From Paraglaciecola sp. (GTDB taxonomy: Bacteria; Pseudomonadota; Gammaproteobacteria; Enterobacterales; Alteromonadaceae), in the NCBI GenBank assembly GCA_009993955.1, contig JAACSL010000001.1, positions 186,001-250,000 of the forward strand: 64,000 nt of DNA. The letters are read 5' to 3'. Of this stretch, positions 1 to 64,000 are shown piece after piece. The position numbers and the translations under genes were made by a program. The notes under the pieces were generated by a model. The model was not told the origin of the DNA, made no database searches, and was given only the letters and a program-made list of their open reading frames with translations. The stretch's first letter is position 1; each line of letters opens with the position of its first letter.

Positions 1-1285
1 GGAAAACGTCACAACTGATCACTTCACTTAAACGCACCATGTCGCGGTTTTTATTTGGCAGTTCTAAGCCAATGACTGATTTACCCGGAATCACTTCTAC
101 TACGCGCACTGAAATTGCCGACATGGCTCGGGCCAAATCTTTTGATAAAGTGGAGATTTTGCTTACTTTCACACCTGGGGCAAGATCCATTTCAAAACGC
201 GTAATCACAGGACCAGGGTACACCCCTACAACTTGAGCTTCGATATTAAAATCCGCCAGTTTTTCTTCCAATAAACGTGACACAATCTCCAGTTCTTCTG
301 GGGTAATGGGGTTTTTAATTTTATCTGCTCTTTCAAGCAAATCGAACGAGGGTAAAGGCTCAGCGCTGGTATGGATATCGGCGCTGTTCAACTTGTCCTG
401 TGGTTTAACCTTGTGCCGCACATGATGATTTTGTTCTATTTTAGCCTTGAGTTCCGTGGTGCTTTGGAAAAAAGGCTCGCTGTCATCATCGTCATCGTTG
501 TTGTGCACGGCATAAATGGGGGGTGAGGTTTTTCCTCTCGGCGCACTTTGCTCCTGTAGGTCTGCACTTTCATGCAAGGCTGTTCTTGGTTCAACGCGGG
601 TAAAACCACCCTGCTGTGCATTATGTATAAGGTTTGATTGGGTCGCCGTATCTCTCTCACCTCGTTTAAACGACAACAACGGCAAGCCACTTTGCTTAAT
701 GACAGTAGGAGAACGATAAATAAATTTGCTGACCAGAATAGTAATAGCACCCAACTTGTCGACTAAAACTAACCATGAAATGCCACTTAATAAAGTAAAG
801 CCCGTGCAGAAAAAACACAGTAACAGCAAGGTTGTACCAATTTGACTAAAATATGGCACTAAAGCCGTACTTAACACATCACCCACTAAGCCGCCTGCAG
901 AGTAACTATAGACGTCATCCATATTCATACTCAACAGCCCTGTGGCGCCTAACAACAGTAAAAAAGCGCCGATAATACGCAGGCCAATGGTCAGATAATC
1001 AATATCTAATAGATGTTTGGTTTGTTGGAACAGGAACCACCCCAAGAAGGCCGCACAAAATGGCACACAGTAGGCAAATGAACCCAAGGAAAAAAACAGA
1101 ATATCAGCAAACCACGCGCCAATAGGCCCAACCCAATTGTGCACATCGTTTTGTAGGCCTGCTTGACTCCAACTTGGGTCGGCTGGATGAAATGACGCTA
1201 ACGCCAGTAATATAAAAAAGGCAAACGCACAACTTAGCATCATGCCTACTTCCATAATCCTTTGAATTCCTGTTAATCGCGCCAT
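1..1285 (-). CDS. ftsK: DNA translocase FtsK, N-terminal part (runs off the window)
   Basis: Septal DNA translocase that couples chromosome segregation to division at the inner membrane. Only the first 428 codons are here; the reading frame is open to base 1. It starts at an ATG (MARLTGIQRIMEVG) and shows about four hydrophobic segments in the first 180 residues, matching the FtsK membrane domain, with the typical N-terminal motif HPADPSWSQ. A short polar linker with an acidic stretch (NNDDDDSEPF) follows, then the start of the alpha domain (ITRFEMDLAPGVKVSKIS, DLARAMSAISVRVVEVIPGK). The ATPase motifs and gamma domain lie outside the window. It follows lrp in the same direction, as in E. coli. 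The linker is much shorter than in E. coli FtsK, which is common outside enterobacteria. Confidence 0.93.
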   Translation of the reverse strand, partial: MARLTGIQRIMEVGMMLSCAFAFFILLALASFHPADPSWSQAGLQNDVHNWVGPIGAWFADILFFSLGSFAYCVPFCAAFLGWFLFQQTKHLLDIDYLTIGLRIIGAFLLLLGATGLLSMNMDDVYSYSAGGLVGDVLSTALVPYFSQIGTTLLLLCFFCTGFTLLSGISWLVLVDKLGAITILVSKFIYRSPTVIKQSGLPLLSFKRGERDTATQSNLIHNAQQGGFTRVEPRTALHESADLQEQSAPRGKTSPPIYAVHNNDDDDDSEPFFQSTTELKAKIEQNHHVRHKVKPQDKLNSADIHTSAEPLPSFDLLERADKIKNPITPEELEIVSRLLEEKLADFNIEAQVVGVYPGPVITRFEMDLAPGVKVSKISTLSKDLARAMSAISVRVVEVIPGKSVIGLELPNKNRDMVRLSEVISCDVF

Positions 1286-1406
1286 ATTTATTATTATCGT
1301 ATGAAGTCATTACTGCGGGTTAATGCTGTATAAGATACCAGTGCTGAACCCAAAATCCTAGAACGCTTTCGGCTCATTTGGGCCAGCAGGTGGTTTTTTA
1401 AGCAGT

Positions 1407-1892
1407 TTATTTCAAGCTTATTTTTACTTGCATGGACTCTTTAATTTCTTCCATGACGACATAAGTTCGCGTTTCACTCACCCCAGGTAATCGCAACAAG
1501 GTATCCCCTAATAATTTACGATAACTAGACATATCTGCTACACGCGCCTTCAGCAAAAAATCAAAGTTGCCAGAGACTAAATGACATTCTTGGATATCTT
1601 CTTGGTTACGCACTGCGGCAGAGAAATCTTCAAAGATGTCGACAGAGGTCTTGACCAAGGTTATTTCTACAAAAACCAACATAGAAGCACCTAATTTCGA
1701 CGGGTCTACTCGCGCGTGATAGCCTTTTATGTAGCCCTGTTGCTCCAGGCGTTTTACCCTTTCTAAGCAAGGACTGGCGCTGAGTCCAACCTTGGTTGCC
1801 AGCTCTGTATTGGAGATTTTTCCATTCTTTTGCAGTTCAATCAGAATATTACGGTCTATTCTATCTAAGTGCTTTGGGGTTTTTATCAGCAT
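1407..1892 (-). CDS. lrp: Leucine-responsive regulatory protein Lrp
   Basis: Global feast/famine regulator of the Lrp/AsnC family, 161 residues against 164 in E. coli. The N-terminal helix-turn-helix covers about residues 12-60 (LDRIDRNILIELQKNGKISN, then LATKVGLSASPCLERVKRLE); the C-terminal RAM ligand-binding domain covers about 70-155 and contains the conserved segment HLVSGNFDFLLKARV. It is divergent from ald with 135 bp between the start codons, and this gap holds an excellent Lrp-box match. The context supports Lrp control of alanine catabolism and probably autoregulation. It precedes ftsK, as in E. coli. Confidence 0.93.
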   Translation of the reverse strand: MLIKTPKHLDRIDRNILIELQKNGKISNTELATKVGLSASPCLERVKRLEQQGYIKGYHARVDPSKLGASMLVFVEITLVKTSVDIFEDFSAAVRNQEDIQECHLVSGNFDFLLKARVADMSSYRKLLGDTLLRLPGVSETRTYVVMEEIKESMQVKISLK

Positions 1893-1949
1893 ATAAAATT
1901 CTGAGAATTATCTAGATGTCAGCATTTTAAACTTATTGTTCGCGCAATT

Positions 1950-1964
1950 CAGAATAATTTTCTA
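1950..1964 (+). promoter_or_regulatory. Predicted Lrp box between lrp and ald
   Basis: CAGAATAATTTTCTA matches the published Lrp consensus YAGHAWATTWTDCTR at 14 of 15 positions; only position 8 differs (A for T). It lies just upstream of a plausible ald -10 element (TATACT, 1977-1982) whose -35 region is poor, so the box covers the place where an activator would sit. A looser AT-rich inverted element occurs close to the lrp start (1900-1915) but fits the consensus badly. Binding is inferred, not shown. Confidence 0.6.
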
Positions 1965-2027
1965 GGTAAGTTAACCTATACTTGCGCAGCTTTTTTAACT
2001 CAATCCTCCCTTTTTAAGGTCATAGCT

Positions 2028-3158
2028 ATGTTAATTGGTGTACCAAAAGAAATAAAAAACCATGAGTACCGAGTTGGTCTGACGCCCGCCGCTGTAAAAG
2101 AGTTTGTTACGTTCAATCACGAAGTTTGGGTACAAGCTGATGCGGGCAGCGCAATCGGCTTTACCGATGATCAATATGTTGCTGCTGGCGCAACTATTGT
2201 GGCTGATGCGGCATCGATCTTTGCTAAAGCTGACATGATAGTGAAGGTTAAAGAGCCACAAGCTCAAGAATGTCGCATGCTACGCAAAGGCCAAACCTTG
2301 TACACCTATCTGCACCTAGCCCCCGATCCTCAGCAAACTAAGCTGTTAGTTGAGTCAGGTGCAACATGCATTGCATATGAGACGGTAACTGACGTTAAAA
2401 ATGGCTTACCTCTGCTGGCACCAATGAGCGAAGTCGCGGGTCGAATGGCAGTGCAAGCTGGCGCACATTATCTTGAAAAATCGCATGGTGGTAGTGGCAC
2501 GTTACTTGGCGGAGTGCCAGGTGTGGCACCAGGGAAAGTATTGATTATTGGCGGTGGTGTGGTGGGCACTAATGCCGCAAAGATGGCACTTGGCCTAGGC
2601 GCTGATGTGACTATTCTTGACCGTTCGTTACCCAGATTGCGTGAACTAGATGATATTTTTGATGGTCGCTTGAAAACCGTATTCTCCACCGTAGATGCCA
2701 TTGAATATTATTCTGCAAAAGCGGATTTAGTGATTGGTGCGGTGCTTATTCCTGGTGCAGCGGCCCCCAAACTTTTAACCCGTGAACACATTAAAAATAT
2801 GAAGGAAGGTTCAGTGGTAGTGGATGTTGCCATCGATCAAGGTGGCTGTTTCGAAACATCTAAAGCCACCACACACCAAGACCCTGTTTATACGGTGGAC
2901 GGTGTAGTGCATTATTGTGTTGCCAATATGCCAGGTGGTGTTGCTCGCACATCAACCATGGCTTTGAACAACGCCACCCTACCCTTCGGATTAGCATTAG
3001 CAAATAAAGGTCCTAAACAAGCAATGTTAGAAAACCCACACTTGTTAAACGGCTTAAATGTGCATGAAGGCAAGGTGACTTACAAAGCGGTAGTTGATGC
3101 GCTAGGCAGTGAACTTAACCTTGAGTATATGGACGCAAAACAAGCTTTGAGTCTATAG
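2028..3158 (+). CDS. ald: Alanine dehydrogenase
   Basis: NAD-dependent oxidative deamination of L-alanine to pyruvate and ammonium. At 376 residues it has the usual family length. Visible catalytic residues are Arg15 (HEYRVGLTP), Lys75 (VKVKEP) and His96 (TYLHLAPD); the Rossmann motif [18 protein letters not shown] and the conserved [10 protein letters not shown] segment follow. The ATG has an AAGG element about 9 bases upstream. It is divergent from lrp, a common arrangement for amino-acid catabolic genes controlled by an Lrp-type protein. A strong hairpin terminator follows 24 bases after the stop. Confidence 0.95.
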
Positions 3159-3182
3159 GCACTTTCCATTCAGTGACTACAT

Positions 3183-3210
3183 AAAAAATGCCGCTCATGC
3201 GGCATTTTTT
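3183..3210. terminator. Bidirectional intrinsic terminator between ald and pyrF
   Basis: A perfect 12-bp inverted repeat, AAAAAATGCCGC / GCGGCATTTTTT, with a TCAT loop. The A-run and T-run make it work on both strands, ending ald on plus and the lapA-lapB-pyrF transcript on minus. Confidence 0.9.
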
Positions 3211-3221
3211 GGCTTAAGCAG

Positions 3222-3920
3222 CTAACTCAACATACTACTATTGATATCAATTAGTGCCGCAAGAGGATCGCTGGATTGGGTAATCGGTCGACCTATCACC
3301 AAGTAGTCTGAACCAGCTTGTATCGCAGCTTTAGGTGTCATTACCCTAATTTGGTCGCCCTTAATACTCCCTTCTGGCCTGATGCCTGGTGTGACTAAGA
3401 CAAAATCTTGGCTAATATTTGCTTTTAATAAACTTGCTTCTTGGGCAGAGCATACAACGCCATCCAAACCAGACTGATGTGTGAGCTTTGCCAAGTGTAA
3501 TACGTGCTGCTCAGGGCTTTGCACGATACCAATACTGGACAATTGGGTTTGATCCATACTTGTTAGCACTGTAACGGCAATGAGCAATGGACGTTGGTGT
3601 CCAAAGGACTCTATCCCTCGCATTGCTTGCTCCATCATCACAGGGCCACCTGAAGCATGCACGTTAACCATCCATACCCCCATATCTGCCGCAGCGACAC
3701 AAGCTTTAGCCACCGTATTAGGGATATCGTGAAATTTGAGGTCGAGAAAAACTTTGAAGCCTCTAGCCACTAACTGTTTGACAAAGTCTGGGCCAAAATA
3801 GGTGAACATTTCCTTGCCTACTTTAAGTTTACAAAGGGCTGGATCTAATTTATCGACAAAACCTAGGGCCGTCGGTAGATTGTCAAAATCTAAGGCAATG
3901 ACAATTTTTGCGTCATACAT
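3222..3920 (-). CDS. pyrF: Orotidine 5'-phosphate decarboxylase
   Basis: Converts OMP to UMP, the last step of de novo pyrimidine synthesis. It has 232 residues with the family signature [11 protein letters not shown] containing the catalytic Asp60-x-Lys62-x-x-Asp65 array, plus the phosphate-binding region VTPGIRP and the C-terminal [10 protein letters not shown] segment. It starts five bases after the lapB stop, so it is probably translated from the lapA-lapB-pyrF mRNA, the same gene order as E. coli. The bidirectional terminator lies just beyond its stop. Confidence 0.95.
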
Positions 3921-3925
3921 ACTCT

Positions 3926-5095
3926 TTACTCACCATCTAGACCTTTGATGGGTTTAACCGCTCCCCATTTTTTACAAGAAGGGCACAACCAATGCACTTG
4001 ACTGCCTGAAAAACCGCAACTTAAGCAACGATATTTAGGGCGTAATTTGATTTGTTCTTCTACTAATTCTTTGAGTAGTCGCAGGCTATTCGTAGAATCA
4101 TCATTGTGTTGCTGCTCAATATACAGCCCCATCAGCGTCTTAAACCCTTTCATGGTGGGATGTTTCCTGAGTTGCTGCAGCAGAAGATCTGCTGCGACGA
4201 CACTTGATTCTTCTTTGGCGACGAGTTTCACTTTAGCTAAATAGGCACTGGCACATTGTTGCCAGTACTGATTTAGCAGGTTTTCTAGTTTTTGGTGGTT
4301 GTGTAACTTTTCGGTACATTGTTCTATTAAGGGGATTGCCTCAGACAGCCATGCGATATCACGCCCAGGCACTTGGGCCAAATAGTCTATGGCTTGTTCG
4401 TATTCTTTATTGTCAATGGCCAGCTCACCCAACATTAAAAATGGTCTAACGGCTTTGCCGTCCACTTTTAATGCTTCCTGCAAATAACTTTGCGCTTGCG
4501 CAGTATTACCTTTGCGCCACTCAATTTGGGCTTGTTCACAATAAAAGTGGGCAACTCGAGCACATAACTCATCGCTGTCTCCACCTGCATTTATCATGTT
4601 CTCGGCCAATTCTATAGCCCTACCCCATTCCTTGGTGGTTTGATAGATATTGAATAACTGAGTCTGCGCCTCCAGAAAGTGTTTTTCACTATTAAGTAGC
4701 TGTAAAAAAGCATTTTCTGCGCGTTCCAAAAAGCCCGCTAAAACATAGTCCCTGCCCAGTTCTTTCAGGGCTGATTCACGTTGAGAGGCTGAAATTTCTT
4801 CTTTGCTGACTAAATTCTGATGCACTCGAATCGCACGGTCTAATTCTCCTCGATGCCTGAAGAATTTACCCATAGCAATATGCGTTTCCACCGTATCGCT
4901 GTCTAAATCAATCATCTTAATCAGGGTATCAACCGCTTTATCTGGTTCATCAGACAATAAAAAGTTTAATCCACGATAATAATGTTTAGACAAGATACTG
5001 CTTTGTTTACGCTGAGCTTGACGAACACTATTCCTGCCCATCACCCATCCATAGCCAGCCGCAACAGGTAATAACAAAAATAGAAGTTCTAACAT
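3926..5095 (-). CDS. lapB: Lipopolysaccharide assembly protein B (YciM)
   Basis: Inner-membrane-anchored cytoplasmic TPR protein that, in E. coli, promotes FtsH-dependent turnover of LpxC and so limits LPS synthesis. It has 389 residues, the E. coli length. An N-terminal membrane helix ([20 protein letters not shown]) is followed by a long series of TPR-type helices (about 35-350) and a C-terminal rubredoxin-like metal-binding domain with two CxxC pairs (CLSCGF and CPSCKKW). It is preceded by lapA with an 11-bp gap and followed by pyrF. Confidence 0.93.
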
Positions 5096-5106
5096 TAGGC
5101 TGGACG

Positions 5107-5367
5107 TTACCTTGCTGAGAGCTTTTTGGTTCTACGCTCGAGCAACGTAATCTGCAATTTAAGCCGAATGATGTAGGTGATAAATAATAAAAGACTAAAT
5201 AAAACACCCATCAAAAAGGCACAAATTATGACTTTTGACATGCTGACTTGTGAGGCAGCAATGAGGTAATTGACACTGACAATTTGGGTATTATTGGCGC
5301 CTATTACACCAGCGATAATCAACAATGCCAATAATAGAGTGAGAATGACGATACTTTTGATGTTCAT
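5107..5367 (-). CDS. lapA: Lipopolysaccharide assembly protein A (DUF1049)
   Basis: Small inner-membrane protein of 86 residues with two hydrophobic helices (about 5-24 and 42-66) and a basic C-terminal tail (LERRTKKLSAR), the layout of LapA/YciS. It partners LapB in LPS-synthesis control. The preceding ihfB transcript appears to end at the hairpin 5462-5489, so lapA probably has its own promoter in the roughly 95 bp before its start, although a readthrough contribution is possible. Confidence 0.88.
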   Translation of the reverse strand: MNIKSIVILTLLLALLIIAGVIGANNTQIVSVNYLIAASQVSMSKVIICAFLMGVLFSLLLFITYIIRLKLQITLLERRTKKLSAR

Positions 5368-5461
5368 TTTTGCTCGTAGTCAGCCAGAGTCTGATACACA
5401 ATTTCTTCCATTAATTTTAGGTATGTAGAGGAACAAATAACTTCACAAGTGCTACTGTAAC

Positions 5462-5489
5462 AAAAACGGCACCCGAATTGGAGTGCCGT
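5462..5489 (-). terminator. Intrinsic terminator after ihfB
   Basis: The inverted repeat ACGGCAC / GTGCCGT (5466-5472 and 5483-5489) has a 10-base loop. Read on the minus strand it ends in GCCGTTTTTG, giving the U-tract, 30 bp after the ihfB stop. Confidence 0.85.
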
Positions 5490-5518
5490 CTTAATAGAAT
5501 TTTCTAGCTACGATGGAT

Positions 5519-5800
5519 CTAGAATTCATTGACTCGTTCACGTAACTCTTTACCTGGTTTGAAGTGCGGAACGTATTTTCCGTCTAAACGCACTGTTTCA
5601 CCTGTTTTGGGGTTGCGACCTACTCGAGGTGCCCTAAAATGCAAAGAAAAACTACCAAAACCACGAATTTCGATGCGCTCACCTTTTTGTAAAGTTTGCG
5701 CCATTTGTTCGAGCATTTCCTTGATAGCTAACTCAACATCCTTGGCCGGAATTTGTCTAGCTTTATCAGCAAGTCTTTCGATAAGTTCTGATTTGGTCAC
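5519..5800 (-). CDS. ihfB: Integration host factor subunit beta
   Basis: DNA-bending nucleoid protein that pairs with IhfA (also in this window, 53396-53692). It has 93 residues, with the HU/IHF signature [20 protein letters not shown] and the beta-arm RNPKTGETV. It begins with GTG behind a GAGAGG ribosome-binding site. It is downstream of rpsA, as in most gammaproteobacteria, and has its own terminator. Confidence 0.95.
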
Positions 5801-5892
5801 TTAACCTCTCCATCAATCCAAAAACTATATGTGCCGATAATAGAGTGCGTAGCAATTAATGTAAAACTAATTATACGCACTCACTCTTCAGA

Positions 5893-7563
5893 TTAATCGT
5901 TTTTAGCTGCTTTGAAAGCGTCAGCAAAAGCGTTAGTGAAAGTCACTTCTTCTTGCTGGTTCACTTTGTCAATCGCTTCTTTCTCATCTGCTTGGTCTTT
6001 CGCTTTTACTGATAAGTTAACGATACGGTTCTTGCGATCAACGCCCATAAATTTGGCTTCAATGCTTGAACCAACAGCAACCACTTCTGATGCATCTTCT
6101 ACACGTTCACGTGCTAAGTCTGCGGCACGAATATAACCTTCAACTTCGTCAGCCAACTTAACTGTTACGCCTTTAGCGTCAGCAGCAGTAACCGTACCAG
6201 TTACGATAGTGCCTTTCTTGGTGTCGTTCAGATACATATTAAATGGATCTTCTTCGATTTGTTTAACACCTAAAGAGATACGCTCGCGCTCTGGGTCAAC
6301 TTGCAATACAACAGCAGAGATTTCGTCACCTTTTTTGTAGTCACGAACCGCTTCTTCGCCAGTTTTGTTCCAAGAGATGTCAGACAAGTGTACTAAACCG
6401 TCAATGCCGCCATCTAAACCAATGAAGATACCGAAGTCAGTAATAGATTTGATCTTACCAGTTACCTTGTCGCCTTTACTTTGTGCTTTAGCGAACTCTT
6501 CCCAAGGGTTAGGAATACACTGTTTCAAGCCAAGAGAAATACGACGACGCTCTTCATCAATTTCAAGAACCATAACTTCAACCACATCACCTAAGTTAAC
6601 TACTTTAGATGGGTGAATGTTTTTGTTAGTCCAATCCATTTCAGAAACGTGTACTAAACCTTCTACGCCGTCTTCAATTTCAACAAAACAACCGTAATCA
6701 GTTAAGTTAGTCACAGCACCACTTAAGCGAGCGCCTTCTGGGTAACGGTTAGCAATTTCTTGCCATGGATCGTTGCCCATTTGTTTCATACCTAAAGAAA
6801 CGCGTGATTTGTCTTTGTCAAACTTCAATACTTTAACATTGATTTCGTCACCAACATTTACCACTTCACTTGGGTGCTTAACGCGTTTCCAAGCCATATC
6901 GGTAATGTGTAACAAACCATCAACGCCACCTAAGTCAACAAACGCGCCGTAGTCAGTCAGGTTCTTAACAATACCTTTAACTTCATGGCCTTCTTCGAGG
7001 TTAGCAAGCAATGAATCGCGCTCTGCGCTGCTTTCTGCTTCAATAACTGCACGACGAGAAACAACAACGTTGTTGCGTTTTGCATCTAACTTGATGACTT
7101 TAAATTCTAATTCTTTGCCTTCAAGATGCGCTGTATCGCGCACTGGGCGTACATCTACCAAAGAACCAGGTAAGAATGCACGAACTGTATTTACTTCAAC
7201 TGTAAAGCCACCTTTAACTTTACCGTTGATAATACCTATGATGGTTTTCTTCTCGTTATAAGCTTTCTCTAATTCAACCCAAGCTTCATGACGTTTCGCT
7301 TTTTCACGAGACAAAATTGTCTCACCGAAACCATCTTCAACAGCATCAAGTGCTACATCAATTTGGTCACCTACGGCGATATCCAAGCTACCATCAGCAT
7401 TTCTGAACTGCTCTACAGGAATAGCACTTTCAGATTTTAAACCAGCGTCAACCAATACGATGTCTTTATCGATAGAGACAATGGTACCTTTAACAATTGA
7501 GCCAGGACGGGTTTCGAGTTCTTTTAAACTCTCTTCGAATAGTTGAGCAAAATTTTCAATCAT
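5893..7563 (-). CDS. rpsA: 30S ribosomal protein S1
   Basis: mRNA-binding ribosomal protein that brings transcripts to the 30S subunit. The 556 residues (E. coli 557) hold six S1 repeats, recognisable by the recurrent GxVxxxxDyGxFV...GLVH pattern (for example [20 protein letters not shown] and [20 protein letters not shown]). There is no good Shine-Dalgarno before the ATG, only GAAGAAC/GAAAAAC. That fits the known SD-poor, autoregulated rpsA leader of E. coli. The order cmk-rpsA-ihfB is conserved. Confidence 0.97.
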
Positions 7564-7626
7564 AGTTTTTCAATAGTTCTTCATTGACAGCCACGTTACA
7601 ATCCAGTGAGCGTGGGGTTGTTACAT

Positions 7627-7650
7627 AAAACTAGGCCATCCTGGCCTTAG
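7627..7650 (-). terminator. Possible weak terminator between cmk and rpsA
   Basis: On the minus strand CTAAGGCCAGGATGGCCTAG folds with a 6-bp AGGCCA/TGGCCT core, extended through a bulge by CTA/TAG, and is followed by TTTTAT. It lies 30 bp after the cmk stop. It may attenuate readthrough into rpsA; the U-tract is short, so confidence is moderate. Confidence 0.45.
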
Positions 7651-7679
7651 CATAGTTAACTATTAACTTATGGGCACTG

Positions 7680-8357
7680 TTAAGCAGTAAGTTTACACGC
7701 CATAAATTCTTCAATCTTTTCAATCACTTGTTCGACATTTAAGTTTGTTGAGTCGATGATAAGTGCATCTTCTGCAGGCACCAAAGGTGCAACCTTGCGG
7801 GTTGCGTCTCGATCGTCACGAGCTTTTATGTCGGCTAAAAGGCGCAGTATGCTAACATCATGTCCCGCCTCTTTCAACTGATTAAAGCGTCTGGACGCCC
7901 GTTCTTCGGCACTTGCCGTTAAAAATATTTTTACCTGGGCTTGGGGGAAAACCACGGTACCCATATCTCTGCCATCGGCAACTAAACCTGGGCTTTGTTT
8001 AAAAGCCCGTTGCCGACGCAAAAGTGCTTCGCGTACGGCAGGTAGTGATGCAACTTGAGATGCCACCGCTCCCACTTCTTCAGTGCGAATGGCTTCAGAT
8101 ACATCCTCGCCTTCAAGAATAATTCTTACGCCAGTTGGCGTGGCTTCAAAATGCACATCTAAACCACTCGCCAAAGGTAGTAAGCCCGCTTCGTCGTCAG
8201 CGGGAATTTGATGGTGAATCGCAGCGATAGCCAAAACACGATAAATTGCGCCACTGTCTAAGAAATGCCAACCAAGTTTTTTTGCCAGCAAAATACTGAT
8301 CGTTCCCTTGCCAGCACCACTAGGTCCATCAACAGTTATTACAGGTTCAGAAACCAT
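7680..8357 (-). CDS. cmk: Cytidylate kinase
   Basis: Phosphorylates CMP and dCMP. It has 225 residues (E. coli 227). The P-loop is at the N-terminus ([13 protein letters not shown]), with the CMP-binding [13 protein letters not shown] and the lid [10 protein letters not shown] downstream. I chose the ATG at 8357 (MVSEPVI) because a GGAGAGG site sits 3 bases upstream. The longer in-frame ATG at 8399 overlaps a near-consensus -10 box and adds 14 residues not expected in the family. It lies downstream of aroA, which follows serC. Confidence 0.93.
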
Positions 8358-8388
8358 TACCTCTCCGAAGTGGTGAAAATCGCGCGCA

Positions 8389-8416
8389 ATTATACGCATT
8401 GACCATAGATAAGCAA
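8389..8416 (-). promoter_or_regulatory. Predicted sigma70 promoter for cmk
   Basis: On the minus strand TTGCTT (8411-8416), 16-bp spacer, TATAAT (8389-8394, perfect -10). Expected start is about 25 bp before the chosen cmk ATG. It makes the upstream in-frame ATG at 8399 unlikely to be on the message. Confidence 0.6.
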
Positions 8417-8420
8417 TGAC

Positions 8421-8440
8421 AGCTCTGTGACAACAGAGCT
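8421..8440. other. Perfect 8-bp inverted repeat after aroA
   Basis: AGCTCTGT / ACAGAGCT with a GACA loop, 10 bp past the aroA stop and immediately upstream of the cmk promoter. There is no U-run on either strand, so it looks like an mRNA 3'-end stabiliser or a factor-dependent end rather than a classical intrinsic terminator. Confidence 0.45.
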
Positions 8441-8450
8441 GTGTTGTTTG

Positions 8451-9737
8451 TTAAGCGTGGCAGATCCCTGCGAAACGCGAGAAGTAATCGGGGAAGGTTT
8501 TGACCGTACAATCAGGATCGTTGATGGTAATACCCAACTCACTGAAAGCGAGCAGTGAAAAACACATGGCCATGCGATGATCATTATAAGTATCAATCGC
8601 CGCATGACTAATTTTTAGCGGCGGGGTTATGCTGATGTAGTCATAGCCTTCTTCCACTATGGCGCCAATCTTGCGCAATTCACAACTCATTGCAGCCAAC
8701 CTGTCGGTTTCTTTCACTCGCCAATTATATATGTTGCGAATAGAGGTTGTGCCCTTGGCAAATAAGGCAGCGGTGGCGATAGTCATGGCTGCATCAGGAA
8801 TATGATTTAAATCTAAATCAACCGCAGTTAACGATGCCCCAGTGACTTCGATGTAGTCGTCACCCCATTTTACCTTGGCCCCCATTTTCTCCAGTACGTC
8901 GGCAAAACGAATATCACCTTGAATACTATTTTTACCAACACCCGTGACTTTAACAGTACCGCCCTGGATAGCACCAGCGGCTAAGAAGTAAGAAGCCGAT
9001 GAGGCGTCACCTTCCACTAAAAATTTACCCGGAGATAAATATTGTTGATTACCCTTGATGGTGAAGCGTTGGTAGGCGTCGTTGCCCACCTCAATGGCAA
9101 AACGCGCCATGGTATCTAGGGTAATATCGATATAAGGTTTTGAGACTAGTTCACCCACAATGCTGATTGTGGTGTCGTGACTAAATAGTGGTGCCGCCAT
9201 GAGAAGCGCCGTTAAAAATTGACTAGACACACTGCCGTCAACCGTCAGTTCTCCGCCAGACATCGCGTGGCCGTGGATCGTTAGGGGTGGATAGCCCAGA
9301 TTTTTCTGATACTCGATAGTAGCACCTGCTTGCACAAGAGAATCCACTAACGAACCGATGGGACGTTCTTCCATACGCGGCTCTCCGGTAAGTTCAAAGG
9401 TCCCTTGACTTGCAGCGAGCGCTGCACATAAAGGACGCATTGCTGTACCAGCATTGCCTAAAAATAAACTGACAGGCTGGGCACATGTGAAGGCGCCACC
9501 ATTACCTTTTACCCAGCATTCGGTTTTGTCTGCTGAAAGTCGATATTCAATGCTAAGACGTTTTAACGCGTTCAGCATGTGATGAATATCTTCACTGTCG
9601 AGCAAATTAGTCAGATGAGTTTCCCCCTTTGCTAATGCCGCCAATAGCAATGCTCGGTTTGATAAACTTTTTGAACCCGGTACATTGACGCTACCGCTGA
9701 CGTGTTTAACGGGTGATAAGTGAAGTTGTTTCATCAT
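8451..9737 (-). CDS. aroA: 3-phosphoshikimate 1-carboxyvinyltransferase (EPSP synthase)
   Basis: Sixth step of the shikimate pathway: shikimate-3-phosphate plus PEP gives EPSP. It has 428 residues (E. coli 427). Visible family motifs are [18 protein letters not shown] near the N-terminus, [36 protein letters not shown] and the C-terminal [15 protein letters not shown]. These are class I features (native GNAGTAMRP), so glyphosate sensitivity is expected. Its start overlaps the serC stop by 4 bp (ATGA), so the two are translationally coupled as in E. coli serC-aroA. Confidence 0.96.
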
Positions 9738-10822
9738 CCATGTTTCCTCGCAAATTCTTGCATAAATTCTGTCAAAGTCGCGACGCCGATTAAAGGCATA
9801 GCGTTATAGATACTCGCCCGCATACCACCAACAATTCGATGGCCTTTTAAGGCTCGCAGGCCGTTTTTCTCCGCTTCAGCTAAAAATAGGCTGTCGAGGT
9901 CTGGGTTAGGCAGATGAAAAACAACGTTCATTCGCGAGCGAAAATCAGGATGCACATGATTGCGATAAAAGTCTGACTGGTCGATGCATTGATATAGTAA
10001 GTTTGCTTTCTGTTGGTTTTGCTGTTCAATTGCAGCTACTCCACCAGAGTTTAACAACCAACGGAAGACCAACCCGGCCAGATACCACGCATAGGTTGGT
10101 GGTGTATTGTACATGGAGCCATTTTTTGCCATATTCTGGTAGTTTAAGAACGATGGTGTGCTGTCACGCCCTTTGTCCAATAAATCATTGTTGACTAACA
10201 CAACAGCCAACCCTGAGGGGCCGATATTTTTTTGCGCCCCCGCATAGATGACCCCAAATTTCGATACATCGATATTTTTTGACAAAATATTGGACGACAT
10301 GTCGGCGACCAAAGGCACACTGCCCGCTTCTGGCAAACAATTAATTTCAACGCCTTCAACTGTTTCATTGGCACAGTAGTGTAGATAAGCAAAACGTTGT
10401 TGTTGTTCTTTGTCCAGGCTTAAATGCGGCACCGTTACTTGCCCGTTAACCGAAGAAGAGGTTACAAGCTCAATGGCATTCAGGTATTTTTGAGCTTCCT
10501 GATAGGCCCCTGCCGACCACGAGCCACTGGTTAAGAATGCGGCGGACTCATGTTGCTGGGCTAAATTGAGTGGCACTGCTGAAAACTGACCGCGGCCGCC
10601 GCCATGCCCAAACAATACAGCGTAATCTTTTGGCACGTTTAACAGTGTGCGTAAGTCTTGTTCTGCTTGCTCAGCGACCGCGATGAATTCTTTACTGCGG
10701 TGACTAATTTCCATCACCGAACATCCTAGCCCATGCCAGTCAAGGAATTCTGCTTGAGCTTGCTGCATCACCGCAGTGGGTAACATCGCAGGACCGGCAC
10801 AAAAATTATATGTTGTTGACAT
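9734..10822 (-). CDS. serC: Phosphoserine aminotransferase
   Basis: PLP enzyme that makes 3-phosphoserine (serine synthesis) and the corresponding pyridoxine precursor. It has 362 residues (E. coli 362). It begins [15 protein letters not shown] and has the PLP-lysine segment [14 protein letters not shown], with [10 protein letters not shown] near residue 75. An AGGA site lies 7 bases before the ATG. It overlaps aroA by 4 bp. The gyrA terminator upstream separates it from gyrA. Confidence 0.96.
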
Positions 10823-10844
10823 GGCAATCCTATTTATCTTTAAG

Positions 10845-10877
10845 TCAAAACAAAACGAGTGGCCTAGGCCACTCGTT
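10845..10877 (-). terminator. Intrinsic terminator of gyrA
   Basis: A perfect 24-base palindrome, AACGAGTGGCCT / AGGCCACTCGTT (10854-10877), is followed on the minus strand by TTTTGTTTTG. It lies 70 bp after the gyrA stop and just upstream of serC. Confidence 0.85.
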
Positions 10878-10886
10878 GATTATTCT

Positions 10887-10908
10887 GCGCAGTGTACTGC
10901 GCTTTTTA
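10887..10908 (+). terminator. Plus-strand terminator-like hairpin opposing gyrA
   Basis: GCGCAGT-GT-ACTGCGC followed by TTTTTATT on the plus strand. There is no plus-strand gene before it for many kilobases, so if functional it would stop antisense transcription before gyrA. The 2-base loop is tight, so the real stem is probably shorter. Confidence 0.35.
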
Positions 10909-10946
10909 TTGGATCCTAGCTTTTTTATATAGCCAAAACAGCTGAC

Positions 10947-13625
10947 TTATTCAGGATCATCTGCATCAACAATATCGGCATCACGTGCATCAACTAATTC
11001 AGCTGAATCGAGGCTTTCGTCGACGTTAATTTCGTCTTCTTCAATCTCGTCAATGCGCTGCAAACCAACCACGTGTTCGCCTTCGATGGTGCGAATTAAA
11101 CGCACGCCTTGTGTGTTTCTCCCCACGGTAGATACTTCACTTACGCGAGTTCTCACTAGAGTACCTTGGTCGCTGATCAACATGATTTCATCTGATTCAT
11201 TGACTTGTACTGCTCCAACTACCTTGCCATTTCGTTCAGATACTTTGATCGATACGACCCCTTGAGTGGCACGGCTTTTTGCAGGGTAATCTTGGATCGG
11301 CGTGCGCTTGCCAAATCCGTTTGCTGTGGCAGTAAGAATTGCCCCATCGCCCTGCGGTACAATGAGAGATACGACTTTCTGGCCCTCTGGCATTCTGATA
11401 CCACGTACACCCGTTGCCGTTCTACCCATCGGACGCAAAGCTAATAATTCTTCGCCTGTTTCAGGATCGATTTTCACTTCACCGGTTTCAGAGTCTCGTT
11501 GTTTTTCGTTAAAACGAACAACTTTACCGGCATCCGAGAACAACATAATGTCGTTTTCACCATTGGTAATATCAACACCAATTAACTCATCACCATCATT
11601 CAAATTAACGGCAATGATACCGTTAGCTCTTGGACGTGAATATTGGGTTAACTCGGTCTTTTTAACTGTACCATTGGCGGTTGCCATTAATACATATTTA
11701 CCCTCTTCAAATTCTTTGATAGGTAAAATTGCTGTGATCCGTTCATTTTCTTCCAATGGCAGAATATTCACGATTGGACGACCGCGTGCATTTCGACTGG
11801 CCAGCGGCAATTGATACACTTTTAACCAATATAAGCGACCACGCGTTGAGAAACACAGGATGTGGTCATGGGTATTGGCCACTAACAATTTCTCAATGAA
11901 ATCTTCGTCTTTCATCTTGGTAGCTGACTTACCACGGCCACCACGACGTTGCGATTCGTAGTCGTTAAGTTTCTGGTATTTAACGTAACCTTCACGTGAC
12001 AACGTCACCACCACATCTTCTTGCTCAATCAGGTCTTCGATGTCGATGTCATGTGATGCTGAAGTAATCTCCGTGCGACGAGCGTCACCAAACTCATCAC
12101 GAATTTTTTCCAATTCTTCACGAATCACTTCCATCAATCGCGCTGGACTGCCCAAGATGTGTAAAAGCTCAGCAATCAAACTCAGTAATTCTTGGTACTC
12201 AGACAAGATTTTATCGTGTTCTAAGCCCGTTAATTTATTTAACCGTAAGTCAAGGATCGCTTGCGCTTGTTGCTCTGTCAGATAGTACTTAGCGTCACGA
12301 ATACCGTATTGTGGCTCTAACCAATCAGGACGTGCTGCGTTGTTCCCAGCACGCTCTAACATCTCAGCCACATCACCTAGGTCCCACCCTTGCGCCACTA
12401 AGGCTGTTTTGGCGTCTGCTGGAGTCTTAGACGCTTTGATGAGGGCGATAATAGGGTCAATGTTCACTAACGCGATGGCTAAGCCTTCGAGTATGTGGGC
12501 ACGCTCCCGAGCCTTTTTCAATTCATACACGGTGCGACGCGTGACAACTTCACGACGGTGCAAGATAAATGCTTGCAAAATCTCCAATAGATTCAACACT
12601 TTGGGCTGTGTTTTATCCAAGGCGACCATGTTGATCCCAAACACAGTTTGCATCTGAGTTTGTGTATATAAATGGTTCAGCAATACTTCTGCTGATTCAT
12701 TGCGACGAACTTCAATAACGATACGCATACCATCTTTATCAGACTCATCACGCAGGGCAGAGATGCCCTCTATTTTTTTCTCTTTGACAAGTTCTGCAAT
12801 TTTTTCAATCAAGCGTGCTTTATTCACCTGGTAGGGAATTTCATGCACGATAATCGTTTCTTTACCGTTTGCTTCTGTTTCGATCTCGGCACGTGCACGC
12901 ATGTACACCTTGCCGCGTCCGGTGCGATAGGCATCTTCGATGCCTTTACGACCACTAATAATGGCTGCTGTGGGGAAGTCGGGACCGGGAATATAAGTCA
13001 TCAGCTCATCAACGGTTAGCTTGGGGTTATCCACCAGTGCGATACAACCGTTGACTACTTCAGTTAAGTTGTGAGGGGGAATATTGGTGGCCATACCCAC
13101 TGCAATACCAGACGAGCCATTCACCAACAAATTAGGCACTTTAGTTGGCAAGACTTCAGGGATCATTTCCTGACCGTCGTAGTTAGGCACAAAATTAACC
13201 GTTTCTTTATCGAGATCAGCTAATAATTCATGGGCAATTTTCGCCATGCGGATTTCGGTATAACGCATGGCAGCGGCTGAGTCACCGTCAACAGAACCAA
13301 AGTTTCCTTGACCATCAACCAGCATGTAACGCAACGAAAATGGCTGAGCCATACGCACGATCGTATCGTACACCGCTGAATCACCGTGAGGATGGTATTT
13401 ACCGATAACGTCACCCACTACCCTAGCGGACTTTTTATACGGCTTATTGAAATCATTTTTGAGTTCGTTCATCGCAAACAAAACTCGGCGATGCACTGGC
13501 TTTAAGCCATCTCTCACGTCAGGCAGCGCCCTGCCAACGATTACACTCATCGCATAGTCTAGGTAGGAGTTCTTCAACTCTTCTTCGATATTGATGGGCA
13601 GAATTTCTTGGGCGTGATCAGTCAT
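10947..13625 (-). CDS. gyrA: DNA gyrase subunit A
   Basis: Breakage-reunion subunit that introduces negative supercoils with GyrB. It has 892 residues (E. coli 875). The active-site tyrosine lies in AAAMRYTE. The quinolone-resistance region reads [17 protein letters not shown], i.e. Ser and Asp at the positions of E. coli S83 and D87. The GyrA-box motif QRRGGRGKS begins the C-terminal beta-pinwheel, and an acidic tail rich in E and D ends the protein. The ATG has AAGG upstream. It is divergent from ubiG, as in E. coli. Confidence 0.97.
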
Positions 13626-13679
13626 ATACAGCCTTGTCCCTAGTCATTATTATTGGAGTATTAAATTAGAAAATGTCGC

Positions 13680-13708
13680 GTTATATCAGCTAAGCTAGGA
13701 TTTTGAAA
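13680..13708 (-). promoter_or_regulatory. Predicted gyrA promoter
   Basis: On the minus strand TTTCAA (13703-13708), 17-bp spacer, TATAAC (13680-13685), about 55 bp before the gyrA ATG. It is in the 289-bp gyrA/ubiG divergent gap. The other side of the gap holds TATAAT (13882-13887), a perfect -10 for ubiG but with a poor -35. I see nothing else in the gap. Confidence 0.5.
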
Positions 13709-13914
13709 AGATATAACCATACAAGCAAAGTACTTCGTAAAACATCCGCGCAATTCTACCATCGACAGATAAAAATAAACAGTCAGACTTTGTTCAGAAT
13801 CTAAGCACTTAGCGCCTTATTTTACGGTTTTTTAACAATCCTTGGCCTTTTTAAGACTGGATACCAAAATCACAAGCTGGCTATAATGTTGTTTCACCCA
13901 AACAGGAAAACAAC

Positions 13915-14628
13915 ATGAGCATGGTGCAAAACGTCGATCCCATTGAAATTCAAAAATTTGCTGATTTAGCCAGTCGATGGTGGGATTTAGAAGGTGAATT
14001 TAAGCCCTTACATCAGATTAATCCTCTGCGTACTGGGTATATCGCACAGCGCGCACAAGGCCTGGCTGGCAAACGTATTCTTGACGTGGGATGTGGTGGC
14101 GGCATTTTGGCCGAGAGCATGGCGAAAATGGGCGCAAAAGTCAGCGGTATTGACATGGGTGAAGCACAAATAGAAGTGGCACGTCTGCATGGTTTAGAAA
14201 GCGCTACTGAAGTGGAGTATCAGCAATCCACAGCTGAGGAATTTGCCACAAAGTACCCACAACAATTTGATGTGGTAACCTGCATGGAAATGCTTGAGCA
14301 TGTACCCGACCCAGCTTCGGTGGTTCAAGCGTGCAGTCGTTTAGTTAAGCCCGGCGGGCATGTATTTTTTTCAACCCTTAACCGCAATATCAAATCCTAT
14401 TTAATGGCGATTGTTGGGGCAGAATATGTCTTGGGTTTGGTGCCAAAAGGTACCCATCAACACAGCAAATTTATCAAACCCTCAGAGCTCATCCGTTGGA
14501 TTGATACCACACCTTTAATTGTGAAGCACATGACTGGCTTACATATGCATCCACTAAGTCAGCAGTTTTACTTGTCTGAGCAAAATGTGGACGTTAATTA
14601 CATGTTGCATAGCCAATCTGTCAATTAA
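13915..14628 (+). CDS. ubiG: Ubiquinone biosynthesis O-methyltransferase UbiG
   Basis: SAM-dependent methyltransferase for both O-methylations of ubiquinone. It has 237 residues (E. coli 240). SAM motif I is [20 protein letters not shown]; the UbiG-typical start [20 protein letters not shown] and the EMLEHVPDP post-motif are present. An AGGA site lies 8 bases before the ATG and a perfect TATAAT 28 bases upstream. A small CACTA/TAGTG stem follows the stop but lacks a U-run. It is divergent from gyrA. Confidence 0.96.
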
Positions 14629-14833
14629 TAAAAACACTAGATGTAGTGGCAAACTTCAAGATCACCCACCATATATCGTAAGTTTATAAAGTCGCTGTTT
14701 TTCCGACTAAAATAATTGATCGCTAAATTATTTTTTTAATTGGACTTGCATTTGAGTCAAGGTCGCGTTGAAAAGCCTTCTTGGGTGAGTCACCACTAAC
14801 CTATTTTCAACTGCACAATTATTGGGCAGTCAA

Positions 14834-14881
14834 ACACAATATATTGGGTTGCAATCAAATCCAAACCTCACTATCTTGTGT
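14834..14881 (+). promoter_or_regulatory. Tandem NrdR boxes over the nrdA promoter
   Basis: Box 1 (14834-14849) is ACACAATATATTGGGT, 15 of 16 positions of ACACWATATATWGTGT. Box 2 (14866-14881) is CCTCACTATCTTGTGT, 12 of 16. The two starts are 32 bp apart, the three-turn spacing typical of NrdR sites. A promoter TTGCAA (14849-14854), 17-bp spacer, TATCTT (14872-14877) lies between and under them, so bound NrdR-ATP/dATP would block it. The rest of the gap 14629-15060 shows only the DnaA-like site listed separately; nrdR itself is not in this window. Confidence 0.75.
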
Positions 14882-14926
14882 TCCGTCCATCTCACTCCGA
14901 CAACAACTAGTTATCTCGGTAACAGC

Positions 14927-14935
14927 TTATCGACA
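14927..14935 (+). promoter_or_regulatory. Possible DnaA box in the nrdA leader
   Basis: TTATCGACA differs from the consensus TTATCCACA at one base. It lies between the nrdA promoter and the gene. E. coli nrdAB is known to be DnaA-regulated, which makes the site plausible, but a one-mismatch nonamer occurs often by chance. Confidence 0.3.
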
Positions 14936-15060
14936 TACCTAAAAACATAAAAGATGAGTAGGGTCGACAGTCAGTGAACTAAGTAGGCTTAGGGGTGCGC
15001 TCTACCCGACTTAATTTTTCACGCAACTCAATGCAAACTATAAAAAAATACGGCAACTAC

Positions 15061-17376
15061 ATGAACAATAATCTCTATGTCACTAAACGCAACGGCAGTC
15101 GTGAAATCATTGATTTGGACAAAATTCACCAAGTGGTTGAATGGGCTGCAAAAGGTCTCAACAACGTTTCTGTTTCGCAAGTTGAAATTAAAGCGCATAT
15201 TCAGTTTTATGACGGCATCAAGACCGCAGATATCCACGAAACGCTGATCCGGTCGGCAGCCGACTTAATCTCCACAGAAACCCCTGGTTATCAATACATG
15301 GCAGCGCGTTTGGCGATTTTCCATTTGCGCAAAAAAGCCTACGGCCAATTTGAACCGCCTCACTTGTTTGAGCACGTTAAGTCTATGGTAGCGATGGGCA
15401 AGTACGATGCTAACTTGCTGAGTGACTATACCCAGGCTGAATATGAGCAAATGAATGATTTTATCGATCATTGGCGTGACATGGATTTCAGCTATGCAGC
15501 GGTAAAACAGCTAGAAGGCAAATATTTAGTCCAGAACCGCGTGACAGGTGCCATATACGAAAGTGCCCAATTTTTGTATGTATTAGTGGCGGCTTGCCTG
15601 TTTGCCAACTACGACAAAGCCAGTCGCATGGACTATATCAAACGTTTTTATGACGCCACCTCTAAATTTAAGATATCGCTGCCCACCCCTATTATGGCTG
15701 GCGTGCGCACACCCACCCGACAATTCAGTTCCTGTGTATTAATTGAAACTGGCGATAGCCTCGATTCTATTAACGCGACTGCCAGTGCCATTGTGAAATA
15801 CGTGAGTCAGCGTGCGGGCATTGGTGTCAACGCAGGGCGTATTCGAGCCTTGGGTAGTCCTATTCGTGGTGGTGAAGCATTTCATACTGGCTGTATTCCA
15901 TTTTATAAGTATTTCCAAACAGCGGTTAAAAGCTGTTCGCAAGGCGGTGTGCGCGGCGGCGCGGCCACGTTGTTCTTCCCCTTGTGGCACCTGGAAGTTG
16001 AATCATTATTGGTACTCAAAAACAATCGTGGGGTTGAGGAAAACCGTGTACGTCACCTTGACTACGGGGTGCAATTCAACAAATTGATGTACCAACGTTT
16101 GATCAAAGATCAGCACATTACTTTGTTCAGCCCATCCGACGTGCCCGGCATGTACGATGCGTTTTTTGCTGACCAAGACGAGTTTGAGCGTTTATACGTG
16201 CAGTACGAGCAAGACTCGAGCATTCGCAAAAAACAAATTAAGGCCATTGAACTATTCAGTTTGTTTATGCAAGAACGTGCCAGCACGGGGCGTATCTATT
16301 TGCAGAACGTAGATCACTGTAATACCCATAGTCCGTTCAATCCTAAATTAGCGCCGGTGCGTCAGAGCAATTTGTGTTTGGAAATTGCCCTACCCACCAA
16401 ACCGCTGGCTAACGTGAATGATGAAAATGGCGAAATTGCCCTGTGTACCTTGTCTGCCTTTAATTTAGGCGCCATTGAAAGTCTTGATGACTTCGCCGAA
16501 ATGGCCGATTTAGCCGTGCGTGCGCTGGATAATTTGCTGGATTATCAGGATTATCCCGTACCGGCGGCATACAACGCTACCATGGGCCGTCGTACACTGG
16601 GTATCGGTGTGATTAACTTCGCCTATTACCTTGCTAAAAATGGTGTGAAATATTCTGATGGCAGTGCCAACGGTTTGGTGCACAGAACCTTTGAAGCCAT
16701 GCAGTATCACTTGATGCGTGCGTCATGTAATTTGGCGAAGGAAAAAGGCCCCTGCCCCAAATTTAACGAAACCACTTACTATCAAGGTTTGATGCCAACT
16801 GATACCTATAAAAAAGAACTCGATAAGATCTGTGATGAGCCCTTACATTGTGACTGGGATGCCTTGCGAGCCGATATTAAACAATACGGATTACGCAATA
16901 GTACCCTGTCTGCATTGATGCCCTCAGAGACGTCATCACAAATTTCTAACGCCACCAACGGCATAGAACCGCCACGTGGTCACATTAGCGTAAAATCCAG
17001 TAAAGACGGAGTACTGAAGCAAGTTGTACCCGAGTACGATCGCTTGAAAGATAAATACGAATTGTTGTGGGATTTACCCTCCAACGAAGGTTACCTGCAG
17101 TTAGCTGGCATCATGCAAAAGTTTGTTGACCAAACGATTTCTGCCAATACCAGTTATGATCCGAATAAATATGAGGGCGGTAAGGTACCCATGAAGCTGT
17201 TGCTTCAAGATCTTCTGACAAGTTACAAGCTGGGGGTTAAAACCTTGTACTACCACAACACCAGAGATGGTGCGGCGGATGCAACGCAACAAGCTTTACC
17301 CGCACACAAGTCAACGCCTCTTGAAGTGGTTGTAGAAGAAGATGACGATTGCGCCGGCGGTGCTTGTAAGATCTAA
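15061..17376 (+). CDS. nrdA: Class Ia ribonucleotide reductase, alpha subunit
   Basis: Reduces ribonucleoside diphosphates to dNDPs with NrdB. From the ATG at 15061 it has 771 residues (E. coli 761). It has an N-terminal ATP-cone (VTKRNGSREIIDLDKIHQVV), the active-site cysteine in QFSSCVLIE, the catalytic SNLCLEIALPTKP with the N-x-C-x-E triad, LCTLSAFNLG, and the C-terminal redox pair CAGGACKI. I chose MNNNLYVTKRN because it aligns with the family start. In-frame candidates at 15031 (ATG) and 14995 (GTG) exist and none has a strong ribosome-binding site, so the start is the uncertain part. Confidence 0.95.
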   Translation: MNNNLYVTKRNGSREIIDLDKIHQVVEWAAKGLNNVSVSQVEIKAHIQFYDGIKTADIHETLIRSAADLISTETPGYQYMAARLAIFHLRKKAYGQFEPPHLFEHVKSMVAMGKYDANLLSDYTQAEYEQMNDFIDHWRDMDFSYAAVKQLEGKYLVQNRVTGAIYESAQFLYVLVAACLFANYDKASRMDYIKRFYDATSKFKISLPTPIMAGVRTPTRQFSSCVLIETGDSLDSINATASAIVKYVSQRAGIGVNAGRIRALGSPIRGGEAFHTGCIPFYKYFQTAVKSCSQGGVRGGAATLFFPLWHLEVESLLVLKNNRGVEENRVRHLDYGVQFNKLMYQRLIKDQHITLFSPSDVPGMYDAFFADQDEFERLYVQYEQDSSIRKKQIKAIELFSLFMQERASTGRIYLQNVDHCNTHSPFNPKLAPVRQSNLCLEIALPTKPLANVNDENGEIALCTLSAFNLGAIESLDDFAEMADLAVRALDNLLDYQDYPVPAAYNATMGRRTLGIGVINFAYYLAKNGVKYSDGSANGLVHRTFEAMQYHLMRASCNLAKEKGPCPKFNETTYYQGLMPTDTYKKELDKICDEPLHCDWDALRADIKQYGLRNSTLSALMPSETSSQISNATNGIEPPRGHISVKSSKDGVLKQVVPEYDRLKDKYELLWDLPSNEGYLQLAGIMQKFVDQTISANTSYDPNKYEGGKVPMKLLLQDLLTSYKLGVKTLYYHNTRDGAADATQQALPAHKSTPLEVVVEEDDDCAGGACKI

Positions 17377-17386
17377 GTCTATGCCA

Positions 17387-17422
17387 GGCCATCTTGTTTG
17401 CTGTTGGGTAAAGCAGATGGCC
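17387..17422 (+). other. Hairpin between nrdA and nrdB
   Basis: GGCCATCT (17387-17394) pairs with AGATGGCC (17415-17422), with further pairing inside (TTTGCT with AAAGC). No U-run follows. It lies 10 bp after the nrdA stop and 33 bp before nrdB. It probably stabilises the nrdA 3' end or tunes the nrdA:nrdB ratio rather than ending transcription. Confidence 0.5.
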
Positions 17423-17455
17423 TTCGTCCTTAATCTGTGATGGTCATAAAGAAAA

Positions 17456-18586
17456 ATGAAATATACAACGTTTAATCAAGTCAACAATAACGCCCTTATT
17501 GAACCGATGTTTTTTGGTAATCCGGTGAACGTGGCGCGTTACGACCAGCAAAAACACCAGATTTTTGAAAAGTTAATTGAAAAACAAATCAGCTTTTTTT
17601 GGCGCCCAGAAGAAGTGGATGTCAGTAAAGATCGTGTCGACTTTCAAAAATTGAGTGACTCAGAAAAACATATTTTCATTTCAAACCTGAAATACCAAAC
17701 ACTATTGGATTCGATTCAAGGACGTAGCCCCAATATCGCGTTTTTACCGATTATCTCCTTGCCAGAATTAGAAACATGGGTTGAAACCTGGTCTTTTTTT
17801 GAAACCATTCACTCTCGCTCTTACACCCATATATTGCGTAATTTATTTGGTGATCCAAGCAGTATTTTTAATGACATCGTAGACAACCAAGAAATCAAAA
17901 AACGCGCCTCAGATATCTCACAATATTATGATGATTTGATCTTTGCTGTGCAGCTCTGGCAAACCTTGGGTGAAGGTCAGCATACGGTGAATGGTAAAGT
18001 GCATAACATCACTATGCGCGAGTTAAAGAAAAAACTATTTTTGTGCATGAATTCAGTAAATGCCCTAGAAGCCATTCGTTTTTATGTATCCTTTGCCTGT
18101 ACATTTGCCTTTGCCGAACGCGAGTTAATGGAAGGCAATTCAAAAATCATTCGATTGATTGCCCGTGATGAAAACTTACATCTAACCTCAACGCAGCACA
18201 TCATCAATTTGTGGGCAAAAGGCAAAGATGATCCTGAGATGGCAGAGATCGCTGAAGAATGTAAGGAACAAGCCACTGAGATTTTCCTGAATGCTGTACG
18301 CCAAGAAAAAGAATGGGCAACCTATTTGTTCCAACAAGGCTCAATGATCGGCTTAAATAAAGAGATCCTCTGTCAATACGTTGAATTTATTGCCAACCAC
18401 CGTATGTCTGCCATTGGTCTAGGCCAGCCCTTTGATGTGAAAAGTAACCCCCTGCCTTGGATGAACAACTACTTAAATTCAGACAATGTGCAAGTGGCAC
18501 CGCAAGAATCAGAGATAAGTTCTTACCTCGTCGGGCAAATTGATTCTGAAGTCAATGCCGATGATTTTGGTGATTTTGATCTGTAA
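17456..18586 (+). CDS. nrdB: Class Ia ribonucleotide reductase, beta subunit
   Basis: Diiron-tyrosyl radical subunit; 376 residues (E. coli 376). The radical tyrosine is Tyr123 in IHSRSYTHI, with iron ligands Asp85, Glu116 and His119 and the later helices carrying [10 protein letters not shown] and ARDENLHLT. The C-terminus ends in acidic and aromatic residues (DDFGDFDL), the usual NrdA-docking tail. It follows nrdA after a 79-bp gap with a hairpin, and yfaE follows at once. Confidence 0.97.
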
Positions 18587-18615
18587 TTTGTATGGCAAAT
18601 AACAAGGACGGTCTT

Positions 18616-18861
18616 ATGATCCATATTCAGCAACATAAGACTGTTCCTCATCTCCCCCAGCGTACCTTGCTGGAAAGCATAGAAGATCAAAAGATTGTTG
18701 TGCAGTTCCACTGTCGAGAAGGCTTTTGTGGCGCGTGCCGCACTAAACTGCGCAGTGGCGAGGTGGAATATACCTCGTTTCCACTTGCTTACATCGATGA
18801 TGATGAAATATTACCCTGCTGCTGTTACCCTCTGTCCGATATCGAAATCGAGCTAGCCTAA
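18616..18861 (+). CDS. yfaE: [2Fe-2S] ferredoxin, NrdB cofactor-maintenance type (YfaE)
   Basis: Small ferredoxin that in E. coli reduces the NrdB diiron centre during cofactor assembly and repair. It has 81 residues from the ATG at 18616, with the plant-type cluster ligands CREGFCGAC (Cys33, 38, 41) and the last ligand in LPCCC. An AAGGA site supports this ATG; an in-frame ATG at 18592 would add eight residues but has no ribosome-binding site. It sits in the conserved nrdA-nrdB-yfaE operon. Confidence 0.92.
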   Translation: MIHIQQHKTVPHLPQRTLLESIEDQKIVVQFHCREGFCGACRTKLRSGEVEYTSFPLAYIDDDEILPCCCYPLSDIEIELA

Positions 18862-18925
18862 ACCTTGTTCATGCCCTTTGTGCACCAGTTTAACCGTGCT
18901 AGCCACAACGCTCTTGAGGCCTTTC

Positions 18926-20926
18926 ATGCACAGCTCGTCTGCTTTTACTGCCTTTGTCGCCAATACCTTTTTCATATTTGTTTTACTGCTTGGTATGGCG
19001 ATGCCCGCTAACAGCAATGAACAAAGCTTTCCGTCTAGCCTTGGCCTTGCCAATATTTTCAGTGATCACATGGTGGTACAACGCAATAAACCCATCGTCA
19101 TTTGGGGGACGGCCATAGCCAATAGCCAAGTATACGTTACTATGGCCAGCCACAACGGCGCGACAGAGACCCTTGCTACTGCGGCTAATGACCAAGGGGC
19201 ATGGCAAATAACCTTAAACGCACGGCCTGCGGGCGGTCCTTATCAACTGAAGGTACAGGCACAAGGCGCTAACAATTTACATGACATTATTCTGGTCAAT
19301 GACATTCTGGTTGGCGATGTATGGCTAGCCTCCGGTCAATCAAACATGGAGTGGCAATTAGGCGGTGATACCACTAACTGGCAACAGGAAGTCGCCGCTA
19401 GCGATCTGCCCGCCATCCGCTTTTTTAAACTTGATAAACGCTATTCTGCCAGCCCGCAAACTGATATCCCCGGGCGGCAGTGGCACGTTGCTGGCCCCAA
19501 AACTAGCGCTCAATTCTCCGCAGTGGCTTGGCATTTTGCCAAACGTTATCATCTACAAACTGGCATACCGGTAGCCATTATTGACAGCACATGGGGAGGC
19601 ACACCAGCAGAGGCCTGGACGTCTACTGAAGCCTTGCTGTCAATCGAGGGTTATCAAACTGCCGCCAAAGATATGCAAGATAACGCGGTGAAGTGGCAAC
19701 AAAAGTTTGTTGAAAATAGCCAATTAGAGCAACAAAAATGGCAGTTGATTGGCAGCGAACAAGCCTATCAAGATGGCAAAATATTGCGCGCTGATTTTGA
19801 CGATGGGCACTGGCCTCTGGTGATCTTGCCCAATGCGGCTAATCACGCTCTGAGTGATATTGTGTGGGCTCGTAAACACCTTTACCTAGATGCATTGCCC
19901 GTTACGGCAAGTTTAGATATCGGTGAGTTAAATCAAATTGGTCAAGTGTTTGTTAATGGCACCCGCGTTTACAACGAAAGCTGGCAAGACAGCACTCAGT
20001 TAGTCAGCTTCGATGCTGGCCTTCTGCGTAAGGGTGACAATATCATCGTTATTCGTGCGCTAAATAGCTGGGACAACAAGGTGTTGATCGGTCAAGAAAA
20101 GCGCTTTTTTGTGCAGACTGATGAGAAACGGCATGATCTCAGCGGATTATGGCGAGTCAGTAATCAAGTTGAGGCGCCGATACCCAAAGTTAGCATGTAC
20201 AACTGGCAACCAGGCGTATTGTTTAACGGCATGATCAATCCACTCACCGCCTTTCCTATTCAAGGAGTCATTTGGTATCAGGGAGAAAACAACGTTGGGG
20301 CCGCCGCTTTGTACGCTGATCTGTTCAAAGGCTTAATAAGCGATTGGCGTAAGCAATGGCAAACACCGAACTTACCTTTTCTGTTTGTTCAATTAGCCAG
20401 TTATATGCAGCCCAAATCTCAACCTACTCAAAGCGCGTGGGCAGAATTGCGAGAGGCGCAAGCCAGTGCATTAACCTTGCCTAATACTGCGATGGTTGTC
20501 GCTCTTGATGTGGGCGATGCAGAGGATATACACCCCCGCGATAAAGCGAGTGTTGGGCAACGTTTGTGGTTGGCGGCGCAACATTTGGTCCTACAGCAGA
20601 ATACGCCCTATAGTGGCCCCGTCTTGGATTCGTATAGCACTGAGTTAACATCCAAGGGCGCCCAAATGCGTCTGAGTTTTAGCCATGTGTATCAAGGCTT
20701 AAAAGTTAAAGGTGAATCATTGTTAGGCTTTGCTATGGCAGGGCAAGATGGCAAGTTTTTTAATGCTGAGGCTAGTATTATTGGCAATGAAGTCGTCGTG
20801 TCCAGCGCCAGTGTTGCTCAGCCCAAGGCTTTACGTTATGGCTGGGCCGACAATAGTCCAGCTAATCTATACAACAGTGCCGACTTACCTGCTGCTCCCT
20901 TTCGCATTGAGATGCCGGTTGAATGA
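18926..20926 (+). CDS. Secreted sialate O-acetylesterase family protein
   Basis: SGNH-type carbohydrate acetylesterase (SASA domain), 666 residues from the ATG at 18926. An N-terminal signal peptide (SAFTAFVANTFFIFVLLLGM...) is followed by an Ig-like N-domain. The catalytic block LASGQSNMEWQL holds the nucleophile Ser, GVIWYQGENN is the oxyanion block, and DVGDAEDIHPRDK the Asp/His block. An inserted beta domain (about 300-390) looks like the jelly-roll insertion of this family. GAGG lies 6 bases before the chosen ATG. It likely de-acetylates polysaccharide side chains in the periplasm or outside; sialic acid itself is not implied. No other sugar gene is adjacent, so it looks like a cargo gene behind the nrd operon. 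Confidence 0.85.
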   Translation: MHSSSAFTAFVANTFFIFVLLLGMAMPANSNEQSFPSSLGLANIFSDHMVVQRNKPIVIWGTAIANSQVYVTMASHNGATETLATAANDQGAWQITLNARPAGGPYQLKVQAQGANNLHDIILVNDILVGDVWLASGQSNMEWQLGGDTTNWQQEVAASDLPAIRFFKLDKRYSASPQTDIPGRQWHVAGPKTSAQFSAVAWHFAKRYHLQTGIPVAIIDSTWGGTPAEAWTSTEALLSIEGYQTAAKDMQDNAVKWQQKFVENSQLEQQKWQLIGSEQAYQDGKILRADFDDGHWPLVILPNAANHALSDIVWARKHLYLDALPVTASLDIGELNQIGQVFVNGTRVYNESWQDSTQLVSFDAGLLRKGDNIIVIRALNSWDNKVLIGQEKRFFVQTDEKRHDLSGLWRVSNQVEAPIPKVSMYNWQPGVLFNGMINPLTAFPIQGVIWYQGENNVGAAALYADLFKGLISDWRKQWQTPNLPFLFVQLASYMQPKSQPTQSAWAELREAQASALTLPNTAMVVALDVGDAEDIHPRDKASVGQRLWLAAQHLVLQQNTPYSGPVLDSYSTELTSKGAQMRLSFSHVYQGLKVKGESLLGFAMAGQDGKFFNAEASIIGNEVVVSSASVAQPKALRYGWADNSPANLYNSADLPAAPFRIEMPVE

Positions 20927-20936
20927 GCAAACAGCA

Positions 20937-20972
20937 CTCACTGACCAAGTACCCCTCACAGACCAAGTACCA
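20937..20972 (+). repeat. Two tandem 18-bp units after the esterase
   Basis: Units 20937-20954 and 20955-20972 share 16 of 18 bases, including the 11-mer GACCAAGTACC. They lie just past the esterase stop in the gap before the purC 3' end. The frame ATGA-overlapping the esterase stop (20923-21114) reads through them as SLTKYP-SQTKYQ, but its second half is antisense to purC. Confidence 0.6.
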
Positions 20973-21028
20973 AGGCGCTTTAGTCATCTTGCCCAGTGCG
21001 CCCCCTTGGTCTCAACGCTATGCAGCCC

Positions 21029-22135
21029 TCAAACAATTAACTGATAGTGGTCACGTAGGATCTGAATTATCTCGGCCTTTGGATTGTCACTTAAGCTTAA
21101 CGTTTTACCCGTGATTTTTTCCGCAATACCGATGTAGGTGCGAGAGACCTGTAGGAGTAATGCTTGGGGTAACAGATTGTCTCTCGCCAGTGCAGTTCTC
21201 TCTGCCATCCTGTCTTTGTTTAATAAAATATCAGGATCAGGAAAGTGAGCCAGTAAGACTTGACGAAAATCTTCCTTGGAGTTTTCCACCACGTTGCCAC
21301 GTTCATATTGCGCGGCATCCCAAATCCTTGAAGAATCAGGCGTGCCCACTTCATCCATATAAATGAGTTTGTTGTTGCCATGTAGGTCTTTTACATAGCC
21401 AAATTCGAATTTGGTATCGACAAATATTTGGCCAATGTCAGCTAAGGCGCGCTCAATGACGTTAAAGCCTTCCTTCAACAATCTTTCATATACTTCAATA
21501 TCTGCAAGCTGCTGAAAGTTAAATGCAGCGTAATTTTGCAGTATGTCTTGACGAGAAACGTTCACATCATCTGCTTCGGGCACACCTGGAATATTGCGTA
21601 AAATGCCTTTTGTGGAAGGGGTAAACAGCAAGGTTGGCAATTTTCCGTCTTTGCTCAAGCCATCTGGCAAAGTAATACCACAGAAACTGCGTTCACCTTT
21701 AGCATACGCACGCCACATTGAGCCGGTAATGTATTGCCGGCAAATGGCTTCAATCAGCACAGGTTTTGCTTTTTGTACAATCCAAACGAAGGGATGAGGA
21801 ATATCCAAGATGTGGCTATCAGCTAAGCCGTGTTGTTTAAATAATTCAAACCAATGATTCGAAATAGCGTTTAGAGCGGCGCCTTTACCCGGCACACCGA
21901 GCAGACCACCTTCCCCCTGCCAAATGCAATCAAATGCAGAGATACGATCGCTGATCACCATGATAGCAAGAGGTGTATCAGCTGGCACTGCATAGCCTTT
22001 TTCTGCAATTAAACGGCGACTATCCGCGGCCGTTAACCAATACACTGAACGTACTTTTCCACTGTGAACGGGGGCATCGGTGCGAATGGGTAAATCATCA
22101 TTAACGGCGAGTATGCTTTGGGTGAGCGATGACAT
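21029..22135 (-). CDS. purC: Phosphoribosylaminoimidazole-succinocarboxamide synthase (SAICAR synthase)
   Basis: Purine pathway ligase joining CAIR and aspartate. It has 368 residues, the long Vibrio/Alteromonas-type enzyme rather than the 237-residue E. coli form. It carries the N-terminal [39 protein letters not shown] and the late signature [22 protein letters not shown] site lies 8 bases before the ATG. I looked for a PurR-type operator in the leader and found none convincing. It is separated from bamC by a strong hairpin. Confidence 0.95.
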
Positions 22136-22214
22136 GCGGTGGACTCCTACGATCCAGCAAATTGAAAAATCGAGACGTGTATCTTGTTAACAACCATAGG
22201 GTAATACACAGCTG

Positions 22215-22257
22215 AAAAAACGTAAGACACAGCCTCATGTTTTAACATGAGGCTGTG
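22215..22257 (-). terminator. Terminator after bamC
   Basis: A perfect 14-bp stem, CACAGCCTCATGTT / AACATGAGGCTGTG (22228-22241 and 22244-22257), almost directly after the bamC stop. On the minus strand a short TCTTACG stretch and then TTTTTT follow. It separates dapA-bamC from purC, whereas in E. coli these three are contiguous. Confidence 0.8.
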
Positions 22258-22262
22258 CGTGA

Positions 22263-23369
22263 TCATATATCCAGATCGTCTTCTGCCATGGTGCGCGAAA
22301 AAGTCGCAAACAAGTCATTTAACTTCGCTGAAGTAAAGGCCTTACTTTCTTCATCTAACCAGGTGACAGACGTTTTGTTGCCGACGTCACTGACTCGCAA
22401 ACGATACTCTTGCGTGTCTAAATCCAAGGCATTTTCATCTTTAGACCAAAGATGACTCCACCAACTGCCCTCTGAGCCATTGTATTTTACAAATAACAAA
22501 CCATTTGATTTGTCATAATCTTTTACATCAAACCCTAACTTTTTGAGCACTAATAATAGTCTTGGCCAGGTTATGTCATACTCTGCGTCCACGACGTAAG
22601 CCGGTTCACCCTCAGCATCAATACCCAACTCCATGGCCAGCCCTTGCCGGATTTTCAAAATGCGCTGGGCGGTGGCTAAGCGGATCTCATATTCATAGTG
22701 TTCGATTACTTGGTTGAGGATGTCGACTTCATGCCGTCTCACATCTTTTGCTTTAGTAAGCTCAGGCCCATCTTTTTGCTGCTTTTCTTTAAAATCAATG
22801 AGATCAACGCTAAGTGACGCAATGCGACCATGAGGTTTAAGTGCTAAATTAAACTCAAAACGTTGACCGACACTGCGTTCAGATGGCGACCAAGTATACC
22901 AACTGTCTTCATCGCTATCGGTTACCACCATCCAGTCGGTGATCAGACGTTGTTGAGCCTTATCAAAGGTTTCAACACCAATGCCCTGCTCTTCTAAGAA
23001 ACTGATCAAAGAATTCCAAATCGTCGCATCCAAGGCTTGGCTATCGTCCACTTGGTCGAACCAGACTGTGGCCTTTTTTGAACCTTCTTCCACATGGGAG
23101 CCGGTCACCAGTGGCAACACCAAAGAGGGTGACAAAACGCTCAGTTCAGGGCCCATCACATCACGCGGTGCATCTTCGCCAAGTGCCGGTAATTTATAGG
23201 TATCATTAAACTTTGGTGTGTCGATATCAGCGGGAATTTTCACCACTTTACCGGGTTCCTCTGCTAGGTAAGCAAAACTGCCACTGGCAATTTCGCGATC
23301 ATCAACAGAGCTACACGCACTGAGTGTGGCTAGGGCAACTAAACCACTAAAAACGATTTTTACTGTCAT
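22263..23369 (-). CDS. bamC: Outer membrane protein assembly factor BamC
   Basis: Lipoprotein of the BAM complex (old name NlpB). It has 368 residues (E. coli 344). A lipoprotein signal peptide ends in LATLSAC-S with the modified Cys near residue 19; +2 is Ser, so it goes to the outer membrane. An unstructured linker (about 25-90) is followed by two helix-grip domains. It follows dapA by 9 bp, the conserved dapA-bamC pair, and ends at a strong terminator. Confidence 0.92.
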   Translation of the reverse strand: MTVKIVFSGLVALATLSACSSVDDREIASGSFAYLAEEPGKVVKIPADIDTPKFNDTYKLPALGEDAPRDVMGPELSVLSPSLVLPLVTGSHVEEGSKKATVWFDQVDDSQALDATIWNSLISFLEEQGIGVETFDKAQQRLITDWMVVTDSDEDSWYTWSPSERSVGQRFEFNLALKPHGRIASLSVDLIDFKEKQQKDGPELTKAKDVRRHEVDILNQVIEHYEYEIRLATAQRILKIRQGLAMELGIDAEGEPAYVVDAEYDITWPRLLLVLKKLGFDVKDYDKSNGLLFVKYNGSEGSWWSHLWSKDENALDLDTQEYRLRVSDVGNKTSVTWLDEESKAFTSAKLNDLFATFSRTMAEDDLDI

Positions 23370-23378
23370 GCTATCTCC

Positions 23379-24260
23379 TTAAAATAATACGCCAGAACTG
23401 CGCATGACCTGTTCAATTAATTGTTGACTCTTCACCTCGGATTCAACCAAAGGGAGTCGTAAGCATGCAGATTGTATCAATTTCATGCGGTGAAGCGCCC
23501 ACTTAGGCATGACCGGATTGGGTTCGATAAACAATGCTGTATGTAAGCCGGCAATACTCTTATCAATTTTTTCAGCGAGGGCGATATCACCTGCCAAGGC
23601 CGCATTACACAGCTCAGACATTTGTTTTGGCACTAGGTTCGCCGTGACAGAAATTACGCCGTGTCCACCTGCGGCCAAAAACGCACAGCTTGTTTGATCA
23701 TCACCACTTAATAAAAGAAAATCCTTTGGCACCAAGGCTTGAGTGGCTTTGAGGCGTTTAAGATCACCCGTGGCATCTTTGAGACCCACGATTTTAGGAT
23801 GCTCAGCGAGCACCGCTACCGTTTCCGGTAACATGTCTGTTACGGTACGACCGGGTACATTATACAGCAGAACGGGCAGATCCGTGGAGTCAGCCACGGC
23901 CTTGAAGTGGGCAATCAAGCCTCTTTGTTGCGGCTTGTTGTAATACGGTACCACACTTAAAAAACCAGCAATGCCACAGTCAGCCAATTGTTCGCTCAGG
24001 AAAATCGCTTCAGCTGTTGAGTTTGCACCACTGCCTGCGATGACCGGAATGGCACCCTGTGCATATTCAACCGTGCTTTTGACCACATCAATATGCTCGT
24101 CGAAGGGCAAAGTTGCAGATTCACCTGTTGTACCCACCGCGACAATGCCATGTGTACCATTGGCTGCGTGGAATTCCACCAGATTTTTTAGCGAGGCGAA
24201 ATCAATATTGCCTTGGTCGTCCATGGGGGTAACGATTGCTACATAACTACCGGTAAACAT
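23379..24260 (-). CDS. dapA: 4-hydroxy-tetrahydrodipicolinate synthase
   Basis: Condenses pyruvate with aspartate semialdehyde in the lysine/diaminopimelate pathway. It has 293 residues (E. coli 292). The Schiff-base Lys161 (KIVGLKDATGD), Tyr133 (LLYNVPGRT), Thr44 and Thr45 (AVGTTGES) and Arg138 are all in the expected positions. A GGAG site precedes the ATG. It is divergent from gcvR and in an operon with bamC. Confidence 0.97.
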   Translation of the reverse strand: MFTGSYVAIVTPMDDQGNIDFASLKNLVEFHAANGTHGIVAVGTTGESATLPFDEHIDVVKSTVEYAQGAIPVIAGSGANSTAEAIFLSEQLADCGIAGFLSVVPYYNKPQQRGLIAHFKAVADSTDLPVLLYNVPGRTVTDMLPETVAVLAEHPKIVGLKDATGDLKRLKATQALVPKDFLLLSGDDQTSCAFLAAGGHGVISVTANLVPKQMSELCNAALAGDIALAEKIDKSIAGLHTALFIEPNPVMPKWALHRMKLIQSACLRLPLVESEVKSQQLIEQVMRSSGVLF

Positions 24261-24415
24261 GCCTGCTCCTGTAAAAATTGGCGCCTAATGGTAATGACCA
24301 AAGCCACTAAAAACAAGCAATGAATGCGCCTTTGAGCCTGACACAATTGAAACTGGATTAAAGCCTGCATTTTCAGGTATGTTATGCCCTTCGTTTACAA
24401 GCTATTCGAGTAAAA

Positions 24416-24952
24416 ATGACACAACAACTAGTGGTAACCATACTGGGTGCGGATAAATTTGGCATGTTGAGTGCCATTGCTGAGACAGTGTGTGAGAGTG
24501 GTTGTAATATTTTGGACAGCAGGCAAGCTGTCTTTGGTCAAGACTTTTCACTGACGATGATCATTGAGGGCACTCAAACTGCTATCGCAAAAGCAGAATT
24601 TGCCATACCGCAAACCTGCCACAAACTTGAGTTATTGTGTCTGCTAAAGCGCACCAAAAAACACTGTAAGCAAAATCTCGAACACATCGCCGACGTGGTG
24701 ATTGTGGGTGAAAATACGCCGAGTGTTATTAAAAAAATTACAGCTTTTTTTACCCAATATACTATTTCGGTGAGTGCTTTTCGTCTGACAACAACAAAAA
24801 AATCGGACGCGATGACGGATCCAATCGACCGCATGAAGTGTAAGATGGTGGTGTCAATTCCGCATGCCCTATCGGTTGATGAAGTGGAAGTCGCTTTTCA
24901 GGCGCTGATGACAGCATTGCAATTACAAGGCACGATTAAACAAAATCATTAA
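24416..24952 (+). CDS. gcvR: Glycine cleavage system transcriptional repressor GcvR
   Basis: ACT-domain protein that in E. coli binds GcvA and represses the glycine cleavage operon when glycine is low. It has 178 residues, with two ACT domains (about 1-80: VTILGADKFGMLSAIAETVC; and 90-170: DVVIVGENTPSVIKKITAFF). It is followed by bcp and divergent from dapA, the E. coli order. No glycine-cleavage gene is in this window. Confidence 0.88.
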   Translation: MTQQLVVTILGADKFGMLSAIAETVCESGCNILDSRQAVFGQDFSLTMIIEGTQTAIAKAEFAIPQTCHKLELLCLLKRTKKHCKQNLEHIADVVIVGENTPSVIKKITAFFTQYTISVSAFRLTTTKKSDAMTDPIDRMKCKMVVSIPHALSVDEVEVAFQALMTALQLQGTIKQNH

Positions 24953-25007
24953 ATTGTGCGTATGCATTGAGGATTTTGATTTTCTGCACACCAACCAAGG
25001 ACAATCT

Positions 25008-25469
25008 ATGCAATATTTAGCCGCTGGCACCCCTGCTCCAAATTTTTCACTCCCTGATCAAAACGGCAATCTCGTTTCGCTAAGTGATTTAACCGGGAAA
25101 AAAGTATTAGTGTACTTTTACCCCAAAGCCATGACCCCAGGTTGTACTGTGCAAGCCCAAGGATTGCGAGATAGTCAGGCGGCCCTTGCTGCCAAAAATG
25201 TAGTGGTCTTGGGTATCAGTCCTGATCCTGTAAAACGTTTGCCTAAATTTATCGAGAAAGAACAGCTCAATTTTTCCCTACTATCAGATGAAGACCACAG
25301 TGTCGCCGACGCGTTTGGAGTATGGGGACCGAAGAAATTCATGGGTAAGGAATTTGACGGCATTCATCGCATCAGCTTTTTAATTGATGAACAGGGCAAC
25401 ATTGCCAAGGTTTTTGACCAATTCACCACAAAAAATCATCATGAAGTGGTACTCGCAGCACTCGCTTAA
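25008..25469 (+). CDS. bcp: Thioredoxin-dependent peroxiredoxin of the Bcp/PrxQ family, single-cysteine form
   Basis: Reduces peroxides, in E. coli with thioredoxin. It has 153 residues from the ATG at 25008, with an AAGGA site; an upstream in-frame extension to 24954 is not needed. The peroxidatic Cys46 is in the canonical AMTPGCTVQA block. The E. coli resolving cysteine five residues later is a glutamine here (TVQAQGLRD), and no other cysteine is present in the protein, so it should work as a 1-Cys enzyme. The order gcvR-bcp-perM-bepA is as in E. coli. Confidence 0.93.
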   Translation: MQYLAAGTPAPNFSLPDQNGNLVSLSDLTGKKVLVYFYPKAMTPGCTVQAQGLRDSQAALAAKNVVVLGISPDPVKRLPKFIEKEQLNFSLLSDEDHSVADAFGVWGPKKFMGKEFDGIHRISFLIDEQGNIAKVFDQFTTKNHHEVVLAALA

Positions 25470-25497
25470 TGACGATACTGAGATCGGCAGGAATGCC

Positions 25498-25553
25498 TGA
25501 ATCCATTGCTTTTGATGGCCACCACTGCTTGTGTGGGGCCATCCATCGATTCA
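25498..25553. terminator. Long hairpin between convergent bcp and perM
   Basis: The outer arm TGAATC / GATTCA (25498-25503, 25548-25553) and inner arm GATGGCC / GGCCATC (25514-25520, 25537-25543) form an interrupted stem. On plus it is followed by AGCTTTGTTTAATT, a moderate U-rich tract. It probably ends both converging transcripts. Confidence 0.5.
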
Positions 25554-25592
25554 GCTTTGTTTAATTCTACTGTTAGACAGATATGCCGAGGC

Positions 25593-26690
25593 TTACAAGG
25601 TTGTTAATACGTCTTGAGTACTTGGGTCATGCTGGTCGTTGTTGTTCGGTCCAGACCAAGCATTGGCGACAGCTTTAACCAAGGTTGCTAAGGGGATAGC
25701 AAAAAATACCCCCCAAAATCCCCATATGCCACCAAAAAATAACACCGCAATGATGATATAGACAGGGTGTAAACTAACGGCCTCACTGAACAAAATTGGC
25801 ACCAAAACATTACCGTCTAGCGCTTGAATGACGGCATAAGCCGCCATTAAATACCAAAAATCGGGGCTTAGGCCCCACTCAAACATGGCAACCACGGCGA
25901 CGGGAATAGTGACAACTGCCGCGCCAATATAAGGAATTAACACAGAAAACCCCACCAGTACCCCCAATAACAAGGCATAACGCAAGTCCATTAAGGCAAA
26001 AACTATCACTGACACCGCACCAACAATCACAATTTCAATCACCTTGCCGCGAATATAGTTGGCGATTTGACCGTTCATTTCGGTGCCAACTTGCTTGATT
26101 AGGCGGCGCTCACTGGGTAACAAGGCCGAAATATTGCGCACAAGTTCGTCTTTGTCTTTCAACATAAAAAACACCATCAGTGGCACTAATATCACGTAAA
26201 TCAGCAAAATCCCTAAATCGCCTAAAGAACTGACTGAGGCTGTCAGCAATTTTTCACCAAAGCTGACAATTTTTATATTCACGCTTTGCAGCATCGTTTG
26301 AATATGGCCAACTTGTACTAATTCTGGATAGGTGTCGGGTAAACGCAACAACCAGGCCTGCCCCTCTGCCCAAATCTGCGGGCTCTCTTTCACCAAATTA
26401 ATACTTTGTTGGGTTACCACCGGTACCACACCAATAAAGGTAAGAATACTCAGAGCAATAAACGTTAATAACACCATCACAGTTGCAAGGCCACGAGAGA
26501 GTCCAAGACGGTTTAACTGCGTAACCGGCCAATCGAGGAGATAGGCAATGACTGCAGCCACAATCGCGGGCATCAAAATGCCACCCCATGTAAGCAATAA
26601 CACCGACGTAATAATTAACATGATCAGCAACATGGCTGAATCAGGGTCTGAAAATTTTCGTTTGTACCAACGCTCCACAACCTTAAACAT
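25593..26690 (-). CDS. perM: AI-2E family transporter (PerM-like)
   Basis: Inner-membrane protein of 365 residues with about eight hydrophobic segments, a basic N-terminus (WYKRKFSDPD) and the family signature motif in the C-terminal half (VGFSVLIPYIGAAVVTIPVA). Family members include TqsA and Na+/H+ antiporter-like proteins; the substrate of PerM is not known. It is adjacent to bepA and bcp, as in E. coli. Confidence 0.85.
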   Translation of the reverse strand: MFKVVERWYKRKFSDPDSAMLLIMLIITSVLLLTWGGILMPAIVAAVIAYLLDWPVTQLNRLGLSRGLATVMVLLTFIALSILTFIGVVPVVTQQSINLVKESPQIWAEGQAWLLRLPDTYPELVQVGHIQTMLQSVNIKIVSFGEKLLTASVSSLGDLGILLIYVILVPLMVFFMLKDKDELVRNISALLPSERRLIKQVGTEMNGQIANYIRGKVIEIVIVGAVSVIVFALMDLRYALLLGVLVGFSVLIPYIGAAVVTIPVAVVAMFEWGLSPDFWYLMAAYAVIQALDGNVLVPILFSEAVSLHPVYIIIAVLFFGGIWGFWGVFFAIPLATLVKAVANAWSGPNNNDQHDPSTQDVLTTL

Positions 26691-27102
26691 TGCGCTTCCT
26701 TTTTCTAAGGCATCTTAACCGACGCTGACTTGGCTCTTGGTCCTTATCTTAACATCGAGACTAGGTTGGCCACTAACCCTCTGAGTACAAAATTTATTTT
26801 GTTAATGTGCTTATCAAATGATGATGACCACCAAAAAAGCGTTTGCGTCATACCAACATGGGGCGACTGTCAGTTTTATTGATTTGCATCGGTCTTAATG
26901 TTGTGAAGACAAGTAATACTGATCACCTATCACACGGTAACGGTATAAAATCAGCTTCTAAACAGTGTTTTTCTTACGAAATGCCCCAATAACCTGTATA
27001 ACTTGATAACATAATGCACTGAACTAATGTCGAATTAAGTAGTTCTTATCATGCAACTATGTCTTGTTAGCATGTAACTAGGAAAAGCGTCTGATTGCCC
27101 TT
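26691..27102. other. Non-coding gap between perM and bepA
   Basis: A 412-bp divergent intergenic region. It must hold the perM and bepA promoters. For bepA a TATAAA (26944-26949) has no good -35. E. coli bepA is sigmaE-controlled, and the closest match here (TGAACTA, 16 bp, TTCTTAT near 27025) is too weak to call. I see no RNA gene, repeat or reading frame with coding signs. Confidence 0.6.
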
Positions 27103-28557
27103 ATGAAAAAAAGCTTGCCCAAATTAGCCTTATTGTCTTTAGCCTTGAATTCAGTGCTTGCGCTGCCTAGCCATGCCTCTAACAAAAAAAATGAGCTGCC
27201 AGAAATCGGTGTAGTGGCGTCAAGCGCCATCAGCTTAGATAAAGAAGCCATTATTGGTGATGCCTTAATGCGTCAATTACGTGGCCAAGCGCCGCTCATC
27301 AGTGATCCGCTATTAGACGAGTACATTCAAGATTTAGGCAATCGTCTGGTGGCACAAGCAGATGATGTAAAATTTTCATTTAAGTTTTTTCTGATCAACA
27401 GTTTAGAAATAAACGCTTTTGCATTTTTTGGCGGCCACGTTGCCGTGCACACTGGGCTAATAATCAATGCAAAAAATGAATCAGAACTGGCTTCGGTGCT
27501 AGCTCACGAAGTCAGTCACGTGACCCAACGTCATCTGGCGCGCAGTATGGAAGAAAGGCAAAAGTCATCGCCCTTACAAATTGCCTCGGCGTTGGGAGGT
27601 TTATTGTTGGCCATGGCTAATCCAGAAGCCGGCATGGCCGCCATCACGGCCTCAACTGCCGCCGCCCAGCAATCGTCGATCAATTATACCCGCCAGAATG
27701 AGAAGGAAGCAGATCGCATCGGCATTCGCATACTCGCCGCAGCTGGATTTGATCCCAATGGGGCGAGCGCGTTTTTTTCTACCTTAACCGAGAAAAACCG
27801 CCTTAAGTCACGCCCCATGGCATTTTTGATGACTCACCCCTTACCCGAGTCTCGAGTTGCTGATGCACGCAGCCGTGCCGCCACTTACAATGTTAGCGTC
27901 GTGCCCGAGAATCTTAATTTTCACCTGGCACAAGCGCGAATATTGGCCCGTTATTACGCGAATCCAGGGCGTAATATTGAGTACTTTTCCAGTGTATTGG
28001 CCAAAGAGACTTACATATTTAAGCAAGCGGCTCAGTATGGTTTGGCCCTCTCGTACTTGGCCGACGAACAATATTCTGCAGCACAAGACTTGATCACTAA
28101 ATTGCTGGCGCAAGACGCCGACAATTTATTCTACTTAGACGTATATACCGATATTGCCATTGCAACCAAGCAATATGCCCAAGCGATTGAACGACTTTCG
28201 GCACAGCGTCTGCACACACCTCATAATCAAGTTTTGGCCTTGAATCTTGCCAATGTCTTGATAAAAGACAAACAATACAGTCGGGCAATTAGTATTCTGA
28301 AAGATTTTTTACTGCTTAATCCTGATCATGTATTGGCCTACGATCTATTGTCAGAAGCCTACCGTGAAGGACAGCAACCGCTCGAAATGCATCAAGTGAA
28401 AGCGGAAGTGTATGCCCTTGTGGCAGCTTATCCACGTGCCATAGATGAACTGCAAAGTGCATACAACTTTGCAGGTGAAAAACAATTGGAAAAACAACGG
28501 ATACGAGCGCGAATTGAGCAACTCCGTGATGCCCAACAACGCTTAGAAACCCTCTAA
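27103..28557 (+). CDS. bepA: Beta-barrel assembly-enhancing protease BepA
   Basis: Periplasmic M48 metallopeptidase and chaperone that in E. coli promotes LptD maturation and degrades stalled outer-membrane proteins. It has 484 residues (E. coli 487). A signal peptide (about 1-25, ending PSHAS) is followed by the zinc site HEVSH (His135, Glu136, His139), the third ligand Glu in NEKEADRIG, the switch histidine in MTHPLPESR, and C-terminal TPR helices (about 300-480). Its last 15 bp overlap the convergent thioredoxin gene. Confidence 0.93.
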   Translation: MKKSLPKLALLSLALNSVLALPSHASNKKNELPEIGVVASSAISLDKEAIIGDALMRQLRGQAPLISDPLLDEYIQDLGNRLVAQADDVKFSFKFFLINSLEINAFAFFGGHVAVHTGLIINAKNESELASVLAHEVSHVTQRHLARSMEERQKSSPLQIASALGGLLLAMANPEAGMAAITASTAAAQQSSINYTRQNEKEADRIGIRILAAAGFDPNGASAFFSTLTEKNRLKSRPMAFLMTHPLPESRVADARSRAATYNVSVVPENLNFHLAQARILARYYANPGRNIEYFSSVLAKETYIFKQAAQYGLALSYLADEQYSAAQDLITKLLAQDADNLFYLDVYTDIAIATKQYAQAIERLSAQRLHTPHNQVLALNLANVLIKDKQYSRAISILKDFLLLNPDHVLAYDLLSEAYREGQQPLEMHQVKAEVYALVAAYPRAIDELQSAYNFAGEKQLEKQRIRARIEQLRDAQQRLETL

Positions 28558-29016
28558 TTTTTCAAGTTCAGCGTAAAGACTGTCTGCGCTTTGTTCGCCG
28601 CTTAAGTGCTTCACCACATGCCCACTGGGATCTATGATAATAGTGTGCGGCAAGGCTGCTGGCATCTGTCCCCATGGAAGTGACTCAATCTCGCTGATGA
28701 TGGCAACATCAATGGCAAATTCGTTTTTTAGTGTAAGCAACTGTTCTTTATCGAGGGGGTCGTAACTCAGGGCAAAGAGCGGAATATGAGGATGGCGTTG
28801 ATGAAAAAGATTCAGCTCGGGAATTTCACGTAAACAAGGGGCGCACCACTTAGCAAAATAATTAACCACCACCCATTGTCCGTGAAGGGCTTGCCAACGG
28901 TAATGTTCACCATCCAGGGTGGTAAAATCTCGCTGGTTTAATTGTTGAACCATCACCCCCGCCAGCAATGCGACTGCAGCTAAACAAGCTAATATGACCT
29001 TTTTCAATCCATTCAT
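28543..29016 (-). CDS. Membrane-anchored TlpA/ResA-like thioredoxin
   Basis: 157 residues. An uncleaved N-terminal anchor (about 5-23) is followed by a thioredoxin fold with WCAPC (Cys58, Cys61) and the cis-proline region ALPHTIIID. It probably reduces or exchanges disulfides in periplasmic clients. No cytochrome c maturation gene is nearby, so the partner is unknown. It is convergent with bepA (15-bp overlap) and divergent from the arsC-like gene, in the place where pseudomonads keep a TlpA-family gene beside the arsC/wrbA pair. Confidence 0.82.
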   Translation of the reverse strand: MNGLKKVILACLAAVALLAGVMVQQLNQRDFTTLDGEHYRWQALHGQWVVVNYFAKWCAPCLREIPELNLFHQRHPHIPLFALSYDPLDKEQLLTLKNEFAIDVAIISEIESLPWGQMPAALPHTIIIDPSGHVVKHLSGEQSADSLYAELEKLEGF

Positions 29017-29091
29017 GTGTGTCTTTCGTTTTGGTTAAGTGCCCATTTAAAGGGTACAATAATGCCACCTCGCTAAAATAAACAGAGTCTT

Positions 29092-30032
<941 letters not shown>

Positions 30033-30035
30033 CCT

Positions 30036-30458
30036 ATGACTTTTAATACCACGTTTTTTCAGCGACTCGCTCTGACCAGTTACATTTTACTCGTCGTGTG
30101 GCTACCCATTTGGCATTTTGGCTTAACGCAAGACAAGGCAACAAGCACGCTCTTTACTCTGTTGTTATGGATTGTGCCTATATTGTTGCCTGCTAAGGGG
30201 CTATTCCAGGGTAAACCCTACACCTATGCCTGGACTAACTTTTTAGTCATGTATTATTTACTGCACGGGCTGACCAGTGTTTATGCGGTTGACGGCGAAC
30301 GTTGGTACGCAATGATTGAGATTGTGCTGTGCTGTGCCTTGTTTACTGGCAGTAGTTTTTACGCACGGTTACGAGGACGGGAACTTGGTTTGGGCATTAA
30401 GAAACTCAAAGACGAGTTGCTAGAAGAACAACAACGTTTTGAAGGCCCACAAGCGTAA
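30036..30458 (+). CDS. DUF2069 inner-membrane protein
   Basis: 140 residues with four hydrophobic helices (about 10-29, 42-58, 68-85, 92-110) and a charged C-terminal tail (KKLKDELLEEQQRFE). It matches the DUF2069 family, whose function is unknown. It is the last gene of the arsC-wrbA-DUF2069 operon; a lipoprotein gene starts 7 bp later and may share the transcript. Confidence 0.8.
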   Translation: MTFNTTFFQRLALTSYILLVVWLPIWHFGLTQDKATSTLFTLLLWIVPILLPAKGLFQGKPYTYAWTNFLVMYYLLHGLTSVYAVDGERWYAMIEIVLCCALFTGSSFYARLRGRELGLGIKKLKDELLEEQQRFEGPQA

Positions 30459-30465
30459 ATTAAAA

Positions 30466-32439
30466 ATGAACACCCATTTCTGTCGTTGTTATTACCTAGT
30501 CTTATTGAGCCTCACGCTTTTTGCCTGCGGTGGTGACAGTTCGCAAACTGTCACACCGCTGCGCTCAGTCACACCAAGCTACAGTACCCTGCCTGCCAAA
30601 ATCAGTGAAAATGGCATTAATATCTACTTTCCTGATAATTTTTACGTGCATCAAGCCTCGGGGTTCGCCGTCACTATGGATAATGCTCAGGGACTAAAAA
30701 ACGTAAGCTGGCGACAAATTGCCGGCCCTGAGCTGTCGATATTAGCACCACATAGTCAAGCTATCGGATTTGATATTCCCGCAGCGGGTGATTATACCCT
30801 GACTCTAGAAGTGAGCACTGCAGTGGGTCAGTCCAGCACACACACACTGAGTTTTAACGCGGTGGAAAGCCCCCAACTGACGGCCAGTGTGCGCCTCGAC
30901 CACACAGTGACAGAACGAGGCAAGGTGTCTTTGCGTATTGAGCCAAACACCGCACAGAACGCCGCAGAAAATAAGGTCCTGAGTCGGGTTGATTGGCAGC
31001 AAATTGCTGGACCAACAGCACACGATCTCAATGCACAACATCAGCTATTGTTTTTTAATGCCCCCAGTGTCAGCCGCGATAGTGTATTGGAATTTAGCGC
31101 CAAACTTGTGTTTGAGGATGGGACGGAGGCCACCGATAGCGCCATGATCGTAGTGAAGAATACCAGCATTGACGAAAATGGCTATTTTCCAAGTGCGGCA
31201 GGACGCGTGGTCACCACGGATGCGTTTGCCTACATGGCAGATAGTGAATACGCCGATGTATTGGTAGATTGTGTCTACAGCAATACCTTGGCGTCGTCTT
31301 GCGACTTTGCAACGCTCCCGCTCATCGGTCAACAGCACAACCAAATCAAGATTGACGATGTGATGGCGCGTGTGGTGGTTTCTCACCCATGGATGGGGCA
31401 ACGTTTCCGGGAGTTTTTGCAAGAATCAGTCAGTGCTGACGACATGCTTACCTTGTTAGGGGCCACCACGGCTGTCGTCATTTCCTATGATATTCGTCCC
31501 TCTTTTTATTGGTCGGCCACTGGCGCGATTTATCTGGATGCTGCTAATTTTTGGCGAACCGCCGAGGAGCGCGACACACTCAATGATCAGCCGGACTATC
31601 GCAGTAATTTTGGCAATGACCTCAAGTTCAGCATGCCGTGGCGCTATGTCAAAAATAATCAATATTATATTCGCAATGGTGATTACCCAGCTGCAGCGCG
31701 ATCAAGCAAACCCTTTAGCGCGTTAGAAGCCAATGTCAGTTGGTTGATGTACCATGAACTGGGTCATGCCAATGATTTTTTCCCCGTATCGCGTTGGTCA
31801 ACCGTGCCCAGCAACACCACTCCCCTTGCTTACAGCGCAGACTATGAGCCTTCATCCAACGAATTCAGTCAACGGTTCCCCTTGTTATCTACTGACATGC
31901 AAAAACTTGCTCAAGTCAGTTTTGCTGGTCAAGGTGCCACCGAGCAACAAAAAGCCATACAAGCCAGTGATGTGCAGGCTTTTTTCGAACCCGATCAAGC
32001 CCCCGACTACTATTGTTATTCAACAGTTCGAGAAGACTTTGCTACCTTGTTTGGTCATTTCATGATGGCTTATAGACTTGGCGTCAGTGCCGATGTCGCC
32101 ATACTCAGTAGTGTTGACAATCCCGAATTACTGGTTACCTGGGGACAACGTAATCGTATAAATAGCCAAGACATTCAAGCACGGGTGAAGTCTGCGGTAG
32201 AAGCGGTCTTTCCCCAACTGAATGTGGCACAAATTCAGCTCACATTACCGCCGCCGCAGTTGATGCAAGCTGGTCGAGATTGGTTTAGCAACGTGCTGCT
32301 TGATGAACCGCTCAGCCCAAGCGCAGTGAATAAAAAGTCAGTGCCGCTAAAACCACAGGATCAACAAGATTATTGGCAGGTGTTTTCCATAGCGCCGGAT
32401 ACTAGCCACCTGAAAAAATCTCCAGGTCACCAAGATTAG
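30466..32439 (+). CDS. Outer-membrane lipoprotein with PKD-like repeats and an HExxH metallopeptidase domain
   Basis: 657 residues from the ATG at 30466; I cannot name the family. A lipoprotein signal ends LTLFAC-GG with Cys21 and Gly at +2 (outer-membrane sorting). Two PKD/REJ-like beta domains follow, each with a W-x-Q-x-x-GP signature (WRQIAGPELS at about 80; WQQIAGPTAH at about 175). The C-terminal half has a zinc site YHELGHANDFFP (His430, Glu431, His434) and a candidate third ligand in VREDFATLFGHFM (Glu523), a gluzincin-like layout. It is probably a surface or periplasmic zinc peptidase acting on peptidoglycan or a glycoprotein, but this is inference. It is inserted between DUF2069 and hda; its last 4 bp overlap convergent hda. 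Confidence 0.75.
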   Translation: MNTHFCRCYYLVLLSLTLFACGGDSSQTVTPLRSVTPSYSTLPAKISENGINIYFPDNFYVHQASGFAVTMDNAQGLKNVSWRQIAGPELSILAPHSQAIGFDIPAAGDYTLTLEVSTAVGQSSTHTLSFNAVESPQLTASVRLDHTVTERGKVSLRIEPNTAQNAAENKVLSRVDWQQIAGPTAHDLNAQHQLLFFNAPSVSRDSVLEFSAKLVFEDGTEATDSAMIVVKNTSIDENGYFPSAAGRVVTTDAFAYMADSEYADVLVDCVYSNTLASSCDFATLPLIGQQHNQIKIDDVMARVVVSHPWMGQRFREFLQESVSADDMLTLLGATTAVVISYDIRPSFYWSATGAIYLDAANFWRTAEERDTLNDQPDYRSNFGNDLKFSMPWRYVKNNQYYIRNGDYPAAARSSKPFSALEANVSWLMYHELGHANDFFPVSRWSTVPSNTTPLAYSADYEPSSNEFSQRFPLLSTDMQKLAQVSFAGQGATEQQKAIQASDVQAFFEPDQAPDYYCYSTVREDFATLFGHFMMAYRLGVSADVAILSSVDNPELLVTWGQRNRINSQDIQARVKSAVEAVFPQLNVAQIQLTLPPPQLMQAGRDWFSNVLLDEPLSPSAVNKKSVPLKPQDQQDYWQVFSIAPDTSHLKKSPGHQD

Positions 32440-33146
32440 ACGTCAAAAACCGACTTCACAAAAGGGATCGTCAACTTTCGTTGTTGGCTTAAGGACACTT
32501 CATCTAAGGTATCAAGACTGGCAATTAAGGCACTGAGATCACGCTGATGACGATTCATTAAGAACTTTGCCACCTCAGTTGGCAAATGCAGTCCTCTTTG
32601 CTCAGCTCGCATCTGCAATGCACGCAAACGTTGCACTTCATTCAGTGTTTTCAAACGAAAACTCAGCCCCCAATTTAAACGTGAGCTTAAATCAGGAAGC
32701 TGTATATTTAAGGATGGAAGAGGCACACCTGAACACAATACAAGTTTGCTGGTTTTCACCTCTTTAACCCGATTAATTAAATCAAATAAGGCGATTTGCC
32801 AAGCGAGGTCATCGGTAAGTTGTTCAATATCATCCAAACAGATGAGGTCAAAACTTTCTAATCCCTCTAACATGCTGGGCATTAATGTGTGTTTGTCATT
32901 AAAGCTTAAATACGCGGCATTAAGTTGATTTTCATGCGCGAGGTTAACCAGAGCAAACAGCAGATGGCTTTTTCCATGACCACTGGGCGCCGAGATTACA
33001 TTGAGCCAGTGGCTACCACGCTGCTCTAAGTTGGGCAATAACAAGCTTTTTAGATGACGTACCACCTGTGCATTGTCACCCACCAAAAAATTATCAAAAC
33101 TTACATGTTCATGCAGATTCACTGGCAACAATAACTGCTTGCTCAT
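32436..33146 (-). CDS. hda: DnaA-inactivating AAA+ protein Hda
   Basis: With the sliding clamp, Hda drives hydrolysis of DnaA-bound ATP after initiation (RIDA). It has 236 residues (E. coli 233). A clamp-binding motif at the N-terminus (KQLLLPVNL), Walker A SAPSGHGKSHLL (about 52-63), Walker B LICLDDIEQL, and sensor-type arginines in the C-terminal half are visible. I chose the ATG at 33146, which overlaps the upstream DUF2066 stop as TGATG, implying coupled translation; a TTG four codons upstream is less likely. Confidence 0.93.
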   Translation of the reverse strand: MSKQLLLPVNLHEHVSFDNFLVGDNAQVVRHLKSLLLPNLEQRGSHWLNVISAPSGHGKSHLLFALVNLAHENQLNAAYLSFNDKHTLMPSMLEGLESFDLICLDDIEQLTDDLAWQIALFDLINRVKEVKTSKLVLCSGVPLPSLNIQLPDLSSRLNWGLSFRLKTLNEVQRLRALQMRAEQRGLHLPTEVAKFLMNRHQRDLSALIASLDTLDEVSLSQQRKLTIPFVKSVFDV

Positions 33147-34309
33147 CAACGATTCCAAGTAAATTCTAAATAATCTTGCGCCACGGTGTTTTGCATCGGT
33201 GTTAGTCCTTCAGAGCCATCTGAGCCTGCAATATTTTGCTCAACTGGCTCGACAGACACCAAGACTCCGGGCCGTTTACTGAGGCTAATTTTACTATCCA
33301 AGCTCAAAATATTAAGCAAATCCTCAGCGCTACCTAATAAATCCAAGGCAAAGGTTGAGCGCTGCCCCTGTTGACTTACTAACGTCGCTTTGGACACAAC
33401 ACTCAAACCATTTAAAAAACGTAAGATTTCACTGTAGGTGAGGATGGAATCGACATTGGTCAACACGATGTGGGTTTGTTGCACGGCAAACTGACCATTT
33501 TGCTGATTGACGGCGTATTTTGCCGCTAATTGTTCCGCCAAGCTGGCAATGATTTTGTCCATCGCAGTGGCACTATCTGCTGCAGAAGTTTGGCCAGTGT
33601 AAAGTTGTCCGTTATCCAGCAGGGTCCAGTCAATTTGCCAGCGTTGCTGTTGGTCACTGTTGCTGTCTAGGGGCAACTTATAAATTCGTGCACTCAAGGC
33701 ACTGTTCATTTCATAACGGCTACTGGCATCTTGAATACGCTGTATAAACCCACCCCAAATATCGTAAACCCCGATAGCTTGCACGTCGTTCAGATCCCAA
33801 AGGGGTAATACTATTTTCAGGCCTCTGATTTTGGCTTGCTCTTTTAGGCGTTGAAGTAGTTGCGGATGCTGTTCTGAGGTGATGATCTGTTTATCTTGTC
33901 CAGTGGTTTCAACTGCCAGCCACACTATGGTGTCGGGGCGACGTCTGTCCCAAATCGCAAAATCAGCACTGCGTAAGGCCTGCTGTACCTTATCGCCATC
34001 AAAATTAACCACCAAATACCATTGGTTGAGTTCTTTCTCGTAACTATAGGCTCGCACCAGCGTGTTAGCCTTGGCGACATATTTGCTGATTTTTTCATCT
34101 TTAAGAAGATTATCATTGCCACTCACTTTGACAAAAACTTGCCGCAGTGCTTGTTTGATGGCTGCGTTTTGCGCCTTGTCACTTTGATCCGCCACCGCAA
34201 TTTTTGCGTCGAACAGATCCTCTATCACCGCAGCTGTAGCAAAATGTACAAGGCCAAAATAGAAGACAAGCAGCGCACTACTCACACGCATAAAACGACT
34301 GCATAACAT
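33146..34309 (-). CDS. Exported DUF2066 protein
   Basis: 387 residues from the ATG at 34309, starting MLCSRFMRVSSALLVFYFGL with a signal peptide ending around TAA. The mature part matches DUF2066, with the conserved start IEDLFDAKIAVADQSDKAQN and VFVKVSGNDNLL. Function is unknown. In pseudomonads the same family also precedes hda. It is coupled to hda by a TGATG overlap and divergent from purM. An in-frame TTG at 34345 gives a longer form, but the ATG has an AGAGGA site at 10 bases. Confidence 0.82.
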   Translation of the reverse strand: MLCSRFMRVSSALLVFYFGLVHFATAAVIEDLFDAKIAVADQSDKAQNAAIKQALRQVFVKVSGNDNLLKDEKISKYVAKANTLVRAYSYEKELNQWYLVVNFDGDKVQQALRSADFAIWDRRRPDTIVWLAVETTGQDKQIITSEQHPQLLQRLKEQAKIRGLKIVLPLWDLNDVQAIGVYDIWGGFIQRIQDASSRYEMNSALSARIYKLPLDSNSDQQQRWQIDWTLLDNGQLYTGQTSAADSATAMDKIIASLAEQLAAKYAVNQQNGQFAVQQTHIVLTNVDSILTYSEILRFLNGLSVVSKATLVSQQGQRSTFALDLLGSAEDLLNILSLDSKISLSKRPGVLVSVEPVEQNIAGSDGSEGLTPMQNTVAQDYLEFTWNR

Positions 34310-34420
34310 GCTAATACTTTTCCTCTTAGTCACAACGCGCCTCAAAATGAGGCGTATTGTCTAGTATTTAGCTGAAGAATTCATCTAAAGTTTAATCCAA
34401 AAAAATCACTTTTGTGGTGA

Positions 34421-34449
34421 TTGGTATTGAGCGTGCAAGCTGCTAAAAT
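34421..34449 (+). promoter_or_regulatory. Predicted purM promoter
   Basis: TTGGTA (34421-34426), 17-bp spacer, TAAAAT (34444-34449), about 38 bp before the purM ATG. No clear PurR operator is visible over it. Confidence 0.55.
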
Positions 34450-34487
34450 CGCGCCTCTTTTTTTGTGACGAGTCTCAAGGTATAGAC

Positions 34488-35525
34488 ATGACTGACCATA
34501 AACCATCATTAAGCTACAAAGACGCCGGGGTTGATATTGATGCTGGCAATAGACTCGTAGAGAGAATTAAATCGGTAGCCAAAAAGACCCAACGCCCTGA
34601 AGTACGTGGTGGTTTGGGCGGTTTTGGTGCCTTGTGTGCCCTACCTGAAAAATATCGCAAACCATTATTAGTGTCGGGCACCGATGGTGTCGGCACAAAG
34701 TTAAGATTGGCCATGGATCTCAAACAACACGCTGGCATCGGTATTGATTTGGTGGCGATGTGTGTAAACGACCTGATTGTTCAAGGCGCTGAGCCCTTGT
34801 TCTTCTTAGACTATTACGCAACAGGTAAACTAAACGTTGATACAGCCGCAGAGGTCGTTACCGGTATTGGCAAAGGTTGTGAATTAGCCGGTTGCGCCTT
34901 GGTGGGTGGAGAAACTGCCGAAATGCCTGGTATGTACCATGGTGAAGACTACGATGTAGCGGGTTTCTGTGTTGGTGTGGTTGAAGCTGATGATGTGATA
35001 GATGGCAGCAAAGTCAATGCAGGCGACGCATTAATCGCCCTAGCCTCATCGGGTCCTCACTCGAATGGCTATTCTCTGATCCGAAAAATTCTTGAAGTGT
35101 CTGGCAGTGCCACCGATACATTGTTAGACGGTAAAGCGGTGGGCGATATTCTACTTGAGCCGACACGAATTTACGTCAAATCGGTACTTAAGTTACTTGA
35201 ACAAGTGGAAGTACACGCAATCTCTCACATCACAGGTGGTGGCTTTTGGGAAAACATTCCCAGAGTATTGCCAGACCATTGTAAAGCCGTGATTGATGGA
35301 AAAAGTTGGCAATGGCCAGCAATCTTTAATTGGTTGCAAAGCCAAGGTAATGTCACCACACATGAAATGTACCGCACCTTTAACTGTGGTGTAGGATTAA
35401 TTATTGCGCTGCCTAACGAGAGTGCATCGCAGGCTCTGAGCATACTAAATGCCTTAGGTGAGCAAGCGTGGCTTATTGGCCACATTGCCCCACGTCTTGC
35501 CAAGCAACAAGTTGAGATTGTGTAG
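34488..35525 (+). CDS. purM: Phosphoribosylformylglycinamidine cyclo-ligase (AIR synthase)
   Basis: Fifth step of purine synthesis: FGAM to AIR with ATP. It has 345 residues, exactly the E. coli length. [20 protein letters not shown] near the N-terminus, [35 protein letters not shown] and the GPHSNGYSL segment are all conserved. AAGG precedes the ATG at 8 bases. purN begins immediately after the stop (TAG directly followed by GTG). Confidence 0.97.
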
Positions 35526-36182
35526 GTGAGTCGTTCAACATCTAAAAAATCGTTAGTTGTATTGGTGTCAGGTAATGGTTCAAATCTTCAAGCCATCATA
35601 GATGCCTGTAAAGCCCAGCGAATAAACGGTGAGATTGTTGCCGTTATTTCTAATAAACCCAATGTCTATGCTTTAAAACGCGCCGAATCTGCCAACATAC
35701 CTGCCATTGTTGTAGAAGCAAACAAGCTGACAAGTCGAGAAGCGTATGACCAGATACTGCTGAGTGAAATACTAAAATACTCACCCGACCTAGTCATTTT
35801 GGCTGGTTTTATGCGAATCTTAAGTGCTGAGTTTGTTCAAGGTTTTCAAGGAAAAATGTTGAACATTCACCCATCTTTGTTGCCCAAGTACAAGGGTTTG
35901 CATACACATCAACGCGCTATTGATGCGGGAGATGATGAACATGGCGCGTCGGTTCATTTTGTCACCGCTGAGTTAGATGATGGTCCGGTGATATTGCAAT
36001 CTAGAGTACCGATATTTGCTGAAGACGACAGTGATGAATTAGCGTCGCGTGTCTTAGAGCAAGAACGACAAATGTATCCGTTAGTGATTAGTTGGTTTTG
36101 TCAGGGTAGACTCATCATGAATAATAATAAGGCCTATTTAGATGGTATTGAACTTGAAGAGCAAGGTTACGCTGCGAATTAG
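35526..36182 (+). CDS. purN: Phosphoribosylglycinamide formyltransferase
   Basis: Formyl-THF-dependent conversion of GAR to FGAR, step three of purine synthesis. It has 218 residues (E. coli 212). Catalytic Asn, His and Asp lie in KMLNIHPSLLPKYKG and SVHFVTAELDDGPVI; the N-terminal VLVSGNGSNLQAII binds substrate phosphate. It starts with GTG directly after the purM TAG, so it is coupled to purM. Its 3' end overlaps the next gene by 41 bp in another frame. Confidence 0.95.
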   Translation: MSRSTSKKSLVVLVSGNGSNLQAIIDACKAQRINGEIVAVISNKPNVYALKRAESANIPAIVVEANKLTSREAYDQILLSEILKYSPDLVILAGFMRILSAEFVQGFQGKMLNIHPSLLPKYKGLHTHQRAIDAGDDEHGASVHFVTAELDDGPVILQSRVPIFAEDDSDELASRVLEQERQMYPLVISWFCQGRLIMNNNKAYLDGIELEEQGYAAN

Positions 36183-36993
36183 TGCGAGCATCAGCCTGTT
36201 GTGTGTTGTGTTATTGTGCGCCAGTGGCACACAGGCACAATCCAAAGACGAATTAGAAGCAGACAGCTCACAAACACTCACAGCGACAAGCGCTGATGAA
36301 ACTACACATGAGTTGAGTGAAGCTGTCATCGAAGAAAAACAGGAGACAGAACATAAATTAAACCTCATTCCCTTTACGGCCAAATTCGATGCATTCCGCT
36401 ACGGTAAAAAATTAGGTTATGCCAGCTTGGCACTCTCCAAACAAGCTGACAATCACTTCAAATTTGAATACAGCTCAAAAGTGTCTTTCTTTTTTCTTTC
36501 GGATAAACGCTATGAAACCAGTGAATTCACTGTAGTAGACAACCGTATAAAACCAGAAACCTACAAATACAAGCGCACCGGTACGGGAGCAGACAAACGT
36601 GCATCAGTCACCTTTGATAGTGTTTCTCAAAAAATATTAGTCAATAATGAACCGAGTTTTGACTACCTAGACCAATTTGACAATCAAGTTTATCGCCTTG
36701 ATTTACAAGCGAAATTGGCTGAGGGACAAACAGAATTTCACTATGACATCATCAACGACAGAGGACAGTTACGCCAATATCAACTGCGTGTAATTGGCAC
36801 TGACCAACTAGATCTACCCTTTGGCAAAATACAAGGGATTAAAGTCGCCATGGTCAGAGAAAACTCGACGCGAGAGACCTTTGCTTGGTTTTCACCTCAA
36901 TTGAATTATCAATTAGTGAGACTTCAACAATTTAAAGATGGCGAAGAACAAGGGGATATTCAACTCAGCGAATATCAGCAGCTCGATCTTTAG
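36142..36993 (+). CDS. Exported DUF3108 protein
   Basis: 283 residues. It has a signal peptide (SASISLLCVVLLCASGTQAQ) and a low-complexity acidic spacer (about 32-70). The DUF3108 beta-rich domain then begins at LIPFTAKFDAFRYGKKLGYA, with KYKRTGTGADKRASVTFD and later VRENSTRETFAWFSP. Function is unknown; the fold is thought to be beta-rich and periplasmic. The same family follows purN in pseudomonads. It starts inside purN (41-bp overlap) behind a TAAGG site. Confidence 0.82.
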   Translation: MVLNLKSKVTLRISASISLLCVVLLCASGTQAQSKDELEADSSQTLTATSADETTHELSEAVIEEKQETEHKLNLIPFTAKFDAFRYGKKLGYASLALSKQADNHFKFEYSSKVSFFFLSDKRYETSEFTVVDNRIKPETYKYKRTGTGADKRASVTFDSVSQKILVNNEPSFDYLDQFDNQVYRLDLQAKLAEGQTEFHYDIINDRGQLRQYQLRVIGTDQLDLPFGKIQGIKVAMVRENSTRETFAWFSPQLNYQLVRLQQFKDGEEQGDIQLSEYQQLDL

Positions 36994-37257
36994 TTATTTG
37001 TCATGTTAAATAGTGTGGCAAAACGCTTAGTCTCGCCACACCACTGATTTAAGTTCATGGTTGCGCTGATCCTTTCTATACTATAGTAGTACCAAAATAT
37101 TGAAGTTCCGTGATCCCTCAGTCTGTTTTTTGGGCAAGTGACAAAAACAATGTTGGGGAATAACGCTGACATAAATTTGATGTATTAGGTTAACATTACA
37201 GTCCAGTTTGCAGTCGTCATGTTGACCGAAATCCAAAGTGTTTAACGAGGAGTTATT

Positions 37258-39729
37258 ATGCAGATGCTTTTATGGTTACTTACCATAGTTGTAGCGTTCG
37301 GGGCGGTGAGTTACTACCGCATGAGTTTATTTAATGGCACGGTTGCCATGTTCTTTGCGCTGCTAGTGGGCAGTTTGTTAGGCACTGTTGGCATCATTAC
37401 GTGGCTATTGTTCTTAGTGATCGCCCTGCCCCTCAACATCGAATCCGTGCGTAAGCAATACGTCAGTGAACCTGCACTAAAGTTCTACAAAAGCATCATG
37501 CCGGAAATGTCGAGTACCGAAAAAGATGCCATTGACGCTGGCACCGTGTGGTGGGATGGCGAAATATTTTCTGGCAATCCGAATTGGCAACTGTTGCACA
37601 ACATCCCCCAAGCGCGTTTAACGGTAGAAGAACAAGCCTTTTTAGACGGGCCGGTAGAAGAGGTCTGTAAGATGTGCAGTGACTGGGAAACCACCCATGT
37701 GCGCGCAGACCTATCCCCTGAAGTCTGGCAGTATTTAAAAGATCATAAATTCTTTGCCATGATCATCAAAAAAGAATTTGGGGGTTTACAGTTTTCGGCC
37801 TTTGCACAGTCTCGGGTATTACAAAAACTATCAGGGGTAAGTGCCGTATTATCCACCTCAGTGGGTGTGCCCAACTCCCTAGGCCCAGGGGAGTTACTGC
37901 AACACTATGGCACCCCTGAACAGCAACAACATTATCTGCCGCGTTTAGCTACCGGTGAAGAAATTCCTTGTTTTGCCCTGACAGGTCCAGAAGCCGGTTC
38001 AGATGCGGGTTCATTACCGGATACCGGCATCGTGTGTAAAGGTAAATGGCAGGGTAAAGAAATTCTTGGTCTTAAACTCACCTTTGATAAACGCTATATC
38101 ACCTTGGCGCCCATTGCTACGGTGATTGGTTTAGCCTTTAAAATGTATGATCCTGATGGCTTATTGGGTGAGCAAAAAGAATTGGGTATTACCTGCGCAT
38201 TGATCCCTCGGGATACCAAGGGTTTAGATATCGGCAACCGCCACTTCCCCTTAAATGTTCCCTTTCAAAACGGTCCCATTCGAGGCAAAGATATTTTTGT
38301 CCCCCTTGATTTTATTATTGGTGGTCCAGCGATGGCCGGCCAAGGCTGGCGGATGTTGGTGGAGTGTTTGTCTGTGGGTCGCTGTATTACCCTACCCTCT
38401 ACATCTGCGGGAGGCGCAAAAAGCTTGGCCCTCGCCTCCGGTGCTTACGCCAGAATTCGTCGTCAGTTTAAAATGCCTGTTGGTTACATGGAAGGCATTG
38501 AAGAAATGCTTGGACGCATTGGCGGCAACACTTACCTCATGGATGCCGTCACCTCATTCTCAACAAAAGGCGTTGATCTCGGTGAAAAACCGTCTGTTAT
38601 CTCGGCTATTTGTAAATACCATTTAACCGAAAAAATGCGCCAACTTGTTAACGATTCAATGGACGTGCATGGTGGCAAGGGCATCATGTTGGGGCCAAAC
38701 AATTACCTAGGGAGGGGTTATCAAGGCGCCCCCATCGCAATTACCGTTGAGGGAGCCAACATACTGACGCGCAATATGATGATTTATGGTCAGGGAGCGA
38801 TGCGTTGCCATCCCTATGTATTGAGTGAATTATTTGCCGCCAATAATCCGAATGAAGACGAAAGCTTACAGCAGTTTGATAAAGCGTTGTTTGGCCATAT
38901 TGGTTTTGCCTGCAGTAATTTCTTCCGAAGTTTATGGTTTGGGTTAAGTGGTGCTCGTTTAGCAGGTTCGCCGTTCTTAGACGAAACTGCCCAGTATTAT
39001 CGAGCCATGCAACAATATTCGGCCAATATGGCGTTTTTGTCAGATGTGGCCATGGCGGTACTGGGTGGCGAACTTAAAAGACGTGAGCGTATCTCAGCTC
39101 GACTCGGTGACATTCTCAGCTACCTGTATTTAGGGTCGTGTGTGCTTAAACGTTTTGATGATGAAGGTCGTCGTGCAGAAGACTTACCTTTAATGCATTG
39201 GGCGATGCAAGATAGTCTGCACAAGCTTGAAGTGGCAATGGAAGAACTCTTGAAAAACTTCCCAGGTAAGGGCTTAGGTTTTGCACTCAGGCTCGTGATT
39301 ATGCCATTTGGTAAGCGTTTCAGTGCACCGTCAGACGAACTCGATCATCAAGTTGCCACTATCTTACAAACGCCATCTGAAGCGCGTACCCGCTTAGGGA
39401 TGGGACAGTTTGTTTCACGTGAGCCTGGCATGTTAATGGGTGATTTAGAGCAAACGTTAGAAAACATCATTGCTTGTGAACCTTTGCATCATCGAGTGTG
39501 CAAGGCAGCCAAAGAAAAATTACCGTTTACCAACTTGGATCAAGTAGCTGATCGTGGTTTGGCGTTGAAGGCATTAACTGAAGATGAAGCTAAGTTGATG
39601 AAAGAGACAGAATTAGGTCGACTACGTACCATTAACGTTGACGATTTTGATCCAAGTGAATTGGCGCAAGCGCAAAGCGTTGTGGAAGAAAAACCCAAAC
39701 GCAAACCACGTAGCACCAAGGCGGCATAA
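37258..39729 (+). CDS. fadE: Acyl-CoA dehydrogenase FadE
   Basis: FAD-linked first step of fatty-acid beta-oxidation. It has 823 residues (E. coli 814). Two N-terminal hydrophobic helices (about 3-20 and 30-60) likely hold it to the membrane, followed by the dehydrogenase domains ([14 protein letters not shown], the FAD/substrate loop; [13 protein letters not shown] in the C-terminal domain) and the DUF1974 extension. It ends in a basic tail ([12 protein letters not shown]). A GGAG site is 6 bases before the ATG. I could not recognise a FadR or PsrA operator in the 264-bp gap before it, which holds only a GTGTGGC/GCCACAC stem at 37013-37041. Confidence 0.94.
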
Positions 39730-39754
39730 GCGGCGACACCCAGCAACAATATTG

Positions 39755-39782
39755 AAAAGCCCTGATAAATCAGGGCTTTTTT
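39755..39782. terminator. Bidirectional terminator between fadE and acs
   Basis: AAAAGCCCTGAT / ATCAGGGCTTTT (39755-39766, 39769-39780), a perfect 12-bp stem with a 2-base central spacer and T-run on both strands; it separates two convergent genes. Confidence 0.9.
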
Positions 39783-39820
39783 GTTTTGCCAATCTCCTAA
39801 TTCTAGGTAGGGTGGCAGGC

Positions 39821-41764
39821 CTATCGATTTAAGCGCTCATTAACCAAATCCGTGACAACGCCCGGGTCAGCTAAGGTTGATGTGTCGCCCAGTTGGTCAT
39901 GCTCGTTGGCCGCAATTTTACGCAAAATACGTCGCATGATTTTACCTGAGCGAGTTTTTGGTAAACCTTTTGTCCACTGGATTAAATCAGGACTCGCAAT
40001 AGGACTTAAATCTTCTTTAACCCACTGTCGCACTTCTTTGGTCAATTCTGGGGTTATTTCAATACCGTCTGTGGGTAAAAGATAAACGTAAATTCCCTGC
40101 CCTTTAATATCATGCGGGTAGCCCACAACGGCGGCTTCTGCCACGGCAGGATGAGCCACTAAAGAGCTTTCTATTTCTGCGGTGCCTAAACGATGCCCTG
40201 ATACATTTAATACATCATCCACACGCCCAGTGATCCAGTAATAGCCATCTTCATCTCTACGGGCACCATCACCAGTAAAATAGCGATTCTCGTAGGTACT
40301 GAAATACGTTTGAATAAAACGCTCGTGATCCCCCCATACCGTTCTGGCTTGGCCAGGCCAAGATTGGGTGATGACTAAATTACCCTCGGTGGCGCCATCT
40401 AACAACTCGCCATCGTTGCTGACCAGCGCTGGGCAAACGCCAAAAAATGGCAATGTGGCTGAGCCAGGCTTGAGCGCTGTCGCCCCTGGCAACGGCGTGA
40501 TCATAATGCCGCCTGTTTCAGTTTGCCACCACGTATCTACAATAGGTGACAACGATTTGCCGACTTTTTGATAATACCACTGCCACGCTTCTGGATTGAT
40601 AGGTTCCCCTACACTGCCCAGCAGACGCAAACTTGAACGTTCACTGTCTTGAGTCGGTAAATCACCTTTTGCCATCAATGCACGGATAGCGGTTGGCGCT
40701 GTATACAAAATAGATACCTTGTGTTTATCAATAATCTGGCCAATTCGACGCACATCAGGATACGTTGGCACCCCCTCAAACATCAGCGTAGTCGCACCGT
40801 TGGCTAAGGGTCCATAGACGATGTAAGTATGGCCAGTGATCCACCCTACGTCGGCAGCACACCAGTAAATATCCTCAGGTTTATAATCAAAGACATAATG
40901 ATGTGTGAGGGAGGCATAAACCAAATAGCCCCCAGTGGTATGCACCACACCTTTGGGTTTTCCTGTCGAGCCAGACGTGTATAAAATGAACAGTGGATCT
41001 TCAGCGTGCATTTCTTCTGGTTTGCATATTGCTTCGCATTCTCCGGCTAGCTCATGCCACCATACATCTCGTCCTTCCATCCACCCAAACGCACCCTCTG
41101 TGTGTTTATACACAATGACGTTTTCGATACAGGCTGTCGTCGGTTTTAAGAGGGCCTTGTCGACATTTTCTTTTAAGGGCACATGATGACCGCCACGGCG
41201 CCCTTCATTGGCGGTAATGATCAACTTGGCGCCACAATCTTCAATTCGATCGGCAATTGCGTTGGGTGAAAAGCCACCAAAAATAACCGAGTGCACCGCG
41301 CCAATTCTGGCACACGCTAACATGGCGTAAGCGGCTTCAGGCACCATCGGCATATAGATAATAACGCGATCACCTTTTGCCACACCAAGCTTTTTCATGC
41401 CATTGGCTAACTTACACACTTCATCATGGAGTTGCCGATAGCTAATGTGTTTATGCCACTGGCTTTCATCCCCTTCCCAAATGATTGCCGTACGATTGGG
41501 CTGCGTTTTTAAATGTCGGTCGATGCAGTTATAACTGGCATTGAGGGTGCCGTCAGCAAACCATTTGATGTCGAGAGAGCCCTGAGCAAAGGAGCATTGG
41601 CTCACTTGTGTAAATGGCACGATCCAATCAAGACGTTTAGCCTGCTCCCGCCAGAAACCATCTGGGTCATTAATAGACCATTGATAAAGACGCTGATATT
41701 CGGCCTTATCGGCATGGGCGCTGTGTTGCAAAGCACTGGGAACGGGGTATACGCTTGCTGACAT
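39821..41764 (-). CDS. acs: Acetyl-CoA synthetase (AMP-forming)
   Basis: Activates acetate to acetyl-CoA. It has 647 residues (E. coli 652). It carries the AMP-binding loop [28 protein letters not shown], the hinge [15 protein letters not shown], and the C-terminal [16 protein letters not shown] with the Lys that lysine acetylation silences in other bacteria. AGGA lies 9 bases before the ATG. It is divergent from cmoA. A -10 (TATAAC, 41807-41812) and a TTGCTA -35 (41828-41833, 15-bp spacer) lie under an inverted repeat. Confidence 0.96.
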
Positions 41765-41819
41765 TACAAATTGATCCTTGTTATCGAGTGACTATTAACC
41801 CTATACGTTATAAGAGCTG

Positions 41820-41843
41820 ATTTCCTTTAGCAAGAAAGGAAAT
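41820..41843. promoter_or_regulatory. 9-bp inverted repeat over the acs promoter
   Basis: ATTTCCTTT / AAAGGAAAT with a 6-base centre (AGCAAG) overlaps the proposed acs -35. It is 56-79 bp before the acs ATG and 67 bp before cmoA, with no U-run on either strand. It looks like an operator for an unidentified regulator. Confidence 0.5.
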
Positions 41844-41909
41844 TGCCTGACTTGCAAGCTACAGGTAGAATCACGACCCTATTTAACTGTCAGCAAGCCC
41901 CCTTATGTT

Positions 41910-42641
41910 ATGTTAGTCACAGGCAAAGATGCGATTTATTCCTCTCCACAAGCGATAGAACCATTTCGCTTTGATCAAGCCGTCGCTGAGGTATTCCCTG
42001 ATATGATCCAGCGTTCTGTGCCTGGTTATGCCACCATCGTGGATACCCTAGGTCAGTTGGCGGGTAAATATGCGAGCAAAGACAGTGTTATTTATGATTT
42101 GGGCTGCTCTCTTGGCGCGGCAAGCTTGGCAGCTAGCCGTTATGTGGTGGCGCAAGATTGCAAGATCATGGCGGTGGATAATTCTCAAGCCATGGTTGAA
42201 CGCTGTATCTTGCATACACAAGCATTTAAATCGAAGACCCCCATCGACGTTGTCTGTGATGATCTACAAAATATTGAGATAAATAATGCGAGTGTGGTGA
42301 TGTTAAATTTCACTCTACAGTTTATCGAACCTGAACAACGTCAACAGATAATTGAAAAAATCTATCGGGGCCTGCTTCCAGGTGGGGTATTGCTGATCTC
42401 AGAAAAACTCAAACATCAGCAAGCACAAATAGATGACACCCTGATTGCCTTGCACCATGAATTTAAACGTCGCAATGGTTACAGCGAATTAGAGATCAGC
42501 CAAAAACGCAGTGCACTAGAAGATGTCATGCGCATTGAAACATTCGAGCAACACAATCAACGCCTTACGTCTGCCGGGTTTAAAGACGTGACCCTGTGGT
42601 TTAAGTGTTTTAATTTTGCGTCAATGTTGGCCATCAAATAA
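41910..42641 (+). CDS. cmoA: Carboxy-S-adenosyl-L-methionine synthase
   Basis: Makes carboxy-SAM from SAM and prephenate for tRNA wobble-uridine modification (cmo5U). It has 243 residues (E. coli 247). [34 protein letters not shown] and [16 protein letters not shown] match the family. The ATG at 41910 has no clear ribosome-binding site; another ATG 6 bases upstream is closed by a stop. cmoB follows 13 bp after the stop. Confidence 0.95.
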
Positions 42642-42654
42642 AAAAGGAAAGCCC

Positions 42655-43626
42655 TTGTCAGTTTCTTGGTTCAATGAGTTTTATAAACAGATTGCCGAAA
42701 GTCCTTTAAGTCATTGGTTAGAAGTCCTGCCTGCTCAGCTGGCGCATTGGCATAAAGAGCAGCGCCATGGTGACTTTGACAAATGGACAAAGCTACTCAA
42801 GTTATTACCGCAAACCCAGGTGTCGACAATTGAACTTCGCGACAGAGTGGCCTTCGGGCAACACACCGACCTTGATGAGCACACACAGCGGCAGCTCCTG
42901 GGCTTACTGCAACAATTTATGCCGTGGCGCAAAGGGCCTTTTTATATTCATGGTTTACACATCGACACCGAGTGGCGTTCGGATTGGAAATGGGACCGAG
43001 TCAGCCCGCACATTAGCTCCCTGCATAACAGACTAGTTTTGGATGTGGGCTGCGGCAGTGGTTATCACATGTGGCGCATGTTGGCTGATGATCCAAAGTT
43101 AGTAGTTGGCGCCGATCCTTCGCAGCTGTTTCTCATGCAATTTCAGGCCATCAAGCACTTTAATCCTGACCCGCGCATTCACTTACTACCCATTGGCGTG
43201 GAACAGTTACCAGAACTTAAAGCCTTTGATACGGTGTTTTCCATGGGTGTATTTTATCATCGCAAAAGCCCCATTGATTTTCTCTATCAGTTAAAACATC
43301 AATTACGAAAAGGAGGGGAGCTGGTGCTTGAGACCCTGATCATTGAGGGCGACGAGCAACAAGTATTTATGCCACAAGATCGCTATGCGCAAATGCGTAA
43401 TGTTTGGTATTTGCCCAGCGCTAGCGCATTAATATTATGGTTAAAGCGTGTTGGATTTAAAAATATTCGTTTGGTAGATCAAGCACATACCACCATTGAA
43501 GAACAGCGCCGCACCCAGTGGATGGAAGGACAATCATTGCAAGATTTCTTAGATCCTAACGATCACAGTTTAACTATTGAGGGTTATCCTGCGCCGCTTC
43601 GTGCGGTATTTGTTGCACAGACTTAA
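42655..43626 (+). CDS. cmoB: tRNA U34 carboxymethyltransferase
   Basis: Transfers the carboxymethyl group from carboxy-SAM to 5-hydroxyuridine 34. With a TTG start at 42655 it has 323 residues, the E. coli length, and an AAGGAAA site is perfectly placed. Start at an upstream ATG (42616) would overlap cmoA and add residues with no family match. Visible motifs: [43 protein letters not shown] and [18 protein letters not shown]. Confidence 0.93.
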
Positions 43627-43679
43627 GCCAAGATCTCTGAATAAACGATGTAAATAGTTACGCGGCACCACAAACTAAC

Positions 43680-44771
43680 CTAAAGATACACTTTTTTTGC
43701 CCGTTGTGGCATGCGGGTTACTAACTCATAACCAATGGTATTGGCGTAGCTTGCTACTTCATTAACTGATAAGTTTTTGCCCCACAGTTCAACCGCATCA
43801 CCTACTTTCACGTCAAGCAAATCTGTAACGTCAACACACAGCATGTCCATAGACACTCGGCCGACTAAATTAACACGTTGCCCCTTAACCAATACCGGTG
43901 TTCCGGATTTTGCTGTACGTGGGTACCCATCGCCATAACCGGCTGCGACAGTAGCAATAATTGAAGGGCGTTGTGCGGTCCACGTATTCCCGTAACCAAC
44001 CATTTCCCCTGTATTAATAGGGTGAATTGCAATAACTTGGCTGGTAAAACTCATGGCTGGTTTCAATTGCTCAGCGTGTGTTTGAGCAAAGGCAAAAGGA
44101 TTTAAACCATACAACATGATACCTGGACGCACCAAATTCCTGTGACTTTGTGGCCAGGCCATGATCGCAGCTGAATTAGCCAAACTAACTGGCAAGTTTG
44201 TCGAGGCAAAACAAGGAGCATCATGTAGCTTTGCAAAACGCTGCAATTGCAAGGTAGTAAACTCACTATCTACATCGTCGGCATTGGCAAAATGGCTGGT
44301 CAGAATAACCTCCAAGATGCCGGGCGTAGAAACGAGTTGCTGATAAACCGCCGCCACATCTGCCAGGGGTAATCCCAAACGATGCATGCCCGTATCCACT
44401 TTCAACCACACCGTCAAGGGCCCCTGCAGTGAGATACTTTGCAACATGTGCAGTTGCTCTTGACTGTGCAAGACTACTTCACATTTGAGCTCAACGGCTC
44501 GCAGGTATTCATCACTGGTGAAACAGCCTTCCAGCAAAACAATGGGTAAATTGATGCCGCTATGACGTAAATGCAGCGCTTCTTCTAAACAACACACACC
44601 AAACTTTTCCACTTGGCTTGCAAGCGCTGCAGCCACTTGAACACTGCCGTGTCCGTAGGCATCGGCTTTCACCATGGCAACAATGCCAGACTGCGGGGCA
44701 AGTTGCCTCACCAATGCACAGTTATGTTGAATGGCATTAAGATCAATGTGAATTTGCGTGGGACGCGTCAT
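43680..44771 (-). CDS. alr: Alanine racemase
   Basis: PLP enzyme making D-alanine for peptidoglycan. It has 363 residues (E. coli Alr 359). The PLP lysine is Lys35 in VAMVKADAYGHG; the second catalytic base is the Tyr in MVGYGNTW, with RVSMDMLCVDVTD after it. The start ATG lies 17 bp after the D-amino-acid aminotransferase stop, so the two probably form an operon. It is convergent with cmoB, and I see no clear terminator in the 53-bp gap. Confidence 0.95.
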   Translation of the reverse strand: MTRPTQIHIDLNAIQHNCALVRQLAPQSGIVAMVKADAYGHGSVQVAAALASQVEKFGVCCLEEALHLRHSGINLPIVLLEGCFTSDEYLRAVELKCEVVLHSQEQLHMLQSISLQGPLTVWLKVDTGMHRLGLPLADVAAVYQQLVSTPGILEVILTSHFANADDVDSEFTTLQLQRFAKLHDAPCFASTNLPVSLANSAAIMAWPQSHRNLVRPGIMLYGLNPFAFAQTHAEQLKPAMSFTSQVIAIHPINTGEMVGYGNTWTAQRPSIIATVAAGYGDGYPRTAKSGTPVLVKGQRVNLVGRVSMDMLCVDVTDLLDVKVGDAVELWGKNLSVNEVASYANTIGYELVTRMPQRAKKVYL

Positions 44772-44788
44772 TGTTTACCCTACTTCGC

Positions 44789-45646
44789 CTAATAAGCGTA
44801 TTTATTCGCGCTAAATAAGGTTTGCGCGGCCAACCACATATCGCCCACCCTTCCCTTACCAACCGGTTTAGCGTCCATCTCAATAACAGGGGCAATTTCT
44901 TTGCTCGAACTAGTTAACCAAATCTCATCGGCATCCCTGACTTCTTGCATGCTTACCGGGCGAACAGCAAAGGGCAGATTGCCATCTTTTTCGAGTATGG
45001 CTAATAAAAGTTGACGGGTGATCCCTGGCAACAATTGATGGTCAAGGGGCGGCGTGAGGATCTCCCCTGCTTTAACAATAAACACGTTGCAAGCACTGGC
45101 TTCGGTCAAAAAACCTTGTTCGTTAAACAAAATCGTTTCGTCCACTCCTTGTGCGTAGCCCTGTTGGAAGTGCAAAACATTGCCAAGTAACGACGTTGAT
45201 TTAATGTGGCAGCGTTGCCAACGTAAGTCGGCAGTAGATACGACTTTATAACCTTTAACCTTGGTTTTATCAGGAATAGGTTCAGGGGCAATGGCAAAAG
45301 CATAAGCAAAAATCGTGGGGGCAATATGTTCAGGGAAAGCATGAAAACGCTTGCTGTCGGTGCCTCGACTTATATGCAGATAAATGCCCAAATTACCCCG
45401 CCCATTGAGATCAATTAATTGCTGAATCATAGCTTGAAGCTCATCAAACGGCACGGGCATAGCCATGCCGATTGCAGCGAGGCCCTGTTGCAAGCGCGCT
45501 AAATGACCACGTAGCCCAACACAACGCCCAGCATAAGACGGGATCACTTCATAAATACCATCGCCAAATAAAAAGCCTCTGTCCATAGGCGAAATTTTCG
45601 CCTCAGCTTTTGGCAAATATTGGCCATTTAAAAATACGGTATCCAC
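44789..45646 (-). CDS. dat: D-amino-acid (D-alanine) aminotransferase
   Basis: Class IV PLP aminotransferase interconverting D-alanine and D-glutamate keto-acid pairs. It has 285 residues from a GTG at 45646 with a GGAG site; an in-frame ATG 22 codons upstream is less supported. PMDRGFLFGDGIYEVIPSY is the family start, Lys149 (CHIKSTSLLGNVL) binds PLP, and Arg100/His102 (SKRFHAFP) match the carboxylate-binding pair of bacillar D-amino-acid transaminases rather than IlvE. It lies next to alr, which supplies D-Ala. Confidence 0.85.
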   Translation of the reverse strand: MDTVFLNGQYLPKAEAKISPMDRGFLFGDGIYEVIPSYAGRCVGLRGHLARLQQGLAAIGMAMPVPFDELQAMIQQLIDLNGRGNLGIYLHISRGTDSKRFHAFPEHIAPTIFAYAFAIAPEPIPDKTKVKGYKVVSTADLRWQRCHIKSTSLLGNVLHFQQGYAQGVDETILFNEQGFLTEASACNVFIVKAGEILTPPLDHQLLPGITRQLLLAILEKDGNLPFAVRPVSMQEVRDADEIWLTSSSKEIAPVIEMDAKPVGKGRVGDMWLAAQTLFSANKYAY

Positions 45647-45810
45647 GCAAAACTCCACAAATTTCTCAGATATACGTCTGATTATGCCATGAAATTTTGT
45701 GCTATCGCGCACTTATTCACGCACCAACATTATTTTTTTAGGCGCTGCCGCCTAGGCAATTAATCGGGTACAATTGCCCTTTATATTCAAACAACTACGG
45801 TTGCATCCCT

Positions 45811-46656
45811 ATGGTCAATATTGGCAAATTTAATCAACTCGAGGTGGTGAATCAGGTGCCTTTCGGGTTTTACTTGGACGGTGGAGACCTTGGGCAGATA
45901 TTATTACCCAATAATTCTGCACCACCCGACTGTAAGGTAGGTGAGCAGGTTAAGGTATTTATTTATCATGACAGTGATGATCGGATTATTGCCACTACTA
46001 AAAAACCTAAAGCCGAAGTTGACCAGTGTGCAGCGTTGAAAGTTATCAGCGTGAATAAAGTCGGCGCTTTTCTCGATTGGGGACTAGAAAAAGATTTGTT
46101 GGTGCCTTTTAGTGAACAAGACTCACCGATGTCAGAAGGGTTGACCTATGTTGTGTATGTATTTGTTGATGAGCAAAGTGGCAGAATTGCCGCGTCTACT
46201 CGACTCAGAGACTTTTTGCCAGAAACCGCCAGCCACTTTACACCGCGTCAGGCGGTTAAATTATTAATCTGTGGACGCACTGACATGGGCTATAAAGCGG
46301 TGATTGATGGCACGCATTTAGGCCTGATTTTTAAAGACGAAGTATTTAAACCGATAAAAATTGGCTATTCCCTGAGTGGCTACATCAAACGGATCCGTGA
46401 AGATGGCAAGATAGATTTGTGTTTCCAATTCCATGATCAGCAAGCGCGTGGCAGTTTGGCCGAGCAAATTATCGATGACCTCATCGCCCACGGCGGACTG
46501 TCAACGTTAACCGACAAGAGCCCGGCTGCAGACATCGCTAAACGCTTTGACGTGAGTAAAAACGCATATAAAAAAGCCTTAGGTGGTTTGTTTAAACAAA
46601 AACGCATCTTGCTCGACAACGATAAAATCACGCTAATCGATAACAAAAATAATTGA
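45811..46656 (+). CDS. S1-domain RNA-binding protein, CvfB/YitL-like
   Basis: 281 residues with three S1-like OB folds (about 1-65, 70-135, 145-215; repeated patterns PFGFYLDGG, VGAFLDWGL and VIDGTHLGLIF) and a C-terminal winged helix (IAKRFDVSKNAYKKALGGLF). This architecture matches the CvfB family of RNA-binding regulators in Firmicutes and many gammaproteobacteria. Its targets here are unknown. It is divergent from the D-amino-acid aminotransferase gene and followed 14 bp later by an OsmC-like gene. Confidence 0.82.
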   Translation: MVNIGKFNQLEVVNQVPFGFYLDGGDLGQILLPNNSAPPDCKVGEQVKVFIYHDSDDRIIATTKKPKAEVDQCAALKVISVNKVGAFLDWGLEKDLLVPFSEQDSPMSEGLTYVVYVFVDEQSGRIAASTRLRDFLPETASHFTPRQAVKLLICGRTDMGYKAVIDGTHLGLIFKDEVFKPIKIGYSLSGYIKRIREDGKIDLCFQFHDQQARGSLAEQIIDDLIAHGGLSTLTDKSPAADIAKRFDVSKNAYKKALGGLFKQKRILLDNDKITLIDNKNN

Positions 46657-46670
46657 AAAAAGGGTACATC

Positions 46671-47066
46671 ATGCAAGCACAAGTAAGCTGGCAACATGAC
46701 TTAAACTTTGTTGGCACGACAGAAAGTGGGCACACTTTAGTGCTCGATGGTAATGGTCAATCACTCAGTCCAATGGAAGCGGTACTGCTGAGTGTCGGGG
46801 CATGCTCTTCCATAGACGTGGTGGACATCCTCAAGAAGTCTCGTCAAACCGTGAGTGCGTGTGACTGTAAGTTACAGGCTGAGCGTGCCGAAAACCCACC
46901 GCGTTATTTTACCAAAATTCACGCGCACTACGTGGTTACTGGTGAAGGGTTGAGTGACAAGCACGTCGCCAGAGCAGTACAATTATCCGCAGAGAAATAC
47001 TGCTCAGTGATACTGATGTTAAAAGACACGGTGGCCATTACCACCAGTTACGAAATAGTGGTTTAA
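46671..47066 (+). CDS. OsmC-family protein (YhfA-like)
   Basis: 131 residues from the ATG at 46671, behind an AAGGG site. OsmC/Ohr fold with the two redox cysteines in SVGACSSIDVVDIL and AEKYCSVILML. OsmC proteins act as thiol peroxidases; the YhfA branch has no proven substrate. It probably shares a transcript with the S1-domain gene and overlaps the next, convergent gene by 4 bp. Confidence 0.85.
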   Translation: MQAQVSWQHDLNFVGTTESGHTLVLDGNGQSLSPMEAVLLSVGACSSIDVVDILKKSRQTVSACDCKLQAERAENPPRYFTKIHAHYVVTGEGLSDKHVARAVQLSAEKYCSVILMLKDTVAITTSYEIVV

Positions 47067-48310
47067 ACCCCGCCAAGCCGAGTAAAAGCCTGATCAAAAT
47101 CATTGATCAGGTCATCAATATCCTCGATACCAACCGACAGGCGGATCATGTTGTCCGTCACCCCCATTTGTTTTCTTTGCAAAGCGCTGGCCTCAAAATA
47201 AATAGTGGCTGCCACCGGTAACGCTAAGGTGCGTGTATCACCTAAGTGAGTGGCGCAAATAACCAAATCAAGGGCATCAAGAAAAGCCAGTGGGTCAATG
47301 TTCTTAGCTAGATCAAAACTTAAAATTGCCCCAAAGCTTGTAAACAATTCACTGGCCCGCAGATGCTGAGGGTGCTGTGTAAGTCCTGGATAGTAGGTGG
47401 TAACCACCGCCGCGTGATGCTGTAAGTAATGGGCCAGTTGTAAGGCATTTTTCGCACAGCGTTCTGTGCGCAACGCCAGGGTTTCTAAACCGATTGAAAT
47501 GCTATGGGCAGCCTCAGGAGACAAGGTGCCCCCCATGTCGCGTAAACCTCGTTTACGGATCTGAGTTAAGCCCCATTGTCGTGTGTCGGCGACTTGGTAT
47601 ATTGGCAAAATATTGCTAAACGTCTGCCAAGCAAATAAACCCGTATCTATCACCGCACCGCCAAGCACGTTGCCGTGCCCGGCGATATATTTTGTTAATG
47701 ACGTGATCACCAAGGATGCCAAAACCGTACGCGCCGTAAACATCGTCGGTGGAGTCATAGTGGTGTCTAACATAAACAGCAAGGCATGGCTCTGACACCA
47801 CTCGCCGATGGCTTTTAAATCAGCAACTTGCGTCACTGGGTTAGCAATCGTTTCTAGGTAAACGCCTTTAGTATTGTCACGCTTAGCCTGCTTGACTTGA
47901 TGGATGTCAGTGACATCCACATACGTCACGCCTATGCCCAAATTTTGCAGGGTATCGCTGAAACTGCGGGTATTGCCAAATAAAAACTGACTGATAATGA
48001 GGTGGTCACCCGCTTTGAACAAACTCAAAAAGGTAGCGCTGATGGCTGCCATACCGGTAGAGAAAGTCACTGCTCCCACACCACCTTCCAACTCATTTAA
48101 TATATTCTGCAAGGCAACCGTCGACGCAGAAGAAGAGCGTGAATAAACATGTCCTGCTTGTTTACCTTGAAATACATCAACTAAGTCTTGTGCTTTTTGA
48201 TATTCAAACAACACTGAATTGTTAGTGGCCTGATGCACTGCGCCATGTTGCGGTCTGTTTATTAATCGATCCGCATGGATCAATCGTGTTGTTGTACCAA
48301 AATGCTTCAA
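47063..48310 (-). CDS. Cys/Met-metabolism PLP enzyme (cystathionine gamma-synthase family)
   Basis: 415 residues. It has the PLP lysine in TSLTKYIAGHGNVLGG, the phosphate-binding HVYSRSSSAST, the tyrosine region VTFSTGMAAISATFL and DTTMTPP. It belongs to the trans-sulfuration family; length and sequence suggest O-acyl-homoserine sulfhydrylase or a methionine gamma-lyase-like enzyme, and I cannot choose between them. Its start overlaps the acyltransferase stop by 4 bp; it is convergent with the OsmC-like gene. Confidence 0.8.
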   Translation of the reverse strand: MKHFGTTTRLIHADRLINRPQHGAVHQATNNSVLFEYQKAQDLVDVFQGKQAGHVYSRSSSASTVALQNILNELEGGVGAVTFSTGMAAISATFLSLFKAGDHLIISQFLFGNTRSFSDTLQNLGIGVTYVDVTDIHQVKQAKRDNTKGVYLETIANPVTQVADLKAIGEWCQSHALLFMLDTTMTPPTMFTARTVLASLVITSLTKYIAGHGNVLGGAVIDTGLFAWQTFSNILPIYQVADTRQWGLTQIRKRGLRDMGGTLSPEAAHSISIGLETLALRTERCAKNALQLAHYLQHHAAVVTTYYPGLTQHPQHLRASELFTSFGAILSFDLAKNIDPLAFLDALDLVICATHLGDTRTLALPVAATIYFEASALQRKQMGVTDNMIRLSVGIEDIDDLINDFDQAFTRLGGV

Positions 48311-48939
48311 TCTTTTTCTCCAGTTACCGGCACGTCTATGGTTGCCACTTGTTCAGGAAACTTCGCATGGACTGTGCTGAAGTGTCGATATATTCGGTTA
48401 AGTTCGCGTTGTACATCATCGCCAATTTCTAACACTGGGCCTAATTCAATTTGTTTTTTCTTATAATCAAATGCCACCAAACACACCGGCACTTGCGCTT
48501 TGTGGGCAATGTATAAAAAACCCGTGCGCCATTTTTCTACCCTGCTGCGGGTGCCTTCCGGTGATAAACACAATATCATTTGTGAGGCATTGCGCATTTC
48601 TTCTGCCATTTGATCAACTACGCCATGCGCTTTAGAGCGTTCAACTGGGATGCCGCCCCAATAGCGTAAAATGCGATCAAAAGGAGGCACAAACAAACTA
48701 TGCTTGCCAAAAAACGTGATTTTTAACCGTAAGGTAAACGCCACGGCTAAGCCAATGACAAAATCTACATTCGAGGTATGGGGTGCCACTGCGATGATCA
48801 TTTTGGGATGACAAGGAAATTCACCTTGAAACTTCCACCCCATGATCTGCAGCACTTTCTGTCCCAACCAGCAGCTAAATTTACTACCGAAACGTGGGAT
48901 CTGCGGGCAAAGTTCAGGGGTATTTAAAGGATTAGACAT
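48307..48939 (-). CDS. PlsC-like 1-acyl-sn-glycerol-3-phosphate acyltransferase family protein
   Basis: 210 residues with an acyltransferase active site IAVAPHTSNVDFV (H-x4-D with the motif shape HTSNVD), the substrate motif LCLSPEGTRSRVEKWRTGF and the motif III PVERSKAHG. It is related to membrane phospholipid acyltransferases, but this subgroup is short and its acceptor is unknown. It has an N-terminal hydrophobic segment about 45-65. It is coupled to the PLP-enzyme gene by a 4-bp overlap and divergent from the protease gene. Confidence 0.8.
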   Translation of the reverse strand: MSNPLNTPELCPQIPRFGSKFSCWLGQKVLQIMGWKFQGEFPCHPKMIIAVAPHTSNVDFVIGLAVAFTLRLKITFFGKHSLFVPPFDRILRYWGGIPVERSKAHGVVDQMAEEMRNASQMILCLSPEGTRSRVEKWRTGFLYIAHKAQVPVCLVAFDYKKKQIELGPVLEIGDDVQRELNRIYRHFSTVHAKFPEQVATIDVPVTGEKD

Positions 48940-49033
48940 TTCATTGTTGGCACGGGCTATTTAAACTGTGACAATGTTCGCTTAACTCACACACTTTGTC
49001 GAGACTCAAGCAGTATTAGCAAATGAGCACGGC

Positions 49034-50323
49034 ATGGCATTACACTCAGCGTTGGGAAGTTTACTATTGAGACGTATTTTAATCCTGCTGTTCATCTTAA
49101 CGGGGACGGCGCAAGGTCAACAAACGGCACAAAACCTGTTTAGCCAACATCAGTCAGCCCTTTACCAAATTCGTATTATAGAGCTTGAGTCTGGCAACAA
49201 ATCGTCCATCGGCTCAGGTTTTCAAGTGGATGCTTTGGGTAATATGCTGACCAACTATCATGTGGTGTCTGATTACGTATTCTACCCCGAAAAATACCGC
49301 ATCGAATTTCTGACCAGTGACGGCCAAACCGGACCATTAAATCTCATCTATTTTGATGTGGTCAATGACTTAGCCTTGGTCAGAAAAGTGGCGGTACACG
49401 AAAGTGAACATGCCTTTGCTGTAGCCACCGAACTGCCAGAACAAGGCTCGACGATATACTCACTGGGCAACCCACATGACCTAGGTATGATTGTTGTACC
49501 AGGCACCTTTAACGGATTAAAAAAGAATAGCTTTTATCAACGGATTCATTTCACCGGATCAATTAACCCTGGCATGAGTGGCGGTCCCGTGGTTAATCCT
49601 GAAGGTGAAGTGATGGGTGTCAATGTCGCCACTGCGGGGAACCAGATTGGCTTTTTAATACCCCTCAACAAGGTAACAGCGATATTGCAAAATCGCCCAA
49701 ATGAAGTATTACCCACAGAAGCATTCAAGCCCACTATCCAAGAGCAATTGCTAGACAATCAACGAGACATGATCAGTATCTTGCAAAACACTGAGTGGGT
49801 GTCTAATCCCTTAGGTGATGCCAGTGTGCCGACCAAAATTGGTGATTTTTTATCATGTTGGGGAGACTCGAATACCAGCGACCAAGAAGCATTATTTTTA
49901 TCTGTTGAAAATCGCTGTCGCTTAGATGAGCAAATTTACTTACACAGTGGCCTGATGAGTGGCGGTGTAGAGTTGGAATTTGAATGGTTAAGTGGCAAAG
50001 ACTTAGGCGATCATCGGTTTTATTCTCTGTATTCTAAAAGTTTAGCCGGTGCTGGCCCCAGCAATAATGCGGGTAAAACGGATGTCAGCAACTTTCAGTG
50101 TCAGCAACATAAAGTAGTCAACATTCATGGCGTAAGCAGCAAAACAGTATTCTGCCTACGTGCCTACAAAGAATTTAACCAACTGTACGATGTGGTTTTT
50201 GTTGGTGCTACCCTCGACCATGATCAGCAGGGACTCATCAGCCACTTCACCTTAGCCGGTGTTTCACAAAGTTCAGCGCAAAGTTTTACGCAACAATTTA
50301 TGGATGCAATAACATGGCGATAG
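49034..50323 (+). CDS. Exported trypsin-like serine protease (S1C-like, no PDZ)
   Basis: 429 residues. A signal sequence (LLLRRILILLFILTGTAQGQ) is followed by a chymotrypsin-fold domain with the triad His76 (LTNYHVVSD), Asp112 (VVNDLALVR) and Ser182 (NPGMSGGPVVN), very close to DegP/HtrA in these blocks. No PDZ domain follows; the C-terminal 200 residues are unrelated to any family I know, with cysteine pairs (SCWGDS, NRCRLDE, NFQCQQHK, FCLRAYK) that suggest disulfides. It overlaps the FHA gene by 10 bp, so the products are likely made together in the periplasm and membrane. Confidence 0.82.
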   Translation: MALHSALGSLLLRRILILLFILTGTAQGQQTAQNLFSQHQSALYQIRIIELESGNKSSIGSGFQVDALGNMLTNYHVVSDYVFYPEKYRIEFLTSDGQTGPLNLIYFDVVNDLALVRKVAVHESEHAFAVATELPEQGSTIYSLGNPHDLGMIVVPGTFNGLKKNSFYQRIHFTGSINPGMSGGPVVNPEGEVMGVNVATAGNQIGFLIPLNKVTAILQNRPNEVLPTEAFKPTIQEQLLDNQRDMISILQNTEWVSNPLGDASVPTKIGDFLSCWGDSNTSDQEALFLSVENRCRLDEQIYLHSGLMSGGVELEFEWLSGKDLGDHRFYSLYSKSLAGAGPSNNAGKTDVSNFQCQQHKVVNIHGVSSKTVFCLRAYKEFNQLYDVVFVGATLDHDQQGLISHFTLAGVSQSSAQSFTQQFMDAITWR

Positions 50324-51297
50324 TGGTTGAGTTGTTGTCGCGCAAGAATCTGCCGATTAAACATTTTAAGTTTGATAAAAACAGTATCACCATTGGCCGT
50401 GACTACCATACTGATTTGCATTTAGATGACCCTTACGTCTGCCCCACCCACTTGGTCATCGAACAAAATAATGATGGTGAATTGCAGTTAAGTGACTGTC
50501 AATCGGTCAATGGGGTTATGGTTAACCACAAGACGGTGAGTCAACAAGTCCTTGGCGCAGATGACATTATCAAAATTGGCCGCAGTCGTTTGCGTATTAT
50601 TGATCCGGCTAAACCCGTTACAGCAGCCTTGGTATTGAGTCCCCTTGAGGAAAAGCTTGGGTGGTTGAATAGCAGTTTGCTGGCTATTTTACTGACGCTG
50701 GCCTATTTAGCCTACTCGTTGTTAACAGCCTACATAGGCAGCGTAGCTGAGTTTAAAATCGCTAAAGCTTTGCCACAGGTTTTAGGGCAGATGGCAGCCA
50801 TTAGTTTGTGGCCGCTAATGCTGGCGGCACTAGCAAAAATATTTCGCAAAGATAGTCATCTCGTCAGTCAATTTAATTTGATTTGGTTACTGTTGTTAGG
50901 CGTCAATGCCTTAGGTTTATTTCAGTCCATTCTATATTTCAACTTTCAATTTGGTAGTTGGTATGAGTGGTTTGAATTTTTTGTCTTTGCCGCCATCGTT
51001 TGTGGTTTCATTTGGATCACCCTGTTTATTGGGTTTCACCAAGCCAGTCGACGCCGCAATATCTATACGGTGAGTTTGACCTCTATTGTCCTAGCCCCCA
51101 TTCTGATATTCGGCATGCTAGAAAATAACGATTTCAGCCCTCGCCCCGAGTATGATGCCACCATACTGCCACCGAGTTACCATTTTACCAGCGCGGATAC
51201 GACTGAGGAGTTTATATTACATACTGCTGATTTGTTTCAGGCGGTAGATAAATTGGTGACTGACAAGTCAAACATACCTGTCGTTGATGTTGAATAA
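50314..51297 (+). CDS. FHA-domain membrane protein
   Basis: 327 residues. The N-terminal FHA domain (about 20-95) has the phosphothreonine-site pattern: TIGRDYHTDLHL, CPTHLVIE, and SVNGVMVN with the binding Asn. About five hydrophobic helices (120-270) follow and an acidic C-terminal tail (280-327). With a cytoplasmic FHA domain and five helices the tail would face the periplasm, where the protease lies. It overlaps the protease gene by 10 bp and the NRDE gene by 1 bp (TAATG), so the three are co-translated. Function unknown. Confidence 0.8.
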   Translation: MAIVVELLSRKNLPIKHFKFDKNSITIGRDYHTDLHLDDPYVCPTHLVIEQNNDGELQLSDCQSVNGVMVNHKTVSQQVLGADDIIKIGRSRLRIIDPAKPVTAALVLSPLEEKLGWLNSSLLAILLTLAYLAYSLLTAYIGSVAEFKIAKALPQVLGQMAAISLWPLMLAALAKIFRKDSHLVSQFNLIWLLLLGVNALGLFQSILYFNFQFGSWYEWFEFFVFAAIVCGFIWITLFIGFHQASRRRNIYTVSLTSIVLAPILIFGMLENNDFSPRPEYDATILPPSYHFTSADTTEEFILHTADLFQAVDKLVTDKSNIPVVDVE

Positions 51298-52061
51298 TGT
51301 GCATCTTATTTGTAGCGGTACAGCAACATCCAAAATACCCGCTCATCATCGCGGCCAACCGTGATGAGTTTTTTGCCCGGCCCACCCAAGCCTCTGGATT
51401 TTGGCCTGCAGCACCAGAGGTATTGGCAGGTTTAGATCAACAAGCCGGCGGAACTTGGATGGGGGTAAATAAAAACGGTTATGTGGCCGCCCTCACCAAC
51501 ATTCGTGATCCTAAGACAATACGCACCGATGTGATCAGTCGTGGTCATTTGGTGAGCCAATATTTAATTGAACCACCACAACATTATCATCTGGATTTGC
51601 ATGCTACACGAGAGCAATACAATGGCTACAACCTACTGTATGGCCATTGGCAACAGTTGCAGGTCTACAATAACCATCTTGATCAGCATTATGCCCTGCA
51701 TCCGGGAGTGTATGGTTTATCAAATGCAAGTTTAAATAGTCCTTGGCCGAAAATTGCCAAAGGCACTGACAAGTTACAGGCTTATTGTCAGGATCCACAC
51801 GCCATTCACACTGAGCAATTATTTGAATTATTATTTGATTCAAGTTTAGCCCCAGACCATGAACTACCTGAAACTGGGGTACCAAAGGATTGGGAAAAGC
51901 GACTGTCGGCCATTTTTATTCGTGGTCTAGATTACGGTACTCGTTCCTCCACTGTATTAACCATAGACAATCAAGGTGTACTTGACTGGCACGAACGTAG
52001 TTTTAACAATCAGACTACACTTATCAACGAACAGCATTTTCAATTTCAACTAGCCAAGTAA
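51297..52061 (+). CDS. NRDE (TANGO2-like) family protein
   Basis: 254 residues. The family-defining motif IIAANRDEFFARP is at residues 17-29, followed by GGTWMGVNKNGYVAALTN; the N-terminal Met-Cys suggests an N-terminal nucleophile-like start, as seen in related T10 proteins. TANGO2-type proteins are poorly understood (haem or lipid handling has been proposed in eukaryotes). It overlaps the FHA stop by one base. The next gene is 95 bp away behind its own promoter region. Confidence 0.82.
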   Translation: MCILFVAVQQHPKYPLIIAANRDEFFARPTQASGFWPAAPEVLAGLDQQAGGTWMGVNKNGYVAALTNIRDPKTIRTDVISRGHLVSQYLIEPPQHYHLDLHATREQYNGYNLLYGHWQQLQVYNNHLDQHYALHPGVYGLSNASLNSPWPKIAKGTDKLQAYCQDPHAIHTEQLFELLFDSSLAPDHELPETGVPKDWEKRLSAIFIRGLDYGTRSSTVLTIDNQGVLDWHERSFNNQTTLINEQHFQFQLAK

Positions 52062-52156
52062 CTGCATTTTATCTCGCAATTTTCCTCGAATTTTATTGTG
52101 CCAGTGGCATAATACGCGTCCAATCCTATTTATAACGTTTGTCCCTGAGGAACACC

Positions 52157-53347
52157 ATGTTTGAAGTATTACCACAACTTCCAGCCGATCCCATTTTAGG
52201 TTTGTCTGCTGCCTTTAAAGCCGATCCAAATCCTAATAAGATTGACCTTGGTGTTGGTGTGTATAAAGACGAAGCTGGACGCACCCCCATTTTGCACTCG
52301 GTGGCCAAGGCTCAACAAATTTTATTGGGCAAGGAAGACTCCAAAACCTACATCACCCCACAAGGTGTGCAAGGTTTTATCGATGGGCTCAGTGAATTAT
52401 TATTAGGCAAAGGCAATGCTGCACTGCTAAGTAATCGGGTAGCCGCTGTTCAGGCTCCAGGCGGTTGCGGCGCGCTGCGCATTCTTGCTGAATTACTCAA
52501 ACGCTGTAACAGTGACCTAACAGTTTGGGTCAGTGATCCTACGTGGGCAAATCACATTCCTCTCATCGGCAATGCTGGCTTAAAGATCAAAACGTATCCG
52601 TATTTTGATAAAGCCACGGCAAGCATTAAATTTGATGAAATGATGGCCTGTCTAGCTGAAGTAAAATCAGGTGATGTAGTCTTGCTGCACGGCTGCTGCC
52701 ATAACCCGACCGGTGCCGATCTTAATCGGGCTCAGTGGGATGAAGTATTAGGCTTGGCGCAAAAAACGGGATTTGTACCCTTCATTGATGTTGCTTATTT
52801 AGGTTTCGGTGACAGTTTAGAAGACGATGCCTATGGTACACGATTGATGGTAAACAACTTACCGGAAGTGATTATTGCGGCGTCTTGTTCAAAAAACTTT
52901 GGTTTATATCGTGAGCGAGTAGGTTTAGCCGTGATGGTGACCAAAGATACGCAAACACGTAATGCCATACAATCGCAAATTCAGTCTATTGCACGGGGTA
53001 TTTACTCCATGCCTCCCTCTTATGGCGGTGCATTGGTGGATATTATTCTGCATGACCCATCACTCTTCAGTGAGTGGCAGGCAGAAGTAGAAATGATGCG
53101 CAGCCGCATGCAGGATTTGCGTGGTTTGTTAGTGAATAAGTTAGCGGAATATGGTGCCAAGCAGGATTTTAGTTTTGTTAATCAACAAAAAGGCATGTTC
53201 TCCTACTTGTGTATATCACCTGAGCAGGTCAAGGCGATGCGTGAAAAACATAGCGTATATTTTGTGGATTCTAGTCGTGTCAACATTGCCGGGATCAGCT
53301 TGAATAATGTTGATAGTTTGGCGAAATCACTTGTTTCAGTGTTGTAA
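52157..53347 (+). CDS. Aspartate/aromatic amino-acid aminotransferase
   Basis: PLP class I aminotransferase, 396 residues (as E. coli AspC). The PLP lysine is Lys246 in AASCSKNFGLYRERVG, identical in position to AspC; NPTGADLNRAQW and VDSSRVNIAGISL are family blocks. The ATG at 52157 is chosen because of a GAGG site 7 bases upstream; an in-frame TTG at 52139 precedes it. AspC and TyrB cannot be separated by eye, so the symbol is left open. A strong terminator follows. Confidence 0.9.
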   Translation: MFEVLPQLPADPILGLSAAFKADPNPNKIDLGVGVYKDEAGRTPILHSVAKAQQILLGKEDSKTYITPQGVQGFIDGLSELLLGKGNAALLSNRVAAVQAPGGCGALRILAELLKRCNSDLTVWVSDPTWANHIPLIGNAGLKIKTYPYFDKATASIKFDEMMACLAEVKSGDVVLLHGCCHNPTGADLNRAQWDEVLGLAQKTGFVPFIDVAYLGFGDSLEDDAYGTRLMVNNLPEVIIAASCSKNFGLYRERVGLAVMVTKDTQTRNAIQSQIQSIARGIYSMPPSYGGALVDIILHDPSLFSEWQAEVEMMRSRMQDLRGLLVNKLAEYGAKQDFSFVNQQKGMFSYLCISPEQVKAMREKHSVYFVDSSRVNIAGISLNNVDSLAKSLVSVL

Positions 53348-53367
53348 GCACTGATTCAGGCACACAT

Positions 53368-53397
53368 AAAAAAACCGGCTGAGGCCGGTTTTTTTTT
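53368..53397. terminator. Bidirectional terminator between the aminotransferase and ihfA
   Basis: AACCGGC / GCCGGTT with a TGAG loop, flanked by A7 and T9. It ends the plus-strand aminotransferase and the minus-strand pheST-ihfA transcript; it starts within the last codon of ihfA. Confidence 0.92.
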
Positions 53398-53692
53398 ATT
53401 CAAGAGGTTTGGTATTTTCGACACGACTCTTAAGCTTTTGCCCAGGTCGAAAAGTCACAACACGGCGTGCTTTAATTGGTATGTCTTCGCCAGTTTTTGG
53501 ATTGCGGCCTGGCCTTTCATTTTTCTGACGTAGATCAAAATTACCAAAGCCCGATAATTTTACTTGCTCACCAGATTCAAGCGCTTCGCGAACTTCCTCA
53601 AAAAAGGTTTCCACGAGCTCCTTTGCGTCGCGTTTATTTAATCCTAGCTTTTCAAATAAATGTTCCGCCATTTCGGCTTTGGTTAACGCCAT
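53396..53692 (-). CDS. ihfA: Integration host factor subunit alpha
   Basis: 98 residues, with [20 protein letters not shown] at the N-terminus and the HU/IHF signature [20 protein letters not shown]. It is four bases after pheT, the conserved pheS-pheT-ihfA order. With ihfB (5519-5800) both IHF subunits are in this window. Confidence 0.97.
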
Positions 53693-53696
53693 ACCG

Positions 53697-56081
53697 TCAA
53701 TCCCTCAAAGATGCACCAAATTTTTCTGACAAGACCGTCAGTATTCCATCAACAAGCCCTTGAATTTCATGTTCTTCAAGTGTTCTGGTTTTATCCTGCA
53801 AAGTGAGCGATATTGCCAAACTCTTAGAGCCAGATGCAATTCCCTTACCACGATACACGTCGAACAAGTTTAGGCCAACTAGTTGATTTGCGCCAAATTT
53901 TTCTATGCAATGCAAAATTTCGCCCACAACTTTATCATCGTCTACAACGATCGCAATGTCACGTCGATTTGCAGGAAATTTTGAAATTTCATGGGCTTGA
54001 GGTAGTTTTTTTAACCCTAACTTAGCAATATGCAACTCAAACACATAAGTTCGTCCACTCAGACCTAACTTTTTCTCAAATTGGGGATGAATTGCCCCCA
54101 TATAACCGATGCAGTCTTCCCCCGCATAAATTCCCGCTGATTGTCCAGGATGCAGTGCGCTATGCTCACAGGCTTTGAAGCTGAAATCTGGTCGTCCGCT
54201 AAGGGCAAGTAATCTTTCAACGTCTGCTTTTAAGTCAAAGAAATCTACCGCTCGTGTACTTTGCGACCAATGTTCATCTGCGGCCAATCCACTCACTACG
54301 CCAGCAATCATAGATTGCTGTTGCACGCCGGTTTTTTCATTTTTATCTGGCATGAAGCGCAGCCCACTCTCAAACAGACGCACTCGACCCTGCTGACGCT
54401 TTTGATTGTAGGATACAGCCTGCAACAAACCTGGCCATAAACTCACCCGCATAGCAGACATGTCGGCTGAGATTGGATTGGGTAATACTAGTGCATTGAT
54501 ATGCGGGAACAATAAACTTTGGATCTTTGGATCGACAAATGAATAGGTAATCGCTTCTTGAAAATCATTGTCGATGAGGATGTGTTTGAGTTCGCTCAAT
54601 TCTATGCGTTGTTCGGTATGCCGAGACATCTGTAAATTTGCTTGGGGTGCTGCATCAGGAATATTGTTGTAACCAAATACACGTGCAACTTCTTCAATCA
54701 AGTCTTCTTCAATGCTGATATCAAAACGATAAGCGGGTACCTGCACAGTCCAGTTTTCACCACGGTATTCAACGGTAAAACCCAAACGTGTAAAAATATC
54801 GCTAACTTTGTTGTCATCAATGGCTAAACCAAGCACTTTGCTGAGTCGATTTTTGCGCAGAGTAACCGTTTTTGCGTTCGGAATATGAGCTTCGCTGACC
54901 GCTTCGACGATAGGCCCAGCGTCTCCGCCGACAATGTCAAGCAACAAGGCGGTGGCGCGTTCCATAGCGGTTCGTTGGAGTGCAGGGTCAACACCACGTT
55001 CGTAACGATGAGAGGCATCGGTGTGCAGGCCATATCGACGCGCTTTACCACGAATTAAATCCGGTGCAAAAAACGCACTCTCAAGGAAAATATTCTGGCT
55101 GTTATCCGTGACACCTGAGTCACGCCCACCAAATATTCCGGCCATGGCTAGTGCTTTTTCTTCATCCGCGATGACCAGAGTTTGCGCATCAAGGCTCACT
55201 TCGTTGCCGTCTAACAAGGTCAACTTTTCCCCTGCGGTAGCGAGACGAACAACGATACTGCCCTGCAATGTATCGTTGTCAAAGGCATGCATAGGATGAC
55301 CAAATTCGAGTAACACAAAATTGGTGACATCCACCACAGGATCAATACTTCGTATGCCGCTGCGACGCAGTTTTTCTACCATCCACAATGGCGTATTGGC
55401 ATCTAGATTAATATTTTTAATGATACGCCCAAGATACCGAGGACAATCTGCTGGTGCATCTAGACGAATCTCCCGTGATGCATCAATGGTGACTGTCACA
55501 GGTTGAATGGCTTGTTCGCAAACCGAGAGTTGGTTTAACACGCCTACTTCACGGGCAAGTCCCTTAATACCAAGACAATCAGCACGGTTTGGCGTTAGAT
55601 CTACATCAATACTGACATCGTCTAACTGCAAATATTCGCGAATATCACTACCGACAGGGGCATCAACAGGTAATTCAATGATGCCGTTATGATCATCTGA
55701 AATACCTAATTCAGAAAAACTACACAACATCCCCATGGAAGGCTGACCACGTAATTTTGCTTTTTTAATTTTAAAGTCGCCTGGAAGGACTGCACCGACT
55801 TGGGCTACTGCGACTTTTAGGCCGACTCGACAATTCGGTGCTCCACACACGATATCTAACAACTCGTCAGCACCCACATTGACCTTGGTCACACGCAACT
55901 TGTCTGCGTCAGGATGTTGCGCGCAGCCAACTACTTCACCGACCACTACACCAGTAAATTGTCCCGCAACCGGTTCTAAACCATCGACTTCGAGGCCAGC
56001 CATGCTCAGCTGTTCACTCAATTCAGCACTTGTTACCGCTGGATTGACCCATTCCCTTAACCACTTTTCACTAAATTTCAT
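53697..56081 (-). CDS. pheT: Phenylalanyl-tRNA synthetase beta subunit
   Basis: 794 residues (E. coli 795). An EMAP/tRNA-binding domain at the N-terminus ([19 protein letters not shown]), the B3/4 editing domain, B5, the catalytic-like core ([14 protein letters not shown]) and the C-terminal ferredoxin-fold anticodon domain ([20 protein letters not shown]) are visible in order. It follows pheS by 14 bp and is followed by ihfA. Confidence 0.97.
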
Positions 56082-56095
56082 TGTTCTAACCTGAA

Positions 56096-57100
<1,005 letters not shown>

Positions 57101-57123
57101 TTAAAAGTGTAATGAGCCATGGC

Positions 57124-57207
57124 TCAACACCAAAAAATGACCGGCAATTCTACACGGAAAAGGCCTATCCAAGCTAGGACAAAAATATAAAAATCAGGCA
57201 AAAACAT
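57124..57207 (-). other. Possible phenylalanine-rich leader peptide before pheS
   Basis: An open reading frame of 27 codons, ATG to TGA, with five Phe (starting MFLPDFYIFV). It ends in the palindrome TGAGCCATGGCTCA (57113-57126), 48 bp before pheS. E. coli pheST is attenuated through the Phe-rich PheM. Against it: no ribosome-binding site is evident, the AT-rich DNA gives TTT codons by chance, and no strong terminator with a U-run follows the palindrome. Confidence 0.25.
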
Positions 57208-57308
57208 GCGCTTAGACAAATAAAGAGGACTTTAACTACGTCAAAATCATAAGCCATCTCTGATCTCACCGTATAGTGATTAAGTACTCATAAAGTTTAG
57301 TCACAGGC

Positions 57309-58274
57309 TCAGTGCCAAATTGGCAAATATTTCATTGCGACGTTACAGCGCGCATAATTCGCCCCAAACTCGTCCATGACTTGACGGTCGTGTACAAAAC
57401 CATTTTTTTCATACAGATGAATCGCTGCGCTACACTTTTTGTTGGTTAGTAAAAACAATCTTTTTATTGGCATTTTCTGAGCTTCTTGCAAGACAAACCT
57501 TAACAATTTCTCACCAATCTTAAGGCCTTGAGCGCTGTCTACCACTGCCATCTTAGTTAGCTCGAACGTCAGTTCCTTTTTCTTAGCAAGCGCACAACAG
57601 CCAACAAGGCCTAGTTGTTTATGTTTGGCAAACCAAATTTTCCCGCCCTTTGCGATAATGTGCTTAACCGGATCGTTTAGCACATTACGGTCACTTTCTT
57701 CGAGCTCAAACATTTGTGTGATCCACGCCTCGTTAATACGTTTAAAGTCGTTTGTGTACTTTGGCTCGAAACGAATAAACTCAATTTCATTGTGGTGCTC
57801 ATGGTAAATCGACAAGGTACGTTTTAGTAGAGATTGAGTGGCCAGCGCTTGTTCGAATTTGCGAATAGCTTGATAAAGATCATTATCCAACTCTTGACTT
57901 AATTCTCGTGCAGCTAAGGTCACGGCCTGCCAGATTGGTTTCATGTTATCAACTTGTCGCTGACCATCCTGGCTTAAAGACAACACTCGTTTGCGGCTAT
58001 CATTGTCACAAATTTGACTGACTATCAGCCCCTTTTTTTCCAGCTGCCGACAGAATTGGCTTACCGCCGGTTGACTTATACCCAGTAATTGACTGGCCTC
58101 AACGATATTGATACATGGCCGACGATCCAATAAAACCAGTAGTGAGAACCATTTAGGTTGCATATCGATATTAAATGCAGCATAAACTGACGCAGCATCG
58201 GAGAGCATTCTCTCGCTAAGACGCTTCAGACGTGTGCCCAAAGCCAACTCTTCTAATTCATCTAAAAAATCCAT
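57309..58274 (-). CDS. Fused MarR-type regulator / GNAT acetyltransferase
   Basis: 321 residues. The N-terminal winged helix-turn-helix covers about residues 20-150 (IVEASQLLGISQPAVSQFCR, DNDSRKRVLSLSQDGQRQV); the C-terminal GNAT domain covers about 170-318 (VVDSAQGLKIGEKLLRFVLQ is the acetyl-CoA-binding motif). Fused MarR/GNAT proteins exist in many proteobacteria but their substrates are unknown. AGGTGG precedes the ATG. Its upstream gap is very AT-rich (58275-58320), a probable promoter and operator. It sits alone between rplT and pheS, where E. coli has pheM. Confidence 0.85.
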   Translation of the reverse strand: MDFLDELEELALGTRLKRLSERMLSDAASVYAAFNIDMQPKWFSLLVLLDRRPCINIVEASQLLGISQPAVSQFCRQLEKKGLIVSQICDNDSRKRVLSLSQDGQRQVDNMKPIWQAVTLAARELSQELDNDLYQAIRKFEQALATQSLLKRTLSIYHEHHNEIEFIRFEPKYTNDFKRINEAWITQMFELEESDRNVLNDPVKHIIAKGGKIWFAKHKQLGLVGCCALAKKKELTFELTKMAVVDSAQGLKIGEKLLRFVLQEAQKMPIKRLFLLTNKKCSAAIHLYEKNGFVHDRQVMDEFGANYARCNVAMKYLPIWH

Positions 58275-58472
58275 AATCCACCTTTACATAATTACTTATA
58301 TAATAATTTATACAAATAAATATGTGTTGTCACGAATTTGTACACGGGCCAAATACAGCAACAAATAGCTGGTTAAAGATTTAAAAGGTTTATGGGGTAG
58401 GTAGATTTTTGAAAGTGTGCAAACTGATAAACAGTAAAATAATAGGAATATGTATTTTCGGGCGACACAACG

Positions 58473-58502
58473 AAAAACGGCGAGCTATCCTGCTCGCCGT
58501 TT
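58473..58502 (-). terminator. Terminator after rplT
   Basis: AAACGGCGAGC / GCTCGCCGTTT (58475-58485, 58492-58502) with a 6-base loop; on minus the stem ends in GCCGTTTTTCG. It lies 30 bp after rplT and shows that the thrS-infC-rpmI-rplT transcript ends before the MarR-GNAT and pheST genes. Confidence 0.88.
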
Positions 58503-58532
58503 CCCGAAAGAACTTAAACTGTTTGTTTAATA

Positions 58533-58889
58533 TTAAGCTAATGCACCTTTAGCAGCATTTACTAATGCGCTAAATGCATTTTTGTCATGAACCGCGATAT
58601 CAGCCAAAATCTTACGATCAATTTCAACAGAAGCTTTTTTCAAGCCATTGATGAAACGGCTGTAAGACAGACCATTTTGACGTGCGGCAGCGTTAATACG
58701 TGCAATCCATAATTGACGGAATTGACGTTTTTTCTGACGACGGTCACGGTATGCATATTGACCAGCTTTGGTTACTGCTTGCACAGCAACGCGATAAACT
58801 CGACTACGAGCGCCGTAATAACCTTTGGCTTGTTTCAGTACCTTTTTGTGACGGGCACGTGCTACAACACCACGTTTTACTCTTGCCAT
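58533..58889 (-). CDS. rplT: 50S ribosomal protein L20
   Basis: 118 residues, with the L20 opening [34 protein letters not shown] and [20 protein letters not shown]. An rRNA-binding assembly protein; in E. coli it also represses rpmI-rplT translation. It follows rpmI by 16 bp and ends at a strong terminator. Confidence 0.98.
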
Positions 58890-58905
58890 CTTCTAGTCTC
58901 CTATC

Positions 58906-59103
58906 TTAAACGTAAGGTAACATGCGTTGGATTAAAGCTGTATCCGACGTATGTACTAATTTTTTGCCACGTAAGTGACGTTTACGTTTAGAACTCTTCT
59001 TGGTCAAAATGTGACGCAAGTGAGACTGCTTACTTTTGAAACGGCCAGAAGCGGTTTTTCTAAAACGCTTCGCTGCTCCACGGTTGGATTTCATTTTAGG
59101 CAT
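58906..59103 (-). CDS. rpmI: 50S ribosomal protein L35
   Basis: 65 residues, exactly the usual length; basic, starting [20 protein letters not shown] and ending [18 protein letters not shown]. Cotranscribed with infC (114 bp upstream) and rplT. The 114-bp infC-rpmI gap is where the L20-binding leader would be in E. coli; I did not identify a matching pseudoknot by eye. Confidence 0.97.
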
Positions 59104-59217
59104 TGCTAAAACTCCGCATTGTTAATGACTTATAGTTTTGCAGAAACAGTAAGTCTAGTGGTTACAATGTAGCAAGGTGAAACAGGGGGCAGAATCCTAT
59201 TTACTTGTAGACCTTAA

Positions 59218-59760
59218 CTACTTCTTAATTGGGGCAAGCACCATGATCATCTGACGCCCTTCCACTCTATTGGGGAAGGATTCGCAGTTGGCAATGTCAG
59301 CTAAATCAGTTTTAACCCGATTCAGTTGATCAATACCGATCTCTTGGTGAGCCATTTCACGTCCGCGAAAACGGATTGTTACTTTGGCCTTGTCACCCGC
59401 TTCTAGAAAGCGACGCAGGTTGCGCAGTTTTACCTGGTAATCGCCTTCATCAGTGCCAGGGCGAAATTTAATCTCCTTGACCTGAATTTGCTTTTGCTTT
59501 TTCTTTTGCTCTTTTAGAGACTTGCTTTTTTCGAAGAGGAACTTCCCGTAGTCCATTACTTTACATACGGGCGGCTCTGCATTAGGGCTAATCTCAACCA
59601 AATCTAAACTTGATTGCTCTGCAGTTTCAATCGCTTCACGAATTGACACTACGCCAATTTGTTCACCATCTTTACCAACCAAACGGACTTCACGTGCCGT
59701 TATTTCTTCGTTGATCCGAGCTTTATTCGGATCCTTAGCCTTAATGTTAGCGCCTTTAAT
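59218..59760 (-). CDS. infC: Translation initiation factor IF-3 (AUU start)
   Basis: 180 residues (E. coli 180) when read from ATT at 59760, which lies 8 bases after a GGAGG site. The N-terminus then reads [20 protein letters not shown], matching the IF-3 start, and joins the conserved [20 protein letters not shown]. Later blocks: [20 protein letters not shown] and [19 protein letters not shown]. The AUU codon is used by E. coli infC for autoregulation: IF-3 rejects its own start. No ATG or GTG gives a full-length product. thrS ends 20 bp upstream. Confidence 0.95.
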
Positions 59761-59780
59761 ATGTTATTCCTCCACGAAAT

Positions 59781-61697
59781 TTATCGGATTTGTTTGCTAC
59801 TGACCTCAGCATTTGCATGCTGAATAAATGCCTCAATTGACATTTTTCCAAGGTCGTCGCCTTTACGGGATCTCACTGCAATTTCACCGGCTTCCATCTC
59901 TTTATCACCGACTACTAACAAATAAGGGACCCGCCTGAGCGTGTGCTCGCGGATTTTAAAGCCTATCTTCTCATTTCTCAAGTCAGACTTTGCTCTAAAT
60001 CCATTTTCTTTTAGCTTTTTCACCACGTTTTGGGAATATTCCGCCTGATTGTCGGTAATATTCATGACGACCGCCTGAGTAGGGGCCAACCACAATGGAT
60101 AAAAGCCCGCGTACTCTTCAGTTAAAATGCCGATGAATCGTTCAATTGACCCCAGAATTGCTCTGTGGATCATAACAGGAACTTTACGTTCACCGTTTTC
60201 CGCCACATAAGTCGAACCTAAACGTGCTGGCATAGAAAAATCGAGCTGCACTGTACCACATTGCCACGCTCTATCTAAACAATCATGTAAAGTAAATTCA
60301 ATTTTGGGACCATAAAACGCGCCTTCGCCAGGAAGATAGCTAAATTCGATGTTTTTGCTCTTTAATGCATCGGCCAAAGCCAGTTCGGCCTTGTCCCACA
60401 TCTCATCACTACCCACTCTTTTTTCCGGACGGGTAGACAATTTAACCACAATTTCCTCAAAGCCGAAGGTCTTGTAGGTGTCGTATATCATATCGATACA
60501 ACCACCAACTTCTGCCAATATTTGTTCTTCTGTACAAAAGATGTGAGCGTCGTCTTGAGTAAAACCACGCACACGCATCAAACCATGCAATGCACCTGAT
60601 GGTTCGTTACGATGACAGCAGCCAAATTCCGCCATTCGTAGCGGTAAATCACGATAAGATTTCAAACCTTGATTAAAAATCTGCACGTGACCCGGGCAGT
60701 TCATTGGTTTAATGGCATATTCACGTTTTTCAGATTCAGTGGTAAACATGGCATCCGCATATTTTTCCCAGTGACCCGATCTTTCCCATAACGATCTATC
60801 CATCATCAATGGACCTTTTACTTCGTCGTAGTCGTAGTTTCCAAGTTTTTCACGCACAAACTTTTCTAACTGAGTATAAATAGTCCAGCCATCGTTATGC
60901 CAAAACACCATGCCGGGGGCTTCTTCCTGCCAATGAAATAGATCGAGGGCTTTGCCGATTTTACGATGGTCACGTTTTTCCGCTTCTTCAAGGCGAGTTA
61001 AATAGGCCGCTAACTGCTTTTTATCTGCCCATGCAGTGCCGTATATGCGCTGCAACATTTTATTATCACTGTTACCACGCCAGTATGCACCGGCTACTTT
61101 CATCAACTTAAAGTGCTGACAAAAACGCATGTTTGGCACATGAGGGCCACGACACATGTCGATATATTCTTCGTGATGATACAGACCTGGGCGGTCATCT
61201 TGGGCGATGTTTTCATCGAGGATTTGAATCTTGTACATTTCACCGCGATTAGCAAAGACTTCCCTCGCCTCTTGCCAAGAAACCACTTTTTTGACCACAT
61301 CGTAATTAGTTTTCGCCAACTCCAACATGCGTTTTTCAATTTTGATCAAGTCTTGCTCGTTCAAAGGCGTGGCTAAATCGACGTCGTAGTAGAAACCATT
61401 GTCGATTGTTGGACCGATGGCCATTTTCACATCGGGATACAATTGTTTAATGGCGTGACCGACCAAATGCGCGCAAGAGTGACGAATAATTTCGAGGCCG
61501 GCTTCATCTTTACTAGTGATAATTTGCAACGATGCGTCGTCATTGATGAGATCTACCGCATCCACCAGTTTTCCATTAACCTTGCCAGCGATAGTGGCTT
61601 TGGCTAAACCTGGACCTATGTCGTTGGCTACATCTAGTGTTGAGACAGGACGATCAAATTGGCGTTGACTGCCATCGGGAAGTGTAATTATCGGCAT
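59781..61697 (-). CDS. thrS: Threonyl-tRNA synthetase
   Basis: 638 residues (E. coli 642). N-terminal TGS domain ([20 protein letters not shown]), editing domain with [20 protein letters not shown], class II core with [12 protein letters not shown] and [15 protein letters not shown] (zinc ligands Cys and His), and an anticodon domain ([20 protein letters not shown]). GAGG precedes the ATG. Its leader from the predicted promoter at 61848-61877 contains an intrinsic terminator, so transcription may be attenuated. Confidence 0.97.
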
Positions 61698-61777
61698 TGT
61701 ATTTCCTCATGCAGTGGTGACGCCTACCAAGCGCCACGTGCGATTTTCCACAAATGTATAGAAAACTATTTGCAGGT

Positions 61778-61804
61778 CATAAAAAAACACCCGCTTGGGT
61801 GTTT
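61778..61804 (-). terminator. Intrinsic terminator inside the thrS leader
   Basis: On the minus strand AAACACCC-AAGC-GGGTGTTT followed by a T-run (61785-61804 plus Ts to 61781), an 8-bp perfect stem. There is no gene on this strand between it and the promoter at 61848-61877, so it must act on the thrS leader. A second small stem (GCTCT/AGAGC, 61821-61839) lies just before it. Confidence 0.75.
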
Positions 61805-61847
61805 AGCTTTAAATTTACATGCTCTAATAGCGAAAGAGCGATAGGCG

Positions 61848-61877
61848 ATTATACAAATAAGTGAGCACTCGATGCAA
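61848..61877 (-). promoter_or_regulatory. Predicted thrS promoter
   Basis: On the minus strand TTGCAT (61872-61877), 18-bp spacer, TATAAT (61848-61853). The -35 box overlaps the ATG of the divergent START-domain gene. Predicted start near 61841; transcripts would meet the terminator after about 60 nt, before thrS. Confidence 0.65.
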
Positions 61878-62510
61878 CGCGCAAGGGCCCTTGTTGGGCA
61901 CTTATTATTCATGGGCTTGATTTGCGCTGCTGGCGGCAATGCCTACGGTCGTGACTGGACCTTAGAAAAAACCAACAATCAGGTGAGCATCTACACTCGC
62001 TATCAAACAGACAATCAATTATCAGAAAAATATTTGCAAGTCCGCGCTGTGACCACGGTGACGGCGAAGCCGATGGCACTGATGGCGCTACTTAATGATA
62101 TCGAACAAGCGCCCAAGTGGATTGCAAATTGTATAGATGTCAAAATTCTTGCATCGCCCTCGCCCACTAGTTTTGTGGTGCAAAGCGTATTTTCTGCTCC
62201 TTGGCCACTTAAAAATCGCGATATGATCACCTATTCGCTATCTGACATTGAAAATGACAATCTGGTGATTACCATCACGGATGTTGGCGCACAGTATCCA
62301 GCCAATGCAGACATAGTGAGAATGACACAGGTCAGCGGTGAATGGCGAGTTCAGCAAGTGACAGCGGAAACGGTGGAAATAAGTTATCAAGGAAGCGGTG
62401 ATCCGGCAGGCAATATTCCGACTTGGCTAGCCAATAAAGTATTGGTTGACTCAACCTATCAAACCTTTATTAACTTGAGTCAAATTATTGAAAAAGACAA
62501 ATATCAATAA
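61872..62510 (+). CDS. Exported START-domain protein
   Basis: 212 residues: signal peptide (LVGHLLFMGLICAAGGNAYG) followed by a START/lipid-binding-like fold (RAVTTVTAKPMALMALLNDI, FSAPWPLKNRDMITYSLSDI with the PWP-x-K/R-RD motif). It resembles the bacterial periplasmic START family. Ligand unknown, perhaps a lipid. Divergent from thrS. No downstream partner is clear: a 129-bp AT-rich gap follows. Confidence 0.82.
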   Translation: MQRARALVGHLLFMGLICAAGGNAYGRDWTLEKTNNQVSIYTRYQTDNQLSEKYLQVRAVTTVTAKPMALMALLNDIEQAPKWIANCIDVKILASPSPTSFVVQSVFSAPWPLKNRDMITYSLSDIENDNLVITITDVGAQYPANADIVRMTQVSGEWRVQQVTAETVEISYQGSGDPAGNIPTWLANKVLVDSTYQTFINLSQIIEKDKYQ

Positions 62511-62639
62511 TCAGCTTTTTTTGGGCAAGGGTAAATAACCGCAAGATATAAAAACAAACAATTTCATAATGTAATAACACATACAAAATGAAAAGCTCAA
62601 CCATAATTAGGCTGAAAGAATTAGCTTAGTGGCTTGAGT

Positions 62640-63501
62640 ATGTGGCATTTTATCAGTGACGAAATATCTACCAATATCAATTCTGAGTTTATCTGCGATG
62701 ACATCAGAGATATTGGTACAGACAATAAAAAAGAGACATTTAGAATTTCTGATGGTCGTCTCCGTTTTTTTGTGAAAGTAGGTGAAACAAGTCGACTGAG
62801 TCATTTCAAAGCAGAAATCGAAGGCTTAGAACATCTGCAAAAAACGCAACTGTTTAAAATTCCAAATGTGATTTGTTCGGGTATTGTCGGCGATAAAAGT
62901 TTTTTAGTGTTGGAGTTTTTATCATTGAGCGCAGGGACCAGCGCAACATGGCAGCATGTTTGGTCACGCTTTAGCTTTGCAGCACAAAAATTATTACCAA
63001 AACATGTATGGCTGGCAGGAAGATAATTTTATTGGATTGACACCGCAAGCCAATCAATGGCACAAAAAATGGTCAACCTTTTTCGCGGAACAACGCATTG
63101 GTTACCAACTACAATTGCTTGCTGAGCGAGGTGAGCCAATCTGTGACATAGATAAAGCAGTAGAAGCAGTCAGTCGTTTACTAAAAGGCCATGCACCGCT
63201 CGCATCAATGTTGCACGGTGACCTTTGGCAAGGAAATATTGGTTTTCATAAAGACAAACCCACGATCTTTGACCCAGCATTTTATTACGGTGATCGTGAA
63301 ACCGATATCGCTATGACAGAATTGTTTAGTCGCTTTCATGATGATTTTTATCAAGCGTATCAAGATCAATGGCCTCTCGATGAGGGTTATGCTTATCGAA
63401 AACCGGTTTACCAACTTTATCATGTATTAAACCACGCTCTGATGTTTGGGGGGCACTACGCCGATTCAGCTAAAGCAATGCTGAAAAATATGGATTTATA
63501 A
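62640..63501 (+). pseudogene. Fructosamine-kinase family gene broken by a one-base frameshift
   Basis: Homologue of the YniA/FN3K family (small-molecule kinases acting on protein-bound fructosamines or related sugars). The first frame (62640-63026) carries the N-lobe (GRLRFFVKV, SFLVLEFLSLSAG), then loses similarity. The second frame from about 62940 carries the rest (NNFIG-like region, WSTFFAEQRIGYQLQLLAER, MLHGDLWQGNIGF, IFDPAFYYGDRETDIAMTEL, RKPVYQLYHVLNHALMFGG). One extra base near the GGG at 62934-62936 would explain it; removing one G restores SAGPAQHGSMFGHALALQH. It may be a true mutation, a sequencing error or an unusual +1 shift. Confidence 0.8.
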
Positions 63502-63546
63502 TACAAGCCCGCTATATGCTTAATGTTTTTGTGAGGTGTATAGATT

Positions 63547-64000
63547 GTGACAGCAAACAAAGTCATGTTCATTACTGGTGCAGCCAAGCGCTTAGGTGCT
63601 TTTAATGCTGTTTTTTTTCATCAAGCCGGTTGGAACATCGTACTGCACTACAATCAATCCGCAGCGCCTGCGGTAAATCTTGCCGACAAACTTAATCAGC
63701 AACGGCCAGACTCTGTCAAATTGGTGCAAGGTTCGTTTAATAGCCTGCTTGATATTGAACAAGTTGGCGACGATGCTGTTGCCGCATTTGGTCGCTTAGA
63801 TTGTTTACTCAACAATGCTTCTGCGTTTTATGCCACCCCAATAGGCAGCATTGATGAGCAAGATTGGACGGCATTGGTAGGCAGTAATATGCAGGCGCCG
63901 CTGTTTCTCGCACAACGCTGTGTGCATGCACTCAAAGAGACACAGGGTAATATCATTAACATGGTCGATATTCATGCATTGCGACCATTGCAAAAACACA
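63547..64000 (+). CDS. Short-chain dehydrogenase, pteridine-reductase (FolM) type, N-terminal part
   Basis: The window ends within this gene: 151 codons are visible. It starts with GTG at 63547; GAGG lies 13 bases upstream, and an in-frame ATG is at 63565. The SDR cofactor motif is FITGAAKRLGA, and NNASAF is the pteridine-reductase-like form of the SDR NNAG element. KRLG after TGAA is typical of NADPH-using pteridine reductases and FolM. The active-site Tyr-x-x-x-Lys lies beyond the window end. Confidence 0.82.
   Translation, partial: MTANKVMFITGAAKRLGAFNAVFFHQAGWNIVLHYNQSAAPAVNLADKLNQQRPDSVKLVQGSFNSLLDIEQVGDDAVAAFGRLDCLLNNASAFYATPIGSIDEQDWTALVGSNMQAPLFLAQRCVHALKETQGNIINMVDIHALRPLQKH

What the first reader, a model, noticed from the sequence alone, without database searches (positions are those of the whole stretch)
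49034..52061. Co-translated trio: exported serine protease, FHA membrane protein, NRDE protein
Three genes overlap by 10 bp and 1 bp. The protease has a perfect trypsin triad and HtrA-like blocks but no PDZ domain; instead it has a 200-residue cysteine-bearing C-terminus. The FHA protein joins a cytoplasmic phosphothreonine-binding domain to about five membrane helices and a likely periplasmic tail. The layout suggests a signalling link across the membrane in which phosphorylation controls the protease or the reverse. I know of no described system of this form.
Basis: partly seen in the sequence, partly recalled or inferred. Interest (0 to 1): 0.55.

Follow-up and report, generated by a model that had tools for sequence, protein, structure and literature searches.

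The report
Paired periplasmic protease and phosphothreonine receptor
Two overlapping genes, one for an exported protein-cutting enzyme and one for a membrane protein with an inner phosphate-reading domain, are inherited together across many bacteria, which suggests an undescribed switch that lets the inside of the cell control protein cutting outside the inner membrane.

Summary
The protease (P) and the FHA membrane protein (F) form a two-gene unit conserved far beyond the genus; the third gene (NRDE/TANGO2) is only a local neighbour. F overlaps P in 80 of 80 named loci, by exactly 10 bp in 75. Of 369 class-level genomes, 22 hold both, 2 hold P alone (both at contig edges), and F alone is one marginal hit. 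The triad and four C-terminal cysteines are invariant in 45 of 45 P; F keeps the FHA Arg in 41 of 44 and the Asn in 42 of 44. In one family poor in Hanks-type kinases, F lost its FHA domain in 6 of 12 genomes but kept its membrane part and tail beside an intact P. That favours inside-out control: phosphothreonine as input, periplasmic proteolysis as output. It would work like LapD-LapG with unrelated parts. Contact, phosphothreonine binding, kinase and substrate are inferred; a co-variation test gave no contact signal. Nine literature searches listed no description of the pair.

The parts
49034..50323 (+). P: exported trypsin/HtrA-type serine protease with a four-cysteine C-terminal domain (true start may be TTG 49067)
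49034..49123 (+). signal peptide region of P (approximate end)
   Evidence: hydrophobic stretch; an Ala-x-Ala-like site pattern found in 66 of 80 named relatives as called
49202..49693 (+). protease domain; His76 at 49259-49261, Asp112 at 49367-49369, Ser182 at 49577-49579
   Evidence: Trypsin_2 on residues 60-196; triad invariant in 45 of 45; HtrA fold in the model
49715..50320 (+). C-terminal domain of P with Cys275, 295, 356, 374
   Evidence: four Cys invariant in 45 of 45; no Pfam match in 10 of 10 members; strand-rich, confident model
50314..50323 (+). 10-bp overlap of P and F
   Evidence: 10 bp in 23 of 25 relatives' loci and 75 of 80 named loci
50314..51297 (+). F: FHA domain, five membrane helices, likely periplasmic tail
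50314..50607 (+). FHA domain of F (Gly28, Arg29, His46, Asn66, Gly67)
   Evidence: PF00498 and PF16697 above cut-off; nearest folds GarA, OdhI, FhaA
50674..51123 (+). five membrane helices of F (residues 121-270)
51124..51294 (+). C-terminal tail of F, about 57 residues with one helix, likely periplasmic
   Evidence: odd helix number and positive-inside rule; helix 297-319 in the model; Pro278 in 34 and Phe300 in 33 of 44
51297..52061 (+). NRDE/TANGO2 gene: neighbour, not part of the conserved unit
   Evidence: next to the pair in 21 of 25 relatives' loci and near it in 16 of 80 named loci

Best explanation
P and F are a two-protein transmembrane module by which cytoplasmic threonine phosphorylation sets the activity of a periplasmic protease. 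A Hanks-type Ser/Thr kinase phosphorylates a cytoplasmic protein or itself; the FHA domain of F binds that phosphothreonine; binding changes the five-helix membrane part; and the periplasmic tail of F then recruits, restrains or activates P, perhaps through the four-cysteine C-terminal domain of P. Shown by computation: the pair and its linkage, the domain layout, conserved catalytic and FHA residues, a likely topology, and decay of FHA in one lineage poor in Hanks-type kinases. Inferred: contact between P and F, phosphothreonine binding, direction, sign (activation or restraint), kinase and substrate.
For: F directly beside P in 80 of 80 named loci, in 44 of 45 flanked loci (the 45th ends at a contig edge) and in 8 of 8 further loci, five of them from outside the class. 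Joint presence in 369 class genomes: 22 both, 2 P only (contig edges), 0 F only apart from one marginal hit, 344 neither. Invariant triad and cysteines in 45 of 45 P; FHA Arg 41 of 44, Asn 42 of 44; five FHA residues invariant in 64 rows. Five helices in 37 of 45 F. Kinase as the next gene after F in L096-L099 and L247, kinase plus PP2C upstream in L102 and L104, others in L107, L182, L202; 7 loci in 5 genera against about 1 expected. In family f175 F lacks FHA in 6 of 12 while P stays catalytically intact in 12 of 12: the FHA looks like a removable input and the protease the output.
Against: Kinase presence does not separate carriers from non-carriers. In f175 the match is inexact: G681 keeps Arg29 with no kinase hit, and three FHA-less genomes have a kinase-like protein; f175 is one family. 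L115, L103, L106 and L110 have altered FHA pockets although their genomes have kinases. Mutual information between P and F showed no tail-protease signal. The window's genome has no PP2C_2 hit, and its one kinase above cut-off is not near the pair.
Confidence: 0.5

Rival explanations
1. Outside-in: P or the tail of F senses the state of the envelope, and F passes this to the cytoplasm by holding or releasing a phosphorylated partner at its FHA domain. P may cleave the tail of F.
For: Same anatomy and same joint inheritance. HtrA-type proteases such as DegS act as envelope stress sensors (recalled). A CHASE2 kinase follows F in L247.
Against: Where FHA is lost, this reading loses its output, yet P keeps its triad and F keeps its membrane part and tail.
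Confidence: 0.2
2. Scaffold: F is a membrane anchor or folding partner for P, and the FHA domain places the pair at a kinase-marked site such as a division or growth zone without gating the activity of P.
For: FHA is dispensable in f175 while the membrane part and tail are kept. Mycobacterial FhaA binds a phosphorylated envelope protein domain (structure 3oun).
Against: Nothing here tests it directly; it differs from the main reading only in whether phosphothreonine changes P activity.
Confidence: 0.2
3. Overlapping but functionally independent genes that happen to share an operon.
For: Overlapping genes are common in bacteria (recalled), and the window's third gene is such a neighbour.
Against: P was found in 24 handle families and F adjoins it in the 23 where this could be tested, in changing neighbourhoods; joint presence is nearly perfect.
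Confidence: 0.05

Closest known systems
LapD-LapG (c-di-GMP receptor and periplasmic protease)
   Same: An inner-membrane receptor reads a cytoplasmic signal and controls a periplasmic protease (PMC4359373, abstract and outline seen). Here too, receptor and protease genes are linked.
   Different: No shared part found: F has FHA and five helices, not c-di-GMP-binding domains; P is a trypsin-type serine protease, whereas LapG is a cysteine protease (recalled).
HtrA/Deg proteases (DegS, DegP, DegQ)
   Same: Protease domain fold and sequence
   Different: No PDZ found; a different, four-cysteine C-terminal domain; an obligate membrane partner gene
T6SS Fha/TagH with kinase PpkA
   Same: Phosphothreonine read by an FHA protein (PMC3953482, abstract and outline seen)
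   Different: TagH model far below cut-off (26.9 of 120.25 bits); F has five helices, and its partner is a protease
FHA-FHA-trypsin protein NP_811686.1 of Bacteroides thetaiotaomicron
   Same: FHA and trypsin linked, here in one chain (PMC2605481, passages seen)
   Different: A single fusion in another phylum; no membrane part is named in the passages; not compared here by sequence
MarP (mycobacterial membrane serine protease)
   Same: Serine protease tied to membrane helices; weak domain match (48.3 bits)
   Different: Cut-off of 250 bits not reached; membrane part in the same chain and no FHA (recalled)

Membership tests
HtrA/Deg (S1C) proteases | Chymotrypsin-like domain with His-Asp-Ser triad | tested here: met
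HtrA/Deg (S1C) proteases | C-terminal PDZ domain | tested here: not met
   no PDZ among Pfam hits at E up to 1; no Pfam match in the C-terminal domain of 10 of 10 members
HtrA/Deg (S1C) proteases | Curated family models over cut-off | tested here: not met
   best 73.5 of 416.2 bits
FHA domain | Domain model over cut-off and FHA fold | tested here: met
   49.2 of 20.7 bits; FHA folds are the top matches
FHA domain | Phosphothreonine-pocket Arg, His, Asn kept | tested here: met
   Arg29 41, His46 40, Asn66 42 of 44; invariant in 64 rows
FHA domain | Phosphothreonine binding | not testable with these tools
   needs binding assay
LapD-LapG | GGDEF/EAL domains in the receptor and LapG-type cysteine protease | tested here: not met
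   no such Pfam hit in P or F
LapD-LapG | Receptor and periplasmic protease genes linked | tested here: met
   this concerns 'works like', not membership
T6SS TagH/Fha | TagH model over cut-off | tested here: not met
   26.9 of 120.25 bits
T3SS YscD | Cytoplasmic YscD-type FHA domain | tested here: met
   PF16697 43.7 of 33.2 bits
T3SS YscD | Single membrane helix (recalled) | tested here: not met
   five helices in F
MarP | Curated model over cut-off | tested here: not met
   48.3 of 250 bits
RsgI9-type S1C-NTF2 protein | NTF2-like domain after the protease domain | tested here: inconclusive
   7sjy at rank 11 and 12 with rmsd 17; the C-terminal domain was not folded alone
RT-Protease_XI (PADLOC) | Reverse transcriptase fused to the protease domain | tested here: not met
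   only model positions about 330-508 match; no RT hit in P

The most novel reading that the evidence does not exclude
P-F is a phosphothreonine-gated inside-out switch for periplasmic proteolysis: an FHA receptor turns cytoplasmic Ser/Thr-kinase signals into protein cleavage on the far side of the inner membrane. It is a counterpart of LapD-LapG built from unrelated parts and widespread in Pseudomonadota.
Probability: 0.45. Interest if true: 0.8.

Novelty: new variant of a known kind. Interest (0 to 1): 0.62.

Why it matters
Outside type VI secretion, few outputs are known for Hanks-type Ser/Thr kinases in Gram-negative bacteria (recalled). A conserved receptor-protease pair would give them a periplasmic output in a small module that can be assayed. 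Family f175, where FHA has been shed and the rest kept, offers a natural separation of input from output.

Tried and rejected
Trio as the unit: rejected. NRDE lies near the pair in 16 of 80 named loci (L123-L138, Paraglaciecola and close relatives), and its distance to F varies.

Genome-wide kinase or phosphatase presence as proof: not discriminating. Kinase in 46 of 48 carriers and 28 of 32 non-carriers, Fisher p 0.21. PP2C_2 hits in 63 of 80 of the same genomes, none in the window's own at E up to 1e-5.

Contact by mutual information on 92 non-redundant pairs of 122 (rows L113, L116, L121 left out): no tail-protease signal. The top pair is the overlapping codons; the real top scores exceed shuffles (0.349 against 0.198), which shared ancestry can explain.

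No Pfam match; PDB sequence profile gave a weak Titin stretch (E 0.0036, none passing on its own) and AgrA at E about 0.6. The membrane part has no consistent Pfam family: 20 families with scattered weak hits, Yip1 in 8 of 40.

Translation of F without its own ribosome site: not supported; an SD-like stretch precedes F in 58 of 80 named loci.

Literature: nine searches. No listed paper describes the pair, but some listings were capped (20 of 92, 18 of 20, 8 of 21, 15 of 52), and the library lacks most subscription papers.

Full report
Setting. The window lies in a 4.16 Mb genome of 82 contigs. The eleven best named matches to its protease are Paraglaciecola (74-63% identity), so the host is probably a Paraglaciecola-like marine member of Alteromonadaceae (inference).

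P (49034-50323), F (50314-51297) and an NRDE/TANGO2 gene (51297-52061) lie head to tail with overlaps of 10 and 1 bp. P matches Trypsin_2 over residues 60-196 (and Trypsin), no PDZ, and its last 200 residues match no Pfam model. F matches FHA over residues 25-89.

Conservation of the pair. In the search of 40 relatives, 25 loci with near-full-length F were examined. P lies directly upstream in 25 of 25, with an overlap of 10 bp in 23 and 13 bp in 2. A profile of the P C-terminal domain hit 19 of 295 order genomes and 24 of 369 class genomes. Of 45 flanked loci with P, 43 have F beside it by the F model, a 44th (L121) has a shorter relative without FHA, and the 45th (L122) ends at a contig edge. 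One F (L113) is itself cut by a contig end. F overlaps P in 80 of 80: 10 bp in 75, 13 in 4, 22 in 1. A phylum sample had P in 19 of 398, five of them outside the class; in the eight new loci fetched, F is beside P in 8 of 8. By handle labels P occurs in 24 families, and F beside it in the 23 that could be tested.

Joint presence. A profile of only the membrane part and tail of F, run on the same 369 class genomes, gave 22 strong matches, all in genomes with P. The two P genomes without a match (G458, G615) have the locus at a contig edge. One further genome (G599) has a marginal hit, E 9.5e-4. The profile was built from F proteins found beside P, so a very divergent lone F could be missed. Neighbouring genes differ between lineages. 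After P and F, the most frequent neighbour cluster is a Ser/Thr kinase (8 of 46 loci examined, 7 of them with the pair, Pfam checks). NRDE is next to the pair in 21 of 25 relatives' loci and near it in 16 of 80 named loci.

Residues. In 45 P proteins, His76, Asp112, Ser182 and cysteines 275, 295, 356 and 374 are invariant. In 44 F proteins (partial row L113 left out), Gly28 is kept in 43, Arg29 in 41, His46 in 40 and Asn66 in 42. In 64 rows (the window's F and 63 non-redundant named ones), Gly28, Arg29, His46, Asp61 and Asn66 are invariant. The near-invariant Trp428 of P is at least partly forced by the overlap, since its TGG sits inside the ATGG start of F.

Structure. The AlphaFold2 model of P (pLDDT 92.4, pTM 0.89, 56 sequences) has an HtrA-type protease domain (Z 26.3 to HtrA1, rmsd 2.7 over 191 residues) and a strand-rich C-terminal domain whose fold was not tested alone. 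The F model (pLDDT 92.4, pTM 0.75, 64 sequences) has an FHA domain, with GarA and OdhI leading the list and FhaA further down, five membrane helices and a tail with one helix. Hydropathy finds five helices in 37 of 45 F sequences, four in 6, two in the shortened L121 and none in the partial L113. In most rows the third inter-helix loop is nearly free of Lys and Arg and the fourth is basic; the first and second differ less. With FHA in the cytoplasm this fits a periplasmic tail. A pattern for a signal cleavage site was found in 66 of 80 named P as called.

A natural experiment. In family f175 (unnamed), P is present in 12 of 12 genomes with triad and four cysteines intact, and F is beside it in 12 of 12 (in G688 and G689 after a gap of about 30 bp). 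F lacks FHA in six (G463, G684, G687, G688, G689, G690), judged by model coverage and by Pfam for G463 and G690. Arg29 is replaced in G574, G682 and G685 and kept in G681 and G683; G686 was not scored at residue level. Pfam still recognises FHA in G574. A Pkinase hit is absent in 7 of 12, and the other five have one weak hit; by eye four look TerY-type and one like a lanthipeptide synthetase (labels recalled). The match is inexact: G681 keeps Arg without a kinase hit, and three FHA-less genomes have the TerY-type protein. In the 44-row set, both kinase-less genomes have lost Arg29, against 1 of 42 other rows (Fisher p 0.003), but those two are one family. Pockets are altered in L103, L106, L110 and L115 although their genomes have kinases.

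Reading. If information flowed only from periplasm to cytoplasm, losing FHA would remove the output and the rest should decay. Instead protease, membrane part and tail persist, so FHA looks like a removable input and proteolysis the output. Kinase linkage fits: a kinase is the next gene after F in L096-L099 (Pfam on L096 and L098, the others by cluster) and in L247 (CHASE2 kinase, about 100 bp away); kinase and PP2C lie upstream in L102 and L104 (Pfam on L102); L107 has a kinase on the other strand; two Microbulbifer loci have one upstream. Counting only the first set, 7 loci in 5 genera stand against about 1.0 expected in 48 genomes (P of 5 or more: 0.004). The window's genome has one FHA protein, this F, and one Pkinase above cut-off, 626 aa, elsewhere on the contig, besides one weaker hit below cut-off.

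What it works like. LapD-LapG is the nearest logic (PMC4359373, abstract and outline), but no part is shared. T6SS Fha shares phosphothreonine reading (PMC3953482, abstract and outline). A Bacteroides FHA-FHA-trypsin fusion is on record (PMC2605481, passages). Nine literature searches listed no paper describing this pair; several listings were capped.

Limits. Contact, phosphothreonine binding, sign, kinase and substrate are inferred. Mutual information gave no contact signal. Genome-wide kinase presence does not separate carriers from non-carriers.

Noticed in passing
L036 (G003:C47:245000-263000) and L037 (G003:C11): One Paraglaciecola-like genome carries two P-F pairs, a canonical one and a diverged one (P 39%, F 25% identical to the window's).
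   Followed up: partly
window 49034-50323: PADLOC's RT-Protease_XI models match the protease domain of P (E 4e-16): the protease half of those reverse-transcriptase fusions resembles this domain.
   Followed up: no
L043 (G036:C1:2907000-2924000): A 799-aa protein of the kinase cluster is flanked by two 118-aa FHA proteins, away from the P-F pair.
   Followed up: no
L247:7731-10316 and 11119-11835: A CHASE2-Pkinase protein and a second FHA protein follow P-F in a genome of another class.
   Followed up: partly
L177: A contig titled a Klebsiella pneumoniae MAG carries the pair at 43% identity among Alteromonadaceae-like matches; probably mislabelled or contaminated.
   Followed up: no
L206:4236-6116: The window genome's one Pkinase above cut-off is a 626-aa protein without an obvious membrane helix, between an RlmJ-like and a thioesterase-like gene (labels recalled).
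   Followed up: partly
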